The translations under genes and the position numbers were made by a program. The notes under the pieces are model-generated. The model worked only from the letters and a program-made list of their open reading frames with translations. It was not told where the DNA came from and ran no database searches. This document shows, in pieces, positions 1 to 64,000 of a stretch of 64,000 nucleotides of DNA. Source of the DNA: Clostridium sp. TW13 (GTDB lineage: Bacteria > Bacillota > Clostridia > Clostridiales > Clostridiaceae); assembly GCF_024345225.1 (NCBI RefSeq), contig NZ_BROD01000001.1:4092001-4156000 (forward strand). Direction: 5' to 3'. Each line of letters starts with the position of its first letter. Positions within the stretch are counted from its first letter, which is position 1.

Positions 1-921
1 TCAGTGCTTAAGGAATCACAAGTTAAGAATTTTATAGATACAACTTCAAATGATGCAGATTGTGAAGTGACTATATCAGAGAATTTTAATGATATAAAGG
101 TTAAGAGCATACATTGTAGTGATGCAAAAATGAGTATAGTAACAAGTTTTGTAAGAAGCTTCAGTCATAATCTAAATCAATATCAGGTTATAAGTAATAT
201 AGCATCACTTCAAATAAGCGGACAAGAAAAAGAAAAGTTAATTAAGAATATGGTTGAAGAGTTACAATCTATTCAAAAAAGTCCAGCAGTAGAAGAAAAG
301 ATAATAAGTGGTTATAAGACTTTAGGATCTTATGAGTATTACGGTATCGCAACTTTTAGTTTTACATCAATAATACTAATACTAATATTAGTTAATAAGT
401 TCTTTGCAGATAAGAATCAAGGAATAGTTAAGAGGAGTTTTGCAACACCAATAAGTAAAAGCAAATATCTACTAGGATATGCCATTTCATCAACACTTAC
501 AGCATTTCTAATCAATTTAACTTATGTAATTATTTGTAGAGTTGCAGGGATATCATTTAAGGGAAATCTATTAGGAATCTTCCTAGTTGCATTTGTTCAA
601 AGTTTACTTCAAGGAGCGATGGCTACAACAGTAATAGCATTTATAAAGAATAAAAATATTGTAAACTCAGTTTTAGGGATTTTTATAGTATTGCCAGCTA
701 TTATAGGAGGAGTATTCTATAATGGTGAAATTATAGAGGGAAATTTCTTTAAAACATTGAATGCATTGTCACCAAACACATTAGTATTAAATGCATATAA
801 GACAATTTCAATTACTAATAGTATAAGCAATGCAATGGGTTATATAGTTTGTATGATAGTTATTGCGTTAGTGCTTATAACAGTTAGTACAATAAAAGTA
901 AAAGTGAAATGGGAGGATTAA
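1..921 (+). CDS. ABC-2 type transporter permease, 5'-truncated by window edge
   Basis: The reading frame is open to base 1, so the N-terminus lies outside the window. The visible ~306 residues begin in an extracytoplasmic segment. From about residue 118 there are five to six hydrophobic segments typical of the ABC-2 permease membrane domain, and the protein ends in a short basic tail. It is followed after one base by a second permease of the same type, so the two probably form a heterodimeric export channel whose ATPase should lie upstream. The substrate cannot be told; such pairs commonly export peptides, drugs or lipids. Family assignment is fairly sure, substrate unknown. Confidence 0.8.
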   Translation, partial: SVLKESQVKNFIDTTSNDADCEVTISENFNDIKVKSIHCSDAKMSIVTSFVRSFSHNLNQYQVISNIASLQISGQEKEKLIKNMVEELQSIQKSPAVEEKIISGYKTLGSYEYYGIATFSFTSIILILILVNKFFADKNQGIVKRSFATPISKSKYLLGYAISSTLTAFLINLTYVIICRVAGISFKGNLLGIFLVAFVQSLLQGAMATTVIAFIKNKNIVNSVLGIFIVLPAIIGGVFYNGEIIEGNFFKTLNALSPNTLVLNAYKTISITNSISNAMGYIVCMIVIALVLITVSTIKVKVKWED

Positions 922-922
922 G

Positions 923-2002
923 ATGAACTTTTTAGTTATATTAACAAGTAATTTAAAGAGAATATTAAAGAAAAAATCATTTATTATAATATCATTTATT
1001 ATACCTTTAAGCATTTCACTTATATTTGGGTTTGTATTCAATAAAGGTAATAATAATGCTTTAGGTTCTACAGCAATAATAAATAGTGATAAGGGTTCAT
1101 TAGGGGCTGATCTTATAAGTGAACTACAAAAAACAAATGGTGTAAAGATTTATACAAAAGAAGAGGGTATTGAAAAGGTAAAGAAGAAGTTAGTAAGTGT
1201 ATGTTATGAGATACCAGAGAATTTTTCAGAGCTTGTGAAAAAAGGAGAGAAGCCAGTAGTAGCAGCTCACAAAATTGAGTCAAGCATGGAAACTAGTGAT
1301 TTTGAATTTAATTTAAATAATGCAGTAAACAACATGGTTTTAGAAAATGACCTGAAATTAAATGGAGTAAGCACATCAGTTTTAACAAAAGAAGTACCAG
1401 ATGCTAAGATTCAAGTAATAAGCAGTGAAAAAGCTAGCATGGACGACACAATCATTTTAAATATTTTAATTAGTTTTGTTATCTTTGGTGCTATAGGTAT
1501 AGCTGAAGAGTTATTCTCCTTAAAGAAACAAAACATTTTAGAAAGAAGTTTTGCTACTGGCAACAAACCTTGGAAAGTAATTGGAGGAATATTAGGAGCA
1601 TTATTTATATTCTACTCTGTAGTTTATTCAAGTGTATTCTTAATAGAATCTATAGTTAGGGGTTCAGTTATGTTAGAGAAGTGGCCAGTAGTTGTAGTAA
1701 ATATGATATTCATGGTACTAGTATCATTAAGCCTAGGAATATTTGCTTCAAGAGTATGTAAGAATGAAAATACTATAAATATATTTGTACAAATAATTTC
1801 ATGGATAACTTGCTTTGTTGGAGGCAGCTTTGCTCCTCTAGATTTGCTACCAAAGACTATTCAAAATTTTTCAAAGTTTACACCTCAGTATTGGACATTG
1901 CAATCAATAAATACAGGAAACTATGCATTAGTATTGATAGTTGCATTATTTGCAGTAGTACTATTCACAGCAGGAACATTTAAGACAAGAAGATTTATAT
2001 AA
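923..2002 (+). CDS. ABC-2 type transporter permease
   Basis: This 359-residue membrane protein has one N-terminal transmembrane helix (about residues 17-38). A large extracytoplasmic domain follows to about residue 175, then a C-terminal bundle of about five helices, which is the classic ABC-2 permease plan. The start lies two bases after the stop of the preceding permease and its GGAGG is inside that gene's last codons, indicating translational coupling. The C-terminal half resembles the partner permease (an ERSFATG-like motif against KRSFATP in the partner), so the pair arose by duplication. I infer a two-permease exporter with an ATPase upstream of the window; the substrate is unknown. Confidence 0.8.
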   Translation: MNFLVILTSNLKRILKKKSFIIISFIIPLSISLIFGFVFNKGNNNALGSTAIINSDKGSLGADLISELQKTNGVKIYTKEEGIEKVKKKLVSVCYEIPENFSELVKKGEKPVVAAHKIESSMETSDFEFNLNNAVNNMVLENDLKLNGVSTSVLTKEVPDAKIQVISSEKASMDDTIILNILISFVIFGAIGIAEELFSLKKQNILERSFATGNKPWKVIGGILGALFIFYSVVYSSVFLIESIVRGSVMLEKWPVVVVNMIFMVLVSLSLGIFASRVCKNENTINIFVQIISWITCFVGGSFAPLDLLPKTIQNFSKFTPQYWTLQSINTGNYALVLIVALFAVVLFTAGTFKTRRFI

Positions 2003-2061
2003 GACAGTTTCAAAAAATAAATAAACCTTATGACTAAATTCAAAATAAAATAATAAATTTT

Positions 2062-2103
2062 ATCCTCCTATGTGGTAATATATTTTTATGAACATAGGAG
2101 GAT
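2062..2103 (+). promoter_or_regulatory. Hairpin sequestering the rlmH ribosome binding site
   Basis: A perfect 12-bp inverted repeat, ATCCTCCTATGT (2062-2073) and ACATAGGAGGAT (2092-2103), has an 18-base loop. The right arm contains the whole AGGAGG Shine-Dalgarno of rlmH, and a T run follows it. The hairpin could repress rlmH translation, or act as a weak terminator for the preceding permease operon, or both. Confidence 0.7.
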
Positions 2104-2108
2104 TTTAT

Positions 2109-2588
2109 ATGAACATAACAGTTATTACAGTAGGAAAACTTAAAGAAAAATACTTAAAACAAGCTATAGATGAATACTCAAAGAGATTAAGCAGATACTG
2201 CAAATTAGAAATAATTGAACTTCAGGATGAAAAAACTCCTGACAATGCATCAGAAAAAGAAGAATTGGCTATAAAAGAAAAAGAAGGACAGCTAATTTTA
2301 AATAAAGTTAAAGATAACATGTTTGTGGTGGCAATGGACTTAAAAGGAAAGCAGTTAAGTTCAGAAGAGTTTTCAGATTTCATAGAAAAGCAAGGTGTAA
2401 TGGGCAATTCCAATATTGCTTTCATAATCGGAGGCTCTTTAGGCTTATCTCAAGCAGTTATAAAAAGAGCAGACTATAAACTATGCTTTTCAAACATGAC
2501 ATTTCCACATCAACTTTTTAGGGTAATGCTGCTTGAACAGATATATAGAGGGTATAGGATCATGAAAGGTGAACCCTACCATAAATAA
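2109..2588 (+). CDS. rlmH: 23S rRNA (pseudouridine(1915)-N(3))-methyltransferase RlmH
   Basis: RlmH methylates pseudouridine 1915 in helix 69 of 23S rRNA on assembled 70S ribosomes, using SAM. The 159-residue product has the usual RlmH length, the N-terminal MNITVITVGKLK segment and the SPOUT knot near the C-terminus (FIIGGSLGLS, then FPHQLFRVMLLEQIYRGYRI and a terminal GEPYHK). An in-frame ATG at 2088 would add seven residues, but those codons contain the Shine-Dalgarno AGGAGG (2097-2102), so 2109 is the start. ATGAACATA occurs at both positions, a small direct repeat. A strong terminator follows. The gene stands alone on its strand behind the permease pair. Confidence 0.95.
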   Translation: MNITVITVGKLKEKYLKQAIDEYSKRLSRYCKLEIIELQDEKTPDNASEKEELAIKEKEGQLILNKVKDNMFVVAMDLKGKQLSSEEFSDFIEKQGVMGNSNIAFIIGGSLGLSQAVIKRADYKLCFSNMTFPHQLFRVMLLEQIYRGYRIMKGEPYHK

Positions 2589-2597
2589 ATGAGGTTT

Positions 2598-2640
2598 ATA
2601 GCCTTAGGCATTGATATAAATTGCCTAAGGCTATTTTAAT
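2598..2640 (+). terminator. Rho-independent terminator after rlmH
   Basis: ATAGCCTTAGGCA (2598-2610) pairs with TGCCTAAGGCTAT (2622-2634), followed by TTTT. The 318 bases from 2641 to the next start show no gene; the only clear signal there is the AGGAGG of the next gene. Confidence 0.85.
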
Positions 2641-2958
2641 AAGTAAAAATATCGTGTCATAAGTAATGGCATATCTGAAAGATATAGTATAATAGAATTA
2701 GGAACAAATTTTAAGAAAATACACATATAGATTTGATGTGGTATCTTGCCAAAGTAGAATAAACACAAATCTCAGCTATAAATTGAGAGTCTGGACAAAT
2801 AGGAACGAAATGGTTGGCATCAATTAAGCTCATCAGCAAGTTAAGATCCGCTTAGTGAAGAATTGCTAAAAATGGTCTATTAATTCTATTTTCTAGCAAT
2901 ACAAGTCAAGAAATAAAAATCTTTATGAAATATAATTCTTATATTAGGAGGTGAGAAA

Positions 2959-3861
2959 ATGGATGAGGCTGAAGCTATTATGGCGGTACAACAAATGCAA
3001 GAATATATTGATGATAACATCTTAAGAAAAATTACACTAAAAGAACTAGCTGTTGCAGCAGGATATTCTCCATGGCATGCAGCAAGATTATTTAAAGAAG
3101 TTACTGGGAAAGCACCGTTTGAGTATATTCGTACGTTAAGACTTACTAAAGCCGCATTAGTATTGCGAGATAGTAATGAAAAGATAATAGATGTAGCAAT
3201 GGATTTTATGTTTGATTCTCATGAAGGATTTACAAGAGCTTTTTCAAAGCAATTTGGGCTGTCACCAAGTAGATATAGTAAATATACACCGCCAATAAAA
3301 TTGTTTATGCCTGAGAAAGTTTTCGATACCTACCGAGAATTTCATAAAGGAGAAAAAATGATGAGTGAAAAAAATAATACCAAATCAGTATTTGTTCAGG
3401 TAGTTGAACGTCCTGCACGAAAAGTTTTGTTAAAACGTGGGAAAGAGGCAACAGAATATTTTGCATACTGTGAGGAGGTAGGTGATGTATGGTCAGTACT
3501 TGTAAGTGTAAAAGAAGCAATGTATGAGCCTATTGGAATGTGGCTTCCAAAACATCTTATAAAAGAAGGAACATCACAATATGTGCAAGGGGTAGAAGTT
3601 CCAACAGACTACGCCAATAATATACCTGATGGGTATGAACTTATTCAATTGCCACCTTGTAAATTAATGGTTTTTCAAGGTGAACCTTATAACGATGAAG
3701 ATTTTATGGATGCAATCGGGGAAGTTTGGAATCACATAGAAAGATTTACTCCTTCTGTTTATGGATATCAATGGGCACCAGAAGCTGCACCAAGATTTCA
3801 ACTTGCACCAATGGGATACAGAGGGTATATTGAAGCGCGTCCTGTAAAGGCTATAAATTAA
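2959..3861 (+). CDS. AraC-family regulator fused to GyrI-like effector domain
   Basis: This is a one-component transcription factor of 300 residues. Residues about 8-110 form a two-helix-turn-helix AraC/XylS domain placed at the N-terminus, with the family signature around FTRAFSKQFGLSPSRY. Residues about 140-300 form a GyrI-like (SOUL/effector-binding) domain of the type found in Rob and BmrR, which binds small amphipathic drugs. The start follows AGGAGGTGAG. An alkyltransferase-like pseudogene lies about 50 bp downstream, an Ada-like pairing. It is likely an activator of drug or stress response genes, and the target is unknown. Confidence 0.85.
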   Translation: MDEAEAIMAVQQMQEYIDDNILRKITLKELAVAAGYSPWHAARLFKEVTGKAPFEYIRTLRLTKAALVLRDSNEKIIDVAMDFMFDSHEGFTRAFSKQFGLSPSRYSKYTPPIKLFMPEKVFDTYREFHKGEKMMSEKNNTKSVFVQVVERPARKVLLKRGKEATEYFAYCEEVGDVWSVLVSVKEAMYEPIGMWLPKHLIKEGTSQYVQGVEVPTDYANNIPDGYELIQLPPCKLMVFQGEPYNDEDFMDAIGEVWNHIERFTPSVYGYQWAPEAAPRFQLAPMGYRGYIEARPVKAIN

Positions 3862-3910
3862 TAGTAGGTGAGTTTATTTATAATAATGTAAAATGATGCT
3901 AGACTCATGA

Positions 3911-4183
3911 CAAGTGACAATTATCCTTGAATATATGGATAAGATTGAGTGTAATTGTGGAGAAATTCCCAGCCTTATTGCCAGAGACAAAAATGCACGA
4001 CTTGTTGGGAAGGTTCTTAGTCAAGCAGAATTTTATGGGCGATATCCATGTCATCGTGTGGTAAATCATGCTGGAAGGTTGGTACCGTGGTGACAAGAAC
4101 AACGATTTCTGCTATTAGAAGAAGGTGTATCCTTTAAAGATGCAAATCATGTTGATATGAAGGGAAATCGGTGGCACTTTTAG
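3911..4183 (+). pseudogene. Alkyltransferase-like (MGMT/ATL) gene, broken
   Basis: Translation from 3911 gives an O6-alkylguanine alkyltransferase-like C-terminal domain. It shows a LIARDKNARLVGKVLS segment, the active-site-type motif PCHRVVN, and then HAGRLVPW followed by an in-frame TGA at 4091-4093. After this stop the same frame continues with QEQRFLLLEEGVSF and ends at TAG 4181. There is also a stop at 3908-3910 with no start or ribosome binding site after it, so the 5' end is lost as well. With PCHR the catalytic Cys looks present, so the ancestor could have been active or a short ATL protein. It sits behind the AraC-GyrI gene, as in Ada-type loci. Confidence 0.8.
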
Positions 4184-4233
4184 GATGGAGATTAATAATG
4201 AATGAACAGAATTATTTAAATTAGATAAACTAA

Positions 4234-4275
4234 AAAAGAAGGATAATCCTAAGATGATGTGGGTCTCCTTCTTTT
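4234..4275 (+). terminator. Rho-independent terminator
   Basis: AAAAGAAGGA (4234-4243) pairs with TCCTTCTTTT (4266-4275). It ends the AraC-GyrI/ATL unit and isolates the next leader. Confidence 0.65.
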
Positions 4276-4451
4276 ATGGTTTTTACTATATGTATGTAAT
4301 TGGCTTAAAATAATAAATTTTAATTAGTACTCATGGATTTATATGCTATAATTGTACATATTACACAATGTTTTATGAAATTTAGACACTTGATTTTCAA
4401 AATATACGTATAATAATATGTATCGTGTAATTAATATTGGGGGGTGAAAAA

Positions 4452-4535
4452 ATGAAGACGATTCGTTTGAATCTAGGTTTTTTCTGTGGTAGTGCAGATT
4501 CAGGGAAGAAGCTCTATGCAGAATCAGTCTTATAG
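4452..4535 (+). CDS. Leader peptide ORF, 27 codons (attenuator copy 1)
   Basis: A short ORF with a GGGGGTG ribosome binding site starts at ATG 4452 and stops at TAG 4533-4535. Its peptide begins MKTIRLNLGFF and has no strong run of one amino acid, which argues against classical amino-acid attenuation. Its last 16 bases before the stop (4517-4532) are complementary to 4601-4616, and 4512-4521 is complementary to 4549-4558. The same layout precedes four other paralogues in the window. Translation is inferred, not shown. Confidence 0.6.
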   Translation: MKTIRLNLGFFCGSADSGKKLYAESVL

Positions 4536-4648
4536 ACAATGGCGATAACTGCATAGAGAATCTTTTAATCGCCTTTTTCATTCTAATTTTGAAATGTTAA
4601 TAAGGCTGATTTTGCATCTTTTACTTGACCATTTACGAAGTAAAGGAG
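4512..4648 (+). promoter_or_regulatory. Attenuator RNA with alternative stems and hidden Shine-Dalgarno (copy 1)
   Basis: Four pairings are visible. Proximal: CTCTATGCAG 4512-4521 with CTGCATAGAG 4549-4558. Distal: 4517-4532 with 4601-4616, 16 pairs including two G-U. A terminator-like hairpin GGCGAT 4541-4546 with ATCGCC 4568-4573 is followed by five T. The last is an anti-Shine-Dalgarno stem, 4617-4626 with 4638-4647, covering the AAAGGAG of the next gene. The proximal stem and the terminator-like hairpin are mutually exclusive. A ribosome stalled near the leader stop would block both proximal and distal pairings. Confidence 0.6.
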
Positions 4649-4657
4649 CAAATTAGA

Positions 4658-4921
4658 ATGAAGTATATAAATGCCACAGAGGTATTACCTTTTGACTTAC
4701 TTAGTGAAATTCAGAAATATATAGCTGGAGAAATATTATATATCCCGCAACCAGAGGGTAAAAAGAATTCTTGGGGAAGCAGAACTAGTACAAGACAAGA
4801 AATTATAACTAGAAACAAACAGATTAAATTAGAAAAAGAAAATGGTAGAAGTATTGAGGAGCTTATGATAAAATACAATCTATCTTATGATACAATTAAA
4901 AAAATCGTGTACTTAAAGTAG
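4658..4921 (+). CDS. Mor/CD3324-like small HTH regulator, copy 1
   Basis: An 87-residue protein of the clostridial CD3324 type. The pattern shared by all five copies here is an N-terminal LPxxLLxEIQxY helix, G-x-YxYxP, a WG pair, an RNxxI motif and a C-terminal helix-turn-helix (about residues 60-82) ending in S/T-IKKIV. This resembles the Mor transcription activator fold. The frame is open upstream to a TTG at 4625, but AAAGGAG at 4642-4648 and paralogue alignment fix ATG 4658. It is probably DNA-binding, with unknown targets. It is preceded by the leader ORF and attenuator and followed by a terminator, so it is monocistronic. Confidence 0.8.
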   Translation: MKYINATEVLPFDLLSEIQKYIAGEILYIPQPEGKKNSWGSRTSTRQEIITRNKQIKLEKENGRSIEELMIKYNLSYDTIKKIVYLK

Positions 4922-4933
4922 TATTAAAATATG

Positions 4934-4968
4934 AAACCTCTGTGTGTTAAAACTTGCAGAGGTTTTGT
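4934..4968 (+). terminator. Rho-independent terminator
   Basis: GAAACCTCTG pairs with CAGAGGTTTTG, just after Mor-like copy 1. Confidence 0.7.
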
Positions 4969-5090
4969 GCATAAAATGACTATAGAGATTTGTTACCTTT
5001 CGCTATAAAAAAATATAATTTAAAATATGAGCATGTACAGTTTTTGAAAAATGTGAGCTTAAAATTATTTATATTTTCGGAGGTAAAGTT

Positions 5091-5882
5091 ATGTTCAAAC
5101 AAGATAAGATAATTGATGATTGGAATAATTGTTCTGATGAGTACTTCAGCAAAACCAAATTTGATGAACTTTTTTTGGCTCTTGAGAAAGACCCCTATAA
5201 GGGTTTTCCCCATGCCATGGCAGAAATGATAAAAGAATATTATCCTGACTTAAAGGGAAAGAATGTTTGCGTTCCATCATGTGGTGACAACACCGCAGTG
5301 TTTGGTTTTTGTGCCTTGGGAGCAAACGTGACAGCTACAGATATTTCATACAAGCAAATTGAAAATGCACGAAAAGTTGCAGAACAAAAGAATTTAAACA
5401 TAAAGTATCATGTCTGTGACAGTATGAAACTGAATGAACTCTCAGATAATACGTATGATTTGGTTTATACTTCTAATGGTGTTCATGTTTGGATTAATGA
5501 TTTGAATGCAATGTATAGCAATATTTATCGTATATTAAAAAGGGGAGGTAAATACATACTTTTTGATACACATCCCTTTGTTCGACCTTTTGATAGAAAA
5601 GTTTATAAGGGAATTTTTGAGGTTATTAAACGTTATGAAGACCTGGGGCCATTCGGAGAAGTTCCAACTTTTGATTGGCGAATACAAGATTATGTGAATT
5701 CTTTGATTAAATCAGGCTTTACTATTGATAGAATGGAAGAATTTCATAGTGTTATTGAAGATATTCCAGACTGTAGCTACTTATTTGAAGAAGCAGATAT
5801 TAATCATGATAACTTCGATTGGCATAAGAATCCATGGGCTGCTTTACCTCAGTGTCTTGGATTATGCAGCCAGAAAGTTTGA
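5091..5882 (+). CDS. Class I SAM-dependent methyltransferase
   Basis: A 263-residue Rossmann-fold methyltransferase. Motif I is VCVPSCGDNTAVFGF (about residues 60-74), an unusual glycine-poor version of the E/DxGxGxG loop. Motif II has the acidic residue in VTATDIS, and the motif IV region is YDLVYTSNGVHVW, followed by a LKRGGKYILFDTHP strand. The start has a GGAGG site. The downstream AraC-methyltransferase fusion carries a related catalytic domain, so the two may share substrates. The acceptor is unknown; antibiotic or metabolite methylation are both possible. Confidence 0.85.
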   Translation: MFKQDKIIDDWNNCSDEYFSKTKFDELFLALEKDPYKGFPHAMAEMIKEYYPDLKGKNVCVPSCGDNTAVFGFCALGANVTATDISYKQIENARKVAEQKNLNIKYHVCDSMKLNELSDNTYDLVYTSNGVHVWINDLNAMYSNIYRILKRGGKYILFDTHPFVRPFDRKVYKGIFEVIKRYEDLGPFGEVPTFDWRIQDYVNSLIKSGFTIDRMEEFHSVIEDIPDCSYLFEEADINHDNFDWHKNPWAALPQCLGLCSQKV

Positions 5883-6018
5883 AAATAAGCATAATCATAT
5901 AGTAGACCTTTTCTATTTAAACCGTTGGTATCACTAGATTTAAGGCAGGTCATAGGATTATATATCGTATTATATCTTAAAACTAAAGGAAACTGTCAAT
6001 TATTTATATATTATACAA

Positions 6019-6054
6019 TAACCTTGCATAAGTGAAACCAAACGTGCAAGGTAA
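6019..6054 (+). terminator. Rho-independent terminator
   Basis: ACCTTGCA (6021-6028) pairs with TGCAAGGT (6045-6052), followed by AATTTATTT. It lies between the methyltransferase and the next gene. Confidence 0.55.
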
Positions 6055-6100
6055 TTTATTTATACATCTACTATACTCTTTTTAGAGAGGAGGGATACGT

Positions 6101-7174
6101 TTGAACTGGTATGAACGAATTAACGAAGCATTTGACTATATTGAAGAACACTTAGATAGCATCATTGATTTAGATAAAGTTGCTAATATAATGTGTCAAT
6201 CTACAGTTAGTTTTCAGCGTACATTTTCTATATTAATGAATATATCAATATATGAATATATTCGTAGAAGACGTATGACATTGGCTGCTATTGAATTACA
6301 AACAAATTCTATAAAGGTCATTGATGTAGCCTTGAAATATGGTTATGAATCTCCAGAGTCATTTACGCGCGCTTTCAAAGAGATTCACGGGATATCACCA
6401 TCAGCAGCACGTAAGAAAGGTGCTCCACTTAATCTATTTCCACGTATCACTTTTCTACTTACAGTAAAAGGAGATATTGAAATGGATTATAAAACAGATA
6501 ACAAGAGTGAACAAATTATCAACCTTAAAGGATTTAATTGGGCTACTGCCCCATCGGCAAATCTTAAACCTGTAGATAATTGCATTTACTTAGCAAATAA
6601 ATGGAGGAAATCAGGTTATGTTGATCTTTTAGATTTAGGAACAGGGCTTGGTCAACATGCCATTTATTTTTCAAAACAAGGGTTTAACGTAACCGCAACG
6701 GATATTTCGGATTATGCTGTTCAATACTTAAAAACATGGGCTGCAAAAGAAAATGTGCTTATAAATGCAGAGATTGGTGATATGCGATCTCTCCATTACC
6801 CAAATCAATCGTTTGACTGTATCTTTGCTTACCATGTTATTTCTCATACCGATTCAATTGGCATGAAAAAAACAATTGCAGAAATTGAAAGGGTGCTTAA
6901 ACCAAATGGTGAGGTATATTTGTCATTCTGTTCAAAAGAAAGTACAGAATTTATTGAGAATAGATCTAATAAATTTGATAAAAATACTCTTATAAGCCGA
7001 GATGAACTTGAAAAAGGTATACCCCATTTCTACGCCGACTTAAATGATATCAAAGAACTTTTAGCAAATTTTAAGATAGAACTCATAAAACATACAGAGT
7101 ATTTCTACAGTGACTTCAACCCGGACAACCATCGAAGGGAAAAATTTTATTATGTTAATGCGATCTTAAAGTGA
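6101..7174 (+). CDS. AraC-type HTH fused to SAM methyltransferase
   Basis: A 357-residue fusion. Residues 1-105 are an AraC/XylS DNA-binding domain (FTRAFKEIHGISPSAARKKG). A linker (NLFPRITFLLTVKGDIEM) follows, and residues about 150-357 are a class I methyltransferase with LLDLGTGLGQHAIYFSKQG and VTATDIS. The TTG start is chosen because AGGAGGG lies 9 bases upstream and the paralogous fusion at 11848 begins at the same point. The plan, regulator first and enzyme second, recalls Ada. I infer that it senses or modifies a compound and regulates its own or nearby genes. It is monocistronic and ends at the hairpin at 7252-7279. Confidence 0.85.
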   Translation: MNWYERINEAFDYIEEHLDSIIDLDKVANIMCQSTVSFQRTFSILMNISIYEYIRRRRMTLAAIELQTNSIKVIDVALKYGYESPESFTRAFKEIHGISPSAARKKGAPLNLFPRITFLLTVKGDIEMDYKTDNKSEQIINLKGFNWATAPSANLKPVDNCIYLANKWRKSGYVDLLDLGTGLGQHAIYFSKQGFNVTATDISDYAVQYLKTWAAKENVLINAEIGDMRSLHYPNQSFDCIFAYHVISHTDSIGMKKTIAEIERVLKPNGEVYLSFCSKESTEFIENRSNKFDKNTLISRDELEKGIPHFYADLNDIKELLANFKIELIKHTEYFYSDFNPDNHRREKFYYVNAILK

Positions 7175-7251
7175 AGAAAATAAACATAATACCCAATATT
7201 ATTATTTGACGTTGTAACTTTTCTCAGTTATAAGTTAATATAGTACGTGAG

Positions 7252-7286
7252 TAAGCTTACATCTAATGGTGTAAGCTTATATTTAT
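7252..7286 (+). terminator. Probable terminator
   Basis: TAAGCTTACA (7252-7261) pairs with TGTAAGCTTA (7270-7279), followed by TATTTATT. The rest of 7175-7520 shows no gene I can support. Confidence 0.55.
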
Positions 7287-7520
7287 TCTCAGTATAGACT
7301 AAAAGTCTCAGTAACAGGGATAATCAAAAATATGATTCAACATTTCATGAGTTGCAAAAAGTAATGGAGTAGACTGTAAGTAGATGGAAGATGCAGAAAA
7401 TCAGCATATTATGAAGTTTAATAAGATGCAATTTATATAATAATGATATGAAAGAATATAAACAGTTGATGGACAAGACTTTTACTGATAGATGTAAGAA
7501 CATGAAAAGGAGAGATAGAA

Positions 7521-8258
7521 ATGTTTAAAAAAATATTTGGTGGCAAAAAAAATAAAGAAGTCAAGGATGGAACCAATATATATACATATGAAAATGTTCA
7601 AAATCAAAAATTTGAAGGGATTGTAGAGATGTTATATATAGAGGAAGTTTCAGATCATTTTGCCAAAGTCTATCCGGGAAGACAAACAACAGTATTCCAT
7701 GAAATGATTTCAGATATTATACATATTGATGTTCACTTTATGGCACCGACTGAGGAAGCGCCTTTCTGGGTGGTATATACTACAGGTATGAGTGATTTGC
7801 AAATGACTTTGCCAGAGGAACTTGAAAAGGAGTGGGGACATTTAAGGAGAGCAGAGCTTATGCTTTTTCTTCCAGAAAATTGGCCAACGAGTAGTGAAGA
7901 ATTTAAGGATGAAAAATATTACTGGCCAATTAAGCTTTTGAAGCAATTGGCTAGATTCCCTCACCAATATAATACTTGGCTTGGATATGGACATACAATA
8001 CCTAATACTAATGAATATGATTCTTATGCGTATAGCACTGAACTCAATGGAGCTATTTTATCGGTGTTAAGAGAGGATATCAGGAAGGTTAAGACAAAGG
8101 ATGGAAATACAATAAATATATATTGTGTAATTCCGCTATATAAAGAAGAGATGGACTATAAGTTAGAAAATGGAATAGATGCTTTGTTTGAAAAATTATC
8201 AGAGGTTGAAGGACAGGGATATCTTATTCAACCATCAAGAAAAAATGCATGCAAATAA
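7521..8258 (+). CDS. Suppressor of fused (SUFU) domain protein
   Basis: A 245-residue soluble protein beginning with a basic segment (FKKIFGGKKNK). Residues about 35-235 match the bacterial SUFU family: HEMISDIIHIDVHFMAPTEEAPFWVVYTTGMS, a central ELMLFLPENWP segment, and W-L-GYGHTIPN. The bacterial role of SUFU proteins is not established; some serve as immunity proteins to polymorphic toxins and many are stand-alone. No toxin gene is adjacent here. The start has AGGAGAG at good spacing. Family is fairly sure, function unknown. Confidence 0.8.
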   Translation: MFKKIFGGKKNKEVKDGTNIYTYENVQNQKFEGIVEMLYIEEVSDHFAKVYPGRQTTVFHEMISDIIHIDVHFMAPTEEAPFWVVYTTGMSDLQMTLPEELEKEWGHLRRAELMLFLPENWPTSSEEFKDEKYYWPIKLLKQLARFPHQYNTWLGYGHTIPNTNEYDSYAYSTELNGAILSVLREDIRKVKTKDGNTINIYCVIPLYKEEMDYKLENGIDALFEKLSEVEGQGYLIQPSRKNACK

Positions 8259-8342
8259 AGTGTAGGCCTAAGAGAATAATTTATACATTTATCCGCAACC
8301 TAATACTGATTTGTATCATTTAAAGTGAGGGGGCAAATAAAA

Positions 8343-9383
8343 ATGAAAGTATTAAGGCAAACAATTAAGTCAATTTTAGTTATGTTAATAACCTTTGTAT
8401 TAATAATTACTACCGAAATACAGACATTTTCAAGTCCCATTAGCACAAACCCAATTAACGTTGGAATAATATTATTTAGTTTAGATAATTCTATTGCAGC
8501 GCAACTTAAAAAAGAGTTTGAGAATCTTCAAAATGAATATTCAGTTAAAATTTCTATCTTTAATCCTCAAAATAATGTGAGTGTACAAGATGCAATGTTA
8601 GACTCTATGCTTAAAAATAAGATAGATTTGATTATAGCCATGCCAGTAGACACAAAAGAAAATGCTGTGAGGGGTTTTATTGAAAGAGTTAAACCTTACA
8701 ATACTGCTTTGGTAATGTTTAACATACCTCCAGATGTGGTGAAAAAAGTATTAAAAGATTATGACAGAGTTGCTTTTGCAATACCTGCTTCTGATAAAAC
8801 AGGTGAGATGCAAGGTGAAATTGTTAGAGATTTTTGGAACAATAAAAGTATTATAGACAAAAATGGTGATAATATTTTACAATATATCCTTGTGAGAGGA
8901 CCTAAGGAGGATGTAATAGCAGATAAAAGAACTCAAGGGGTTACTTCAACACTTAATAGTTCGGGTATAAAAATAGAATTACTTCAATCATTTACTACAG
9001 ATTGGACTGAAGAATTAGCTAAAAGTTATATTGAAAACATATTTCTAACATATGGAGACAAAATGGAGGCAATAATTGCTAATGATGATGATCTGGCAGC
9101 AGGGGCTGTCAAAGCGCTTCAGAAATATGGATATAACACAGGAGATAAATCAAAATATATACCTGTTTTTGGACTTAGCGGAACTTATGAAGCCATAAAT
9201 TTAATTAATAAAGGACTTATGTCTGGAACTATTATTGTAGATTTAAAAAAAGTAGCACATGATTTATATGCTATCGGAAATAACTTAATTAATAATGTAA
9301 ATCCTACAGAAAACACAAATTTAAAACCTGAAGGTAGTGTAATTATTATTGGTACAAATCCAAGGAAATATATTAAAGGTTAA
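8343..9383 (+). CDS. Periplasmic-binding-protein-like sugar-binding protein
   Basis: A 346-residue type 1 periplasmic binding fold (Peripla_BP_4, like ribose or galactose binding proteins). It has an N-terminal signal peptide (about residues 8-29) with no lipobox Cys, then the first lobe (INVGIILFSLDN), an AMPVDTKENA region, and the hinge-side motif AIIANDDDLAAGAVKALQKYG typical of MglB and RbsB relatives. Upstream GTG codons overlap the GAGGGGG site, so ATG 8343 is the start. No permease or ATPase is next to it and no lipid anchor is visible. It may therefore feed a chemoreceptor or sensor, or a transporter encoded elsewhere. Confidence 0.75.
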   Translation: MKVLRQTIKSILVMLITFVLIITTEIQTFSSPISTNPINVGIILFSLDNSIAAQLKKEFENLQNEYSVKISIFNPQNNVSVQDAMLDSMLKNKIDLIIAMPVDTKENAVRGFIERVKPYNTALVMFNIPPDVVKKVLKDYDRVAFAIPASDKTGEMQGEIVRDFWNNKSIIDKNGDNILQYILVRGPKEDVIADKRTQGVTSTLNSSGIKIELLQSFTTDWTEELAKSYIENIFLTYGDKMEAIIANDDDLAAGAVKALQKYGYNTGDKSKYIPVFGLSGTYEAINLINKGLMSGTIIVDLKKVAHDLYAIGNNLINNVNPTENTNLKPEGSVIIIGTNPRKYIKG

Positions 9384-9406
9384 ATAGAAAACAGTAAAGA
9401 CAAGTA

Positions 9407-9434
9407 ACACCCCACTGTGAATAGTGGGGGTATT
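9407..9434. terminator. Terminator between convergent genes
   Basis: ACACCCCACT (9407-9416) pairs with AGTGGGGGT (9423-9431). It sits between convergent genes, so it may serve both strands. Confidence 0.7.
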
Positions 9435-9448
9435 ATAAATTACAAATA

Positions 9449-10087
9449 CTATTTTTTTTCATGAAGTATTTCACACAATAAATTCATACTGAAGTTTATA
9501 AACTCATCCTCTTTAAGTGAAAAATGATCTGTGAATGTTTTACCTGATATAGAAAACATATGAAAGAATCCTGTTATCATAAATTCTGCAGAAAAGGTTA
9601 ACTTCATTGTGTCAAAATCTGTTCGTATACTTCCGTCAGCCTTTCCTTCATCAATTACTTTTGCAATTTCTTGAGCCAACTCCCCACTAACTTTATTAAA
9701 TTCAATGCGTTTAGTTGAATTCTCTGTTGTAGGCTTAATATATCCAATATAATTCATTAAATTTAATGTATTAGGAGATTCTTTATAAAATTGAAAATAA
9801 GCATTTGTTAAAAGTTTAAGCTTTTCGTATCCATTATTTCCGTTTAAAACCCCATTCTTAAGGGTATATAAAAGTCTTTGAAATCCTCTAATTATAACGG
9901 TGAACAATAAATCTTCTTTATCAGTAAAATATTGATATATAGTCTTTCTAGTAAATTGAGCCTCCTTAGCGATTGCTTCCATTGAAGCTTCATTATAGCC
10001 CATTACAGTAAAGACTTTTTCTGCAGCATTTATAATATCTTTTTCTCTTGCAAGTTTTTCTTTTTCTTTTCTAGAAATTGTACACAT
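9449..10087 (-). CDS. TetR-family transcriptional regulator
   Basis: A 212-residue repressor with an N-terminal TetR helix-turn-helix (IINAAEKVFTVMGYNEASMEAIAKEAQFTRKTIYQYFTDKEDLL shape, about residues 15-62) and an all-helical ligand domain. A TTG 24 bases upstream overlaps the AGGAGGG site, so the start is ATG 10087 (MCTISRKEKE). The gene is divergent from a flavodoxin-like oxidoreductase plus a PEBP-family gene. Two nested palindromes lie in the shared intergenic region and are the probable operators. It likely represses the divergent pair and itself. The inducer is unknown. Confidence 0.85.
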   Translation of the reverse strand: MCTISRKEKEKLAREKDIINAAEKVFTVMGYNEASMEAIAKEAQFTRKTIYQYFTDKEDLLFTVIIRGFQRLLYTLKNGVLNGNNGYEKLKLLTNAYFQFYKESPNTLNLMNYIGYIKPTTENSTKRIEFNKVSGELAQEIAKVIDEGKADGSIRTDFDTMKLTFSAEFMITGFFHMFSISGKTFTDHFSLKEDEFINFSMNLLCEILHEKK

Positions 10088-10116
10088 AAATTTTTTCCCT
10101 CCTATTGACAAACGAG

Positions 10117-10173
10117 ATATACAAGCTGTATAGTAAGGTTACATAATGTAACTTTAAATTACGGCTTGTATAT
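10117..10173. promoter_or_regulatory. Nested TetR operator candidates
   Basis: The perfect 15-bp palindrome GTTACATAATGTAAC (10138-10152) lies inside a wider inverted repeat, ATATACAAGC (10117-10126) and GCTTGTATAT (10164-10173). Both lie between the divergent starts of the TetR gene and the flavodoxin-like gene. Confidence 0.7.
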
Positions 10174-10239
10174 TCAAAGTATATTATATTATCTATAATC
10201 TGTAAAGGAATTGAAATATTAATGGGAGATGTGGAAAGT

Positions 10240-10962
10240 ATGAAAAAAGATATCAAAATTGTTGCAGTTATAAGTAGTCCAAATTTTAATGGCAATACTG
10301 CCTCACTAGTTAGAGAAGCGCTTAATGGTGCTAAGAAGGAAGGGGCATCTGTAACAGAAATATTTCTTGCAAATTACAATCTTGAATTTTGCAAAGGATG
10401 TTTAATGTGTAATGCAAAAGGAAAATGTCCTATTTCTGATGGTTTTGAAGAAATTAGAAAACTTATTTATGAAGCAGATGGAATTATATTGGGGTCTCCA
10501 ACTTATGCTTTAGAATATAATGCACAAATGAAATGTTTTTTTGAACGTTTGGGGACTTACACCTTATATAGTTCTTTACTTGGAGGAAAGTATGTTGTTG
10601 GAATATCTACATCTTACAATAAAAATGGAGCAAGAAAAGTAGCAAAGAAACTTACTGGCGTATTCAAATTTGGGATATTTAAAAGAAGTTATATTTCTGG
10701 AACTTTAGGTGTTCATACTATGATTAACGGCGTTGAGAAGAAGATTTGTGAAAACACTGATGCTTTAAATAAAGCCAATAAACTTGGAAGAAAAGTTACA
10801 CAAGATATAAAATATAATAATAGATATCCTTTCCAAAATGTAATTATGAGATTGGTGACTGCAATATATTTAAAACCTATTTTCAAAAAGTTTATTTTAG
10901 AAAATAAAGAAGGAAAAGAACGTGCATCCTATAGTAGTCTTCATGAGAGAGGATTAATTTAA
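10240..10962 (+). CDS. Flavodoxin-family NAD(P)H-dependent oxidoreductase with Cys motif
   Basis: A 240-residue flavodoxin-like FMN protein. SSPNFNGNTASLVREAL forms the phosphate-binding loop, followed by a CKGCLMCNAKGKCP segment as in iron-sulfur flavoproteins and NADPH-dependent FMN reductases, then the GIILGSPTYALEYNAQMKCFFER flavin site. An in-frame ATG at 10222 is possible. ATG 10240 is preferred by alignment to the family start and a GGGAG site. It is divergent from TetR and 13 bp before a PEBP-family gene, likely co-transcribed. It probably reduces quinones or xenobiotics under TetR control. Confidence 0.8.
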   Translation: MKKDIKIVAVISSPNFNGNTASLVREALNGAKKEGASVTEIFLANYNLEFCKGCLMCNAKGKCPISDGFEEIRKLIYEADGIILGSPTYALEYNAQMKCFFERLGTYTLYSSLLGGKYVVGISTSYNKNGARKVAKKLTGVFKFGIFKRSYISGTLGVHTMINGVEKKICENTDALNKANKLGRKVTQDIKYNNRYPFQNVIMRLVTAIYLKPIFKKFILENKEGKERASYSSLHERGLI

Positions 10963-10975
10963 TGGTGGTTATGAG

Positions 10976-11545
10976 ATGATGAGATTATTTATTAAAGGGT
11001 TTTGTGCTTTAGTAGTACTAATAATTGCTTTTGTTTTTTATAAGCGAATGAATACTTGTGATTATGTTAAACCTGAGGTAAATCTGAATGTAACTAGTAG
11101 AGCTTTTGAAGATGGAGGTAGGATTCCAAAGAAATATACTGGTATGGGGGATGACGTGTCTCCACCTATTAAACTTGAACAAATTGATAAAAAGGCAAAA
11201 ACAATTGCTATCATTATGGATGATTTAGACCATCCATTAGGTACTTACAACCATTGGGTAATTTGGAATATACCAGCTAGCTTTAGTGATATTCCAGAAG
11301 GTATATCCAAAGAAAAAGTTGTAAGATCTTTAGGAGAGGCAGTTCAAGGTAAGAGTGAGTATGGTAGCAAACATTACTATAGAGGCCCCAAACCTCCATC
11401 TGGTACACACAAATATATATTTAAAGTATATGTTTTAGACATTGCTTTGGACCTGAATGAAAATTGGGGCAAAGCGGTGTTACAGAGGAAAATGGAAGGG
11501 TATATTTTGCAGTATGGAACATTGACTGGTTATTTTGGAGTCTAG
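10976..11545 (+). CDS. YbhB/YbcL-type PEBP (Raf kinase inhibitor-like) protein
   Basis: A 189-residue protein with an N-terminal hydrophobic segment (residues 3-22, signal anchor or signal peptide) and a phosphatidylethanolamine-binding-protein fold. The family hallmarks are RIPKKYTGMGDDVSPP, the MDDLDHPLGTYNHWVIWNIP motif and the HYYRGPKPPSGTHKYIFKVYVLD ligand pocket. It starts 13 bp after the flavoprotein gene and probably shares its TetR-controlled transcript. The biochemical role of bacterial YbhB proteins is unclear. A terminator follows. Confidence 0.85.
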   Translation: MMRLFIKGFCALVVLIIAFVFYKRMNTCDYVKPEVNLNVTSRAFEDGGRIPKKYTGMGDDVSPPIKLEQIDKKAKTIAIIMDDLDHPLGTYNHWVIWNIPASFSDIPEGISKEKVVRSLGEAVQGKSEYGSKHYYRGPKPPSGTHKYIFKVYVLDIALDLNENWGKAVLQRKMEGYILQYGTLTGYFGV

Positions 11546-11604
11546 GTAATAAAGTCTACGTTATAATTGTTATGCAGAACTGTACTATAAATAAATTAGG
11601 GTTA

Positions 11605-11645
11605 TAGCCTTATGCATTCATATAACATGCCTAAGGCTGTTTTTG
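11605..11645 (+). terminator. Rho-independent terminator
   Basis: AGCCTTATGCAT (11605-11616) pairs with ATGCCTAAGGCT (11627-11638), followed by GTTTTTG. The remaining sequence to 11847 holds no gene I can support. Confidence 0.75.
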
Positions 11646-11847
11646 TACCATAAGTAATGATAAATTTACAAAACATGATACAATAAAATAGGAAAATAAC
11701 TTTAAATTGTTAGATAAATAGTAATTTCAAATAAATAATATAATGGATACTACAGATTAGTTATTTAATTTTCATTGCATCAAAATACACCCAATGCAAT
11801 GATTGTTCCCTGAATTCTTGATATATTTGTAAAGAGGAGGCGAGGTT

Positions 11848-13035
11848 ATGGATTGGCAGAAGAGCATGAATCAAGCACTTGATTATATTGAAAATAATTT
11901 ATCTTGTGATATTGATTATTATGTAGCAGCAAAGATCATGAACTGTTCAGAGTGGGAATTTCGCAGAATTTTTTCTTTCTTAGCTCAAATTCCATTATCT
12001 GAATATGTTCGCTGTAGGAGATTAGCTATGGCTGCAATAGATATTAAAAAGGGCGAAAAAATAATTGATGTTGCTATACGCTATGGATATGAATCTCAAG
12101 CAGCTTTTTCAAGAGCATTCAGTCGATTTCATGGAATAGCGCCATCTTTGGCTCGAGACAAGGGGAGCGCTGTAAAAACATTTCCACGCCTGACCTTTAA
12201 ACTTATATTGATGGAGGGAAGCGGTATGAAAAAGAATCCTAATCACAGAACTAACATTATAGGTGCTGGTGAAGTTGGTTATGCTATTTCAGTTGATATG
12301 AACAAGGACAAAATTCATGAAACTAACAGTTCTTTTTGGGACACTAAAGGAAATGAGGTTATAGGTACAACGGCACTTCCTAACTATGGAGCATTTGTTT
12401 CAGAGGAAAAATGTCATCTTTTTGGTGATGTATCGGGGAAAAAGTTGTTGGAAATATGTTGCGGAACCGGGCATTCTCTAAAATATCATGCAGACCGCAA
12501 GGCTTCTGAATTATGGGGGATAGATATTTCTGAAAAGCAAATAGAAAAATCTAGGGAGTATTTATTATTGCATGGTTTTTCTGCAAAATTGATTTGCGCA
12601 CCAATGGAAGAGGATTGTGGAATACCTGTAGATTATTTTGATTATGTTTATTCTGTTTATGGTGTAGGTTGGACTACTGATCTTGAAGGTACTTTTAGCA
12701 GGATTGCTTCTTATCTAAAAAAACATGGTGTATTTATTTTCAGTTGGTCTCACCCAATACATAAATGCGTTGCCATAGAAAATGATTTGCTTTCTTTTAA
12801 AAAAAGTTATTTTGATGAATCTTGGTATTCTGTACCTCTTGAAGGTGGGGCAATATCTTTATCTGATCGTAAATTATCAACTTATATTAATGCATTAACA
12901 AAAGCAGGATTTATCATTGATGAAATGATTGAAGAATCTGATGATGATATTATTCAATTATATAAGGATAGCGACTTTGCTAAAAAAGCCAAAATGCTTC
13001 CTGTAACATTTGTAATCAAAGCAAGAAAATTATAG
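11848..13035 (+). CDS. AraC-type HTH fused to SAM methyltransferase (second paralogue)
   Basis: A 395-residue fusion with the same plan as the one at 6101. Residues 1-105 are an AraC domain (AAFSRAFSRFHGIAPSLARDKG), followed by the same type of linker (TFPRLTFKLILMEGSGM). The C-terminal methyltransferase has LLEICCGTGHSLKYHAD as motif I, GIDISEKQIEKSREYL as motif II and VYSVYGVGWTTDLEG. The two linkers align although the catalytic domains differ, so enzyme domains have been exchanged behind a common regulator module. GAGGCGAG precedes ATG 11848. The substrate is unknown. Confidence 0.85.
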   Translation: MDWQKSMNQALDYIENNLSCDIDYYVAAKIMNCSEWEFRRIFSFLAQIPLSEYVRCRRLAMAAIDIKKGEKIIDVAIRYGYESQAAFSRAFSRFHGIAPSLARDKGSAVKTFPRLTFKLILMEGSGMKKNPNHRTNIIGAGEVGYAISVDMNKDKIHETNSSFWDTKGNEVIGTTALPNYGAFVSEEKCHLFGDVSGKKLLEICCGTGHSLKYHADRKASELWGIDISEKQIEKSREYLLLHGFSAKLICAPMEEDCGIPVDYFDYVYSVYGVGWTTDLEGTFSRIASYLKKHGVFIFSWSHPIHKCVAIENDLLSFKKSYFDESWYSVPLEGGAISLSDRKLSTYINALTKAGFIIDEMIEESDDDIIQLYKDSDFAKKAKMLPVTFVIKARKL

Positions 13036-13086
13036 TGGTTAATATCTGAGATACTATTTTTTTGATATTTTATTAATAACTAACCT

Positions 13087-13239
13087 ATGAATATTAGTAG
13101 TATTAGTAAAAATAATTCTGCTAATATAGCACTTACTAGTGGTAAAACTTATTATTATAAGGTGAGATTATACAAAATTGTTGATGGCATTAAAGTTTAT
13201 AGTGGATATATTACTAAAATAGTATCTGCTAAGATTTAA
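13087..13239 (+). pseudogene. Remnant of a fibronectin/Ig-like repeat protein
   Basis: A 50-codon open frame whose second half (LTSGKTYYYKVRLYKIVDG, then KVYSGYITKIVSAKI) matches the end of the FN3-like repeats found in clostridial secreted proteins. There is no ribosome binding site and no signal peptide. It is best read as the last piece of a lost surface protein. A strong terminator follows, probably the original one. Confidence 0.6.
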
Positions 13240-13273
13240 CTAGAATTAAAATAGTATTAAGAAGTTGTATAAG

Positions 13274-13310
13274 TAGTAACCTCACGTTAAAGTAGAGGTT
13301 ACTATTTTTT
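13274..13310 (+). terminator. Rho-independent terminator
   Basis: TAGTAACCTC (13274-13283) pairs with GAGGTTACTA (13295-13304), followed by six T. Confidence 0.85.
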
Positions 13311-13363
13311 ATTATTTATTTATAATTAATAATATAGATTTTAATATTGAGGTAATAAAGATA

Positions 13364-14287
13364 ATGAAAATAGAGCGATTACTTGGAATAGTTGTATACC
13401 TGCTAAACCGTGAGCTTGTAAATACCAATACATTAGCAGAAAAGTTTGAAGTTTCAACCCGAACAATACAGCGAGATATTGAAACACTAAACTTAGCTGG
13501 AATACCCATTATATCTATACAGGGGACAAATGGAGGCTATGGTATTATAGATAGCTTTAAGCTTGATAAGCAGATAGCTAGTGTAGAAGATTATCAATTC
13601 ATTATTACTGCACTAACTGGAATGAATTCTGCGTATAACAATAGAAAAATTGAAGCTACTTTGGAGAAGTTACTGAATGTTTCTAAAGAAGAACAGTCTG
13701 TTAAAGGTAAAGTTAGGCTTGATTTTAGTGCTTCACGTGAAGGCAATAACATAGATGAGTATTTAAAGGTAATTGAGGATGCCATTGATAAGGAGAATGT
13801 TATAGAATTTGAATATACAAATTCCTATGGTACCAAAACATTGCGGGAACTAGAACCAATTGGGGTAGTATATAAGTGGTATGCTTGGTATTTACTTGGA
13901 TATTGCTGTGATAAGAAGGATTATAGGCTGTTCAAAGTTTTACGAATGAGAGATTTGAAAAAACTAAATAAACCTTTTTCAATGAAGCATGAAAGCTTTG
14001 ATGATTTACTAGCTAAGCAGGAACAGCAAGATAGTAGAAAATATATAGATGTAAAGTTACTGTGTAAGGAAGAGCTACGAATTTCAATTGAGGAGTATTT
14101 CCCTAATGCCACTATAACAGCAAAGGGAGATGGAGATCTTATGATAGAATTTCATGTACCAAATAATGAAATTGGCTGGAAGGGGTTAATTTTTACATAC
14201 GGTAATAACATCAAAATAATAGAGCCAGAAGAACTAATAGAAGAAGTCAGGATGAAGGCAGAAGAAATTATTAATATATACAAATAA
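13364..14287 (+). CDS. HTH/WYL-domain transcriptional regulator
   Basis: A 307-residue regulator. Its N-terminal DeoR-like winged helix (residues 1-60, TLAEKFEVSTRTIQRDIETLNLAGIPI) is followed by a WYL domain (about 135-210, with YKWYAWYLLGYC) and a WYL C-terminal extension. WYL proteins sense ligands, often nucleic-acid derived or metabolic, and regulate defence or stress genes. No obvious target sits beside it apart from the nucleotidyltransferase gene 150 bp downstream on the same strand. It starts after GAGG. Confidence 0.85.
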   Translation: MKIERLLGIVVYLLNRELVNTNTLAEKFEVSTRTIQRDIETLNLAGIPIISIQGTNGGYGIIDSFKLDKQIASVEDYQFIITALTGMNSAYNNRKIEATLEKLLNVSKEEQSVKGKVRLDFSASREGNNIDEYLKVIEDAIDKENVIEFEYTNSYGTKTLRELEPIGVVYKWYAWYLLGYCCDKKDYRLFKVLRMRDLKKLNKPFSMKHESFDDLLAKQEQQDSRKYIDVKLLCKEELRISIEEYFPNATITAKGDGDLMIEFHVPNNEIGWKGLIFTYGNNIKIIEPEELIEEVRMKAEEIINIYK

Positions 14288-14440
14288 TATGTGTCATACA
14301 GTTATCATATATCCTCTTCTATAATTTCAGCAATTTTTGTGTAAAAAACAAAACAGAAGTAATTATTACCTTTTTCAATAAATATGGAAGTATTAAAATG
14401 AAATTATAACATATTGGTAAATTGATTAGGGGGATAAGCT

Positions 14441-15520
14441 ATGGAAGTGGATGTAAAAAGGAAGTTAGAAGAAAGAAATAGCAGAATAATTAATGCTGTA
14501 ATTAAGAAATCAGAAAGTGTCTGTCCAGGAGCTATTGCTTTAATAGGGGTTGCAGGCTCATTTTATTCAGGTGATATATATGAAAAATCAGATTTAGATT
14601 TATGCATTGTTATTAATGATGATAGTGCTTGGAAAATAGCATCATGCTTTATTTTAGAGGATGTTGGCTTTGATATATACTGCACTCCTTGGAGTAGGTT
14701 AGAAGAAATGTCAGAATACAATAACCCGTTTGTAACAAAGTTGCTTGAATTAGATATTGTTTATTGTAGCGAGAACAAGTACTTGCAAAAATATATGGAA
14801 TTAAGATCAAAGGTTATAAATAAATTAAACCAAGTATATTCAATGGAAGATAATGATAAGGCTGAAAAATTTGTAAATGAAGCAAGTATAGAATACGCTA
14901 ATATTATGTTGAGCAATATTTATGGAGAATGTAGATATGCAGCAGCAAAAATAATTCAATACGTTGAGTTCGCAATTTATATGTATAATAAATCATATGT
15001 GAAAAGAGGAATTAAGAGAATTCCAGAAGAAATTCGTGTAATGGAATATCTTCCAATAGGATTTGAGGAGTTATATTGGAATTTAATAAAAGCAAATACG
15101 GTTAAAGAAATCAAGGAAGCAGCAACACGATTAATGAGGGTAGTAAAAGATTTTGCAAAGTTAATGAAGGAGAGAGTAGTTTCAAAAAAGGAAGTTTCAG
15201 ACGACAATATTAAGGGCTCATATGAAGAAATCCATTCTAATTGGAAGAATAAAATGTATCATGCTGCAGATAGAGATGATAGCTATTTATCATTAATGAC
15301 AGCTGCTGGTTGTCAAGGATTCTACAACGAGAAGTATGATGAATATAATATATCCATAATAGATCTGATGAAAGATATAACATCAGATAATTTAATTTTG
15401 TCAGCCAAAGCCTTTGATAATGCTATGGAAGAGTATAAGAAGAACTATGATAAAGCTGGATGTAAGATAAAATACTATAAGGATTTAGAGAAATTTGAAA
15501 AAGAGTATTTAGAAAAGTAG
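14441..15520 (+). CDS. Nucleotidyltransferase-fold protein
   Basis: A 359-residue protein with an N-terminal pol-beta-type nucleotidyltransferase domain: GVAGSFYSGDIYEKSDLDLCIVI gives the GS motif followed by D-x-D (about residues 37-55), with a third acidic candidate in GFDIYCTPW. The C-terminal two thirds is helical and could be a substrate-binding region. This resembles antibiotic nucleotidyltransferases and minimal NTases only in the core fold, so the substrate is open. GGGGG precedes the ATG. It is alone on its strand and ends at a strong hairpin. Confidence 0.75.
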   Translation: MEVDVKRKLEERNSRIINAVIKKSESVCPGAIALIGVAGSFYSGDIYEKSDLDLCIVINDDSAWKIASCFILEDVGFDIYCTPWSRLEEMSEYNNPFVTKLLELDIVYCSENKYLQKYMELRSKVINKLNQVYSMEDNDKAEKFVNEASIEYANIMLSNIYGECRYAAAKIIQYVEFAIYMYNKSYVKRGIKRIPEEIRVMEYLPIGFEELYWNLIKANTVKEIKEAATRLMRVVKDFAKLMKERVVSKKEVSDDNIKGSYEEIHSNWKNKMYHAADRDDSYLSLMTAAGCQGFYNEKYDEYNISIIDLMKDITSDNLILSAKAFDNAMEEYKKNYDKAGCKIKYYKDLEKFEKEYLEK

Positions 15521-15570
15521 AAGTTGACCAATTATTTATGAATATACAATTGATTCAATAAAAAAAGTGA

Positions 15571-15610
15571 GGACTATCTTTATAAAATTTATTAAAGATA
15601 GTCCCTTTTT
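15571..15610. terminator. Terminator between convergent genes
   Basis: GGACTATCTTTA (15571-15582) pairs with TAAAGATAGTCC (15593-15604), followed by TTTTT. The leftward gene ends just beyond it. Confidence 0.85.
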
Positions 15611-15657
15611 AATATGAGAGGTATGTTATATGGGATTAGGTATATTAATATATTTAT

Positions 15658-16233
15658 TTAGCAAAGTACTATAATTTTGTATGGGTTAGTTTGAGCCGGA
15701 ATACTCTTAGTTGTAGGGCCATAGACAACAATTAGATTTCTATTGCTAGGATACATGTTAAAAAGCTGATCGTTTGCCAATAATACAGGAGTGGATTTAG
15801 TGAGATTTAACTTTAAGTTTCCATTACTACTTATAAGTTCATCGTTAAAGTAGTCCACAGTAACATTTTCATGTTCAACCTGTTTTGCCATAACAATTGC
15901 ATTATATTGTGGTGGATAAATTAGAATGGTAGGGGCATTTGAATTGAAAAAGCCAGTTACACTGTCTCCTATTTCAATTAATTCATGATTTACAAAGTAA
16001 GTTTCTGGAGATATCACGAAATTTATAGGCCCTCCATCAATGCTTTCCAGTGACATTAATTTATAGCAACCGGCATTTTTGTCATATTGACCAGGGTAAA
16101 AGTCCTCAATTCTTTCAACTATACCACTAAAAGAAGCAAATTTTTGCGTTGTACTTCTTAAATTTGTATTTAATGAGGCATAAGAAGTGTGATTCATATA
16201 GTAAGGACAAAAAGAGCACTGGTTATTATTCAT
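15658..16233 (-). CDS. Conserved hypothetical protein with N-terminal Cys pair
   Basis: A 191-residue protein that I know only as a conserved clostridial hypothetical. It starts with a short Cys pair (QCSFCPYY), then a beta-rich domain with GCYKLMSLESIDGGPINFVISPETYFV, a DSVTGFFNSNAPTILIYPPQY segment and a near-C-terminal LIVVYGPTTKSIPAQTNPYKIIVLC. There is no signal peptide or membrane segment. The AAAGGA site is well placed. The beta-rich layout suggests a coat- or OB-like fold, but no function can be given. Confidence 0.7.
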   Translation of the reverse strand: MNNNQCSFCPYYMNHTSYASLNTNLRSTTQKFASFSGIVERIEDFYPGQYDKNAGCYKLMSLESIDGGPINFVISPETYFVNHELIEIGDSVTGFFNSNAPTILIYPPQYNAIVMAKQVEHENVTVDYFNDELISSNGNLKLNLTKSTPVLLANDQLFNMYPSNRNLIVVYGPTTKSIPAQTNPYKIIVLC

Positions 16234-16425
16234 ATAATAGACTTCCTTTAAATTGCTATTCTTATAATATTAATCCATTATAGTATATAAGAAATTATAA
16301 GAAGTGTTACTGTCATATATCTTGGTTTTATTTAACTTTACATACTTATATAAAAATGTTATAATACGTTTCCATAACATATTAGTTGTGTATTGGAATT
16401 TTTAAGAAAGGTTTGGCGATAAACT

Positions 16426-16848
16426 ATGATAGATGCAAAAGTGTTAATAGAAAAGGCATTTGAAGCTCAAAAGTTTTGTTATACTCCATACTCTAATTTC
16501 AATGTAGGTGCAGCTTTACTTTGTGCAGATGGTACAATATATCAAGGTTGCAATATAGAAAATGCAGCATTTACACCAACAAATTGTGCAGAAAGAACAG
16601 CTTTCTTTAAAGCAATTTCTGAAGGTCAGAAAGAATTTACTGCTATAGCCATAGTAGGAAACAAAGAAGGAGTCAAAGCAGGTGAAGGTGATTTTTGTGC
16701 ACCTTGTGCAGTATGCAGACAGGTTATGGCTGAATTTTGTGATTTAGAAACTTTTAATGTAATAATTGCAAAAAGTACAGAAGAATATATGGAACGAACA
16801 TTAGGAGAACTTCTTCCTTTAGCATTTACTGGGAAGGACTTAAAATAA
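16426..16848 (+). CDS. cdd: Cytidine deaminase
   Basis: A 140-residue tetrameric-type cytidine deaminase of pyrimidine salvage, converting cytidine and deoxycytidine to uridine forms. The zinc site is complete: CAERTAF supplies the first Cys and the catalytic Glu, and PCAVCRQ supplies the other two Cys. YTPYSNFNVGAAL and CNIENAAF are the substrate-binding segments. It is monocistronic here, although in many Firmicutes cdd is near era. Two hairpins follow, and the second is a perfect terminator. Confidence 0.95.
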   Translation: MIDAKVLIEKAFEAQKFCYTPYSNFNVGAALLCADGTIYQGCNIENAAFTPTNCAERTAFFKAISEGQKEFTAIAIVGNKEGVKAGEGDFCAPCAVCRQVMAEFCDLETFNVIIAKSTEEYMERTLGELLPLAFTGKDLK

Positions 16849-16912
16849 CATAAATTTAAATAAGGTTTTATATTTTAGTAGATAACTTGCTTATTACTAA
16901 AATGTAAAACTT

Positions 16913-16959
16913 AAATCAAAGGATTGGCTTGTTTTAAAGCCAATCCTTTGATTTTTCTA
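16913..16959 (+). terminator. Rho-independent terminator after cdd
   Basis: An 18-bp perfect stem, 16913-16930 with 16937-16954 (core GGATTGGCTT/AAGCCAATCC), precedes a short T run. Confidence 0.85.
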
Positions 16960-17075
16960 AGAATCCTTTCATAAGTCAATTAAAAGATTTGAAAAATATA
17001 TATCGTGGATTAATTGGAAAAATATTATTTGGGAGGTATAATTTAAGTAATATGCTATTATAGGGGGAATGATTT

Positions 17076-18077
17076 ATGCATAAACATTATATTGACAAGC
17101 TTATATGTCCTAAATGTCATGGTAATTTAGAGTGGAAGATTCAAGAAGAAACAGAGGAGAGAATAGTTAATGCTAGCATAGTTTGTACAGAATGTGAAAG
17201 TAAATATGAAGTTAGAGATGAAATAGCAGTATTTTTAACCTCTGATTTATCAAGAAATGATCTTTGGGAAACAGGAGAAAGTGGACTAGAAAAACTTTTT
17301 AAAGAGAATCCTAATATTTATGAAAAACTTTTTAACATGCCAGAGGACAAACTTAATGGGGCTGATTATTGGTTCAAGGCATCTTATTATGAAATGAAGG
17401 GTAATTATGATTTAAGTACAACCATGTTTGATAAGGCCTTTAATAAAGTTTATACACAGGATTATATTAATGGATGGGAAAGCCAACAAGAATATGTAAT
17501 TAAAAATGTTAATGAAACTGATAAAACAGTAGTAGATATAGCAAGTGGTAAAGGTTATCTAGTAGAAAAGATACTAAAAGCTACAAATAATTATGTTATA
17601 GCTACAGATTTTAGTACTACTATCCTTAAGAGAGACAAGGAATACTTTAAGTTTAAAGGAGTATATGATAGAGTAAGTCTTATTGCTTTTGATGCAAGAA
17701 GGACACCGTTTAAGGATAATTCTATTGAGGTAATGACAAGCAATATGGGAATTCAAAATATAGAGAATCCAGGAGAAGTTATAAAAGAAATGTATAGAAT
17801 AAATGGTGGCATCTTTATGTCAGTCATGCAGTTTATAGATGAAAATGATAAGACACATATGGAGCTTTTCGAAAAATATGCTTCTACTGCATATGCAACA
17901 AAGAGAAATGCAACTGAAGTTTTTGAAGGAGCAAGTTTTAAAGTTTTAGTTGAGAATTGTTTTATGGCTGACATAAAGCCAACTCCTGTAGGGGAGATAA
18001 TAGAAGGGGCTGGTATTGATGGATTCCCAGTGCAAGACACTAAAGTTGAATATGCTGTAATTGTTGCTAAGAAATAA
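17076..18077 (+). CDS. Methyltransferase with N-terminal zinc-ribbon (Trm112-like)
   Basis: A 333-residue protein. Residues 8-50 form a four-Cys ribbon (CPKCHGNLEW, then VCTECESKYEV and DEIAVFL) like Trm112 or the RlmA zinc domain. Residues about 140-260 are a class I SAM fold (TVVDIASGKGYLVEKIL, VIATDFS, VMTSNMGIQNIENPGEVIKEM). A zinc ribbon joined to a methyltransferase suggests a nucleic-acid or small-molecule acceptor like RlmA, but the overall length and middle region differ. GGGGG precedes ATG 17076. It is convergent with the FusB-like gene and shares a terminator with it. Confidence 0.8.
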   Translation: MHKHYIDKLICPKCHGNLEWKIQEETEERIVNASIVCTECESKYEVRDEIAVFLTSDLSRNDLWETGESGLEKLFKENPNIYEKLFNMPEDKLNGADYWFKASYYEMKGNYDLSTTMFDKAFNKVYTQDYINGWESQQEYVIKNVNETDKTVVDIASGKGYLVEKILKATNNYVIATDFSTTILKRDKEYFKFKGVYDRVSLIAFDARRTPFKDNSIEVMTSNMGIQNIENPGEVIKEMYRINGGIFMSVMQFIDENDKTHMELFEKYASTAYATKRNATEVFEGASFKVLVENCFMADIKPTPVGEIIEGAGIDGFPVQDTKVEYAVIVAKK

Positions 18078-18092
18078 ATAGAAACATGTAAG

Positions 18093-18136
18093 AAAAAAGT
18101 CACCTAGAGATTTACTGAGTTCTAGGTGACTTTTTT
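18093..18136. terminator. Bidirectional terminator
   Basis: AAAAAAGTCACCTAGA (18093-18108) pairs with TCTAGGTGACTTTTTT (18121-18136). A/T runs on both sides serve both convergent genes. Confidence 0.9.
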
Positions 18137-18165
18137 CATTAAGTTAGCTTAATTCAATGTAGTAA

Positions 18166-18825
18166 CTATTTTATATTGTTAACATTCTTTAGAATATCCT
18201 CGAGTTTTTCTACAGATACCATTCTTTCATTACACTTCTTACTATCTAAGCAGATATCAAAACCTAGTGATTTGTATGCACCTTCACCCATATTAGATGT
18301 CTTACAGACAGGGGACACAAAGGCAACCTCATCTTCTTTTCCGATATGCTTGCAAAGAGCACAAATATGAGTGTTATTTGTACCATAATTTCGAATTCTA
18401 CATGCCATTCCTATAAGTTTATCATCCATGCTATAGGCTACAAATAATTTGTTTATAGATTCATCAACCCATCCTAGATATACGTTGTTTGCTTCTTGCG
18501 CATCTGCAGCAGGTAGTTTCAATTTCTTTTCTTTTTTAAATAATCTACTAATTTGAGCATTCGTAATTTTTGGCATTCCGTATACATATTGCTTTAATTC
18601 TGCTAAGTATTTATCAATGCGAGCCGAGTTATCTATTTCATTAATATCAAGTAGAGTGCTTTCTTCTTCAGATAAGTTTGAAAAAGTAGCCCACATTTTT
18701 TCTTGTATATATGCCTTGTTGGCCTCAATAATATCAGTATCCACACACCCTTTAAAAGTATTGTTTAAATCATTTAGGCATTTTTTTATATAATTATATT
18801 CATGCTGTTTTATAAAAGCTTCCAT
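18166..18825 (-). CDS. FusB/FusC-family EF-G-binding protein
   Basis: A 219-residue member of the FusB/FBP family, whose proteins bind EF-G and release it from ribosomes stalled by fusidic acid. The N-terminal helical bundle (residues 1-130, FIKQHEYNYIKKCLNDL through AQISRLFKKEKKLKLP) is followed by the C-terminal zinc domain with the treble-clef cysteines ICALCKH, VCKTS and ICLDSKKCNERM. All four zinc ligands are visible, so it should be functional. AAAGGAG precedes the start. A Mor-like regulator with an attenuator lies about 265 bp upstream on the same strand. It may confer intrinsic fusidic acid tolerance. Confidence 0.85.
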   Translation of the reverse strand: MEAFIKQHEYNYIKKCLNDLNNTFKGCVDTDIIEANKAYIQEKMWATFSNLSEEESTLLDINEIDNSARIDKYLAELKQYVYGMPKITNAQISRLFKKEKKLKLPAADAQEANNVYLGWVDESINKLFVAYSMDDKLIGMACRIRNYGTNNTHICALCKHIGKEDEVAFVSPVCKTSNMGEGAYKSLGFDICLDSKKCNERMVSVEKLEDILKNVNNIK

Positions 18826-19090
18826 GAAAGTTATACTCCTTTTCTCATATCATTTTTACTATTAATATAAATTCACTTTATTAATCTCAGTTCTATTTTA
18901 AATATATGAATAATACAAAAGATGACCATTATTACTTTAATTTAATGTAACAATAATCATCTCAATTTAAATATATTATATTTATCATAATTTCATTTTG
19001 AATCTTACTTTAAATTAGAAATGGTTACTACTATGAAATAATAGCATGGTTTAAAATAAGCATTCAATCCAATAAATAGTTCTGTAATGA

Positions 19091-19369
19091 TTATGAGCCT
19101 AGAAGTCTTTCTTGTGTTATGATTCTTCTAATGCTTTTTTCTGAGAGGTAATACTCGTGAGTAAGTTCATCAATAGTAGATCCACTGATGTATTTTTGAT
19201 AAATCTCATTATTTCTTACCTTAAGACTATTTCTTATACCACTCTTTTCACCCCAGGCTACATGAGTATCATCCTTCCTAGGGACATAAAGATATTTTCC
19301 ATCTACATATTGTTGTATTATCTTAACGATATCTTCTGGCAACACATCTTGTGCTTTTGCATATTTCAT
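19091..19369 (-). CDS. Mor/CD3324-like small HTH regulator, copy 2
   Basis: A 92-residue paralogue beginning MKYAKAQDVLPEDIVKIIQ, with GKYLYVP, VAWGEKSG, VRNNEIY and a C-terminal helix-turn-helix ending LSEKSIRRIIT. The ribosome binding site (CTCCTTT at 19377-19383 on the plus strand) lies inside a possible hairpin. It is preceded by a leader ORF (19473-19559). The FusB-like gene is next on the same strand with no strong terminator between, so read-through is possible. It is closest to copy 4 by the VAWGE motif. Confidence 0.8.
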   Translation of the reverse strand: MKYAKAQDVLPEDIVKIIQQYVDGKYLYVPRKDDTHVAWGEKSGIRNSLKVRNNEIYQKYISGSTIDELTHEYYLSEKSIRRIITQERLLGS

Positions 19370-19379
19370 TTCCTTACTC

Positions 19380-19481
19380 CTTTACTCTTAACATAGTATT
19401 AAAGCAAAGAATACAAAAAAGCTATGTGTTACAGAACCTAAAACATGTACGCGTTTCAGCTAATCTACCATCTTAGGCTCT
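19380..19481 (-). promoter_or_regulatory. Attenuator RNA with alternative stems (copy 2)
   Basis: Read on the minus strand, the leader's last codons AGAGCCTAA (19481-19473) pair with TTAGGTTCT (19441-19433). An earlier leader segment TCAGCTA (19498-19492) can pair with TAGCTGA (19462-19456). CTTTGCTTT (19409-19401) pairs with AGAGTAAAG (19388-19380), overlapping the AAAGGAG. The geometry matches copies 1, 3, 4 and 5 although the sequence differs. Confidence 0.5.
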
Positions 19482-19559
19482 AAACAAAGCATAGCTGACT
19501 TTGTGTAGTCTTTGCAAAGAGCAATCTGATGTAAAGCTGAATATACTATTGCTATTCAT
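19473..19559 (-). CDS. Leader peptide ORF, 28 codons (attenuator copy 2)
   Basis: A short ORF with a perfect AGGAGGTG site about 7 bases upstream. It begins MNSNSIFSFTSDC and ends with LFRA then TAA. The stop codon is part of the segment that pairs with the distal complement. Bases 19560-19727 between this leader and the next gene hold nothing else that I can support. Confidence 0.6.
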   Translation of the reverse strand: MNSNSIFSFTSDCSLQRLHKVSYALFRA

Positions 19560-19727
19560 AAAAAAAACACCTCCTGTATTTTATTAATATTATATCATAT
19601 ACAATACTCATAAAATACAATAGGTTGTTATCATAAAATAAATTAGAGTGAAATAGATAGGGAGTTTTAAAAATTAAAGTATTAATATAATCAGAATTAA
19701 GTTCCTTATTTTAAAATAATATCTATT

Positions 19728-20663
19728 TTACTGCTTTAGAAGTAGATCTTTAATTTCTAGAGCCATTTTTAAAGATGCAATGGCATCGTCAATGCTTAAT
19801 CTTGTAGGAGTATTTTTTTCGCAGCAGTCCACTACATGTTTAATAGATTGTTCGTAGCAATTGCTGTTGACTAATTCTAATGTTTCCTCACCACTGTTAG
19901 TGAATAATTTTAGCGACTTTTCTTCTCTATCAGCATATCCATTTTCTATAAACTCAATAGTCCCATTCTCAAACATAGCTTCATATGCAACAGAGAAAGG
20001 ATGGTAGTTAGGCATCATAGATGATGATTGAACTTCGACAACTACATCATCGTAATTTAAAAGAGTGCTAACATGAGCTTCACCTTCTTTACTTTCTACC
20101 CCTGATGCTGTAATTTTATTTGGATTGCCTAATAACCATGTGATAAAGTCAAATTCATGAATCATAAGATTAGTAGTAATTTGACTTAACCCTAAGTCAC
20201 CCCATAAATGAGGAGTTTTCCTTCTAATATGCAAAGCTTTTAATTTTCCAAGAGTATTTTCTTCAATAACTTTGTGAATATAGTCATAGGGCTCTTCAAA
20301 TTTTATAAACATATCCACAAAGACTCTTTTATCATATTGCTTTGCTGCCTGTTTAATAGCAATTGCATCTTCAAGGCTTAAGGCTACAGGAGTTTCGCAA
20401 AAAACATCTTTTCCATTTTTCATAGCTTCGATGGCATATTGTTTGTGCAGTGGACTTGGAAGGCAAACATCTATTAAATCAATATCTTTACTTGTAATTA
20501 TGTCATTTATATTGCTTGTAGTATTTATTTGTAAATCCTGCTCTATTTTTTTTAGTTTGTCTTCATTCCTTCCGAAAATTTGAATTGAATCAATATTTGA
20601 CATTTTGCTATAAATATTAGCATGATAAGAACCAAAACCTGTTCCTAAAATACCTACCTTCAT
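19728..20663 (-). CDS. Gfo/Idh/MocA-family oxidoreductase
   Basis: A 311-residue NAD(P)-dependent dehydrogenase family member. It has the N-terminal Rossmann fold with GILGTGFGSYH, the CLPSPLHKQYAIEAMKNGKDVFCETPVALS signature (EKP is replaced by ETP, so the usual Lys is absent), and a C-terminal alpha/beta domain with HEFDFITWLLG. An upstream in-frame ATG overlaps the AGGAGAG site; ATG 20663 (MKVGILG) is chosen. It is divergent from a WYL regulator at 20773, a likely control pair. The substrate is probably a sugar or cyclitol. Loss of the usual Lys in the motif may alter activity. Confidence 0.85.
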   Translation of the reverse strand: MKVGILGTGFGSYHANIYSKMSNIDSIQIFGRNEDKLKKIEQDLQINTTSNINDIITSKDIDLIDVCLPSPLHKQYAIEAMKNGKDVFCETPVALSLEDAIAIKQAAKQYDKRVFVDMFIKFEEPYDYIHKVIEENTLGKLKALHIRRKTPHLWGDLGLSQITTNLMIHEFDFITWLLGNPNKITASGVESKEGEAHVSTLLNYDDVVVEVQSSSMMPNYHPFSVAYEAMFENGTIEFIENGYADREEKSLKLFTNSGEETLELVNSNCYEQSIKHVVDCCEKNTPTRLSIDDAIASLKMALEIKDLLLKQ

Positions 20664-20772
20664 AAACATCTCTCCTTTCAATTTGTAAGAATAATATAAG
20701 TATAATGGTGAATTGTTGACAACATATTGTCATAAATATATAATTCTTTTATAAAATGTAAGGAGATTTTTT

Positions 20773-21729
20773 ATGAGAGTTCATAGAATGATTTCGATAT
20801 TGTTATTAATTGAATCTAAAGGAAAAGTTAAAGCCAAGGAACTAGCTGAAGAACTTGAAACCTCAGTTAGAACAATTTATAGAGATGTTGATGAACTATG
20901 TGAAGCAGGCATACCATTAACTACAGATACTGGACCTAATGGGGGGATACACTTCATAGAAGGTTACACTGTTGGAATAAAGAATTTGCACGGAGAGGAT
21001 ATAATAAATCTATATCTTAATGGTATGGGAATAAAAGCAGATAGACAAAGTGATATGGCTATGAAAGTAAATACTGCATTATTAAAGCTTCAAAAAAACT
21101 TATCATCTGAGTTAAATAATGATTTAAACACAATAAGAAAAAGATTTTATGTTGATGACATTCCTTGGTGGGGAGAGGAACATAAGTTGTGTAATATTGA
21201 TATGATTCTTCAAGGAGTTTGGCAATCACAAAAGCTTAGAATTACTTATGAAAAACATAGAGGTGAAATGACACAAAGGGACATTAGCCCCTATGGTATT
21301 GTTGTTAATGAAATGAATTGGTACATGATAGCATACTGTGAAAAAGGCAATGATATAAGAACATTTAAGTGTGAGAGAATAACTGAATGTCAGTGTCTAA
21401 ATGAAAAATTTATTATACCAGTGAATTTTTCTGTTAAAGAGTTTTGGAAGAAAAGCAAACAATCATTCATAAGTGAATGTTCAAAAAGTGAGAAGTATCC
21501 AGTTGTTATAAGAATAGATAAACACAGGACAGATATTTTGAAGAATTTTGAGGTATACAAAATAGAAGAAGCTGAAAATCATATGGACGTAACAGTAAAT
21601 ATGTTTAAATATGAATTTGCAGTGAATGATGTTCTTGGAATCATTGGTTATATAGAAGTTCTTAATCCACCAGAATTAAGGAGTTATGTGCAACAAGAAT
21701 TAATTAATATAATGGATAGGTATAAATGA
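20773..21729 (+). CDS. HTH/WYL-domain regulator (YafY-like)
   Basis: A 318-residue regulator with an N-terminal winged helix (ELAEELETSVRTIYRDVDELCEAGIPL), a central WYL domain (GIVVNEMNWYMIAYCEKGNDIRTFKCERI) and a C-terminal WCX-like domain. It is divergent from the Gfo/Idh/MocA gene with a 109-bp spacer, so it probably regulates that gene. AAGGAG precedes ATG 20773. It is similar in plan to the regulator at 13364 but not closely related. Confidence 0.85.
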   Translation: MRVHRMISILLLIESKGKVKAKELAEELETSVRTIYRDVDELCEAGIPLTTDTGPNGGIHFIEGYTVGIKNLHGEDIINLYLNGMGIKADRQSDMAMKVNTALLKLQKNLSSELNNDLNTIRKRFYVDDIPWWGEEHKLCNIDMILQGVWQSQKLRITYEKHRGEMTQRDISPYGIVVNEMNWYMIAYCEKGNDIRTFKCERITECQCLNEKFIIPVNFSVKEFWKKSKQSFISECSKSEKYPVVIRIDKHRTDILKNFEVYKIEEAENHMDVTVNMFKYEFAVNDVLGIIGYIEVLNPPELRSYVQQELINIMDRYK

Positions 21730-21790
21730 AAAACTATTAAGTATAAAAGTTTAACTGCTGCATTTGCCATTCACCAGTTTGTTAAAGTAG

Positions 21791-21819
21791 TTGATAATTA
21801 ATATAATATTTGGTACAAT
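21791..21819 (+). promoter_or_regulatory. Promoter of attenuator copy 3
   Basis: TTGATA (21791-21796), a 17-base spacer and TACAAT (21814-21819) form a good sigma-A promoter about 35 bases before the leader start. Confidence 0.65.
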
Positions 21820-21853
21820 TTATGAAATGAAAACTTATAAGGAGTATTACAAA

Positions 21854-21910
21854 ATGAGATCACAACTTTTAGAACGTAATGAACTTAATGTATTTGTACA
21901 AAGTCTGTAA
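21854..21910 (+). CDS. Leader peptide ORF, 18 codons (attenuator copy 3)
   Basis: AAGGAG precedes ATG 21854. The peptide is MRSQLLERNELNVFVQSL with TAA at 21908-21910. Its last codons (21895-21909) are shared between two alternative pairings. Confidence 0.65.
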   Translation: MRSQLLERNELNVFVQSL

Positions 21911-22015
21911 GTATGATATACAGTTTGTACAGCGGGAACAAATATACTAAACTTTAATAGTAAAGATCATATATGCAGACTTTGTCTCTTTAATTTGTAA
22001 TATATATTTAAGGAG
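21895..22015 (+). promoter_or_regulatory. Attenuator RNA with alternative stems and hidden Shine-Dalgarno (copy 3)
   Basis: Proximal: TGTACAAA (21895-21902) with TTTGTACA (21924-21931). Distal: ACAAAGTCTGTA (21898-21909) with TGCAGACTTTGT (21974-21985), 12 pairs including one G-U. Immediately next, CTCTTTAA (21986-21993) pairs with TTAAGGAG (22008-22015), the Shine-Dalgarno. Proximal and distal pairings compete for the same leader bases. Confidence 0.65.
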
Positions 22016-22024
22016 CTAAGCGTT

Positions 22025-22294
22025 ATGAAGTGTGCAAAAATTGAAAGAATTTTACCTGATAATCTACTTAAAGAAATTCAAAAGTATATTCAAGGTGAAT
22101 ATATATATGTTCCATATCAATTGAAAGAAAGAAAAAAATGGGGAGAACATTCAGGAAGTCGAGCGAACATACAAGCTAGAAATGAAAAAATACGTACTAA
22201 GTATAAGAATGGATATAAGGTTAAAGACTTGGCTGAAGAATTTTATCTTTCTGTAGAGAGTATAAAGAAAATTGTATATGTAAGAAATAAATAG
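22025..22294 (+). CDS. Mor/CD3324-like small HTH regulator, copy 3
   Basis: An 89-residue paralogue, nearly identical in plan to copy 5: both have LKEIQKYIQGEYIYVP-like and RxKWGExSGSR segments, RNEKIRTKY, LAEEFYLS and SIKKIVY. AAGGAG at 22010-22015 sets the ATG at 22025, and it is hidden in the attenuator stem. The C-terminal helix-turn-helix implies DNA binding. The gene is monocistronic, with its own promoter, leader ORF and terminator. Confidence 0.85.
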   Translation: MKCAKIERILPDNLLKEIQKYIQGEYIYVPYQLKERKKWGEHSGSRANIQARNEKIRTKYKNGYKVKDLAEEFYLSVESIKKIVYVRNK

Positions 22295-22302
22295 ATTTAA
22301 GG

Positions 22303-22336
22303 CTACCACTTATACGATATGGGTGGTAGTTTTTTA
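22303..22336 (+). terminator. Rho-independent terminator
   Basis: CTACCACTTAT (22303-22313) pairs with ATGGGTGGTAG (22319-22329), followed by six T. Confidence 0.85.
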
Positions 22337-22468
22337 TGTAAAGAATTATATAAAAGTGTTTTTTATCTTTAGTTTTTGATAGACAAACATTAAAATTACG
22401 ATATAGCAAAGACATTTACATACAATCAATGAGGATGCTAAATATGTACTATTAAAAGGTGAACAACA

Positions 22469-23296
22469 ATGAAATGTAAGGTGAAAGATTTATCAATAAA
22501 TTATGAGATAATTGGTGAAGGAAAACCAATTATTATGATACATGGTTATTATGCAGACAATAGGGTAATGGCTGGATGCATGGAGCCGATCTTTAGTATT
22601 AAAGATGGCTATAAACGAATATATATTGACTTACCAGGTATGGGGAAATCAGAAAGTGCAGAATGGATTACTAATTCAGATATTATGCTGGACATTGTAA
22701 TTGACTTTATTGAAAAGATTATTCCTAATGAAAATTTTCTAATTGTAGGAAATTCTTATGGTGGTTATGTTTCAAGAGGAGTAATCTACAAGATGCAAGA
22801 TAGGGTTGATGGCATTGTATTAATTTGCCCACTTTTAATACCAGATTATAAGAAACGTAATCTACCTGAGCATGTTGTTTTAGTAAAGGATGATATGTTG
22901 CTATCTAAACTAACTCCAGAGGTAGCAGAGGATTTTAATGCTTGTATGGTGGCTCAAAGTGAAAGAATATATGAAAGGTACCAAAGTGAGATAATGGCGG
23001 GGGTTGAAGTAGCAAATAGTGAATTTTTACAAACCATTATGAAGAATGGTTATGGATTCTCATTTTATGTGGATAAGTTAGATGAAAAAGTTAATAAGCC
23101 TACTCTTATATTGTTAGGAAAACAAGATGATTGTGTTGGTTATAAGGATGCGTGGGATATATTGGACAACTTTCCGAGGGCAACATTATCTATACTAGAT
23201 GGAGCAGGACATAATCTTCAAATAGAGCAAGAAGAATTATTTAATTCATTAATTAATGAATGGCTTGTAAGGATTGAAGAGGAGTCTTTTTCTTAA
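22469..23296 (+). CDS. Alpha/beta hydrolase
   Basis: A 275-residue alpha/beta-hydrolase fold protein without signal peptide. It has the oxyanion motif MIHGYYADNR (HGY), the nucleophile elbow GNSYGGYVS with Ser in GxSxG, an acid candidate Asp in LLGKQDDCVGY and the catalytic His in GAGHNLQIE. The lid region is short. The substrate is unknown; it could be an esterase, lactonase or peptidase. AAAGGTG precedes the start. It is convergent with the transposase gene 31 bp downstream. Confidence 0.85.
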   Translation: MKCKVKDLSINYEIIGEGKPIIMIHGYYADNRVMAGCMEPIFSIKDGYKRIYIDLPGMGKSESAEWITNSDIMLDIVIDFIEKIIPNENFLIVGNSYGGYVSRGVIYKMQDRVDGIVLICPLLIPDYKKRNLPEHVVLVKDDMLLSKLTPEVAEDFNACMVAQSERIYERYQSEIMAGVEVANSEFLQTIMKNGYGFSFYVDKLDEKVNKPTLILLGKQDDCVGYKDAWDILDNFPRATLSILDGAGHNLQIEQEELFNSLINEWLVRIEEESFS

Positions 23297-23327
23297 ATAA
23301 TGAATTTTAAGATAGCTTAGGAACTGA

Positions 23328-24116
23328 TTATTTTATATTTTGTACTATGCCTCTAGTTAATGATAATAACTCTGCTATGGTTCTGATAGATAGGTTTGAT
23401 TTTTCTTTTAATTCATGTACTAAAGCATATCTTAATTGCCAGTTTGTCTTAATTGATTCTAAGGGTTCATTCTTATTTTCTAAGAACTCTTTAATGAATA
23501 TTTTAGCTTCATTTTCACTTAGAATTGTCTTATTAGAACTGATATTAGTACAGTCCATAAATTTATAATTACAAGTATCTTCTGTAACACATAAAGTATA
23601 TTTGTAATTATAATTGTTTAGAGATACCCTATTTATTAGTTCATTTGTAGAAACAAAACAATTATCAATATTGTCATTGCATAAATAAGAATTATAGCTA
23701 CTCCACTTATAATAGCTTGGTTGATTTACTAAATTGGTTCTTATAGGATCATTATGTATAAAGTCTAGTATTGAAAGTAAATCCGCTGTATCTTCAATTG
23801 GTTCACTTCGAAATCTATCGTGAAAAACCTTCCCTGTTCTTTCATATTTTTTGTTTAGATAATAAGCATATTTTTTTGTGATTTCTTTCATTAATATAGA
23901 AAGAATGTTGTTGAAATCCCAAATAAGTAAATGAGCATGGTTATCCATTATACAATAAGCAAAAACTTTCATGTTATTCTGTAACACGTTAAGGAAGAGT
24001 ATATTAATAAAAAATTCTTTATCTGATTTATCTTTAAAGATTGTGGTTCTATTGTATCCTTGGATGACAATATGATATATACCACTATCATTTAATTTCC
24101 TAATTTTCCTTGGCAT
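23328..24116 (-). CDS. REP-associated tyrosine transposase-like (RAYT, Y1_Tnp) protein
   Basis: A 262-residue single-strand transposase of the Y1 HUH class. The histidine pair lies in MDNHAHLLIWD, and the nucleophile Tyr is in the KKYAYYLNKKYERTGKVFHDRFRSEPI segment typical of RAYTs. A C-terminal helix-turn-helix-like tail (RTIAELLSLTRGIVQ) is also usual in clostridial members. GGGAG precedes ATG 24116; a TTG six codons earlier overlaps that site. I see no flanking IS200-type hairpin ends or REP palindromes nearby, so it is probably a domesticated stand-alone gene. Confidence 0.85.
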   Translation of the reverse strand: MPRKIRKLNDSGIYHIVIQGYNRTTIFKDKSDKEFFINILFLNVLQNNMKVFAYCIMDNHAHLLIWDFNNILSILMKEITKKYAYYLNKKYERTGKVFHDRFRSEPIEDTADLLSILDFIHNDPIRTNLVNQPSYYKWSSYNSYLCNDNIDNCFVSTNELINRVSLNNYNYKYTLCVTEDTCNYKFMDCTNISSNKTILSENEAKIFIKEFLENKNEPLESIKTNWQLRYALVHELKEKSNLSIRTIAELLSLTRGIVQNIK

Positions 24117-24386
24117 ATAGTACTCCCGTAGCAATTAAAATAATATTTGCAAATTTATATTTGATATGTCCCTTGTCAAAATATTCTTCTTATGATTAAT
24201 AATTTTATTATATGCTGAAAACACCAAGTCAGCAATATAACTCTATAAAAAGTACGATTCGTTATGGAGAGGGTTAAGTATGTAGCAGCAAAGTATCAGC
24301 TCATAAAATATGATTAATTTAAGCTTTTTAATAAATGGATTTTTATTGTTATAATCCTTTTATGTTAAATGAAAGGGGAATGACAG

Positions 24387-24866
24387 ATGGAAAAAGAATT
24401 GAAATTTAGAAGAGCAACTGTAAATGAGGGGGAATTGATTTCAGAGATTAAAACAAGATCTTATAGGGATGAGAAGGAGCGTTTTAAACCTAAAGTAGAT
24501 AAAATACCTAAGTGGTTTTATAGTGAATGGTATATAGATATACCAGAAAATATTAGATTGATAAATGAATATGATGTATATCTATTACTTGTTGAAGATG
24601 TGATTATAGGAACGTTTTGGGTTATTGATATTGACATAGATACTATTGAGCTTGAAGATTTTTGTATATTGCCAGAGTATCAAGGCTTTGGATATGGATT
24701 TAAAGCCTTAAGTATGATGGAAGAATTGTATGCTGAAAAGAAAAAGTGGGAATTGAGCACACCTTTTTACAGTGTTAGGAATCAATATTTGTATGAGAAA
24801 TATGGCTATAAAAAAGTTGGTACTAGATCTGAAGAAACAGTTATCTTATATGAAAAAGTAGTATAG
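24387..24866 (+). CDS. GNAT-family N-acetyltransferase
   Basis: A 159-residue GNAT enzyme that transfers an acetyl group from acetyl-CoA. The acetyl-CoA loop is in LEDFCILPEYQGFGYGFKAL (a Q/RxxGxG/A variant, QGFGYG), and the C-terminal YLYEKYGYKKVGTR motif is typical. The acceptor is unknown. AAAGGGG precedes ATG 24387. It stands alone between the transposase and a Cys-rich gene; the 250-bp and 216-bp gaps on its sides show no other gene. Confidence 0.85.
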   Translation: MEKELKFRRATVNEGELISEIKTRSYRDEKERFKPKVDKIPKWFYSEWYIDIPENIRLINEYDVYLLLVEDVIIGTFWVIDIDIDTIELEDFCILPEYQGFGYGFKALSMMEELYAEKKKWELSTPFYSVRNQYLYEKYGYKKVGTRSEETVILYEKVV

Positions 24867-25083
24867 TCAAAGAAAAGTCTATGTTGTGCTTGGCGTAAGA
24901 ATTAAATTATAAGATAAGTGTTAAGATAGAAAGTTAAATTAAGATAAAATACAATTTCCCAGGAAAATTTCAAGTCTAATCTACTATTCTATGAAATATA
25001 AGTACTTTTTATGCTTGAATAATACCATATATTTACTATAATAAGTATAAATAGTATTTTATGGCTAGAATAGGAGGCTAATA

Positions 25084-25767
25084 ATGATTGAAATTAATTT
25101 GAAAATTGATCAGGGCATTCCTCAATATGGTTGTAGTTCTTGCAGTAATTGTCACAGCATTTTTGGAAATAGTTTATGTTCTATTAAAAACAGAGGATGT
25201 TGTTGGTACTTTCCTAAGTTTACATTGTATGAAATTCATAAAATGGCGAAAGAAAAAAATGGGCTAGAAACATTAAGCAGGATTATGAATCTTCCTAAAG
25301 TTGAAGTTCATAACTATTTTATTCATGCAAAAGGATATTTTGATGAAGTAGGATACAAGAATTATATTAACAGTGGACAAGCATATAATACTGATGTTAA
25401 AGATAAAACTATCTTTTTCAGAGCATGCCCATTTGTAGAGCAAGGAGTAGGTTGTACATTACCTAAAAGATACAGAAGTTATGTTTGTAACTTTTTCATT
25501 TGTGATGAAGTGGTAAAAAAAGTAGAAAGTTATTCTCAGTATAAACAGTACGTTAATGAGAGAAATAATTATGTCAGATGGATTGAGTGGGAGAACCTTT
25601 CACTTGAAACATTTTTAACAGAAAAAAAATTGAATTTGGTAAACAATTTTGATGAAGTTATAACTATCCTTAAAGATATGCCGATAAGGGAATGTGAATT
25701 TTGCAGTTTACGTCCAATAGTAGTTTCAGATGAACCTAATAAGGCGTTAGATTCAAAGTTAGGATAG
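25084..25767 (+). CDS. Cysteine-rich YkgJ-like metal-binding protein
   Basis: A 227-residue soluble protein with about 13 cysteines in clusters: CSSCSNC near residue 17, C then GCCWYF near 38, ACPF and GCTLPKRYRSYVCNFFIC in the middle, and CEFC near the end. The pattern RACPF-x-GCTLPKRYRSYVC resembles YkgJ-type CxxC zinc or iron-sulfur proteins. The role is unknown. AGGAGG lies well placed before the ATG. The gene is monocistronic and ends at a long hairpin shared with the convergent OYE gene. Confidence 0.65.
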   Translation: MIEINLKIDQGIPQYGCSSCSNCHSIFGNSLCSIKNRGCCWYFPKFTLYEIHKMAKEKNGLETLSRIMNLPKVEVHNYFIHAKGYFDEVGYKNYINSGQAYNTDVKDKTIFFRACPFVEQGVGCTLPKRYRSYVCNFFICDEVVKKVESYSQYKQYVNERNNYVRWIEWENLSLETFLTEKKLNLVNNFDEVITILKDMPIRECEFCSLRPIVVSDEPNKALDSKLG

Positions 25768-25790
25768 ATAAGTTAAATAATATAGACATA

Positions 25791-25831
25791 AATAGAAACT
25801 GCTTAACATTTAACGTTGAGCAGTTTCTATT
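25791..25831. terminator. Bidirectional terminator
   Basis: AATAGAAACTGCTTAAC (25791-25807) pairs with GTTGAGCAGTTTCTATT (25815-25831). It lies between convergent genes. Confidence 0.85.
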
Positions 25832-25834
25832 GTT

Positions 25835-26890
25835 CTATTTATTATTTTTTTCAAACATAACTTTTCCAGCACAAACTTGAGATTGACCAAACCACATACA
25901 TTTTGCACAATTAAAGCACTTACCTGTGTCCTTACCGTTCTTAGCATCATTTGCCCAGTTAGGGTTTATAAGAGAACCTTTGCCAATATCAACGATATCT
26001 ATATTGGTTTCATTTAGTACTGCTTCTGCGGTTTCTGCAGAGTAAATTCCGTTAACTCCGAATACGGGAACTGAAACTACTTCTTTAATTTTTTCTGCTG
26101 CATAAATTGCATTAGAGAATTTATATTCCTCACTAACATGCATTTCTTGCTCTATGGAGAATCCATAAGAAACATCAAAGAAATCTATTCCGCTTTGCTC
26201 TAAGACTTTAGCATGATGGATGCCTGCTTCTATTGTAGGTTCAAATCCACCTAAACGAATTCCAACAACAAATTCCTTTGGAGTTACTTTTCTAATTCCA
26301 TCTAGTATTTCTGTCACAAATTTTTCTGGATTCTTGCCATATTCATCTGTTCTCTTATTAATATTTTTATTTAAGAATTGGCTTATTAAGTATCCGTGGC
26401 AGCCGTGTAATTCAGCACCATCATATCCAGCTTCATAAGCTCTCCTAGCAGCTTGAATAAAGTCATTTTGTACAGATTTTATATCTTCTTCAGTCATTTC
26501 ACGACCAACTACAGTTTTTCCATAACCAGTGTATTCATAGGCACTTGGACATAATGGAGCTTCAGATATTCCAACTACCCCTGCATGGTGAATTTGTATA
26601 AATATCTTGCAATCTTCTGCATGAACAGCATCAACTATACTTTTTAGTCCTTTGATTTGTTCATCATTCCAGATTCCAAGTTGTTTAGGAGATAATCTCC
26701 CATCCATGTTAATACAAGTAGCTTCTTGAATTATTAATCCAGCTCCCCCCTTAGCTAACTCTTTATAACGAGCTATGTTTTCAGCTGTTACATATCCATC
26801 ATCTGTTAAGCCAATAACCATTGGAGGTACACAAATACGGTTCTTTATTGATACATTCTTAAGATTGAATTCAGTAAATAATTTTTTCAA
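25835..26890 (-). CDS. NADH:flavin oxidoreductase (Old Yellow Enzyme family)
   Basis: An FMN-dependent TIM-barrel ene-reductase of about 351 residues. It has NRICVPPMVIGLTDDGYVT at the N-terminus, the active-site pair in QIHHAG, the GYDGAELHGCHGYLISQFLNK motif with the catalytic HGxHGYL, and FVVGIRLGG. The C-terminus has CFNCAKCMW, a Cys cluster reminiscent of the [4Fe-4S] motif of larger ene-reductases, but no NADH domain follows. A GTG nine bases upstream touches the AGGAG site, so TTG 26890 is preferred. It is divergent from an HxlR regulator that probably controls it. Confidence 0.85.
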   Translation of the reverse strand: MKKLFTEFNLKNVSIKNRICVPPMVIGLTDDGYVTAENIARYKELAKGGAGLIIQEATCINMDGRLSPKQLGIWNDEQIKGLKSIVDAVHAEDCKIFIQIHHAGVVGISEAPLCPSAYEYTGYGKTVVGREMTEEDIKSVQNDFIQAARRAYEAGYDGAELHGCHGYLISQFLNKNINKRTDEYGKNPEKFVTEILDGIRKVTPKEFVVGIRLGGFEPTIEAGIHHAKVLEQSGIDFFDVSYGFSIEQEMHVSEEYKFSNAIYAAEKIKEVVSVPVFGVNGIYSAETAEAVLNETNIDIVDIGKGSLINPNWANDAKNGKDTGKCFNCAKCMWFGQSQVCAGKVMFEKNNK

Positions 26891-26979
26891 AAGTTTCACG
26901 CTCCTATATCATTAATTGGTTTACAATTTGCTCTTTATTTGATATGTTATTATTATATTTTAGCAAGAAACATAATATC

Positions 26980-27006
26980 AAGTACGCACATTTTTGTGCC
27001 TTACTT
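26980..27006. promoter_or_regulatory. HxlR operator candidate
   Basis: An imperfect palindrome, AAGTACGCACA (26980-26990) and TGTGCCTTACTT (26995-27006), lies 15 bp before the HxlR start, in the gap shared with the OYE gene. Confidence 0.6.
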
Positions 27007-27020
27007 TTGGAGGGTTTTTA

Positions 27021-27356
27021 GTGGAGCAACAAGTAAATGATATAAAACCAGCTTATTGTGAAATTTGTCCTGTTCTTCATTCACTAGAAATAATAGGAGG
27101 CAAATGGAGAATACCGATTATATGGCATATATCTATAGCAAAAACCATTAGATATAATGAACTTAAACGAAGTATACCTGGAATCACTAACATAATGTTA
27201 ACCCGCTCACTGCAAGCATTAGAAGAGCATGGACTTGTAAAAAGAGTAGAATATAATAAAATTCCACCGCATGTAGAGTATTCTTTAACAGAAGTTTGTG
27301 AAGAATTATTACCCGCATTGAGGATTATAAATGAATGGGGAAAAAAGATTCCATAA
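27021..27356 (+). CDS. HxlR-family winged-helix regulator, probable redox sensor
   Basis: A 111-residue HxlR/DUF24 regulator. CEICPVLHSLEIIGGKWRIPIIWHI carries the conserved N-terminal Cys that YodB, HypR and QorR use to sense quinones, diamide or hypochlorite. The winged helix follows (RYNELKRSIPGITNIMLTRSLQALEEHGLV). The frame is open upstream, but GGAGG at 27008-27012 selects GTG 27021. It is divergent from an Old Yellow Enzyme gene, the classic QorR-type pairing, so it likely represses that enzyme and itself until the Cys is modified. Confidence 0.85.
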   Translation: MEQQVNDIKPAYCEICPVLHSLEIIGGKWRIPIIWHISIAKTIRYNELKRSIPGITNIMLTRSLQALEEHGLVKRVEYNKIPPHVEYSLTEVCEELLPALRIINEWGKKIP

Positions 27357-27409
27357 TGGATATTGCAGAGTGCATATATGGGAATAATTAAGATAATATT
27401 GTATAGTTA

Positions 27410-27436
27410 ATGCACATTTTGTTATGTGTATTTTTT
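27410..27436 (+). terminator. Probable terminator
   Basis: ATGCACAT (27410-27417) pairs with ATGTGTAT (27424-27431), followed by a T run, between the HxlR gene and polC. Confidence 0.6.
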
Positions 27437-27504
27437 CTACATGACAAAAAATATGCAGTTCTATATAATATAATAAAGTGCTAAAAATTTTAAGGAGAGG
27501 TCAA

Positions 27505-27516
27505 GTGAAGCCATGA
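27505..27516 (+). promoter_or_regulatory. Three-codon mini-ORF overlapping the polC start
   Basis: AAGGAGAGG lies at best spacing for GTG 27505, which reads GTG AAG CCA TGA. Its stop overlaps ATG 27513 of polC as ATGA. Termination-reinitiation could set polC expression. This is seen in sequence only and may be chance. Confidence 0.35.
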
Positions 27517-30500
27517 AAAGAATAAATGAAATTTTTAGTGATTATGAAGCAGATGGTAATATAAATACTGCTATTGTTGAATCGGTAGTCTTAAAGAAAA
27601 AAAGTAAACGCCTAGAGATGAAAATAAGTTCAGATAAGTATATTGAAATAAAAGAATTTGAAGCTCTTAATAGGTTTATAAGACAAAGATTTGCATTAGA
27701 TGATTCTGAAATTACTGTAAAGTATGCTGATGGAACGGATAAAAAGCCTATAGAAGAAGAACTAAAAAAGATTGTACTTTCAGTAGCAGATAAACATCCA
27801 GCATTAAAAGCAGTTATAAATGATAGTGATTATGTAGTGGATAACAAAACTATAAACTTTAATTTTAGAGTGGCAGTATCAGGCTTTTTAAAAGCTATGG
27901 ATTATGATAAACAACTTAATAAAGTAATAAAAAATTTTTATGGAACAACATATAATATTAATTTTGTTGATAAGGTAACCAGTGAAGATTTAGCTCTTCA
28001 AGAGGAGGCACGTAAGCAGGAGATGCTTGCGATTTCAAAGCAAGTTAAGGTGAATGTAAGCAACGAAAATACTAACGTACCTAGGGAAGCTGAACTTAAA
28101 AAAGAAGATGCAAAAGAAGAGACAGGTGGAAAAAAAGGAGATCCATTCTTAATATTAGGTAGAAGTTCTAAGATTAAAGAAAATGTAATAAAAATCACTG
28201 ATATCACTCCTGATGAGGGAAGAGTAGTCATACAAGGTGAAATATCAAATATGGAAGTCAAGGAATTAAGAAGTGGGAAGATGCTTGTTTCTTTTGATTT
28301 GTATGATGGTTCAAGTTCCATGACTTGCAAGTCATTCTTAAAACCTGATGAATATGAAGAGGTATCATCAAGACTTAAAAAGGCCAAAGGGGTTAAGCTT
28401 GCTGGAACTGCTAGTTATAGCAAGTTCTCTGGAGAAGTTGAAATGATTGCTAATATCATAGTAGAAACTGATGGTATAAGGAGAACTAAGAGACAGGATA
28501 ATGCAGAGGTGAAGAGAGTAGAGTTACACATGCATACTCAAATGAGCCAGATGGATGCTATGAACAGTGCAACTGACTTGATTAAAAGGGCAATGAGCTG
28601 GGGAATGAAGTCTATTGCACTGACAGACCATGGTGTAGTTCAAGCTTTTCCTGAAGCTCATAAGCTGCTAGGAAGAGATAATCCTGATATGAAGGTTTTA
28701 TATGGAGTGGAAGCTTATCTTGCACCAGATAAAAACCCGTCAGTAACAGCTTCTAAAGGTCAGGGTATTGATACCACTTATTGTGTGTTAGACTTAGAAA
28801 CTACAGGTTTCTCACCAGTGACTGAAAAGATAACTGAAATAGGAATAATGAAATGTCAGGATGGAAAGGTAATAGATAAATTTAGCTGCTTTGTAAATCC
28901 TGAAAAACCTATTCCTTCAAGAGTTGTGGAGGTTACCAACATAACTGATGATATGGTAAAGGATGCAGAGACTATAGAAAAAGTCTTCCCTAAGATGCTG
29001 GAGTTTATTGAGGGCAGCGTTTTAGTTGCTCATAATGCACCTTTTGATGTGGGATTTTTAAAGCATAATGCAAAGGTGCTAGGTTATGATTTTGACTTTA
29101 CTTACATTGATACTTTAACCTTGGCACAGGATATTTTCCCAGAGTATAAGAGTTATAAGCTAGGAAGAATAGCAAAAAATCTTGGTATTAAGGTAGAAGT
29201 TGCCCATAGAGCTTTAGATGATGTTGACACCACTGTTCAAGTGTTTAATGTAATGCTTGAAAAGCTAAAAGAAAGAGGAGTTCAAACTGTTGATGATATA
29301 GATTTATATGCTGCGGATGAGGAATCTAAAAAGGTAGAATATAAAAAAGTTAAAACTTATCATACAATAATATTTGCAAAGAATTACGTGGGATTAAAAA
29401 ATTTATATAAGCTTGTATCTTATTCTAGCTTAGATTATTTTTATAAAAAACCTCGTATATTAAGGAGTGTGCTTAAAAAGTATTCAGAAGGGTTGATTCT
29501 TGGTAGTGCCTGCAGTGAAGGAGAGTTATATCAAGCTATACTTCTTGGAAAGCCTGAGGAAGAAATAGAAGCTATTGCAGCAGAATATGATTATCTAGAA
29601 ATCCAGCCTTTAGGAAATAATGATTATTTAATAAGAAATGGCCAGGTACCAGATAAAGAATATCTAAAAGAAATAAACAAGAAAATTATAAAACTTGGTG
29701 ATAAGTTAGGTAAGCCAGTTGTGGCTACTGGGGATGTTCACTTTATGGATCCTGAGGATGAGATATATAGACGTATATTAGAAGCAGGACAGGGGTATAA
29801 GGATGCGGATAATCAAGCTCCATTATATTTAAGAACTACTGAAGAAATGCTTAATGAGTTTTCATATTTAGATCCTGATAAGGCGTATGAAGTAGTAGTT
29901 ACCAATACTAATAAGATAGCAGATATGTGTGAGCAGATAAGTCCAATATCACCTGAAAAAGCCACACCATATATAGATGGTTGTGAGCAGACAATAAAGG
30001 ATATAGCTTATGGGAAAGCCCATGAATTATATGGAGATCCATTGCCAGAAATAGTTCAGGCGAGATTAGATAAAGAACTAGAATCTATTATAAAAAATGG
30101 ATTCTCAGTAATGTATATTATTGCTCAAAAATTGGTATGGAAATCAAATGAGGATGGATACTTAGTTGGTTCCAGAGGATCTGTTGGATCTTCTTTTGTG
30201 GCGAATATGACTGGTATAACGGAAGTAAATTCCCTTCCACCTCATTATAGATGTCCAAAATGTAAATATTCTGATTTTGAAGATTACGGAGTTAAAAATG
30301 GTTTTGACTTACCGGATAAGAACTGCCCTGTTTGTGGAGAAAAACTTGATAAGGATGGTATTGATATTCCGTTCGAAACCTTCTTAGGCTTTAATGGAGA
30401 TAAAGAACCAGATATAGATTTAAATTTCTCAGGAGAATATCAAGCAAAAGCTCATAGATATACGGAAGTTATATTTGGAAAGGGCACAACTTTTAAGGCT

Positions 30501-31856
30501 GGAACTATAGGTACTATAGCTGAAAAAACAGCTTTTGGATATGTTAAAAAATATTATGATGAAAAAAATGTTACAGTGAATAGTGCTGAGATTAATAGAA
30601 TCTCAAAAGGATGTACAGGAATAAAAAGAACCACAGGTCAGCATCCAGGGGGAATCATAGTTGTACCTAAGGGAAGAGAAATCTTCGAATTTTGTCCTGT
30701 TCAGCATCCAGCTGATGATCCAAATTCAGATATTATTACAACACACTTTGATTATCACTCTATTGACCAAAATTTATTAAAGCTCGATATACTAGGGCAT
30801 GATGATCCAACAGTTATAAGAATGCTGCAGGATATAACAGGAGTAAATCCACATAGAATACCAATGGATGATAAAGAAACAATGTCTTTATTTTACTCAA
30901 CAGAAGCTCTTGGAGTGACTCCAGAACAAATAAATTCGGATGTTGGGACTTTTGGAATTCCTGAGTTTGGTACTAAGTTCGTAAGAGGAATGCTTGTAGA
31001 TACAAAGCCTAGGGAGTTTTCAGATTTATTATGTATATCAGGACTTTCTCATGGTACAGATGTATGGCTTGGAAATGCTAAGGACTTAATTGATAATGGA
31101 GTAATTACAAGTATAAGTGATGCTGTATGTACGAGAGATGATATCATGGTTTATTTAATTAAAAAAGGGCTTCCGCCTAATACTGCCTTTAAGATAATGG
31201 AGACAGTGCGTAAAGGAAAAGCTTTAAAAGAACCTAAGTTTCCAGAATATGAAGCAATGATGAGAGAGCATGATGTACCAGAATGGTATATAGATTCTTG
31301 TAAAAAGATAAAATACATGTTCCCTAAGGCCCATGCAGCAGCTTATGTAATGATGGCATTTAGAATAGCTTGGTTCAAGGTTCATATACCAAAGGCTTAT
31401 TATGCAGCATACTTTACTATAAGAGCAAAGGTTTTTGATGCTGAGGTAATGATTTTTGGGAAAGAAAGAGTTAAAGAGAAGATGAAGGAAATTCAAGCTA
31501 TGGGAATGCAAGCACCTCCAAAAGATAAGGATATGTATGAAAGTTTGGAGTTAGTGCTTGAAATGTATGAAAGAGGCATTAAGTTTCTTCCAATTGATTT
31601 ATATAAGTCTCATGCAACAAAATTCCTAGTAGAAGAGGATGGATTGAGACCACCTATAAACAGTATTGCTGGTATGGGAAATGTGGCAGCAGAAGGTATA
31701 TACAACGTAGTGCAAGAAGGAACCCTTATAAGCTCTGTAGAAGATTTGAGAAAGCGTGCTAAGATAGGAAATTCTGCAATAGACTCACTTAGAAAATTTG
31801 GATGCTTAAAAGGTCTTCCAGAAAGTGATCAATTGAGTTTCTTTGATGTTTTTTAA
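27513..31856 (+). CDS. polC: DNA polymerase III alpha subunit, PolC type
   Basis: A 1447-residue Gram-positive replicative polymerase, of normal length for the family. In order: an N-terminal domain; OB fold (about 220-320); PHP domain (ELHMHTQMSQMDA near 337, LTDHG); inserted DEDD 3'-5' proofreading exonuclease (about 422-590: VLDLETTGF, HNAPFDVGFL, HRALDDVDTT); a zinc motif with RCPKC near 912 and NCPVCGEK near 938; the palm (FNGDKEPDIDLNFSGEY near 960, holding the catalytic Asp pair); and a C-terminal helix-hairpin-helix region. All key motifs are intact. Its neighbours are unrelated, not the usual proS/rimP/nusA genes. Confidence 0.95.
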   Translation: MKRINEIFSDYEADGNINTAIVESVVLKKKSKRLEMKISSDKYIEIKEFEALNRFIRQRFALDDSEITVKYADGTDKKPIEEELKKIVLSVADKHPALKAVINDSDYVVDNKTINFNFRVAVSGFLKAMDYDKQLNKVIKNFYGTTYNINFVDKVTSEDLALQEEARKQEMLAISKQVKVNVSNENTNVPREAELKKEDAKEETGGKKGDPFLILGRSSKIKENVIKITDITPDEGRVVIQGEISNMEVKELRSGKMLVSFDLYDGSSSMTCKSFLKPDEYEEVSSRLKKAKGVKLAGTASYSKFSGEVEMIANIIVETDGIRRTKRQDNAEVKRVELHMHTQMSQMDAMNSATDLIKRAMSWGMKSIALTDHGVVQAFPEAHKLLGRDNPDMKVLYGVEAYLAPDKNPSVTASKGQGIDTTYCVLDLETTGFSPVTEKITEIGIMKCQDGKVIDKFSCFVNPEKPIPSRVVEVTNITDDMVKDAETIEKVFPKMLEFIEGSVLVAHNAPFDVGFLKHNAKVLGYDFDFTYIDTLTLAQDIFPEYKSYKLGRIAKNLGIKVEVAHRALDDVDTTVQVFNVMLEKLKERGVQTVDDIDLYAADEESKKVEYKKVKTYHTIIFAKNYVGLKNLYKLVSYSSLDYFYKKPRILRSVLKKYSEGLILGSACSEGELYQAILLGKPEEEIEAIAAEYDYLEIQPLGNNDYLIRNGQVPDKEYLKEINKKIIKLGDKLGKPVVATGDVHFMDPEDEIYRRILEAGQGYKDADNQAPLYLRTTEEMLNEFSYLDPDKAYEVVVTNTNKIADMCEQISPISPEKATPYIDGCEQTIKDIAYGKAHELYGDPLPEIVQARLDKELESIIKNGFSVMYIIAQKLVWKSNEDGYLVGSRGSVGSSFVANMTGITEVNSLPPHYRCPKCKYSDFEDYGVKNGFDLPDKNCPVCGEKLDKDGIDIPFETFLGFNGDKEPDIDLNFSGEYQAKAHRYTEVIFGKGTTFKAGTIGTIAEKTAFGYVKKYYDEKNVTVNSAEINRISKGCTGIKRTTGQHPGGIIVVPKGREIFEFCPVQHPADDPNSDIITTHFDYHSIDQNLLKLDILGHDDPTVIRMLQDITGVNPHRIPMDDKETMSLFYSTEALGVTPEQINSDVGTFGIPEFGTKFVRGMLVDTKPREFSDLLCISGLSHGTDVWLGNAKDLIDNGVITSISDAVCTRDDIMVYLIKKGLPPNTAFKIMETVRKGKALKEPKFPEYEAMMREHDVPEWYIDSCKKIKYMFPKAHAAAYVMMAFRIAWFKVHIPKAYYAAYFTIRAKVFDAEVMIFGKERVKEKMKEIQAMGMQAPPKDKDMYESLELVLEMYERGIKFLPIDLYKSHATKFLVEEDGLRPPINSIAGMGNVAAEGIYNVVQEGTLISSVEDLRKRAKIGNSAIDSLRKFGCLKGLPESDQLSFFDVF

Positions 31857-31897
31857 AGTTCATAGTAGAAGCTATAAATTAAAAATATAGCAATAAT

Positions 31898-31940
31898 TAA
31901 AGTTAGTCCTAGGAATTTCTTAGGGCTAACTTAATTTGTT
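31898..31940 (+). terminator. Rho-independent terminator after polC
   Basis: AAGTTAGTCCTAGG (31900-31913) pairs with CTTAGGGCTAACTT (31919-31932), with minor wobble, then AATTTG. Confidence 0.75.
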
Positions 31941-32005
31941 TTAATACTGTTTAATATTAGTTAAAATTTTCTCTAAAATATTTTTAATTAAATATAAAAA
32001 GGATA

Positions 32006-32033
32006 TTGACAAATAATTTAAATTGTATAAAAT
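32006..32033 (+). promoter_or_regulatory. Promoter of lactonase-like gene
   Basis: TTGACA (32006-32011) is followed after 16 bases by TAAAAT (32028-32033), upstream of the MBL gene with a long AT-rich 5' leader. Confidence 0.5.
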
Positions 32034-32116
32034 ATAATTGTAAGCAATAAAATTAATAACGAAGAGAAATTAAATAAAAATAAATTAAATTGAGAATTTA
32101 GAGGAGGATTTTTATT

Positions 32117-32866
32117 ATGAAAATTAAAGCAGTAAGATTATATGAGAATGGATTTATGACACAGGACTTAGCCTTTGGAGGAAGTGCTGATAAGAGTCAA
32201 TTAGATTTAACAAAAACTTATGCATCAAGTCTTCAAAATTACCTTATAGATACAGGAAAGGAAGTAATCTTAGTTGATACAGGTGTCCCAGCAGAAACTC
32301 CAGAGGTAGCTCCAAAGGAAGGACAGAAGATTTATCAAGGTACTAGAGTAGAAACTTACTTAGAATCATTGAAGTCTTTAGGATATAATCCTGAGCAAGT
32401 AACTAAAATATTATTAACACATAAACATCCAGATCACTCAGGAGAGCTAAGAAGTTTCCCAAATGCGAAGATATATCTTTCTTCAATTGAAGCAGATGCA
32501 TTAAACTTAAATGGAGAAAACATAGTAAGAGTTGATTTTAAAGATGGAGCATATCATAATTTTGATAAAAGTGAAAAGATTGTAGAAGGTGTTTATTTAC
32601 TTCCAGCTCCAGGTCATACTTTAGGAAATAGCATTGTAGTAGCAGAGAATGAAGGTCTTTTCTATATGATGCATGGAGATGTAACATATACTGATGATGC
32701 ACTTGTACAAAATCAACTATCTGTTGTATTTGAAGATAAAGAAGCTGCTAGAGTAACTCTTGAGAAGGTAAGAGAATTTGTTAAAGATAATCCTACAGTA
32801 TATCTTTCTACTCACACTCCAGAAGCTCTTGTAAGCTTAGAAGAAAAAAGAATCATAAAACTATAA
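32117..32866 (+). CDS. MBL-fold hydrolase, N-acyl homoserine lactonase-like
   Basis: A 249-residue metallo-beta-lactamase-fold protein of the AttM/AiiA-like family. The HxHxDH metal motif is present as LTHKHPDHSGEL (about residues 98-109), followed by PAPGHTLGNSIV with the third His, MHGDVTYTDD with the bridging Asp, and a late His in STHTPEAL. Such enzymes open lactones and some quench quorum-sensing signals, but many clostridial members have other substrates. There is no signal peptide, so it is cytoplasmic. AGGAGG precedes the ATG. It is monocistronic with its own promoter and terminator. Confidence 0.8.
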   Translation: MKIKAVRLYENGFMTQDLAFGGSADKSQLDLTKTYASSLQNYLIDTGKEVILVDTGVPAETPEVAPKEGQKIYQGTRVETYLESLKSLGYNPEQVTKILLTHKHPDHSGELRSFPNAKIYLSSIEADALNLNGENIVRVDFKDGAYHNFDKSEKIVEGVYLLPAPGHTLGNSIVVAENEGLFYMMHGDVTYTDDALVQNQLSVVFEDKEAARVTLEKVREFVKDNPTVYLSTHTPEALVSLEEKRIIKL

Positions 32867-32878
32867 TTATTTATAAAC

Positions 32879-32918
32879 AGCTAATACAAAGATTACATAC
32901 TTTGTGTTAGCTATTTTT
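32879..32918 (+). terminator. Rho-independent terminator
   Basis: AGCTAATACAAAG (32879-32891) pairs with CTTTGTGTTAGCT (32900-32912), followed by ATTTTT. Confidence 0.85.
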
Positions 32919-33038
32919 AGCTATAAAAATAACATAGAATTAACTGAAAGACTTATAGCCAGAGGATTTATATGGTATAATTTCTATAAAATACATAGGA
33001 TGTATTAGGGGCTAGTAAATTTTAAAGGATGGTTTTTT

Positions 33039-34154
33039 ATGAAAAAGAGAATATTGCTTTTGGGGTTAATAAGCGTATTATTATTTAATTTTTTTGGATG
33101 TGGAAGTAGTAAAAAAAATAATGAAGTAGTGGATAATAAAAATATAGTGATTGCAATTAAGCAAAGTGGTAAATGTAATGTAAGCATTGAACCTAAGATA
33201 GAGTTACTTTCAATAATGCAGTATATTGCTGATGATCCTGCTATCTTGAAAAAAGATTTATATAAGGATAATGAAAAATATAGTAAGGATATTTCAGAGT
33301 ATTTTTCATCATATAAAAATGAAGGGGTAGTTACATTATATAAAGAAATGATGAAAAGTGGGTTCAATTATAGTGCTCCTGCTGAAGCAATGTTGTATGT
33401 TGATGATAACTTAAAACTAATAAACAATTTAACTTTGCCTGAAGATGTTGTAAATAGTGCAGGTGGGAAGGAAAAGTTATTGAAATTTTATAACTTATTG
33501 GATGATTTTAGAAAAAAAACTAAATTTGATGATTTTTATATAAAACATAATGATTTTTATAAAAATTTGGTTTCTGCTGTAAAAACGAAAGTTGACCAAT
33601 CAGAGTGTATTGAAACACTAGAAAAATACTATGGATATAAACAAAATAGTTATAATTTTATTATAGAACCTTTATCAATAGGAGGTTATGCGGCAAGGAT
33701 TCCTTCTAAAGATGGTAAGTTTGATTTATATGATTTTATGGTAGTGCCAAATAATAATGCAGAGTTTTTTCAGCTTATAATACATGAATTTGGACATTCA
33801 TATGTGAATCCCTTAACTGCTCAAAATATAAACGAAATAAATAAATATGATAATTTATTTACTTCAATAAAAGAAGTTATGACTAAGCAACAATACAGCA
33901 GTTGGGAATTTTGCGTAAATGAGAATATTGTAAGAGCAGTAGCCTATAGGACTTTATTTAAGAACTTTGGATACGAAGTAAGTGAAGGATATATCAATAT
34001 GGATACTCAAAAAAAGTTTATTTTCATAAAAGCAATTACTGAAAATTTAAAGGAATATGAGGATAATAGGGATAAGTATCCTACATTTAATGATTTTTAT
34101 CCAAAACTTGTAGAAATGTTTAAAGAGTTATCAAATAAACAAGTACCAAAATAA
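33039..34154 (+). CDS. DUF4932-like lipoprotein metallopeptidase
   Basis: A 371-residue predicted lipoprotein. A basic MKKR start and hydrophobic core are followed by a lipobox FFGC with Cys near residue 21, so it is anchored on the outer face of the membrane. A gluzincin-type HEFGHSY motif (HExxH) lies near residue 250, and conserved Glu and Trp residues follow (SSWEFCVNENIVRAVAYR), where the third zinc ligand may be the Glu. The family resembles DUF4932. The substrate is unknown. AAAGGATGG precedes the ATG. Confidence 0.75.
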   Translation: MKKRILLLGLISVLLFNFFGCGSSKKNNEVVDNKNIVIAIKQSGKCNVSIEPKIELLSIMQYIADDPAILKKDLYKDNEKYSKDISEYFSSYKNEGVVTLYKEMMKSGFNYSAPAEAMLYVDDNLKLINNLTLPEDVVNSAGGKEKLLKFYNLLDDFRKKTKFDDFYIKHNDFYKNLVSAVKTKVDQSECIETLEKYYGYKQNSYNFIIEPLSIGGYAARIPSKDGKFDLYDFMVVPNNNAEFFQLIIHEFGHSYVNPLTAQNINEINKYDNLFTSIKEVMTKQQYSSWEFCVNENIVRAVAYRTLFKNFGYEVSEGYINMDTQKKFIFIKAITENLKEYEDNRDKYPTFNDFYPKLVEMFKELSNKQVPK

Positions 34155-34166
34155 TTCTGTATTAGT

Positions 34167-34196
34167 AGCTTCAGTTTAATGAGGCTATTTTTTTGT
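34167..34196 (+). terminator. Rho-independent terminator
   Basis: TAGCTTCA (34167-34174) pairs with TGAGGCTA (34180-34187), followed by seven T. Confidence 0.75.
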
Positions 34197-34427
34197 TATT
34201 CATTAATAGTAAATTAGAAATTTATTATTGTGGTGTTGAGAGTATACTACTGAAGAGATTTAATGGTAAAATAGAATTATTGTTGAATCTACATAATATT
34301 AAGAGTTATGTGTTCTAAGGTGTCTGAAAATAAGTAACAAGTCCCGATAGACTAGCGTAGGGAATTATTTATTTTTTGAAGATGCCTAAAGGTGATAAAG
34401 TAACTAAAAGAATACGGGAGAATAGAT

Positions 34428-35291
34428 ATGACATCACAAGATATAAAAAAAATAGATAAAAAATTATATGAAAGCCTAAAAATTGATTGTCCAAAATGTT
34501 TTGGGTTATGTTGCGCTGCATTATATTTTTCAGCTTCAGAAGGGTTTCCAGCAGATAAGGAAGCTGGGAAACCATGCTTAAACTTACAATCGGATTTTTG
34601 CTGTGGAATTCACCAAGACCTTAGAAAGAAGGGATTTAAAGGATGTACAGCTTATGATTGTTTGGGAGCAGGACAAAAAATTGCTCAAGTTACATATGGT
34701 GGACAAAGCTGGCAGGAAAAACCTGAATTAGCAAAGCAAATTTTTGATGTGTTCTTAATTATGAAACAAATTCATGAAATGCTTTGGTATTTAGCAGAAG
34801 CATTTAGAGCTCAGACAAATGATGTAATTAAGAGTAAACTTAAAGATTTGATAGACGAAACTGATAGTATTACGCATGAAAATGTAGATTTTCTTATGAA
34901 GTTTGATATAGAGGCGCATAGAGATAAGGTGAACTCTTTGCTTAGACAGACAAGTGAAATAGTTAGAGCTAGAGCACTTGGAGGCCAGAAAAGTAATTTG
35001 AAAAAGCAGAAGACTATAGCAGGAAGATTAAATTTATTTGGAGCAGACCTAAGAAAAGCTAATCTTAGAGGAGCAGATTTAAGAGGGGCATTTCTTATAG
35101 CAGCTAATCTTAGTGGCAATGATTTGAGTGGAGCAGATCTTATTGGAGCAGATTTGAGAGATACTGATCTTAGAGGAGCAAATTTAGAAAAGAGTTTATT
35201 TCTTACACAATCTCAGATTAATGCTGCTAAGGGTGATGCTAATACTAAATTGCCAGTGACTTTAGAACATCCATCTTATTGGGAAAAATAA
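34428..35291 (+). CDS. Cys-rich N-domain / pentapeptide-repeat protein
   Basis: A 287-residue protein. The first ~85 residues hold seven or more cysteines ([28 protein letters not shown]), probably a metal-binding fold. A helical middle follows. Residues about 205-265 are about ten A(D/N)LxG-type pentapeptide repeats forming a short right-handed beta helix. Similar proteins occur widely in bacteria with unknown role. The pentapeptide part is too short for a gyrase-mimicking Qnr protein. GGGAG precedes the ATG. Confidence 0.8.
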
Positions 35292-35361
35292 TTGATTTTG
35301 ACATAAGATATGTGTTTTATTAAGTAATTATATAGTTGGAATGAATTTGGAGGAGATAATA

Positions 35362-35973
35362 ATGAAGATAGATAAGATAGAAGTGTTTGGATGGGAAGCA
35401 GCTATAAGAGGGATGAGAAATCCGTTGAATAGTTGGGAAAAATCAGATAGTAAGTATAGCAATGGTTGCATTGAGATAGGAAACAACGATAAATCGCTTA
35501 TGCAAAGATTGGTCTTGGCAGGAACAGAACATAGTAAGTTTATGAGGTACATCACTGTATACATGGATATAGAAGCTCCTTTATATTGGTGGAAAGAATT
35601 TGATACTTATAAATTCTGTGAGAAAAATAGTACAAGTACCATGCATAAAATTACTTCTAGACCACTAACTTATGATGATTTTGAATTTGATTTTCAAAGT
35701 GAATACAGAACTAGATTGATAAATTATATTAATGATTTAATAAGCGAATATAAAAGAGTAGACGATGCAAAAAGAAAAGAAGAAATTTTTAGAATGATAA
35801 TTCAGGATTTGCCAAGTGCATTTAAGCAAACTAGAACTATTATAACTAACTATGCTGAAATTAGAAATATGTATTTTCAAAGAAAGAATCATAAGCTTAA
35901 AGAGTGGAGAGAAACTTATATTGATGCATTAAAATCATTGCCATACTCAGAAGAGTTAATAATGATTAAGTAA
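35362..35973 (+). CDS. Phage-type conserved protein, possibly ThyX-like
   Basis: A 203-residue protein of a family common in Firmicutes and their phages. Diagnostic stretches are FGWEAAIRGMRNPLNSWEKSDS, APLYWWKEFDTYKF, STMHKI, LPSAFKQTRT and the ending FQRKNHKLKEW, LPYSEELI. The family recalls a divergent flavin-dependent thymidylate synthase fold, but I cannot show the ThyX motif, so activity is open. GGAGGAG at 35349-35355 fixes ATG 35362 rather than the in-frame ATG at 35341. It may be a phage remnant. Confidence 0.65.
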   Translation: MKIDKIEVFGWEAAIRGMRNPLNSWEKSDSKYSNGCIEIGNNDKSLMQRLVLAGTEHSKFMRYITVYMDIEAPLYWWKEFDTYKFCEKNSTSTMHKITSRPLTYDDFEFDFQSEYRTRLINYINDLISEYKRVDDAKRKEEIFRMIIQDLPSAFKQTRTIITNYAEIRNMYFQRKNHKLKEWRETYIDALKSLPYSEELIMIK

Positions 35974-36000
35974 TTAATATTTAGGTATGAATTTATAATA

Positions 36001-36047
36001 AAATATAGCCTAAGGTAAAAAGTGAATTTCTACCTTAGGCTATATTT
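36001..36047. terminator. Bidirectional terminator
   Basis: A perfect 17-bp stem, 36001-36017 with 36031-36047, lies between convergent genes and touches the stop of the leftward gene. Confidence 0.9.
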
Positions 36048-36673
36048 TATGCAGCAAGCTTTTGTTTCTTAAAATACCATTGAGGAACCATAATTGAAAA
36101 AGCTATCATAAGTGGAGTTGAAATATTATCATACATAGTGCTTATAGCATAATATTGACTCATGGAAATAGAGTGTAATAATAAAATTCTTAAACCTGCT
36201 TGACTTAAGTTTAGAATTCCCCATGCAATGCTAAGCATTCTCCAAATATGTATGTACTTTGCTTGAGATTTCAATTCTTTTGAAGTGGTTTTGTAAAAGC
36301 TTTGTTCAACTATTACTTGGATTAATGATCTTTTGAATAATAAAGAACCAAAGAATATTAAAGCGTATAAAATATCTTTTATTATTGGAGAGATTAAATA
36401 AAAATTTGGATTTTTTGAAATAACAGTACCGATTAGTCCAACTCCGTAGAAAACTGCACTTATTGTTGCAAGAGCGTTGAATTCATGATTCTTTATAAAA
36501 TTAATAATAACAACACCTATACTCCAAAGACCAGATAATATTATTCCATTAAGAGTCATACCAATATGATCCATGGTTGCGAAAATTATAATTGGAATGA
36601 TTGCACTGATAACGAAGTCTCTATTGAATACACTTTTTAATAATGATTGCTTTTTATTTGATATATTTTCCAT
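36047..36673 (-). CDS. VC0807-like integral membrane protein
   Basis: A 208-residue membrane protein with about six transmembrane helices. The plan and motifs (FATMDHIGMTLNGIILSGLW near the start, a basic central loop, IWRMLSIAWGI later) match the VC0807/DUF3159-like family. The function is unknown. It is the last gene of a three-gene operon with a PadR repressor and a flavodoxin-like reductase, 12 bp after the reductase. GGGGGAA precedes the ATG. It may be a target of the PadR regulator and take part in stress export. Confidence 0.75.
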   Translation of the reverse strand: MENISNKKQSLLKSVFNRDFVISAIIPIIIFATMDHIGMTLNGIILSGLWSIGVVIINFIKNHEFNALATISAVFYGVGLIGTVISKNPNFYLISPIIKDILYALIFFGSLLFKRSLIQVIVEQSFYKTTSKELKSQAKYIHIWRMLSIAWGILNLSQAGLRILLLHSISMSQYYAISTMYDNISTPLMIAFSIMVPQWYFKKQKLAA

Positions 36674-36685
36674 AATAAATTCCCC

Positions 36686-37393
36686 CTAGTTATGCCAATT
36701 TTTATTTGCATTTTTAATATAAGTTTCTGAATCAATAATATTTGTATCAAGTATTAATTGAGTTTCATTTGATATATATCCTGATGTAACTATTTCTTTA
36801 CCTGCACTTCTCAAAGCTGAAAAATATGGTTTGAATAGTTCTTTTAAATTTGCATCTTGTCTTACATTACCAAGAGCCCCTCCTTGCCCGAATAGTATGG
36901 AGCCTGATAAGTTACCATTTGTCATTACGTTGAAAGTTTCTAATAAACCTGAAAAATTATATTTTCCTGGGAAACCGCAATTGGAAATCAAAACTGTTTT
37001 TGTTGGTGATTGCTTTTTATTTCTGGAGGGATGACCATATTTATTATCATCACACTTTAGTATTTCTCCTTTGAATAGTGGAAGGGTACGATCCATGAAA
37101 TCTTTCATTAGACCAGTAACTGTGAAATAATAAAGTGGTGTTGCATAGACAATTATATCTGCCATGGATACTTTAAGAAGTAAATCTTCCATATCATCTT
37201 TGTGGATGCATTTCCCGGGAGTTTTAGTCCAACAACTAAAACATCCTGAGCAATGATTTATATGTTTTCTATTGAGGTAAATTGTTTCTTTTTCTGCACC
37301 AGCTTCCTCACAACCTATTAGAAATTGTTCTAACAATACTTCTGTGTTACCATTTATTCCTCTTGGACTGCCATTAATAGCTAAAATTTTCAT
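36686..37393 (-). CDS. Flavodoxin-family NAD(P)H-dependent oxidoreductase
   Basis: A 235-residue FMN-binding flavodoxin-fold reductase. INGSPRGINGNTEVLLEQF is the phosphate loop, CSGCFSCWTKTPGKCIHKDD is a Cys-rich loop, and YATPLYYFTVTGLMKDFMDR is the flavin ring site. It is related in plan to the enzyme at 10240. It follows PadR in one operon (44 bp gap) and precedes a membrane protein. Probable role: reduction of quinones or drugs under PadR control. AGGAGAG precedes the ATG. Confidence 0.85.
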   Translation of the reverse strand: MKILAINGSPRGINGNTEVLLEQFLIGCEEAGAEKETIYLNRKHINHCSGCFSCWTKTPGKCIHKDDMEDLLLKVSMADIIVYATPLYYFTVTGLMKDFMDRTLPLFKGEILKCDDNKYGHPSRNKKQSPTKTVLISNCGFPGKYNFSGLLETFNVMTNGNLSGSILFGQGGALGNVRQDANLKELFKPYFSALRSAGKEIVTSGYISNETQLILDTNIIDSETYIKNANKNWHN

Positions 37394-37437
37394 TATACTG
37401 CTCTCTCCTTAATAATTTTTTATATTAAATATTACCG

Positions 37438-37998
37438 TTATAAATCTTTAATTTCTTCTAATTGCTTTAACGTATCTTCACACCATTTAATTTTTGCTAT
37501 TTCACTTTGTTTTCCATAATTAATGGTGCTTGACCATAGTATTAAAGTTTTTTTATCTACTTTAATCTTGCCTGAATTAAACAAATCCTGTATTGACTTG
37601 TATTGGTTTAAGGTAGCCTCAGAATTTTTTTTGATTTCTTCAACTTTTTCAATAGTACTTTTGGTAGGGATGTCTTTTGATAAGAATATTTTCAATAAAA
37701 GTTCTGATCTAATGGGTTCTTTGTCTACCGGAAGTACTAACCAATTATCTAATTCTTCCTTTCCTTGTTCAGTGATAGAGTATATATTTTTTGTTGGTTT
37801 TGAATCATTTTGTTGTGCCTGCTTAGTTATTAATCCTTCTTCATCCAATCTTTGAAGAACAGGGTATATATGTCCGTAATTCTCATTCCAGAAATGTCCT
37901 ATGCTATTGTCACAGAATTTTTTAATATCATATCCAGAACCTGACATATGGTTTAATATTCCGAGAAGAGCAAATTTTGTTTTATTTAGTTTTGCCAT
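37438..37998 (-). CDS. PadR-family transcriptional regulator
   Basis: A 186-residue PadR regulator with an N-terminal winged helix (FALLGILNHMSGSGYDIKKF, then WNENYGHIYPVLQRLDEEGLI) and the C-terminal Vir-like helical dimerisation domain. It is the first gene of an operon with a flavodoxin-like reductase and a VC0807-like membrane protein. Two near-identical 15-bp palindromes overlap its promoter, so it is almost certainly autoregulated, as in PadR and LmrR. The inducer is unknown and is likely a phenolic or drug. Confidence 0.9.
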   Translation of the reverse strand: MAKLNKTKFALLGILNHMSGSGYDIKKFCDNSIGHFWNENYGHIYPVLQRLDEEGLITKQAQQNDSKPTKNIYSITEQGKEELDNWLVLPVDKEPIRSELLLKIFLSKDIPTKSTIEKVEEIKKNSEATLNQYKSIQDLFNSGKIKVDKKTLILWSSTINYGKQSEIAKIKWCEDTLKQLEEIKDL

Positions 37999-38015
37999 TT
38001 ATATTCACCTCATTT

Positions 38016-38069
38016 ATATCACTCTGATATACTATGTTTTAATTATATCAGAGTGATATATATAGTCAA
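38016..38069 (-). promoter_or_regulatory. PadR operon promoter with two operators
   Basis: On the minus strand, TTGACT (38069-38064), a 16-base spacer and TATAAT (38047-38042) form the promoter. Operator 1, ATATCAGAGTGATAT (38045-38059), covers the spacer. Operator 2, ATATCACTCTGATAT (38016-38030), lies just downstream of the likely start site. The half sites are ATATCA/TGATAT and the centres are 29 bp apart. Confidence 0.8.
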
Positions 38070-38144
38070 TACTTTTTAGGAAAATTTTTATATTTGCTTC
38101 AAAGATGTTCAAAGGATTTTAATGAAATAGAGAACTAGTACATT

Positions 38145-39425
38145 TTAATTTGGCAGACTGGCTAACATTTCTGCTAGTTTAAGATATTCATGCTTTAGTT
38201 CTGGATGAAACTTATATAGCGAAACTATGTCTGAATGATCTGTACGTTGCTTTGTGCCAAGATAATTCCATGCACCTTTTTGAGGAATTTTATTAAAGTT
38301 AATTATTGTATCCCTTGAACCTTGGTGAGGTCCTTGAGCAGAGATTACACTTACTAAGCCATCATTTGGCCACCAATCATTAGTTATAGTAACTTCATTA
38401 GAGTTATTGGAAGTAAAAGACCCTATAAATTCAGATGTTGGAATAAGTTGTGGAAGCATGGTTATGTTATGAATTTGGTGTTTAGTTAATAAATCTTTGT
38501 GTGTATTAAGGCAAGCTAAAGAAAAATAGTAAACATTATCTTGGAGAGAGATCCAAGAATTTAATTCTTTTGCTCCTTCAGGAGTAAGTTCCCAAAGGCT
38601 AAAATCTTTTGTTTCATTCCATAAGTTACTACTTATTACCTTATCAACATAATCTTTTAAAGATTCTGTATGCTCCTTATGAAGTCCCCATTGGTCCAAG
38701 CTGTAGTCAAAATAAGGATTGTAAATTAAATCAGTAACGCCAGTTATAGCACCAAGGCTTGCTAGAAACTGCTGAATAAATGGTATGAATTTAGAAGTTT
38801 CACGCGCAAGAGGTGTTCCATCATGAGGTGTTGCAAGAGTAGTTATGCTACTTACCCAAGAGTTTCTGCCCTTAAAAAGTTCAGATATGTTACTTTCAGG
38901 GGTTACTTCTAGTTCGTCAGCATTTCCCTTTTCCAAAAGTTGAGTCAGAACTCTAATAGTTTGTCCACCCATGCTATGACCTATTAAATGAATCTTTTTT
39001 ATTGTTCCATTTTCAGATTTACTTCCTAGCTCAGGATAAACTCCTGGATAGGTTCTTCCATAACGTGCATGGCCATACTTTTTTGAATGTGCTTCTCCAT
39101 AATCAACTATTCCACCTTTTAAGTAAGCAAAAAGTTCACAAGCCCTGTCCCAGTTACTTGATATTGGTCCTATGGTTGGAGTAAAGACGGTAAAGTCGTT
39201 CCTATTTAAGTAGTCCTTTAGGCTGAAAAAACCACCCCAATAATTAAGACCGAATAGTTCGTTACTTCCCCAACCCATATGTCCATGGACCATAACTATT
39301 GGATAGTTATTACTGCATGTATTTAAAAGCTTGCAATTCTTTTTATTTATTAATGAATGGTTTTCAAGAGCAGTATCTAAATTTAATGGAAAATCAATTA
39401 TTCGAGTATTTTTTGATTTAGACAT
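38145..39425 (-). CDS. Thermoalkalophilic (family I.5-like) lipase, no signal peptide
   Basis: A 426-residue lipase of the Bacillus L1/staphylococcal type. VMVHGHMGWG forms the oxyanion region, the nucleophile elbow is GHSMGG, the Asp is in WWPNDGLVS, and the catalytic His is probably in RTDHSDIVSL. The insert WDRACELFAYLKGGIVDYG with HARYGRTYPG is diagnostic of the family, with its zinc and calcium sites. An ATG 30 bases upstream overlaps the AAAAGGAG site region, so 39425 is chosen. I see no N-terminal hydrophobic segment, unlike secreted relatives. Confidence 0.85.
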   Translation of the reverse strand: MSKSKNTRIIDFPLNLDTALENHSLINKKNCKLLNTCSNNYPIVMVHGHMGWGSNELFGLNYWGGFFSLKDYLNRNDFTVFTPTIGPISSNWDRACELFAYLKGGIVDYGEAHSKKYGHARYGRTYPGVYPELGSKSENGTIKKIHLIGHSMGGQTIRVLTQLLEKGNADELEVTPESNISELFKGRNSWVSSITTLATPHDGTPLARETSKFIPFIQQFLASLGAITGVTDLIYNPYFDYSLDQWGLHKEHTESLKDYVDKVISSNLWNETKDFSLWELTPEGAKELNSWISLQDNVYYFSLACLNTHKDLLTKHQIHNITMLPQLIPTSEFIGSFTSNNSNEVTITNDWWPNDGLVSVISAQGPHQGSRDTIINFNKIPQKGAWNYLGTKQRTDHSDIVSLYKFHPELKHEYLKLAEMLASLPN

Positions 39426-39512
39426 GAAATACAAACTCCTTTTCAGTTCAAACATATTTAATATACATTATGAAAAAAAGTCATAAATGTACTTAATCAG
39501 TATCATATAAAT

Positions 39513-39552
39513 AAGGACGATTTAGCATTTAGATGCTAAATCGTCCTTGTTT
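39513..39552 (-). terminator. Rho-independent terminator
   Basis: A perfect stem, AAGGACGATTTAGCAT (39513-39528) with ATGCTAAATCGTCCTT (39533-39548), lies after the DUF6506 gene. Confidence 0.85.
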
Positions 39553-39584
39553 ATACTAGTAATGAGATTTGATTTTTCATAATG

Positions 39585-39893
39585 TTAGTTATTAAATAGT
39601 TCATCACCGCTCTTAAAATCAAATCCAGGATGATGATCAAATTTCACAGCACCAACTGATGCCTTTCCTTTTACAGCTTTACTTACAAGTGCAATACCCT
39701 CATTTCCAAAACCAGCGCAAAGTTCTAAAGCTTTAATGCCTTGCTCAACTAACTCTTTTGCAACCTCTACCGCTTCACTATAATTTTTAACTCCAACCAC
39801 TGTTAATTGTACAACAGGAGTATCTACAACTGTTCTGTGAATTTTATAATCAACCTCTGGTGCTACAAAAATAAATGCTGCTTTAACTTTCAT
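39585..39893 (-). CDS. DUF6506-family protein
   Basis: A 102-residue small protein with a ferredoxin-like plan: KAAFIFVAPEVDYKIHRTVV, VGVKNYSEAVEVAKELVEQG, LELCAGFGNEG, and a DHHPGFDF ending. It matches DUF6506 as far as I can tell, with unknown function. AAAGGAG precedes the start. It lies 106 bp after an AraC regulator on the same strand and may be its target. Confidence 0.75.
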   Translation of the reverse strand: MKVKAAFIFVAPEVDYKIHRTVVDTPVVQLTVVGVKNYSEAVEVAKELVEQGIKALELCAGFGNEGIALVSKAVKGKASVGAVKFDHHPGFDFKSGDELFNN

Positions 39894-39998
39894 ATAAATC
39901 TCCTTTCATAAAATGTATCTAACTAATACATTTTGCTATGTTTTAAATTATGAATACATAATAGCATACTGATGAAAAGAGAAATTGTAATATATTGC

Positions 39999-40760
39999 TC
40001 ACTTTTTTGTTAAGTTATTTTTATAATCCTTAATAGATATGCCCATCTGTCTTTTGAATACTTTACATAAGTGACTTTCATCAGACAAGTTGATATCCAT
40101 TGCAAGATTAGTTTCAGATTGAGCATAGAATATCTCTGTCTTTATTATTCTCATTTTTGCTTGAATATAATATTGATATGGAGTTACTCCCATTTCTTTT
40201 TTAAACATGCGAATTAAATGGTATTTTGATATAAAAAATTCTTTGGCTAATGAATCCAAATTAAATTTTTCGCAGGCATTTACTTTGATGTAATTACAAA
40301 TCAAGGGAATTATGTCATTTGAAGCACTGTTTTGTGAGGATATATTATGGTCAATAGAATTACTAATTAATTTAAGAATAGATTTTAAAAATTTACTTTC
40401 ATCATTATCCTTCTTAAAAATATTGCATAAAGCAAACATGTCATTCTGAGAATCCATTTTGATAAAGTAGTTATTAAATCTTATATGATCAACCTGTCTT
40501 TTTAGTTCATTTTTAAAGCATATAGTTACGTAATCATATTTAGTGTCTGTTTTTATTGAAATTCCAGTATTTGAGGGGAGGATAAAGGCCATGGATTTCT
40601 TCAGCAAGCATTTGGAGTTGTTTATGGTGAATTCTGCCTCACCGTTAAGAATGCAACCTACGCAAAAGCTTTCATGACTATGGAGAGGAAAATGATGACT
40701 GCTTTTCCCATATACAATTTCAACAGATCCTTTTTCATAAAATTCTATATAATTTTTCAT
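39999..40760 (-). CDS. AraC-family regulator with N-terminal cupin sensor
   Basis: A 253-residue classical AraC regulator. The N-terminal cupin (about 1-125, HFPLHSHESFCVGCILNGEAEF) binds a ligand, and the C-terminal two helix-turn-helix domain (about 155-250) carries FFISKYHLIRMFKKEMGVTPYQYYI and SHLCKVFKRQMG. Its domain order is the reverse of the four N-terminal AraC fusions in this window. It lies just upstream of the DUF6506 gene on the same strand. AGAAAG precedes ATG 40760. Confidence 0.85.
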   Translation of the reverse strand: MKNYIEFYEKGSVEIVYGKSSHHFPLHSHESFCVGCILNGEAEFTINNSKCLLKKSMAFILPSNTGISIKTDTKYDYVTICFKNELKRQVDHIRFNNYFIKMDSQNDMFALCNIFKKDNDESKFLKSILKLISNSIDHNISSQNSASNDIIPLICNYIKVNACEKFNLDSLAKEFFISKYHLIRMFKKEMGVTPYQYYIQAKMRIIKTEIFYAQSETNLAMDINLSDESHLCKVFKRQMGISIKDYKNNLTKK

Positions 40761-40955
40761 ATTACTTTCTCCAAAATAAAAGGTTAATTGATACTATTTT
40801 ACAATACAAAATGCTAATAATGAAGTACAAATTTATAAAACAAAGAGAGATGTTTATCAAAATATCTCATCTTTACTTATGAAACAAGTTTGAGGTTTTA
40901 AATAGCATATAGGTTTCATAGAATATATTTATCAAAGAGATTGGAGGAATTATTT

Positions 40956-41038
40956 ATGAGACCACCATTTATAAAGTAATTTATAATTAGAGAAGATGGG
41001 AGGAGTTATTTATGATGAGACCTTTTATGAATGCGTAG
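40956..41038 (+). promoter_or_regulatory. Tandem mini leader ORFs before the DUF1062 gene
   Basis: Two short ORFs each have a GGAGG site and the shared spacer TTATTTATG. The first is MRPPFIK (40956-40979) and the second is MMRPFMNA (41012-41038). The second ends like the leader of Mor-like copy 4 (MKRYVMCA), with TAG followed by CA and an AGGCTAT motif. Confidence 0.55.
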
Positions 41039-41188
41039 CAGAGGCTATGGCATTATTATAAGAATATGATGAAATGGCCTGTGTGAATCCTAAAAGTTTA
41101 ATTAAGGCATTTTTAAAAAATAAATAAGTCCTAATGTTAGTATATTTGGACTTGTTAGTTATTTTCAGATGACTAATAGGAGGCACAA
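41030..41188 (+). promoter_or_regulatory. Attenuator RNA before the DUF1062 gene
   Basis: AATGCGTAGC (41030-41039) pairs with GCTATGGCATT (41044-41054), with one bulged G, right at the leader stop. GCAGAGGC (41038-41045) pairs imperfectly with GCCTGTGT (41077-41084). AATCCTAAAA and TTTAATTAAGG follow, as in copy 4. The stem near the start, TCCTA...TTAGT with ACTAATAGGA, covers the AGGAGG. Confidence 0.5.
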
Positions 41189-41189
41189 A

Positions 41190-41801
41190 ATGAGCTATTT
41201 GAAGAAATATCAATGGGAGTTAATACCTGAAAGTTTACCGACAGTTAAAAGAAATTGTCCCAAGTGTAATGAGAAAACACAATATATCAGTTCTGAAAAA
41301 TTTAGAGTTAATGCAAATAAAAATAATATTGATGTTTGGTTAATTTATCAATGTGAAAAGTGTAAATCAACTTTCAACATGACAATATATGAGAGAATAA
41401 AACCTTATGAGATTAATAAAGATGAGTATGAAAGGTTTCTTTGTAATGATAGGGAATTGGCAAAGCAATACGCATTTAATCTTAGCATGTATAGCAACAA
41501 TAAGGCTGAAATTATTTTGGAGAATGTTAATTATAAATTGATAGAAAGACAAATAGAAGCATACTGCATGAATGAGGATGAAATAGTTGTAGAAATCATT
41601 TGTAAATATCCTATAGGTATTAGGGTGGATAAGCTCTTAGGTGATAAGCTTGGAGTATCAAGAAGTAAAATAAAATGTATGCATAAAGAAGGATTAATTA
41701 TTATTGATGATGATAAAAATTCTTTGAATACTAAAATAAGAAATGGTTTATTGATACGTGTTTTAAAATCAGAAAAGAATGTGTTAGATAAGGCAATATA
41801 A
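41190..41801 (+). CDS. DUF1062 protein: zinc ribbon plus S4-like RNA-binding domain
   Basis: A 203-residue protein. Residues about 18-70 form a zinc ribbon (NCPKCNEKTQY, then FRVNANKNNIDVWLIYQCEKCKSTF) diagnostic of DUF1062. Residues about 150-200 read IGIRVDKLLGDKLGVSRSKIKCMHKEGLIII and end GLLIRVLK, the S4-domain pattern seen in Hsp15 and RluD. RNA or ribosome binding is therefore likely. The frame is open upstream, but AGGAGG at 41178-41183 selects ATG 41190. The upstream leader resembles that of Mor-like copy 4. Function is unknown; a role in translation stress is my inference. Confidence 0.75.
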   Translation: MSYLKKYQWELIPESLPTVKRNCPKCNEKTQYISSEKFRVNANKNNIDVWLIYQCEKCKSTFNMTIYERIKPYEINKDEYERFLCNDRELAKQYAFNLSMYSNNKAEIILENVNYKLIERQIEAYCMNEDEIVVEIICKYPIGIRVDKLLGDKLGVSRSKIKCMHKEGLIIIDDDKNSLNTKIRNGLLIRVLKSEKNVLDKAI

Positions 41802-41840
41802 AGTTTTTATGAAAAGTTTGAGCATAAACAACTTCAAATT

Positions 41841-41879
41841 AACAATAAGTTAGCTACGCTTGTAAGCTAACTTATTGTT
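41841..41879. terminator. Bidirectional terminator
   Basis: AACAATAAGTTAGCT (41841-41855) pairs with AGCTAACTTATTGTT (41865-41879), between convergent genes. Confidence 0.9.
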
Positions 41880-41880
41880 A

Positions 41881-42537
41881 TTATTGTGCTAATATTTCTA
41901 AGTAACCAACTATCTCATTCATATCTACTTTCTCTAGAGTTCCTACAGCAGGATCATAGTAGATTCCATCAAAGTAAAGTATGTAGTGATTGTTAATATT
42001 TATAATACAGCATTTTGGAAGAATGCTATCAGGCTTTAAATTATAGAACATTTTCTTTGAGTGATTAATTCCATAGTAGTCTAAAGCCTCTATAACCTTG
42101 CTCATAGAACAACATTGAGAACCCATTAATGAGATCACTTCGTCTAGAGAAATTCCTGTGAGCATTGAAACACAAGCATGGCCACATAATCCGTTTCTTG
42201 GTTGGATTATAGATTTTATAGTATCTATTTTCCTTATAGGATTTTCTAAACTATAAGGGCTATTATTATTTATCCTAGTTAGCCCATTAATGATTTCTAA
42301 AGATACATTAACATTATTATCATCTTGAGAAATGCTTTTTAGATTAACTTTTGAAATGGGAATTAAATAATTTCCATTACCTTTAGGAACTAGTTTACAC
42401 TCATAAGTGAAATCATTTATTGTTATTTCGGCAGGGATGTTTCCTTTTTGTGCACACTCTTCCCATACATTAAAAGGAATACTAATGAAGGCTCTTTGAC
42501 CTTCTTGAAAGAGATAACCAGTGAATTCATAAACCAT
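41881..42537 (-). CDS. DUF1905-like domain fused to papain-like (C39-type) domain
   Basis: A 218-residue protein. Residues 1-95 look like the Sm-like DUF1905 fold (YEFTGYLFQEGQRAFISIPFNVWEE, then GNGNYLIPISKVNL). Residues about 105-218 look like a C39-type cysteine peptidase: RNGLCGHACVSMLTGISLDEVISLMG with the nucleophile Cys, then NHYILYFDGIYYDPAVG with the His and Asp of the triad. No signal or membrane segment is present. The substrate is unknown. It is a stand-alone gene with AAAGGGG before the ATG, convergent with the DUF1062 gene. I know no named family of this architecture. Confidence 0.65.
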   Translation of the reverse strand: MVYEFTGYLFQEGQRAFISIPFNVWEECAQKGNIPAEITINDFTYECKLVPKGNGNYLIPISKVNLKSISQDDNNVNVSLEIINGLTRINNNSPYSLENPIRKIDTIKSIIQPRNGLCGHACVSMLTGISLDEVISLMGSQCCSMSKVIEALDYYGINHSKKMFYNLKPDSILPKCCIININNHYILYFDGIYYDPAVGTLEKVDMNEIVGYLEILAQ

Positions 42538-42663
42538 AATAAATCCCCTTTAATTAAAAATTTGTTTTAATTTCTACTTAAACTTATTTTAATAATAGCT
42601 GAATATTGAATAAATGTAAATTTATTAGTTAACAATAATTAAGAATTAAGCTATAGTTATAAA

Positions 42664-42693
42664 TTGTTAATTATGATATAATTTGATTATAAT
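42664..42693 (+). promoter_or_regulatory. Promoter of attenuator copy 4
   Basis: TTGTTA (42664-42669), an 18-base spacer and TATAAT (42688-42693) precede the leader ORF by about 50 bases. Confidence 0.55.
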
Positions 42694-42742
42694 GTGGTTT
42701 AGGCATTTTTCAGATGTCTTAAGAAGGGGGAATAATAGTCTT

Positions 42743-42769
42743 ATGAAAAGATATGTTATGTGTGCATAG
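42743..42769 (+). CDS. Leader peptide ORF, 8 codons (attenuator copy 4)
   Basis: The ORF encodes MKRYVMCA and ends at TAG 42767-42769. GGGGG lies about 15 bases upstream. The stop codon is inside the left arm of both alternative stems. Confidence 0.55.
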   Translation: MKRYVMCA

Positions 42770-42850
42770 CAAAGGCTATTGCGCATTAAATAATAATTTA
42801 AGATAAATGTAGCCTTTGCTCAATCCTAAAATGAAATTTAATTTAGGAGG
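42761..42850 (+). promoter_or_regulatory. Attenuator RNA with alternative stems and hidden Shine-Dalgarno (copy 4)
   Basis: Proximal: TGTGCATAGC (42761-42770) with GCTA-T-TGCGCA (42775-42785, one bulge). Distal: AGCAAAGGCTA (42768-42778) with TAGCCTTTGCT (42810-42820), 11 perfect pairs. Anti-Shine-Dalgarno: TCCTAAA (42824-42830) with TTTAGGA (42842-42848). Proximal and distal stems exclude each other. Confidence 0.65.
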
Positions 42851-42858
42851 AGCATTTA

Positions 42859-43134
42859 ATGAGCTATGCAAATGCAAGGGAGATATTTCCTGAAGATATA
42901 TTGGAAATAATTCAAAATTACGTTGATGGTGAATATATTTATATACCAAAGAAAGAAGAAAATAGAGTGGCATGGGGTGAACTTACTCAATGTAAGCAGG
43001 AGCTTCAAGCTAGAAATGCTAAGATATACGATGATTATTTAATCGGGATATCTATACAAAGTCTTTCACAAAAGTATTATTTATCACCCAAAACTATACA
43101 AAGAATTGTTTCAGAAAAAAAGAAGATCGGATGA
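42859..43134 (+). CDS. Mor/CD3324-like small HTH regulator, copy 4
   Basis: A 91-residue paralogue: MSYANAREIFPEDILEIIQ, VDGEYIYIP, RVAWGELT, QARNAKIYDDY and a C-terminal helix-turn-helix ending LSPKTIQRIVSE. It is most like copy 2. AGGAGGAG at 42845-42852 is well spaced from ATG 42859 and is half buried in a hairpin. It is preceded by the shortest leader ORF of the set. Whether it shares a transcript with the AraC-APH gene 145 bp downstream is unclear, since I see no strong terminator. Confidence 0.85.
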   Translation: MSYANAREIFPEDILEIIQNYVDGEYIYIPKKEENRVAWGELTQCKQELQARNAKIYDDYLIGISIQSLSQKYYLSPKTIQRIVSEKKKIG

Positions 43135-43278
43135 AATGAGTGTACTACTTAACATGAGTTGAGTAGTACATATTTATTTTTAGCTAAAAATTAAGGTTAG
43201 ATGCTTATTTCGCAATACAGGACATATTCTAATAGTCTTAATGCAGTAAAATTAAGTTACGGTGCAGGAGGGATTTAC

Positions 43279-44583
43279 ATGGATAATATAGAGATTCTCC
43301 AAAAAGTAGTTAACTATATTGAAGCAAATTTAAAAACTGAATTAAATTATGAAGAGCTTGCAAGGCTTGTAGGGTATTCTCCCTATCACTTCTTGCATAT
43401 ATTTGGGGATGTGATAGGTATGCCACTATCTGCATATATAACAAGGCGTAGAGTTAAACATGCTATTTATGATATCTCTAAAGGTGAGAAATTGATAGAT
43501 GCAGCCCTTGCTTATGGATTTGATACTCATTCAGGTTTTTTTAAAGCCTTCAAGAGAGAATTTGGTTGTTCACCATCTAAGTATGTAAGAACCTCAAAGG
43601 TTAAAAAGCCAGTACCGATAAATTTAAAACAGGAGGCAAAAATAATGCTTACACAAGCTGAATTAAGACAAATTTTATCAAAATGGGATGTAGATACAAA
43701 GTTAAAAGTAGATAAGGTGTATTTTTATATGGGGAATATTAAGGGTTGGAATATAGGAGATAAGTATGTATTTACTACAGGTGTAAATATAGCTGGATTA
43801 CGTACTCATATATTAATTGCAGAATTATTATCTAAGAAAGGTATTAATGTCTCATATCCTATAAAAACAAAAGATGGACAAGACTTTTTACAAGATGATG
43901 ACCGATATTATGCATTGTTACATCGTGTGAAAGGAAGATATTTAACTCCAGAAGAAAGATATGAGAATAGAGAGGTAACAGGACAAAAGTATGGAGAAGC
44001 AATTGGGAAGTTACACTGTGTTCTTAAGGAAGTTGATGATGACTTGATATTGAAGAATGAAAATTTATATGATACAGTTTTCAATTGGGCTATGCCTGCA
44101 ACTAAGAGAATAATGGAACAATGGAATTGTCCGTTACCAGAAGAATTTTTTGAAGAATATAAGGCGAACTTTACAAAGTTATATGATAAACTTCCTAAGC
44201 AGATAATACATCGTGACCCTAATCCAACTAATATTTTATTCAATGGAGAGGAGGTAAGTGGATTTATTGATTTTGATATAAGTGAGAGAAATGTGCGAAT
44301 TTTTGATCCATGTTATTGTGCTACAGGAATACTAGCAGAGTCCAGCAAGATAGTAGATGGGTATGAAGAATGGCCAGAGCTTCTTAAAGGTATTATTAAT
44401 GGATATGATAAGATATGTCCATTAAGTGTTGAAGAAAAGGCAGCAATACCATATATAATATACTCAATCCAAATGATATTCATTGCCTATTTAGAAGGCC
44501 ACGATGAAGCAAAAGAAATGGCAATGGAGAACAGAAAAATGCTTGTATGGTTATGGGAGAATTCAAAGAAGTTAAAGTTTTAA
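43279..44583 (+). CDS. AraC-type HTH fused to aminoglycoside-phosphotransferase-like kinase
   Basis: A 434-residue fusion. Residues 1-110 are an AraC DNA-binding domain (SGFFKAFKREFGCSPSKYVR). A linker follows, and residues about 130-430 form a kinase of the APH/choline kinase family. Brenner's motif is IIHRDPNPTNILF (HxDxxxxN; the second Asp is in GFIDFDISERN), and a substrate-lid region lies between. The frame is open 78 bases further, but AGGAGGG selects ATG 43279. The substrate could be an aminoglycoside, a macrolide or a sugar alcohol. Ada-like one-component logic is inferred. Confidence 0.85.
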   Translation: MDNIEILQKVVNYIEANLKTELNYEELARLVGYSPYHFLHIFGDVIGMPLSAYITRRRVKHAIYDISKGEKLIDAALAYGFDTHSGFFKAFKREFGCSPSKYVRTSKVKKPVPINLKQEAKIMLTQAELRQILSKWDVDTKLKVDKVYFYMGNIKGWNIGDKYVFTTGVNIAGLRTHILIAELLSKKGINVSYPIKTKDGQDFLQDDDRYYALLHRVKGRYLTPEERYENREVTGQKYGEAIGKLHCVLKEVDDDLILKNENLYDTVFNWAMPATKRIMEQWNCPLPEEFFEEYKANFTKLYDKLPKQIIHRDPNPTNILFNGEEVSGFIDFDISERNVRIFDPCYCATGILAESSKIVDGYEEWPELLKGIINGYDKICPLSVEEKAAIPYIIYSIQMIFIAYLEGHDEAKEMAMENRKMLVWLWENSKKLKF

Positions 44584-44600
44584 GTATAAATCAAGATGTG

Positions 44601-44639
44601 AAAAGTATGCTAACTATAGTTTAGCATGCTTTTTTTTCT
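44601..44639 (+). terminator. Rho-independent terminator
   Basis: AAGTATGCTAA pairs with TTTAGCATGCTT around a CTATAG centre, followed by eight T. Confidence 0.85.
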
Positions 44640-44777
44640 TCTCCAAACCGCTGTAAAAAAATTTGTAATTTCTAAGATTGAAATAGAGCATATATTTTAA
44701 TGTTCTTAATAATTATTGCAATTAAAAACCATATATGATATTGTGAGGTAATCTAAATTTTTATTGGAGGTGTAGAA

Positions 44778-45302
44778 ATGAGAACAAAAAGTGTAATTGT
44801 TCTTCCATATGATTCTAACTGGAGGAACGAATTTGAAAAAATAAAATTATATTTAGAAAGAGCACTTGGGAATACAATCCTTGGTATTGAGCATGTAGGA
44901 AGTACCTCAATAGAAGGATTAGCTGCTAAACCTATTATAGATTTAGATGTTATTATAGAAAGTTATAATAATTTTGAGGATGTTAAATCTCGCTTAGAAG
45001 GGTTAGGATACTCTTATGAAGGAGACTTGGGGATAAAAGACAGACAAGCTTTTAAATATGATGAAAAGCAAAAGACTGAGTTTCTGACTCATCATTTGTA
45101 TGTTTGTCCTAAATATTCTGAGGAGTTAAAGAGACATCTTACTTTTCGTAATTATATGAGAGCTCACAAAGAGGATGTAGATAAGTATGGTGAAGTTAAA
45201 TTGCAAGCAGCAAAGATGTTTCCAACAGATATTGATAGCTATCTAGAATATAAAAGCCCGTGCATAATTGAAATTTACAAGAAAATTGGATTAGAAAAGT
45301 AG
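44778..45302 (+). CDS. GrpB-family nucleotidyltransferase-like protein
   Basis: A 174-residue UPF0157/GrpB protein. VIVLPYDSNWRNEFEKIK is the typical N-terminus, GIEHVGSTSIEGLAAKPIIDLDV is the pol-beta NTase core with GS and DxD, and HHLYVCPKYSEELKRHLTFRNYMRAH is the conserved later motif. GrpB proteins have no settled function. It lies 14 bp before an RdgB/HAM1-like gene, so the two are probably one operon. GGAGG precedes the ATG. Confidence 0.9.
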   Translation: MRTKSVIVLPYDSNWRNEFEKIKLYLERALGNTILGIEHVGSTSIEGLAAKPIIDLDVIIESYNNFEDVKSRLEGLGYSYEGDLGIKDRQAFKYDEKQKTEFLTHHLYVCPKYSEELKRHLTFRNYMRAHKEDVDKYGEVKLQAAKMFPTDIDSYLEYKSPCIIEIYKKIGLEK

Positions 45303-45316
45303 AAGGATATGATTTT

Positions 45317-45931
45317 ATGAATTTAATATATGGAACTTATAATCCATCTAAATTAGAGAGCATGATAAAGATGTTAGATGGACTAGATATTTGTTTAACT
45401 GGTCTTCAATCATTGGAAATAAAATTGCAAGAGGCAGAAGAGAGTGGAAAAGAACCTTTAGCAAATGCAACTCAAAAAGCTTTGACGTATTATGAGCAGC
45501 TAAAGAAACCTATATTTTCTTGTGATTCTGGGTTATATTTTGAAGAAGTTGAAGAAGAAGATCAACCTGGAGTGCTTATAAAAAGAATTCATGGCAATAA
45601 TTTGACCTATAAAGAAATGGTTGGCTATTATAGTAATTTAGCAGGCAAGTATGGTGGAAAGCTAACTGCTTATTATAAGAATTCTATATGCTTAATAATG
45701 AATAAAGATAATATTTATAAATATGATGGTGAAGATATATGGTCTGAAAAGTTTTATATTGTAGATAAACCTCACAAGATTTATAGAGAAGGTTTTCCAC
45801 TAGATTCATTGTCAGTAGAGATTAAAAGTATGAAATATTACTATGATTTAGAGGATGATGATAGTGAAAATTTAGGGGTTATTAAAGGCTTTAGAGATTT
45901 TTTTATTAGAAGTTTAAACACTTGTAAATAG
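45317..45931 (+). CDS. RdgB/HAM1-like non-canonical purine NTP pyrophosphatase
   Basis: A 204-residue protein related to XTP/dITP pyrophosphatases that clean the nucleotide pool. YGTYNPSKLESMIKML resembles the ATxNxxKxxE start, FSCDSGLYFEEVEEEDQPGV is the ADDSGL-like active site, and the C-terminus keeps FPLDSLS and a long acidic tail. It is divergent from canonical RdgB, so an altered nucleotide specificity is possible. It is co-transcribed with the GrpB-family gene. Confidence 0.75.
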   Translation: MNLIYGTYNPSKLESMIKMLDGLDICLTGLQSLEIKLQEAEESGKEPLANATQKALTYYEQLKKPIFSCDSGLYFEEVEEEDQPGVLIKRIHGNNLTYKEMVGYYSNLAGKYGGKLTAYYKNSICLIMNKDNIYKYDGEDIWSEKFYIVDKPHKIYREGFPLDSLSVEIKSMKYYYDLEDDDSENLGVIKGFRDFFIRSLNTCK

Positions 45932-46031
45932 AATCTCATATGTTATTAATTATTTTTTGAAGCTGATTTAAATGATTATTTGTTAAATAACTTATAGAAT
46001 AATTTGAATGTAAGAATAAAATTTAAAGTGA

Positions 46032-46062
46032 AAGAGAACACCCGATGATGAGTGTTCTCTTA
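46032..46062 (-). terminator. Terminator
   Basis: AGAGAACAC (46033-46041) pairs with GTGTTCTCT (46052-46060), just after the lysin gene on the minus strand. Confidence 0.7.
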
Positions 46063-46065
46063 AGT

Positions 46066-47238
46066 TTAGTTATTTAAAGCTCTCCATGTAGCAGGGCCTA
46101 CTATACCATCTTGATCTAGACCATTATTTGCTTGAAATCTAATAACAGCATTGTAGGTACCGTCACCAAAGATTCCATCTGCGCCAGAAGTACCACAACT
46201 ATATCCTTTAGCTATAAGGGCTTTTTGCAAAGCAACTACACCATCCCCTCTATCTCCTTTTCTTAATAGGGTTGAACCATCACCAGATGTGTTACTTAAA
46301 GCATTCCAAGTTTGTGGCCCTACAATACCATCTTGATCTAAACCATGGTCAGCTTGAAATTTAATAACAGCGTTGTAGGTACCTTGCCCAAAGTCTCCGT
46401 CTGCACCAGAAGCACCGCAGCTATATCCTCTTGCAATAAGAGCTTTCTGCAATTTCACAACATCTGCCCCAGTGCTTCCTTTTCTTAATACAGGGGTTCC
46501 ACCTGCGGTTGTGTTATTCAAAGCATTCCAAGTTTTTGGGCCCACAATACCATCTTGTTCCAAACCATGGTCAGCTTGAAATCTAATAACAGCATTGTAA
46601 GTAGCTTGCCCAAAGTCTCCATCTGCCCCAGAAGCACCACAATTATATCCTTTAGATATTAATATAGTTTGTAGATTACGTACAGCTTCTCCTTGGCTTC
46701 CAAGTCTTAATAAAGTGACTGGATTTGGATCAGGGGTTGGACTAGGACTAGGATTAGTATTAGAACCTGACCAGATACCATATCCAAGTATATAACTATC
46801 AGTTAAGTTATAGGTATTAGATCGTATTGCATCGCGAGAATTTCCTTCAATGGTTGTTACAATTTTTGAAGAAGAATTATATTGAATAACTATTCCAGTG
46901 TGACAAGCCACTCCGTCTTGTTGAAAAAATATAACATCTCCTTGTTCAGGTTCATATCCAGATGTTCTTCTTCTGTATCTTCCCCAGTTTTCATAGGCAT
47001 TTACCCCATAAGGGCAATAAGCATATTTAGGTACTACAGTGCCTAATATTCCAGCTTGATTTGCACACCATGACACAAACATAGCACACCATGGTTGCCC
47101 ATTTAGACCATACCATGCACCATATTTAGTCATATTATCTCCGTTATGCTCAGTAAAGCCTGTTGCAAGTTCTTGTTTAGCAACATTTATAAAGTTACTA
47201 ATTTCATTTGTTAAAGTAAAAATTGTTGAAGTTTCCAT
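46066..47238 (-). CDS. CHAP-domain lysin with three PG_binding_1 repeats
   Basis: A 390-residue peptidoglycan hydrolase. Residues about 12-155 are a CHAP amidase/endopeptidase with WCAMFVSWCANQAG (nucleophile Cys) and VACHTGIV (His). A Ser/Pro linker follows. Residues about 172-390 are three near-identical ~75-residue PG_binding_1 repeats (QKALIARGYSCGASGADGDFG, ...DQDGIVGPQTWNAL). No signal peptide is visible, which fits a phage-style endolysin or release by lysis. It lies next to a decayed bacteriocin-immunity region and a RiPP cluster on the same strand. AGGAGATG precedes the ATG. Confidence 0.85.
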   Translation of the reverse strand: METSTIFTLTNEISNFINVAKQELATGFTEHNGDNMTKYGAWYGLNGQPWCAMFVSWCANQAGILGTVVPKYAYCPYGVNAYENWGRYRRRTSGYEPEQGDVIFFQQDGVACHTGIVIQYNSSSKIVTTIEGNSRDAIRSNTYNLTDSYILGYGIWSGSNTNPSPSPTPDPNPVTLLRLGSQGEAVRNLQTILISKGYNCGASGADGDFGQATYNAVIRFQADHGLEQDGIVGPKTWNALNNTTAGGTPVLRKGSTGADVVKLQKALIARGYSCGASGADGDFGQGTYNAVIKFQADHGLDQDGIVGPQTWNALSNTSGDGSTLLRKGDRGDGVVALQKALIAKGYSCGTSGADGIFGDGTYNAVIRFQANNGLDQDGIVGPATWRALNN

Positions 47239-47432
47239 TGTTATTACATCTCCTTTGAAATTTAATTTTCATAAATATAAAGATTAAAGATTATTGATTT
47301 GTAAACTCAAAAATAAAATTTTTTTGGGATTAAGGTTAAATTAAGGTACTCTGAATAATAACTTAAGGTAGTAACTTTAGAATAAAAGCATAAGGTAAAT
47401 GAAATTGAAAGGGGATAACAGTAATTATTTGG

Positions 47433-47546
47433 AGTCATATCTTAAGTGAGATAGAACTAATAGCAGATGAAGTAGGGATAATAAAAAAAGGTAAATTATT
47501 ATATCAAGGAACTATAGAAGATTTAAGAAGAAGCTTAGTTATATAA
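47433..47546 (+). pseudogene. Remnant of lantibiotic-type ABC ATPase (BcrA-like)
   Basis: An open frame of 37 codons without start reads SHILSEIELIADEVGIIKKG, then KLLYQGTIEDLRRS. This is the D-loop/H-loop and C-terminal end of BcrA/LanF-type ATPases. All motifs before the H-loop are gone. Confidence 0.75.
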
Positions 47547-47548
47547 GT

Positions 47549-47719
47549 CAGTATAATCCATATTCTTTTGTATCATTATCAGATGGATTAATACCAATAA
47601 ATTTAACTTTGATGATATTAATATCAATTTTATTAACTGTAAGTGGATTGATATTTACAGTTTCCTATATTAATAATCTATATAACTATGGTAATGGGAA
47701 GAATAGAAAATCTAAATAA
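47549..47719 (+). pseudogene. Remnant of ABC permease (LanE/LanG-like)
   Basis: A 56-codon fragment (NPYSFVSLSDGLIPINLTLM, then one hydrophobic helix and SYINNLYNYG) resembles the C-terminus of a lantibiotic-immunity-type permease. It follows the ATPase fragment immediately and has no start. Confidence 0.55.
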
Positions 47720-47840
47720 CGGATGGAAGCAACTTTTGGCCATAAGTAAGGAAATAGTTGAACTTGATAATGGAAAAATAGAAGTTTTAAGTAAAGTCTC
47801 ACGGCGGATAAGCATATTATTAAAGTTTAAAAATGGTTAA
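47688..47840 (+). pseudogene. Remnant of histidine kinase C-terminus
   Basis: A 50-codon frame contains LLAISKEIVELDNGKIEVLS, the end of a HATPase domain (the G2-box region of kinases reads GLGLAISKEIVELHNGKIEV). The upstream G motif is damaged and the end is out of register. It overlaps the permease fragment in another frame, a sign of deletion. Confidence 0.6.
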
Positions 47841-47890
47841 TTAAAAGGAGAATCTTGCAATTAAGATTCTCCTTTTAATATATTTTAATG

Positions 47891-49759
47891 TTAAGTTACT
47901 GCTTTATCTATGTCAGTAAATGCTTCAGCTTGCATTTTGTATAATCTAGAGTATAACCCGTTGTTGAGCATTAAATCTGGATGGGTACCACTCTCAGTAA
48001 TTTGCCCATTTTCTAAGACATATATTATATCTGCCATTTTTACAGTTGAAAATCTATGAGATATTAGAACACTGGTTGAAGTCCCTATTAATTCTTTAAA
48101 GTTATTGAAAATTTCATATTCAGCTTCAGCATCTAGGGAGGCAGTTGGTTCATCCAAAATTAAAATTGACGAATCACTCATAAAGGCCCTGGAAATAGCT
48201 AATTTTTGCCATTGACCTAGAGATAAATCAATACCATTTGACCACATTTTTTGTAATTGGGTATCGAATTTATTCTCTAATTTGTCGATAAATTCGTAAG
48301 AATTTGACTTCGTAGCGCACTTTTTTATAAGGTCAATGTCGTTGATTTTATCTAGGTTTCCAAATCCAATATTATCTTTTATAGAAAAAGGGTATTTCAT
48401 AAAGTCTTGAAAAATTACACTTATATTTTTATATAATGAATCGAGGGTATACTTTTTTATATCAATTCCGTTGATATATATTTCACCTTCAGTAGGGTCA
48501 TATAACCTTGTAAGAAGCTTAGTTAAAGTAGTCTTTCCACTTCCGTTAAGACCAACGATAGCACAAGTTTGATTATTCTTTATAGTAAGATTTATATTTT
48601 TTAGAATGTAGGTTTTGGAACTAGGATACTTAAAAGATACATTTTTGAATTCAATACTAGCAAATCCTTTGTTATCCAATTCAATTGAATTATCAGTATC
48701 TGCTATTTGAGCTTTTAAATCAACTACATCAAAGAAATTATCCATATATAAGTTATTTGAATATAATGATGCCATGTTATCTAAGGTACTCCTAATGGAA
48801 TTTTCAACGCTGGTAAGGGATTGAATGTACATATTCATAGAACCTATGGTTAAGCCCTTTGCTATTGTAAGGATAACAACATAAAACTTATAGCAATACG
48901 ATATAATTGTGCTTAATATATCTACTATAGCTAACCGTATAAATTGCTTTTTCCCAACATCCTTATCTTGATTTAAGTGTTTCCTTAAGATTGATATGAT
49001 AATACTTCTAAAATATCCTTCTAATCTATTTAAGCGCAATTCTTTAATACTGTTGCAATTAGTAGCAATAAATTTTAAGTGATGAGCAAATCTTACTTCT
49101 TCAATTCTTTTATTATATACATCATACTTCATTTGAGAAATTTTTATATTTACAAAAAACATAGGTATTGTGGTTAGTACGCATAAAATTAATATTAAAG
49201 GGTTCAATGTAAGGACAATTGCTGCAGTACCTATAAGGGTAGCAATGCTTTGAATAAATTGCATAAGACTATTAGTTACAGAGAGTATGCTTGATATGGA
49301 TTCAGCACTCGCCTTTTCAATTTTATTGTAAAACTCACTGTTTTCAAAATATGAAAGATCTAGTTCATTAGTTTTTTTCATAAGAATATCTGATATATAT
49401 ATATTTAATGATTTTGATTGAATATCGGCAAAGTATGAATTTAGTCTGTTTAGAATATATGAAAATATTACAACAGTGAACTCTAATATTAACCAAAAGA
49501 AGGCATGCTTTTTTGCTTCATAAGTATTACTATTAGTTAAAACAATTGTAATACTATCAAGAAAGTATTTTGAAATTATTGTTGTCACTGAGACCATAAC
49601 TCCATTTAATATTGTATTAATTAAAGAAAAAATACATATAAACGGTGAACTTTTCCATACAATTTTTAAGGCTCTGCATATCTTTATAGCTATTTCAGTT
49701 ACTTTGTTGACTTTTATCAAAATATAATTATTTTTTAGCACTTTCAACATACCTTTCAA
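47891..49759 (-). CDS. ABC exporter, fused membrane and ATPase domains (RiPP cluster)
   Basis: A 622-residue half transporter. About six transmembrane helices occupy residues 35-330, then an ATPase with Walker A GLNGSGKTTLTKL, signature LSLGQWQKLAISRAF and Walker B SILILDEPTASLD. There is no N-terminal C39 peptidase domain, so leader removal must use another protease. The gene lies downstream of the Cys-rich precursor and the radical SAM maturase and probably exports the product. The start is uncertain: AAAGG lies inside the first codons, so a GTG or TTG slightly downstream is possible. Confidence 0.85.
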   Translation of the reverse strand: MKGMLKVLKNNYILIKVNKVTEIAIKICRALKIVWKSSPFICIFSLINTILNGVMVSVTTIISKYFLDSITIVLTNSNTYEAKKHAFFWLILEFTVVIFSYILNRLNSYFADIQSKSLNIYISDILMKKTNELDLSYFENSEFYNKIEKASAESISSILSVTNSLMQFIQSIATLIGTAAIVLTLNPLILILCVLTTIPMFFVNIKISQMKYDVYNKRIEEVRFAHHLKFIATNCNSIKELRLNRLEGYFRSIIISILRKHLNQDKDVGKKQFIRLAIVDILSTIISYCYKFYVVILTIAKGLTIGSMNMYIQSLTSVENSIRSTLDNMASLYSNNLYMDNFFDVVDLKAQIADTDNSIELDNKGFASIEFKNVSFKYPSSKTYILKNINLTIKNNQTCAIVGLNGSGKTTLTKLLTRLYDPTEGEIYINGIDIKKYTLDSLYKNISVIFQDFMKYPFSIKDNIGFGNLDKINDIDLIKKCATKSNSYEFIDKLENKFDTQLQKMWSNGIDLSLGQWQKLAISRAFMSDSSILILDEPTASLDAEAEYEIFNNFKELIGTSTSVLISHRFSTVKMADIIYVLENGQITESGTHPDLMLNNGLYSRLYKMQAEAFTDIDKAVT

Positions 49760-49790
49760 GTTGATTTATGAAGTCTATTTAGTATATGTA

Positions 49791-49830
49791 CAAATTTCCT
49801 ACAAAGCTAAATAAGCAATGTAGGAAATTT
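49791..49830 (-). terminator. Attenuating terminator between precursor and ABC gene
   Basis: AAATTTCCTACA (49791-49802) pairs with TGTAGGAAATTT (49819-49830). A second hairpin, TTTGAAGTA (49846-49854) with TACTTCAAA (49881-49889), lies upstream of it in the transcript. Both sit between the precursor and the exporter, which would favour precursor mRNA over transporter mRNA. Confidence 0.7.
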
Positions 49831-49918
49831 TAAATGATTGCGTTATTTGAAGTAATATAGATATAAATTTGTTGTACCTATACTTCAAATCAAAGATCCA
49901 TATACGTATATTGGCAAA

Positions 49919-50113
49919 TTAACGGTTGCTAGAAATTGCGTAATTTGCATCATGATTTGCTGTCCCATATGAGCATTGGCATGCACATGGTGTTGCATGA
50001 TAGTAAGTTCCCATGTATGGACTGTTATGAGTTGCATCTGAAGAACAGATACATCTGCAGTTTTCACCATAAGAATTTACTGTTATTCCTCCAGCTGGTT
50101 TTATTACTCTCAT
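49919..50113 (-). CDS. Cys-rich RiPP precursor peptide with two CxCxC clusters
   Basis: A 64-residue peptide with a perfect GGGAGGAG site. The leader is MRVIKPAGGITVNSYGEN. The core holds six cysteines in two CxCxC clusters, CRCIC at residues 19-23 and CACQC at 43-47, separated by 19 residues rich in His, Tyr, Asp and Thr. The C-terminal tail (48-64) has no Cys. Clostridial CLI_3235-type precursors paired with a CcpM-type maturase look similar, though I cannot verify family membership. It lies between the radical SAM gene (71 bp upstream) and the exporter. Thioether crosslinks of the sactipeptide or ranthipeptide kind are predicted. Confidence 0.8.
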   Translation of the reverse strand: MRVIKPAGGITVNSYGENCRCICSSDATHNSPYMGTYYHATPCACQCSYGTANHDANYAISSNR

Positions 50114-50184
50114 ATTTTTCTCCTCCCTTTTTATTTAATTTTATGTTAATGTTTAACATAAGCGTTAGTGAAGCTTGTACATCT

Positions 50185-51741
50185 CTAAATCATTACTGCA
50201 TCATTCAAATATTCTAGCTTTTTTTCATTAATTTCTAGACATTCATGATAAAGAGATAAATTTTCTAATAAAAGTTGGCGTACACCATCACAATTTGATA
50301 ATTTCTTTTCTATATCAAATTTACCATCTGTATAACAAGAAGAATAGCATATACTACACAAACGTGCTGCCCAACAGTTTCCGCATTTGCTTATTGATTT
50401 ATGAGCATATTCCTCTACTAGATTATTTTTAATCTTTTCCTTGTCAATACCAGTGAATACATTCCCTATTATTGGAGAACCAGCGATTCTCTCACAAACA
50501 AGAAAATCCCCATTTACAGTAATATATAATTTTCGTGATCCAGGGATACAACATCCATTTAATGGATATCCTAAAGATGGATCATCTAGAATAGGTCTTT
50601 TTTGCAATATAACAAAAGAATCTTCAATTATTTTTTTTGTGAAAAAGTTGATATCTGTATTATTTTTAATAGTATCTAGGTACAATGTTTTTGACCAATC
50701 TCCTAAAGCATTATTTTGTTGTTCTTCTTCAGTCAACACTATATCTTTAGGTAAGGTTCCAGGAGAAGGATAAGTTATTAATTTATTAATCTCCTTTGGT
50801 AACCAATCTAAGCTGTTGAAAAATTCCTGCATTTCAATTAGTTTTTCAGAAGTAAATGGAGGAGTAAAAACCATACTAAGTGATAATTGGGTTTTTGCTT
50901 TTTCTCCAAAAGCTAAAACTAAATATTTCAACCCCCTAATAGCATCATTGAAAGTACCATTTCCATTGATATATTTCCTGTAGCTATCATGGATGTCTTT
51001 TGGACCGTCTATACTACATACAACACTTAAATTCTCTATGGAAGCTAAAAATTCTGCAATTTCTTTGGTCATTAATGTACCGTTGGTTGTCATTGAGAAT
51101 GATAGTTTTTTATCTATAATAGTTTTTTGTGAATATTCAATACAATATTTTAATAAATCAAAGTTTACTAAAGGTTCTCCACCATAGAATGATACAGAGA
51201 TTCCTTTTTCAGAATCCCCATGACTATTTGCGTAATCTATAGCAGCTATAGCAACTTCTTTTGACATGTTTTTAGTACCGTGGTTTCTTTTCTCATCGTA
51301 ATCATCATTATAGATGCAATATCTGCATCTTAAATTGCACTTTTCAGTAAGTTCTAAAACAACTTGTCTAAATTTATTATCAAGCATATTATCTAGGTTT
51401 TCGAAATGTGAAGGGGAATAAAATTTAGGTTCTTTTTGAGATTTTAAAATATTTTCATTTTCAATTGATGCTTTCACATTTTCAAGAGCTTGAAAAAATT
51501 GGTTTTCATTAAATTTTTCTTTGAGTTCAACAAGAGTATCAACATTATTTTTCATAATGCTATCTAGTATGTAGTACTCTATTTCGTTACAATCCATAAC
51601 TTTGTTAGTACCAGTATCATAAATATAATAAGATGAACTTGTTTTGAATAATTTCCCTAAAGGGTTGAATTCATTACAAATAATTTTAAAATAATCAATA
51701 TAATCACTTAATTTATCATATATAACCTTAGTGCAATTCAT
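50185..51741 (-). CDS. Radical SAM/SPASM peptide maturase
   Basis: A 518-residue peptide-modifying radical SAM enzyme. Residues 1-110 are a PqqD-like recognition region for the leader. Residues about 127-330 hold the radical SAM core with CNLRCRYC (CxxxCxxC for the SAM cluster) and GGEP. The SPASM region (about 400-495) has many cysteines: GCCIPGSRK, LVCERIAGS, CGNCWAARLCSICYSSCY and NCDG, enough for two auxiliary [4Fe-4S] clusters. It is the first gene of the RiPP operon. It probably forms Cys-to-carbon thioethers in the precursor. Confidence 0.9.
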   Translation of the reverse strand: MNCTKVIYDKLSDYIDYFKIICNEFNPLGKLFKTSSSYYIYDTGTNKVMDCNEIEYYILDSIMKNNVDTLVELKEKFNENQFFQALENVKASIENENILKSQKEPKFYSPSHFENLDNMLDNKFRQVVLELTEKCNLRCRYCIYNDDYDEKRNHGTKNMSKEVAIAAIDYANSHGDSEKGISVSFYGGEPLVNFDLLKYCIEYSQKTIIDKKLSFSMTTNGTLMTKEIAEFLASIENLSVVCSIDGPKDIHDSYRKYINGNGTFNDAIRGLKYLVLAFGEKAKTQLSLSMVFTPPFTSEKLIEMQEFFNSLDWLPKEINKLITYPSPGTLPKDIVLTEEEQQNNALGDWSKTLYLDTIKNNTDINFFTKKIIEDSFVILQKRPILDDPSLGYPLNGCCIPGSRKLYITVNGDFLVCERIAGSPIIGNVFTGIDKEKIKNNLVEEYAHKSISKCGNCWAARLCSICYSSCYTDGKFDIEKKLSNCDGVRQLLLENLSLYHECLEINEKKLEYLNDAVMI

Positions 51742-51822
51742 TAGATTACCTCCAATTGAAAAAATATTATTTAATAATCATATTTTGTAACTTTACCTTA
51801 TTATAAAATTATTGACTTAATA

Positions 51823-51849
51823 TGTAAACTATTTTATAAAACGTTTACA
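51823..51849. promoter_or_regulatory. Inverted repeat upstream of the RiPP operon
   Basis: TGTAAAC (51823-51829) and GTTTACA (51843-51849) flank a 13-base centre within an AT-rich 382-bp gap. It is a candidate regulator site for the RiPP operon. No gene is visible in 51742-52132. Confidence 0.4.
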
Positions 51850-52058
51850 AATAGTTAATATTTTGTTGGTTTATTACATTTCGATATTAAACGGTTAAGT
51901 TTAGAAAAGTTACGAAACAAAGTTGTATTGTATTTGATCTGGTGAATTTTAATAAGATTTTGATTTAAATCACAGTAAGTTAAATTCTATAGGGATATAA
52001 TTAATTCATAAAGAGAGTAGGAAAATGAAATTAATAGCAGTTAATAAAAAAGTTATAG

Positions 52059-52071
52059 TTTAGTAACTAAA
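52059..52071. promoter_or_regulatory. MarR operator before hemerythrin gene
   Basis: TTTAGTAACTAAA (flanked by G on both sides) is a palindrome identical to the one before the MarR gene, 62 bp before the hemerythrin start. Confidence 0.7.
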
Positions 52072-52132
52072 GTTACATGAAATTCTTTTGCTTAATGTTA
52101 AGCTATTATTATAAAAAATAGGGGTGTATAAA

Positions 52133-52555
52133 ATGATTAATATTGATAATTTTTTAAGACAACACAAGGATATTATGGAAGAAGTAAATCAAATTGATAA
52201 AATAGTAAATAAATCTGATTATGAAAATAATTTAGATGAATTTGTTTTTCACATAAACAATCTAGCTGGAAAATTAAAAATTCATTTAAGTTCAGAAGAT
52301 AAATATTTATATCCTAACCTAGTTGATGCAGAAGATAGTGGTTTAAGAAGTATGGCAAAGTACTATATAGATGAAATGGGCAGTATTGCGGATACTTTTA
52401 CTAATTATAAAAATGAATTTAATACCAAGAGCAAGATTAATGGCAAGCTTAATTCTTTTGTATCTGAAACAAGACAGATAATTAGTCAAATAAAGAAGAG
52501 AATATCAAAGGAAGAAGCTGAATTATATAAGTTAATTGTTGAAAAAGGAATATAA
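52133..52555 (+). CDS. Hemerythrin-like domain protein
   Basis: A 140-residue all-helical hemerythrin/HHE-fold protein. NFLRQHKDIMEEV supplies the first His/Glu and FHINNLAGKLKIHLSSEDKYLYP the next His ligands and Glu; further acidic and His ligands are less clear, so iron binding may be partial. A GTG nine bases upstream overlaps the AGGGG site, so ATG 52133 is the start. It is controlled in all likelihood by the MarR at 53383, because the same palindrome precedes both. Possible role: oxygen or nitric oxide sensing or repair. The terminator at 52566 follows. Confidence 0.75.
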   Translation: MINIDNFLRQHKDIMEEVNQIDKIVNKSDYENNLDEFVFHINNLAGKLKIHLSSEDKYLYPNLVDAEDSGLRSMAKYYIDEMGSIADTFTNYKNEFNTKSKINGKLNSFVSETRQIISQIKKRISKEEAELYKLIVEKGI

Positions 52556-52565
52556 ACATATAAGC

Positions 52566-52616
52566 AGTCTATGTTATAGTTATTGTGTTGCAATGAGTAT
52601 AGCATAGACTTTTTAT
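52566..52616 (+). terminator. Rho-independent terminator
   Basis: AGTCTATGTTATA (52566-52578) pairs with TATAGCATAGACT (52598-52610), with one G-U pair, followed by TTTTT. Confidence 0.85.
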
Positions 52617-52630
52617 TAATAAAGTCTGAA

Positions 52631-53317
52631 TTAAATAATTATGAGTTTTATTCCAGTAAAGATGAGTAATATCATTAAAAGTTTCATAGATATCTTATTT
52701 ATCTTATTGCAATAGTTAATACCTAGCCATTCTAAGGGGCCAGAAGCAATACCAATACCACACACAATATAGCCGATACCAATTATTGATGGTACGATTG
52801 TAGAGCCTATCATTGCAATCCCAGTTATGCTAATCCATATACCCATGCATAGAAAGCCCATTGATTCTCCTATTGAATTTCCACAGTATACATGAAATGA
52901 TTCGAATATTATTTCAATAGTTTTCTTTAGCTTAGGATCATCATCTATATTAATATATTTATTTGATAAGGTATCAGCTAAGAATACCCATCTCATAAGC
53001 CCTAGAACATAAAAAATACCTGAAGCTATGCCAAAGGCAGATCCAATTATTAAGTATGGTGTATTGTCTCTATTTAGGAGCTTATAAAATATTGAGGATA
53101 ATGGAACTAGCATTAATGAACTTAATGCAAAGCAAGTCCAAAAGAATTTTAATTTATGTCCTCCTTCATGATATTTATTTAGTATTGAATCACAAGAAGA
53201 TCTTAGTATTTGAGGGTAATTAAATACTTTGGTGATACCGATTTGGCTAACAGTAAATCCTAAAGCAACTAGAATAATAAAAATTCCTGAAATTTTGTGA
53301 AAAATCATCATATTCAT
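52631..53317 (-). CDS. DUF4386-like integral membrane protein
   Basis: A 228-residue membrane protein with six to seven helices. The first helix, FHKISGIFIILVALGFTVSQ, and the later LMRWVFLADTLSNKYI fit the DUF4386 family. It lies downstream of the MarR gene with its own operator between them. The function is unknown. AGGAGG precedes the ATG. Its co-regulation with a hemerythrin suggests an oxidative or nitrosative stress setting. Confidence 0.7.
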   Translation of the reverse strand: MNMMIFHKISGIFIILVALGFTVSQIGITKVFNYPQILRSSCDSILNKYHEGGHKLKFFWTCFALSSLMLVPLSSIFYKLLNRDNTPYLIIGSAFGIASGIFYVLGLMRWVFLADTLSNKYINIDDDPKLKKTIEIIFESFHVYCGNSIGESMGFLCMGIWISITGIAMIGSTIVPSIIGIGYIVCGIGIASGPLEWLGINYCNKINKISMKLLMILLIFTGIKLIII

Positions 53318-53350
53318 GATGAGTACCTCCTATTATTTATAGTAAATTAG

Positions 53351-53369
53351 GTGTTTAGTTACTAAACAC
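53351..53369. promoter_or_regulatory. MarR operator before DUF4386-like gene
   Basis: GTGTTTAGTTACTAAACAC is a perfect 19-bp palindrome, 34 bp before the start of the membrane protein. Confidence 0.8.
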
Positions 53370-53382
53370 AAGGATAAAAAAA

Positions 53383-53838
53383 TTATTTTTTTGTTTCTAA
53401 AAAGTTATCCAATAAATCAAGCATATTAAAACAAGCAGTTATATTTTCATTTGATAGGTGACTCAATGTTTTACTTATTTCAGTATAAAAATCTTTATGA
53501 TATTTTTCATGGCCATTATATACTGCAAGACCTCTTTCAGTTAGTTTTAAAGAAACTTCATTTTCAGTATTAGAAGCTGCATTTTTTATTACCATATCTT
53601 TTTTTATCAATTTATCTACCATTTGTGAAACAGCACCTTTAGTAATTCCTAAATATTGAGCTAATTCAGTAACATTAATTTCATTATTTTTTCCTATAGC
53701 ATCAATTGTATGAACTTCAGCTCTATATAATAAATCAGAAGTTCCATAATATCTAGGCTTCTTTTCTGATTTGTTATATTTATTCATTACTTTTTCAAAT
53801 TTTTTTATCATTAGTTCAGTAGTATATTCAATAGACAT
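53383..53838 (-). CDS. MarR-family transcriptional regulator
   Basis: A 151-residue winged-helix MarR regulator: LLYRAEVHTIDAIGKNNEINVTELAQYLGITKGAVSQMVDKLIKKDMVI is the DNA-binding part, with a wing then LKLTERGLAVY. One Cys lies near the C-terminus (ITACFNML). It is preceded by a palindrome (53854-53870) that also precedes the membrane protein and the hemerythrin gene, so a three-gene local regulon with autoregulation is likely. AGGAGG precedes the ATG. Confidence 0.85.
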   Translation of the reverse strand: MSIEYTTELMIKKFEKVMNKYNKSEKKPRYYGTSDLLYRAEVHTIDAIGKNNEINVTELAQYLGITKGAVSQMVDKLIKKDMVIKNAASNTENEVSLKLTERGLAVYNGHEKYHKDFYTEISKTLSHLSNENITACFNMLDLLDNFLETKK

Positions 53839-53853
53839 TTCTTTCTCCTCCTG

Positions 53854-53870
53854 TGTTTAGTAACTAAACA
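53854..53870. promoter_or_regulatory. MarR operator before the marR gene
   Basis: TGTTTAGTAACTAAACA palindrome, 16 bp before the MarR start, adjacent to the AGGAGG site. Confidence 0.8.
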
Positions 53871-54006
53871 TTAATTAGAGTATATGATTTAATCAAAAAT
53901 ATGTCAATACACCATATGAAAAAATTGTAAAGTCAATTGGATTCTTTTAACATCAATTGATAAAATAGAAGATAAGAATTAATTATTGCGTAGGCAGAAG
54001 GTGTTT

Positions 54007-54093
54007 ATGGATATGAATAAAGATATAGATGTTAGAAAAGATAATAAAAAAATAATTTTTGCAACTATAAGTTGTCAAAGTTGTTATATCTAA
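54007..54093 (+). CDS. Possible small ORF, 28 codons
   Basis: ATG 54007 follows AGAAGGTG; the peptide starts MDMNKDIDVRKDNKK and ends SCQSCYI with a CxxC. It lies 50 bp before the XRE-DUF5680 gene and could be a leader. There is no homology to judge by. Confidence 0.3.
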   Translation: MDMNKDIDVRKDNKKIIFATISCQSCYI

Positions 54094-54146
54094 TTGGTAG
54101 AGTAGAGGAAATAGTACCAGTATACTAATTTTAGAGGTGATTAGAA

Positions 54147-54824
54147 ATGAGTTTTCAAGAACAACTGCAAACATTAAGAAAATCAAAGGGATTATCACAA
54201 GAGAAGTTAGCTGAGGTTTTGGGTATATCAAGACAAGCTGTGGCCAAGTGGGAAGTTGGGCAATCTTACCCTGATATAGCTAGACTAATTGCAATAAGTG
54301 ATTTTTTTAAAGTGAGCATAGATAAGCTAGTTAATGATTATGAAGAAAATTGCAGGTTAAACATAGAGGAATCTAAGATCAGTTATATAAACGAGGATGT
54401 CATAGATTTTCTATGCAGAGCTAAAAAAGCCACATATGCTGGAAAGGGGGCAGAAACAAAGCCATCTAGGCCTAATTCTCATGATTTGGAGTATTCAGAA
54501 GGTGAACTTAGATACTATGACACATACCTTGGAGGAGAAAAGTTTGCAGGAGAGGAGGCAGTGTGGAAAGGGGATATTCCATTTTGGACAATGAATTATA
54601 TTGGGAGAATCCTGGGGGAAGGATTCTCTGGGGATTTTCTAAAAGAAGCTCTAAGGGAAGTATCTAGAGACTTCCCTTATCGAGGGCCAGTAATGTATGA
54701 GAACGGACAGTATAAGTACCATTGCATTGTTCATGGAGATTTTAATTGGTTTCAAGGCTATGAGGAAATTTATTTGGGTAATAACAAGATTTATGAATGT
54801 TTTTTCCATGGAGGATCAATTTAA
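54147..54824 (+). CDS. XRE-family HTH regulator with DUF5680 domain
   Basis: A 225-residue protein. Residues 1-65 are an XRE helix-turn-helix (LRKSKGLSQEKLAEVLGISRQAVAKWEVGQSYPDI). Residues about 85-225 are a DUF5680 domain (FLCRAKKATYAGKGAETKPSRPNSHDLEY, then FAGEEAVW, WTMNYIGRILGEGFSGDFLKEALREV and FQGYEEI). DUF5680 is widespread in Firmicutes with unknown ligand. The start has GAGGTGA. It is probably a one-component sensor of unknown signal. Confidence 0.85.
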   Translation: MSFQEQLQTLRKSKGLSQEKLAEVLGISRQAVAKWEVGQSYPDIARLIAISDFFKVSIDKLVNDYEENCRLNIEESKISYINEDVIDFLCRAKKATYAGKGAETKPSRPNSHDLEYSEGELRYYDTYLGGEKFAGEEAVWKGDIPFWTMNYIGRILGEGFSGDFLKEALREVSRDFPYRGPVMYENGQYKYHCIVHGDFNWFQGYEEIYLGNNKIYECFFHGGSI

Positions 54825-54895
54825 ATAAAATAAATTGCTTAACAATAGTTAAGTGGTAAAATTAAATATAGAAAGATTTATCATGGAGGGATGAG

Positions 54896-55789
54896 ATGTT
54901 TGGTTTATTTAAGAAAAAGCATAAGCAGCAAGTTGAGTTAGAACAAAATATAGATATTTTGCCAGAAGAAGAAAAGATAGAAGACGAGAAGGTCTTTGCG
55001 TTATATTTGTTATTTCACAAATCATTTGTAGTAGATAAGGAAGCTGTTATTAAAACAATAAGTGAGATTGATAATTCAAAGGTTAATATTGATTTTGAAT
55101 ACGACTTAGATGGAAAAGACGCACTATTATGTAATGTAAAAATAAATGATGATCTTTTTCAGTTAGTAGGATTAGATGCTCCATTACCAGAAGAAATATA
55201 TAATTATACAGTTAATTGTGCTTATGGGAATGAAGTAGAATTAAAGAGAATGAGAGATCATAAGTATCATATTATTGCTTTTTATAAAGGAAATAGCAAA
55301 GATCAAATGCATATTTTTAATGCTTACTCTAAATTGGCATATGGCTTTTTACAATATGATCTATTAGGTATGGCAAATCCATACAGTTGGAATTCTATAA
55401 TTCCTTCGCTGATAAAGGAAATGGTAGAAGATGATGAGGCTAAAGAATTAATCTCTATACCAGCTATGATGGTATGGAGAAGTTTTGTGAAGGTTCCTTA
55501 TAATGATGGAGTATGGTTTGTGACAAAAGGTAATAACTTGTATGATATTTATGAATACGCTTATTATGGAACTATTGAAGAAACAGGAGAGGTATATAAT
55601 TTATTTGAAAATATATTTAATTATGTATATGAATCAAAAGCTGAAATATTAGCTGGACATACCATGGAGATGGAAGGTGATATATATATGAAATTTAGAA
55701 ATGTATATGAACTTGAGAACATATTAAATGGAGACGGAATAGGGACCTTAGTAATCGAGAAAATTTCTAAGAATGAAATTAATAGATAA
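54896..55789 (+). CDS. Conserved hypothetical protein (possibly DUF4261-related)
   Basis: A 297-residue soluble protein with a basic N-terminus (GLFKKKHKQQ) followed by an acidic linker. The body has DGKDALLCNVKINDDLFQLVGLDAPLP, HIIAFYKGNSKDQMHIFNAYSKLAYGFL, a PAMMVWRSFVKVPYNDGVWFVTKGN segment and YDIYEYAYYG. The mid region recalls DUF4261 proteins, but I am not sure. GAGGGATG precedes ATG 54896, 71 bp after the XRE gene, so the two may be in one transcript. A terminator follows at 55811. Confidence 0.6.
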   Translation: MFGLFKKKHKQQVELEQNIDILPEEEKIEDEKVFALYLLFHKSFVVDKEAVIKTISEIDNSKVNIDFEYDLDGKDALLCNVKINDDLFQLVGLDAPLPEEIYNYTVNCAYGNEVELKRMRDHKYHIIAFYKGNSKDQMHIFNAYSKLAYGFLQYDLLGMANPYSWNSIIPSLIKEMVEDDEAKELISIPAMMVWRSFVKVPYNDGVWFVTKGNNLYDIYEYAYYGTIEETGEVYNLFENIFNYVYESKAEILAGHTMEMEGDIYMKFRNVYELENILNGDGIGTLVIEKISKNEINR

Positions 55790-55809
55790 TTTTAAATGAA
55801 ATGTATTAT

Positions 55810-55837
55810 AGGGGTATGATTATATACCTCTTTTTTA
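55810..55837 (+). terminator. Rho-independent terminator
   Basis: GGGGTAT pairs with ATACCTC, followed by six T. Confidence 0.65.
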
Positions 55838-55877
55838 TTGTGTAGAAATTAAAAAAATCAACCTTTTTAGCAAATAA

Positions 55878-55903
55878 GTGAACTAGAAGTTATCTTAGTT
55901 CAC
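55878..55903 (-). terminator. Terminator of histidine kinase gene
   Basis: AGTGAACTA (55878-55886) pairs with TAGTTCACT (55895-55903), overlapping the kinase stop region. Confidence 0.6.
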
Positions 55904-57372
55904 TGGTAAATGTCTGAAAATTCTATATTTATTTTTTTAATATAATCATCTTCCATGTTAGTTGAATTTAGAGTTTGTTGGCTATTGGAGATGATTGTAT
56001 CGGGAAGTGAAACTATAAATTCGCTGCCTTCACCAAGCTTGCTGTTTACATTAATACTGCCCTTGTGCATCTCAACTAGGGATTTAACTAGCGATAATCC
56101 TATACCACTCCCTTCATGATTTTTAGGCAATGCGTTATCTACTTGAATAAATCTATCAAAGATTGAATTTAACATATCATTTGGGATTCCTATACCGGTA
56201 TCCTTTACAGAAATACAAACATTATTATCTTTCAGATAAATAGACACAAAAATTTCTCCAGCTTTATCTGTGAATTTTATTGCATTTGATAAAAGATTTA
56301 AAATAACTCTTTCAATTTGATTTGGATCGAATGCAATAATTTTTTCTTCTATTTCTGTATCAAAAACAAGAGATATTCCTTTATCTTCTACAAAAGCTGC
56401 TACGGACATAGTTATATCTTCAACCACTTGTATAATATCTGCATTAATTAATTTAACTTCAAAATTAAGAGCATCAATCTTAGTGATATCAATAAGGTTT
56501 CCAATTAATCTGGTTAATCTATATGAATTTTGTTTAATCATTTTAAGATACTTACTAAGGTTATCATTATTACATTGATTTTGTTTAAGTGAAAAATCAA
56601 TAATTTGTTCAGCACAGAAGATAACATTTATTGGAGTTTTTAATTCGTGAGATATATTGGCGAAAAAGTCTGTTCTTAGCTTTTCGTATTCTTTCAATTT
56701 AACATTTATTTTTTCTAATTCTTGTTTACTTTGTAATATTTTTTTCTTATGAATAAATTCCTTTAAGAAATTTAAAAAATTTATTTTTGAAATTATATAA
56801 GATAGAATAACAACAATACTTGCATTGATAATGTGAGTATATAGCAAGTTTTCATTATTAACAGTAAAAACCAAACTTACAATAAGAATAATTAAAGAAC
56901 TTGAGTATGTAAGGAAGGCTTCAACAGGTTTTAAGTATAAATAAACTGAAGTTGCTAGAACACAAACAATATAACCTGTAATCTGACCACTAATATATGC
57001 ATTATTCAACCCCATAAATACTCCCCAATATAGTATAAGATTTAAAAATGAAGAATAGAAGAATTTAGGGTTAAGGGAAGTAAATCTCTTATTTTCCTGG
57101 AGGTTTAACAGTACAAGCCAAAGTATTATTAAAAGAGATATAATAATATGAGAATAGTATAAGTATACGTATGAAGGTGCTTTTACTCGCATAGACTTAT
57201 AAATTGTCAAATCTACTATTATAAAAATTATATTTAATAGTAACAATATATTAACCATTCTTTTGCATCGGTCATTATTAATAGATATTCTAAGAGAATC
57301 AAAGTTATCGTAATATTGATTTGTGTCAATATGTGGATACCTCAATGATAAGTATTTATATAATTTTGACAA
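55900..57372 (-). CDS. Orphan sensor histidine kinase
   Basis: A 490-residue membrane kinase. Six transmembrane helices (about residues 37-200) serve as an integral sensor, then a short coiled coil. The dimerisation domain has the H-box FANISHELKTPINVIF, and the ATPase domain has NLLSNAIKFTD (N), DTGIGIP (G1) and GSGIGLSLVKSLVEMHKGSI (G2). No response regulator is adjacent and no receiver domain is fused. TTG 57372 is chosen because GAGGTGG is 7 bases upstream. The signal is unknown. Confidence 0.9.
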   Translation of the reverse strand: MSKLYKYLSLRYPHIDTNQYYDNFDSLRISINNDRCKRMVNILLLLNIIFIIVDLTIYKSMRVKAPSYVYLYYSHIIISLLIILWLVLLNLQENKRFTSLNPKFFYSSFLNLILYWGVFMGLNNAYISGQITGYIVCVLATSVYLYLKPVEAFLTYSSSLIILIVSLVFTVNNENLLYTHIINASIVVILSYIISKINFLNFLKEFIHKKKILQSKQELEKINVKLKEYEKLRTDFFANISHELKTPINVIFCAEQIIDFSLKQNQCNNDNLSKYLKMIKQNSYRLTRLIGNLIDITKIDALNFEVKLINADIIQVVEDITMSVAAFVEDKGISLVFDTEIEEKIIAFDPNQIERVILNLLSNAIKFTDKAGEIFVSIYLKDNNVCISVKDTGIGIPNDMLNSIFDRFIQVDNALPKNHEGSGIGLSLVKSLVEMHKGSINVNSKLGEGSEFIVSLPDTIISNSQQTLNSTNMEDDYIKKINIEFSDIYQ

Positions 57373-57506
57373 TTAAACCACCTCATTAGAAAAAAATATA
57401 GTTTATGGATATTATAGCATTTACTACATAAAATGAACACTAAATTTAAAAAAAGTAAAATAAATTTTAATTAATTAGTATAATTAATTAAAATTTATTA
57501 TAAAAA

Positions 57507-57553
57507 CAGAAGAGATATATGTAAATTTTATACAAGTATCTCTTCTGCTTTTA
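57507..57553 (-). terminator. Rho-independent terminator
   Basis: CAGAAGAGATA (57507-57517) pairs with TATCTCTTCTG (57537-57547); it lies just after the tandem-HNH gene on the minus strand. Confidence 0.75.
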
Positions 57554-57576
57554 TTGTACATTAACAAAGAAAAATG

Positions 57577-58248
57577 CTAAATTTCTACATTTTCTATATC
57601 TTTTTTTTCCATATTAATTCTTCTACAATCCAATGGATTAAGGTTAATATGGTGAATAATTTGATCATCACTAGGCTGCATAAGCATTTTGTCTAAAAAG
57701 ATTCTACCATTAGGAGTGTTAGCTACAACGTGAATATTACTATGAGTTTTATATTCTACCCAACTAAAATCATCGGTAATTACACGATTTAGATCTTCCT
57801 TTGATATTAAAGCTTTAGATGAAATGTTTCCAAGCTTATCTCTTAAAAGTATGGCAACAGTATTTTCATCTAAAATTTCATAATCATTCTTAATGTTTCT
57901 TTCAACTATTTTTAGATTGTTTTTTCTATTATCTAAGGTATCTCCGTTAATGTGCTTAATAGGTGTTTTAGGATTGGTATCTAAAATAATGCTTTGTAGA
58001 CTTTGTTTAAGTGGTTTAGATTTTTTATTCATCTTAGTTGAACTAATGCTTTGAACTAGATAATTATTGAAGTCTTTATTCCACTCAGCAAACCAAGTTC
58101 CTGTTTTTTTAACTTTATCCAAATCATCAACGTCTATTTTGGCTATAAGTTCAGATCCATTCTTTTTAAGAATTGTAATTAAGGCTACATCTCCTTCAAT
58201 TTTATATTTGTTTTCTACGTTTTTATAATTAGTATTTATAAAAAACAC
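57577..58248 (-). CDS. Tandem HNH-like domain protein
   Basis: A 223-residue protein with two successive HNH-like units. Unit one ends IKHINGDTLDNRKNNLKIV (about residues 97-115), the HNH_3 hallmark with its His, Asn and His-position residues; unit two ends IIHHINLNPLDCRRINME (about 197-215), where the conserved Asn-Asn is replaced. The preceding ~60 residues of each unit also align (V-ALITILKKNGSELIAKIDVDDLDKV with VAILLRDKLGNISSKALISKEDLNRV). The start is doubtful: GTG 58248 is inside the GAGGTG site and no other good start follows. Nuclease activity of unit two is doubtful. Confidence 0.65.
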   Translation of the reverse strand: MFFINTNYKNVENKYKIEGDVALITILKKNGSELIAKIDVDDLDKVKKTGTWFAEWNKDFNNYLVQSISSTKMNKKSKPLKQSLQSIILDTNPKTPIKHINGDTLDNRKNNLKIVERNIKNDYEILDENTVAILLRDKLGNISSKALISKEDLNRVITDDFSWVEYKTHSNIHVVANTPNGRIFLDKMLMQPSDDQIIHHINLNPLDCRRINMEKKDIENVEI

Positions 58249-58388
58249 CTCTTTTACTATATTTGTTTAACTTCAAGTATAACAGAGAAAGACATAAAAT
58301 AATATAATTAATGTTTGTTTTTTCAGCATTGTTAATGAAAACAGTAAAATGGTATAATTATCAAAAAGGTGTAGGAAGTGATAAAAAG

Positions 58389-58637
58389 ATGCTTTGGGGA
58401 TGGGGAGAAGAAACTAATAAGGATTTAGGACCAATTTTTCAACATGAGTGTGATTATTGCGGTAGTACAGGAACTTGGAATTTATATATTAAGAGAAGGT
58501 GGATTTCAATATACTTTATTCCTGTTATACCATATAAAAAGATATATTGTGCTATTTGCCCTAATTGTAATAGTTACATAAAGTTTTCAAAACAAGAATT
58601 TAAACAAATGAAGCTTGATATAAAATCTCGTGTTTAA
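58389..58637 (+). CDS. Zinc-ribbon membrane-associated small protein
   Basis: An 82-residue protein starting MLWGWGEETNKDLGP. It has a zinc-ribbon pair CDYCGSTG and CPNCNSYI separated by RRWISIYFIPVIPYKK, the layout of zinc_ribbon_15-type proteins in which a short hydrophobic hairpin sits between the two knuckles. The frame is open to 58311, but AGGAAGTG and family alignment favour 58389. The function is unknown. It stands alone between the HNH gene and attenuator copy 5. Confidence 0.65.
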   Translation: MLWGWGEETNKDLGPIFQHECDYCGSTGTWNLYIKRRWISIYFIPVIPYKKIYCAICPNCNSYIKFSKQEFKQMKLDIKSRV

Positions 58638-58695
58638 TATAGTCTACAATTGGACAAAAGGTATATACATATTTAAAAATTTACACATATATAAA

Positions 58696-58724
58696 TTGAT
58701 AAAACATGTATTATTTGGTATTAT
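58696..58724 (+). promoter_or_regulatory. Promoter of attenuator copy 5
   Basis: TTGATA (58696-58701), a 17-base spacer and TATTAT (58719-58724) lie about 32 bases before the leader start. It matches the copy 3 promoter in design. Confidence 0.6.
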
Positions 58725-58755
58725 CTAAGAAGAGATTTATTGGAGGTGTAGGTAA

Positions 58756-58854
58756 ATGAAATATCTACTAATGGAATTTGAACAACTTAAAGTACTCTGT
58801 GCAAAGCCTGTAAATATGGTGTATGGTGACAATTTGCACAGAGATAATAGATAA
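58756..58854 (+). CDS. Leader peptide ORF, 32 codons (attenuator copy 5)
   Basis: GGAGGTG precedes ATG 58756. The peptide begins MKYLLMEFEQLKVLCAKPV and stops at TAA 58852-58854. Codons 14-19 form the left arms of both alternative stems, and the proximal right arm is also inside the ORF. Confidence 0.6.
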   Translation: MKYLLMEFEQLKVLCAKPVNMVYGDNLHRDNR

Positions 58855-58925
58855 AGTCACCTTTAGAGATTATAATCATATTGTGCAGGCTTTGCCTCTT
58901 AAATTTAAAAGATAAATTTAAGGAG
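58795..58925 (+). promoter_or_regulatory. Attenuator RNA with alternative stems and hidden Shine-Dalgarno (copy 5)
   Basis: Proximal: CTCTGTGCAA (58795-58804) with TTGCACAGAG (58834-58843). Distal: GCAAAGCCTGTA (58801-58812) with TGCAGGCTTTGC (58884-58895), 12 pairs. Anti-Shine-Dalgarno: CTTAAATTT (58898-58906) with AAATTTAAG (58914-58922). A further GGTGAC/GTCACC hairpin (58825-58830 with 58856-58861) is followed by TTT and mirrors the terminator-like stem of copy 1. Confidence 0.65.
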
Positions 58926-58934
58926 CTGAGGGTT

Positions 58935-59204
58935 GTGAAATATGTAAAGGTTGAGACAGTTTTACCAGATAATTTAATTAAAGAAATTCAGAAGTATATT
59001 CAAGGTGAGTATATATACATTCCATCTCAAGCAGAAAAAAAGAAGAGATGGGGAGAGAACTCTGGAAGTCGTAGTTATATACAAGGTAGAAATGAAGAAA
59101 TAAGAAATAAGCATTCTAATGGATTTAAGATAAAGGATTTAGCAGAAGAATTCTTCCTTTCTATAGATAGTATAAAGAAAATTGTGTATACAAAGGATAA
59201 GTAA
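58935..59204 (+). CDS. Mor/CD3324-like small HTH regulator, copy 5
   Basis: An 89-residue paralogue starting at GTG 58935 (VKYVKVETVLPDN), because AAGGAG lies at 58920-58925 and the other copies begin at the same point. The pattern is LIKEIQKYIQGEYIYIP, KRWGENSGSRS, GRNEEIRNKH, LAEEFFLS and SIKKIVYT. It is closest to copy 3, a recent duplication. It has its own promoter, leader ORF and terminator (59211-59244). Confidence 0.85.
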   Translation: MKYVKVETVLPDNLIKEIQKYIQGEYIYIPSQAEKKKRWGENSGSRSYIQGRNEEIRNKHSNGFKIKDLAEEFFLSIDSIKKIVYTKDK

Positions 59205-59210
59205 AAATAG

Positions 59211-59244
59211 GCTATCACTCAAATAGTACAGAGTGGTAGCTTTT
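59211..59244 (+). terminator. Rho-independent terminator
   Basis: GCTATCACTC (59211-59220) pairs with GAGTGGTAGC (59231-59240), followed by TTTT. Confidence 0.85.
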
Positions 59245-59335
59245 CTGCATAGAGTACAATGGATGAGGAATGTATGTAAAATATAGTAGTGTTATTGATG
59301 AGTTTAAGTTAATAATTTAGAATGGGAGATATAGA

Positions 59336-59683
59336 ATGGAAATCATTTTTTTATTTTTATTAGGAGTGTTCCTACTGTTTATTATTGTGTATTGTGCAAC
59401 TAAGTTAGCAGTTAAACAATTACTGGAGAATTCCAAGGAAAGGGAGATTCGATATAAACAAGAGCTTGATTTGATGAAACTCAAAGATTTTGATGTATTA
59501 AGCAATGCTGAACTTGAAGAGGTAATGGAATTATATGAAAAGAGAGGCCTTGAAGTAGGACATTATGAAAAGTATACAAAATATTCAAATGTATTAAAAG
59601 ATCTAAAAGAAATAGGATATTTAAATGATGAGGAGTATTTGGTTAGAAAAATGAAACTTAAAGAGTATTTCAAAATTAATTAA
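59336..59683 (+). CDS. Small single-span membrane protein (tandem paralogue 1)
   Basis: A 115-residue protein with one N-terminal transmembrane helix (residues 3-25) and a charged helical cytoplasmic part. The C-terminal GYLNDEEYLVRKMKLKEYF resembles SHOCT-like modules. It is paralogous to the next gene: both have YCAT after the helix, LKDFDVLSNAELEEVMEL against LRDLKILDDNELEDVIKL, and matching ends. GGGAGAT precedes the ATG. The function is unknown. Confidence 0.7.
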   Translation: MEIIFLFLLGVFLLFIIVYCATKLAVKQLLENSKEREIRYKQELDLMKLKDFDVLSNAELEEVMELYEKRGLEVGHYEKYTKYSNVLKDLKEIGYLNDEEYLVRKMKLKEYFKIN

Positions 59684-59737
59684 ATAAGAGAAGTTTTCGG
59701 TTGACGTTTGATTAAAGAGAAAAGGGTGAAGAATTGT

Positions 59738-60076
59738 ATGGACCTAGCTGAATTTATACTAATAATTATTATCATATTTATTATTAATTATTGTGCAACT
59801 ATGAAAGCAATTAATCCTTTATTGGATTATGTAGATAATAACATAAAGCATAAAAAGGAATGTGACTTAGTAAAGCTACGAGATTTAAAGATTTTAGATG
59901 ACAATGAGCTTGAAGATGTAATTAAGTTAGTTAAAAAAAGGAATGAAGAAAGAGAGCAGTATGAAAGTTATAACAAATGTTTAGAGACATTGGAAGGAAT
60001 CAAAGATGTTGGGTATTTTACAGAAGAACAATATCTTTGTAGATTACAAAAATTAAAAGAACATTTTAAAATCTAA
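59738..60076 (+). CDS. Small single-span membrane protein (tandem paralogue 2)
   Basis: A 112-residue paralogue of the preceding gene with an N-terminal helix (residues 5-22, rich in Ile), the shared core DNELEDVIKLVKKRNEEREQYESY and the ending GYFTEEQYLCRLQKLKEHF. The frame is open to 59708, but AAAAGGG favours ATG 59738. It probably shares a transcript with paralogue 1 (54 bp gap). The two proteins may form a complex in the membrane. Confidence 0.65.
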   Translation: MDLAEFILIIIIIFIINYCATMKAINPLLDYVDNNIKHKKECDLVKLRDLKILDDNELEDVIKLVKKRNEEREQYESYNKCLETLEGIKDVGYFTEEQYLCRLQKLKEHFKI

Positions 60077-60165
60077 TGATGCCTAGGAAATTCACTATGA
60101 CATTAGTAGTGAATATAAGTTTTTCAGTTAAAGATTATAAGAATATCTCACAGGATTCTTAAAGC

Positions 60166-60211
60166 AAATAAGCAAGTAATTCAACAATATAAATGAATTA
60201 CTTGCTTATTT
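60166..60211 (-). terminator. Rho-independent terminator overlapping the surface-protein stop
   Basis: A perfect 18-bp stem, 60166-60183 with 60194-60211 (core AAGCAAGTAATTCA/TGAATTACTTGCTT), contains the TAA of the leftward surface-protein gene in its arm. Confidence 0.85.
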
Positions 60212-63200
60212 TTTATGTTTAAATCTTTTTATAATTATACTCGCAACTAATGAAGAAGTAAATAAAGTGAGTACTATTATTATAAGTTTCTTAGAATAAC
60301 CCAAGGTAGTATTTTTAATAACATCTTTAGTAGAATTTTTTTTCTCTAAATCTTTTTTATCAGATATTTTAGAGTTTTCTTTTACTATATCTAAAGTGTT
60401 TTCTGATTTTCCTAAGTTAGAAGTAATATTATCTGAGTGTTTTTTTAATGTATAGTATGTTCTCTTTGTTGGAATTGGTTGTTTTGTGGTTATATTTGGT
60501 TTAATAGTTGGCAATGGATTTGACTTACTTGGAACTATAGCAGGAGTTGGCTTAGGCTTAGGAGTTGGTACTAAAGTAGTAGCAGTAATAATGCTGCTCC
60601 AAGTGCCTCCAATAGCTCTAATTCTGTACTTGTAAGTTGTGTTGCTATCCAAGCCAGTGTGAGAATAGTGAGTATCAGTACCAACGTTAAGAATTACTCC
60701 ATTAACCTCAATCTCATACCCAGTAGTGTTAGCAACTGAGTTCCAGCTCACCTTAATACTATTAACTGTAGCAATAGCAGTTATATTAGTAGGAGCAGGA
60801 ATTACAACTGGATCTGGAGGAGGAGGAGGTGGCAAGGTAGTAGCAGTAATAATGCTGCTCCAAGTACCGCCAATAGCTCTAACTCTGTACTTGTAAGTTG
60901 TGTTGCTATCCAAGCCAGTGTGAGAATAGTGAGTATCAGTACCAACGTTAAGAATTACTCCATTAACCTCAATCTCATACCCAGTAGCGTTAATAACTGA
61001 GTTCCAGCTCACCTTAATACTATTAACTGTAGCAATAGCAGTTATATTAGTAGGAGCAGGAATTACAACTGGATCTGGAGGAGGAGGTGGTGGCAAGGTA
61101 GTAGCAGTAATAATGCTGCTCCAAGTACCGCCAATAGCTCTAACTCTGTACTTGTAAGTTGTGTTGCTATCCAAGCCAGTGTGAGAATAGTGAGTATCAG
61201 TACCAACGTTAAGAATTACTCCATTAACCTCAATCTCATACCCAGTAGCGTTAATAACTGAGTTCCAGCTCACCTTAATACTATTAACTGTAGCAATAGC
61301 AACTATATTAGTAGGAGCAGGAATTACAACTGGGTCTGGAGGAGGTGGTGGTGACAAGGTAGTCCCTGAAATATCGTTACTCCAAATACCACCAACAGCG
61401 CAAACCTTATAAGTATGATTAGTATTGCTGTCTAAACCTGTATGAGTATAAGATGTGTTGTTTCCTATGTCAACAGGTGTACCGTTATCAATCTGAATTT
61501 TATAGCTTGTAGCTCCAGGCACAGAATCCCAACTTACTTTAATGCTATCAATTGTAGGTTCAGTATTTATATTTGTGGGAGCAAGTAATAGGGTATTGGC
61601 GGTAAAAACACTGCTCCAAGTGCCATCAACGGCCCTCACTCTGTACTTGTAAGCTGTGTTGCTATCTAAACCAGTGTGAGAATAGTGAGTATCAGTACCA
61701 ACGTTAAGAATTACTCCATTAATTTCAATCTCATACTGAGTAGCATTTGTTACTGGATTCCAACTCAAATAAATATTACTAACATCGGAAATGGTGTTTA
61801 TATTAGTAGGAGCGAATAAAAGTGTAGTAGATGGAATGTCATTACTCCAAATACCACCAACAGCGCAAACCTTATAAGTATGATTAGTATTGCTGTCTAA
61901 ACCTGTATGAGTATAAGATGTGTTGTTTCCTATGTCAACAGGTGTACCGTTATCAATCTGAATTTTATAGCTTGTAGCTCCAGGCACAGAATCCCAACTT
62001 ACTTTAATGGTATTGGTTGTAGGTTCAGTATTTATATTTGTTGGAGCAAGTAATAGGGTATTGGCGGTAAAAACACTGCTCCAAGTGCCATCAACGGCCC
62101 TCACTCTGTACTTGTAAGCTGTGTTGCTATCCAAGCCAGTGTGAGAATAGTGAGTATCAGTACCAACGTTAAGAATTACTCCATTAATTTCAATCTCATA
62201 CTGAGTAGCATTTGTTACTGGATTCCAACTCAAATAAATATTACTAACATCGGAAATGGTGTTTATATTAGTAGGAGCGAATAAAAGTGTAGTAGATGGA
62301 ATGTCATTACTCCAAATACCACCAACAGCGCAAACCTTATAAGTATGATTAGTATTGCTGTCTAAACCTGTATGAGTATAAGATGTGTTGTTTCCTATGT
62401 CAACAGGTGTACCGTTATCAATCTGAATTTTATAGCTTGTAGCTCCAGGTACAGAATCCCAGCTTATTTTAATACTATCAGTTGTAGGTTCAGTATTTAT
62501 ATTTGTTGGAGCACTCATTAAAGTTGTAGCTGTTGTAGTGTTGCTCCATGGACCAACCTTATCATTTAGTTTTGCTCTGATTTTGAATGTGTAGTCTGTA
62601 TTACTAGTTAATCCTTTTGCATCATAAGCTAAGTCAGTTCCAACATTGATAGGTATATCATTATTAACTTGAATTTCATAACTTGTAGCGTTAGTTACAG
62701 AATCCCAAGCCACAGTAATATTATCTACATCGGAAGCTGTTCTTATATTTTCAGGTTCTAGTAGTATTAGGTTATCAGATATAGTAGTATAGTCTGGACT
62801 GTTTATATTACCTGCTATTGGATTAGAAAAATAACCGATTATAGTATTATGAGTTATGACGTTATTTTGATTTAAGTTATTACTTGGTATTTTAATTCCA
62901 TTAAGGCAAGCATTATTGTTGTTGGTTATTTCATTGGAATCAATAATTGAACCAGATGCCAAATAATCTAGAAATATTCCTGAATTTAAGTTTGAATTCC
63001 AACCCCATATATTACGACCATTAGTTGCAGTAGCTAATCCAACGTCTGCAATTTTATTATTCAAAATCTTTAAATTGGTGGAATAAAGCAAGTATATTCC
63101 ATCAAAGTCTACTTGGCTTATAGTGTTGCTATCTATAGAATCGTCTGGATTATTGGAATCATCTTCCAAGTTAGATATTTCTATACCGAAATATCTTGAA

Positions 63201-64000
63201 TTAGTAATAGTATTATGACTGATTTTGAATCCATGAGCTCTATAGCTCGATGGAGTAGCTCCTTGATCATTTCTTACTACACAAATTCCAGATGCCAAAG
63301 TATTATCTATAGTATTATACATAATAGTATTATCGTAAGCAGGAACTGTACATCTAATTCCATTTGTATCTGAATTACTAATAGAGTTGTAGCTTACGTC
63401 AGAATTTCTACATAGATAAAATGCAATTCTATTACCAGTTATAATATTATTTGTTATACTTCCGTTTATTTGTTTTAAAAATACTAATCCATCTTTTTCA
63501 GAAGAGTTTAAATTAGAATGTATAATGTTATTTTGTATTACATTATGATCACTTAAATTTTTATTTTCAACAGCATCAAGATCAGTCACACCAATTCTTC
63601 CCCAAAATGTTACCGCTGAATTATTGCAAGAGCCATATATTATACAATCCTGAAGAGTAACATAATCTGCATCTCTAGAAGTAAAAGCTGCAGCACCATT
63701 TTTGTTATTTATAGTTAAGTTTGAAACCTCTACATTACTTCCTGTTACTTCTATATTATTATTCCCAGAGTTTAATTGTATAATTTGTGTGTGTTCTTTA
63801 GATTCCCCATAAATAATTACATTTGGACTGGTGATTCTTATACTGCTATTAAGGTAATAGTCGCCATTTTTTATATAAAATTTTGTTTCTCCTTCTGCCA
63901 TTTTTTGATTAATAATATCGTCCAAAGGAGTAGTGGCTGTATCAGCAGGACTGATAACATACCATGATGAATCAATAGTGTAGCTTGATAAAAGATTTAT
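60206..64000 (-). CDS. Beta-helix / nine-FN3 surface protein, 5' end outside window
   Basis: The frame is open to base 64000 and 25 more residues precede TTG 63925, so the N-terminus is beyond the window. Visible parts in order: a right-handed beta-helix (NosD/PbH1 type) over about 430 residues with repeated SNEITNNN and YNTIDNT-like turns; nine fibronectin type III domains (WDS/WNP...TATTL), the last three joined by PPPPPDPVVIPAPTN linkers; a Lys/Pro-rich stalk; and a C-terminal transmembrane helix with a KRFKHKK tail. It is thus anchored by a helix rather than sortase. It probably binds or cleaves polysaccharide. The FN3 DNA is highly repetitive. Confidence 0.85.
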   Translation of the reverse strand: MNLLSSYTIDSSWYVISPADTATTPLDDIINQKMAEGETKFYIKNGDYYLNSSIRITSPNVIIYGESKEHTQIIQLNSGNNNIEVTGSNVEVSNLTINNKNGAAAFTSRDADYVTLQDCIIYGSCNNSAVTFWGRIGVTDLDAVENKNLSDHNVIQNNIIHSNLNSSEKDGLVFLKQINGSITNNIITGNRIAFYLCRNSDVSYNSISNSDTNGIRCTVPAYDNTIMYNTIDNTLASGICVVRNDQGATPSSYRAHGFKISHNTITNSRYFGIEISNLEDDSNNPDDSIDSNTISQVDFDGIYLLYSTNLKILNNKIADVGLATATNGRNIWGWNSNLNSGIFLDYLASGSIIDSNEITNNNNACLNGIKIPSNNLNQNNVITHNTIIGYFSNPIAGNINSPDYTTISDNLILLEPENIRTASDVDNITVAWDSVTNATSYEIQVNNDIPINVGTDLAYDAKGLTSNTDYTFKIRAKLNDKVGPWSNTTTATTLMSAPTNINTEPTTDSIKISWDSVPGATSYKIQIDNGTPVDIGNNTSYTHTGLDSNTNHTYKVCAVGGIWSNDIPSTTLLFAPTNINTISDVSNIYLSWNPVTNATQYEIEINGVILNVGTDTHYSHTGLDSNTAYKYRVRAVDGTWSSVFTANTLLLAPTNINTEPTTNTIKVSWDSVPGATSYKIQIDNGTPVDIGNNTSYTHTGLDSNTNHTYKVCAVGGIWSNDIPSTTLLFAPTNINTISDVSNIYLSWNPVTNATQYEIEINGVILNVGTDTHYSHTGLDSNTAYKYRVRAVDGTWSSVFTANTLLLAPTNINTEPTIDSIKVSWDSVPGATSYKIQIDNGTPVDIGNNTSYTHTGLDSNTNHTYKVCAVGGIWSNDISGTTLSPPPPPDPVVIPAPTNIVAIATVNSIKVSWNSVINATGYEIEVNGVILNVGTDTHYSHTGLDSNTTYKYRVRAIGGTWSSIITATTLPPPPPPDPVVIPAPTNITAIATVNSIKVSWNSVINATGYEIEVNGVILNVGTDTHYSHTGLDSNTTYKYRVRAIGGTWSSIITATTLPPPPPPDPVVIPAPTNITAIATVNSIKVSWNSVANTTGYEIEVNGVILNVGTDTHYSHTGLDSNTTYKYRIRAIGGTWSSIITATTLVPTPKPKPTPAIVPSKSNPLPTIKPNITTKQPIPTKRTYYTLKKHSDNITSNLGKSENTLDIVKENSKISDKKDLEKKNSTKDVIKNTTLGYSKKLIIIVLTLFTSSLVASIIIKRFKHKK
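60572..61354 (-). repeat. Tandem 261-bp FN3 repeats (three copies)
   Basis: The marker ATGCTGCTCC begins at 60591, 60852 and 61113, giving a 261-bp (87-codon) period. Each unit codes one FN3 domain plus its proline linker and is almost identical at DNA level, so it was duplicated or homogenised recently. Confidence 0.85.
61355..62510 (-). repeat. 465-bp two-domain FN3 repeat
   Basis: ATACCACCAACAGCG starts at 61386, 61851 and 62316, an exact 465-bp (155-codon) period covering an A-type plus a B-type FN3 domain. Two full units plus a third B-type domain are present. Confidence 0.85.

Follow-up and report, generated by a model that had tools for sequence, protein, structure and literature searches.

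The question raised by this locus, which is contained in a stretch of 64,000 nucleotides of DNA from Clostridium sp. TW13 (the window), is whether the RNA preceding a small regulator gene would allow a translating ribosome to control the expression of this gene, and at which position the ribosome would have to pause. An earlier note had described a leader ORF, a proximal and a distal stem, a pair of terminator-like arms and a stem hiding the Shine-Dalgarno (SD) sequence of the regulator, all of which are recovered by direct reading and by script (Table 1), and it had proposed that a small DNA-binding protein is subject to ribosome-controlled attenuation, for which conservation, covariation, the leader ORFs and the downstream genes provide good support. 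We consider it likely that the locus, henceforth termed copy 1, harbours a translational attenuator built on a three-way RNA switch, which controls the regulator and probably senses antibiotic-induced stalling, and which at loci elsewhere controls a resistance gene directly.

Table 1. Positions of the features of copy 1, of its neighbouring genes and of the sister leaders in the window.
Feature	Positions	Strand	Basis and remarks
Leader ORF SD, GGGGGG	4439-4444	+	Read from sequence
Leader ORF, 27 codons, MKTIRLNLGFFCGSADSGKKLYAESVL followed by stop	4452-4535	+	Sequence and script; stop codon 4533-4535
P1 left arm, 5' part of region 1, CTCTATGCAG	4512-4521	+	Covariation
Distal 1:3 stem left arm, 3' part of region 1, TGCAGAATCAGTCTTA	4517-4532	+	Covariation
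P2 left arm GGCGAT, pseudoknotted with P1	4541-4546	+	Covariation
P1 right arm, region 2, CTGCATAGAG	4549-4558	+	Covariation
P2 right arm ATCGCC, then TTTTT	4568-4573	+	Covariation; T5 mostly not conserved
Region 3, right arm of 1:3 stem, TAAGGCTGATTTTGCA; also outer anti-SD arm	4601-4616	+	Covariation and folding
Inner anti-SD arm, pairs with 4638-4647	4617-4626	+	Covariation and folding
Region 4, SD GGAG (4645-4648) plus flanks	4638-4656	+	Pairs with 4617-4626 (inner) and 4606-4615 (outer)
CD3324-family (Mor-like) regulator gene, 87 aa	4658-4921	+	NF040785, E=6.4e-30
Terminator-like hairpin AAACCTCTG/CAGAGGTTTT 3' of regulator	4934-4966	+	Sequence
SAM-dependent methyltransferase	5091-5882	+	Pfam PF08241
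Sister leader, FusB-linked class	19369-19559	-	Before CD3324 gene 19091-19369 and FusB-type gene 18166-18825
Sister leader	21854-22027	+	Before CD3324 gene 22025-22294; R1 E=3.7e-10
Sister leader, compact class	42743-42861	+	Before CD3324 gene 42859-43134; R1 only E=0.2
Sister leader	58756-58937	+	Before CD3324 gene 58935-59204; R1 E=4e-22

The stem covering the SD (3:4) extends outwards from its inner helix by the pairs 4606-4612/4650-4656 and 4614-4615/4648-4649 and thus reaches into the right arm of the distal 1:3 stem, so that this arm competes between leader and SD. On its other side, the distal stem ends at the stop codon of the leader ORF, as had been noted before, with position 4532 directly adjoining the stop. 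The described pairings exceed what would be expected by chance. We aligned 30 leaders, taken from Clostridiaceae, Lachnospiraceae, Paenibacillus and other groups, over the interval between region 1 and the start codon. In this alignment, P1 is paired in 94.8% of cells, and 6 of its 11 pairs show double changes. The corresponding values for the distal 1:3 stem are 82.5% and 12 of 16 pairs. The P2 arms are paired in 97.3% for four pairs and in 84.5% for the other two, and five of these six show double changes. The 3:4 stem, which covaries as well, is paired in 84.0%. None of 500 shuffles equalled the observed covariation score, a significance that is inflated by related sequences in the alignment, and slid controls were paired in 26-49%; clustering at 85% identity, which reduces the set from 30 to 24, leaves a similar picture of the pairing.

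P1 and the 1:3 stem are mutually exclusive, since they occupy the common alignment columns 10-15, and both covary. This competition is reflected in the joint variation of regions 1, 2 and 3, which read GCAAAG/TTTGC/CTTTGC, ACAAAG/TTTGT/CTTTGT or GCAGAATC/CTGC/GATTTTGC, and in loci carrying ACAAAG in region 1 (L187, L099 and L005) both the right arm of P1 and region 3 are altered to match. Of all individual observations, this triple change points most strongly to a switch. A search of the whole window against Rfam 15 returned no match above a gathering cut-off and, ranked by E-value, nothing plausible in the interval 4400-4700 or in six homologous loci. Judged by its homologues, copy 1 is a member of a conserved leader-RNA family that is unlisted in Rfam and no local curiosity. 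A covariance model built on the 30 homologues (R1), whose E-values are rough, recognizes copy 1, itself part of the training set, with E=1e-22 and has located further copies elsewhere.

The arms that had been taken for a terminator-like hairpin at 4541-4573 are better described as the pseudoknot helix P2. They flank the right arm of P1 and interleave with this stem, which defines an H-type pseudoknot, and they covary as GGCGAT/ATCGCC, GGCGGT/ACCGCC and GGCGAC/GTCGCC. Transcription attenuation, where these arms and the ensuing T5 would constitute an intrinsic terminator that either P1 or the distal stem would disrupt, would be in line with the 6-bp stem followed by TTTTT in copy 1 and with the resemblance of the leaders L140, L142, L144 and L150 to terminator/antiterminator pairs. 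However, the loop of such a hairpin would measure 21 nt and contain the P1 right arm, the covarying topology is that of a pseudoknot and the SD forms the end of the conserved switch, all of which renders this mechanism quite improbable. Moreover, a T-rich stretch follows the right arm of P2 in only 4 of the 30 homologues, and termination is thus not the conserved mechanism. The four leaders mentioned above are distant CD3324 leaders, in which the antiterminator arm GATCTGCCCACC complements the SD-start region of the leader itself (GGAGGTGGGTTAGATGATC), and their apparent logic suggests initiation-sensing transcription attenuation. Another set of leaders, unrelated in sequence (L146, L148, L155 and L164), seems by eye to follow the same choice between 1:3 and 3:4, possibly as a result of convergence, with the strands GCGTTGGCTC, GAGCCAACGC and ACGTTGG, found at or after the SD, located upstream of the CD3324 start.

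The involvement of a ribosome is indicated by the leader ORFs. Reading frames with their own SD, which start 11-60 nt 5' of region 1 and read into it, are found in 51 of 57 elements, compared to 17.5 expected from shuffled 5' flanks. They are in frames 0, 1 and 2 in 36, 5 and 10 elements, respectively, and their occurrence in all three frames argues against a common arrest peptide. Among the leaders, no conserved stalling codon or peptide was found and no amino acid is over-represented. What is conserved is translation into region 1 and not the peptide. Within the close relatives of copy 1, the peptide is seemingly constrained, with the N-terminal RLNL[GA][FY]F as its sole conserved part and 44% of single-nucleotide codon differences being synonymous versus 22% expected, in pairs that are not independent. 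A stalling Ala, Ser or Thr at codon offset -12 was dropped as a candidate since it is present in only 24% of frame-0 leaders. The leaders preceding Cfr in L228 and Lsa in L245 both contain Thr-His at codons -12/-9 from region 1, which is near the predicted stall position and not a family-wide property.

These features also bear on the proposal of a metabolite riboswitch, whose pseudoknot would bind a small molecule, or of an amino-acid attenuator, whose codons would sense charged tRNA. Both are very improbable: H-type pseudoknots are common among riboswitches and the primary sequence is well conserved, but most of the conserved bases are accounted for by the three-way pairing, the leaders lack a prominent amino acid and occur in all three frames, and the downstream genes described below are without a common pathway, their shared trait being protection from drugs acting on the ribosome.

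The predicted consequences of ribosome position are illustrated by partition-function folding, in which a mask of 31 nt, the assumed footprint of a ribosome, was slid along the leader while the pseudoknot was ignored. Free copy 1 RNA forms P1 with a probability of 0.98 and its SD is unpaired with a probability of 0.01. With the mask near the leader start, P1 forms and the SD is hidden, whereas with the mask over region 1 or nearing the stop, neither the full P1 nor the 1:3 stem is formed and the SD is equally hidden. Only when the leading edge of the mask is 3-6 nt inside P1 does the 1:3 stem form and the SD become loosened, which in copy 1 corresponds to P-site codons 16-17, where the probability of an unpaired SD rises to 0.21-0.26 compared to at most 0.03 elsewhere. 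These codons are thus the predicted position of the ribosome for loosening of the SD. Averaged over 34 homologues, this probability amounts to 0.29 at edge +3, compared to 0.13 in the free and 0.08 in the covered state, and the value at edge +3 exceeds that of the free RNA in 27 of them (Wilcoxon p=3.7e-5), whereas the release is barely visible in L032, L098 and L112. The predicted release remains incomplete (0.2-0.3), since the inner anti-SD stem stays in place.

Compared to the earlier note, the folding moves the decisive ribosome away from the stop codon, where it would mask region 1 and block both P1 and the distal stem with the SD remaining hidden. It also inverts the role assigned to the distal stem, whose opening had been regarded as the key step: the SD is predicted to be loosened when a ribosome further upstream lets this stem form.

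An opposite polarity, where little or no translation of the leader would leave region 1 free to pair with region 3 and turn the gene on, so that loss of translation would be sensed, could draw on the leaders being without a conserved stall site and on the stability of the isolated 1:3 duplex (-21.3 kcal/mol), which is more stable than either P1 (-14.6 kcal/mol) or P2 (-8.0 kcal/mol) alone. Since the free RNA is predicted as P1 plus 3:4, and since P1 has the chance to form before its competitors as the RNA is transcribed, with P2 locking it further, we regard this arrangement as rather unlikely.

In the stall-dependent attenuator that we favour, the default state would consist of P1, the 1:2 helix, locked by P2 in the H-type pseudoknot, with the 3:4 stem masking the SD of the regulator and expression being low. 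A ribosome completing the leader normally would also cover region 1 and leave 3:4 intact. In contrast, a ribosome stalled just before region 1, in copy 1 with its P site around codons 16-17, would block P1 and permit pairing of the 3' part of region 1 with region 3. Formation of this distal stem would disrupt the stem over the SD in its outer half, and the regulator would be translated. The stall would probably be caused by a ribosome-targeting antibiotic, which would likewise act as inducer. The CD3324 protein would then probably act in trans on a neighbouring gene, which is the methyltransferase in copy 1 and frequently a FusB-type EF-G-binding protein elsewhere, and which is often located beyond a terminator-like hairpin, whereas at other loci the leader would govern a resistance gene directly.

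The genes located behind the element are informative in this respect. R1 detects it in 57 of 117 Clostridiaceae genomes and in 13 of 398 genomes sampled from the phylum. Inspection of 25 matches, mostly those not adjoining a listed CD3324 gene, has placed the element before CD3324 genes in nine cases, Cfr in five, Mef-like MFS transporters in seven (one of them degraded, L247) and before an Lsa-type ABC-F protein, an APH-like kinase, a serine hydrolase and trpB in one case each. The match before trpB (L246, E=8e-5) resembles a T-box leader and was counted as false. Cfr and Lsa score above the curated NCBIfam cut-offs (683 versus 468 bits and 767 versus 750 bits, respectively), while the family matches of the Mef-like and FusB-type proteins are below theirs. 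In Bacillales, genes for FusB-type EF-G-binding proteins are found directly 3' of the element (L260, L263-L266). In Clostridium, the first same-strand gene 3' of CD3324 is FusB-type in 35 of 112 loci compared to 2 of 112 upstream, and a GNAT acetyltransferase is found 3' in 16 compared to 2 of 112 upstream, an asymmetry whose Fisher p=6e-10 is optimistic since the loci are related. Other downstream genes encode hydrolases, GNATs and methyltransferases. With the same switch preceding other CD3324 regulators as well as Cfr, Lsa and FusB-type genes, it is probably a widespread antibiotic alarm.

The same distribution weighs against autoregulation, where the CD3324 protein would bind the leader of its own transcript and the ORF in this leader would be incidental. 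Although CD3324 genes follow most copies and structured leaders of genes for nucleic-acid-binding proteins are often autoregulatory, the element also precedes Cfr, Lsa, Mef-like and FusB-type genes, including in G153 and G158, two genomes with R1 matches that are outside those with a CD3324 match, and leader ORFs are far more abundant than expected. We thus view autoregulation as highly improbable.

The window illustrates the recurrence of this arrangement. It contains five of the ten CD3324 genes of the genome, and each of the five is preceded by a leader ORF with alternative stems. The leaders of the FusB-linked class, assessed with the same pair counts, are 97-100% paired and too conserved for covariation to show either way. 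The neighbours encode the methyltransferase next to copy 1, the FusB-type protein (18166-18825), an alpha/beta hydrolase (22469) and an AraC-APH fusion (43201). In copy 1, the methyltransferase is a probable target or partner of the regulator. The block 4428-5901, which comprises the leader, the CD3324 gene and the methyltransferase, matches Clostridium oryzae (L041) at 92.4%. This match ends at both edges, as expected of a horizontally moved cassette, and by this comparison the block looks like such a cassette, inherited as a unit. Elsewhere in the window, a degraded O6-methylguanine-DNA methyltransferase-like gene is located at about 3935-4180, with YPCHRVVNHAGRLVPW in one frame followed by a stop, and the minus strand contains, at 60206-63925, a large ORF of surface type whose fibronectin-like repeats (repeat families D1 and D2) are nearly identical.

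The regulator had been described as Mor-like. Its protein belongs to the CD3324 family (NF040785, 103.1 bits, curated cut-off 65), whereas its score against Pfam Mor (PF08765) of 22.4 bits is below the gathering cut-off of 24.9. In an AF2 model (pLDDT 86.5), the top Foldseek matches are Mu C (9l0x, E=0.13) and Mu Mor (1rr7, E=0.30), both of which are weak, and the protein thus weakly resembles the phage Mu Mor/C activators. Genomes contain up to 12 CD3324 copies. A terminator-like hairpin follows 85 of 183 CD3324 genes compared to 28.5 expected, a frequency that would be easier to reconcile with in-trans control of the following gene by the regulator than with simple read-through. In three loci (L087, L101 and L108), CD3324 genes form tandem pairs with a long intergenic region also before the second gene. 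The interval between CD3324 and FusB-type genes in L017, L018, L020 and L057 contains a strongly conserved long hairpin (GATGATTATT..TTAC / GTAATAATAATCATC-TTTT) and, 5' of it, the palindrome-like TTTCATTG-N9-CAATGAAA, which could be a candidate operator for the CD3324 protein.

In the classical erm scheme, the ON helix is formed by 2:3, whereas it would be 1:3 in the family described here. Also distinct from the erm/cat type are the P1/P2 pseudoknot in place of a simple 1:2 hairpin, the lack of a conserved arrest peptide and the use of one RNA family before many genes, mostly a regulator. The attenuators of erm/cat (ermC, ermB) and fusB of pUB101 share with our element a leader ORF, mutually exclusive stems, an SD that is hidden by default and downstream genes for resistance to translation drugs (PMC8274638, PMC12493156). 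FusB of S. aureus pUB101 is subject to translational attenuation induced by fusidic acid, and the regulation of FusB homologues is unknown according to a 2025 review (PMC12493156). The uORF attenuators of ARE-ABCF genes (C. difficile cplR, B. subtilis vmlR and lmo0919) resemble the element in their uORF, anti-SD, translational attenuation and clostridial hosts, but their published description, with uORFs of 3-4 codons and a terminator, sets them apart from the longer leader with a pseudoknot observed here (PMC10201436). The uORFC-6-1 (hflX) motif of Bacillales, a structured uORF leader before a ribosome-rescue factor, differs in its gene and in the description of its structure (PMC8632094). 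This element is not mentioned in the accessible parts of two genome-wide motif papers (one of them PMC8632094), nor is it described in the partly covered literature on attenuation in CD3324, yraL, cfr and fusB leaders.

A further parallel concerns the WhiB7/WblC circuit of Actinobacteria, where a uORF leader that senses several drug classes controls a transcription factor for intrinsic resistance to inhibitors of translation (PMC12121999). The layout with a leader before a CD3324 regulator and resistance-like neighbours resembles this circuit, and these neighbours would be under the control of the regulator. It falls outside the WhiB7 system, since its regulator is CD3324/Mor-like and not WhiB, and it also differs in a conserved switch that resides at the SD instead of early transcription termination and in several paralogues that each adjoin their own target-like gene. 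We attribute even weight for and against the broader view that the pseudoknot leader family acts as general translation-stress sensor of Bacillota and as counterpart of WhiB7, where drugs would induce either resistance genes or Mor-like regulators, the latter of which would activate neighbouring resistance genes. Such a sensor would span Clostridium and its relatives, Paenibacillaceae and other Bacillales, and directly control cfr, lsa, fusB-type, mef-like and aph-like genes. If true, it would explain how clostridial and paenibacillar homologues of Cfr, Lsa and FusB are silenced and switched on, it would assign a function to CD3324 as a large unstudied regulator family, and it would provide a searchable RNA signature pointing to unrecognised inducible resistance genes, in the form of a rare RNA module with three covarying strands, whose switch is testable mutation by mutation.
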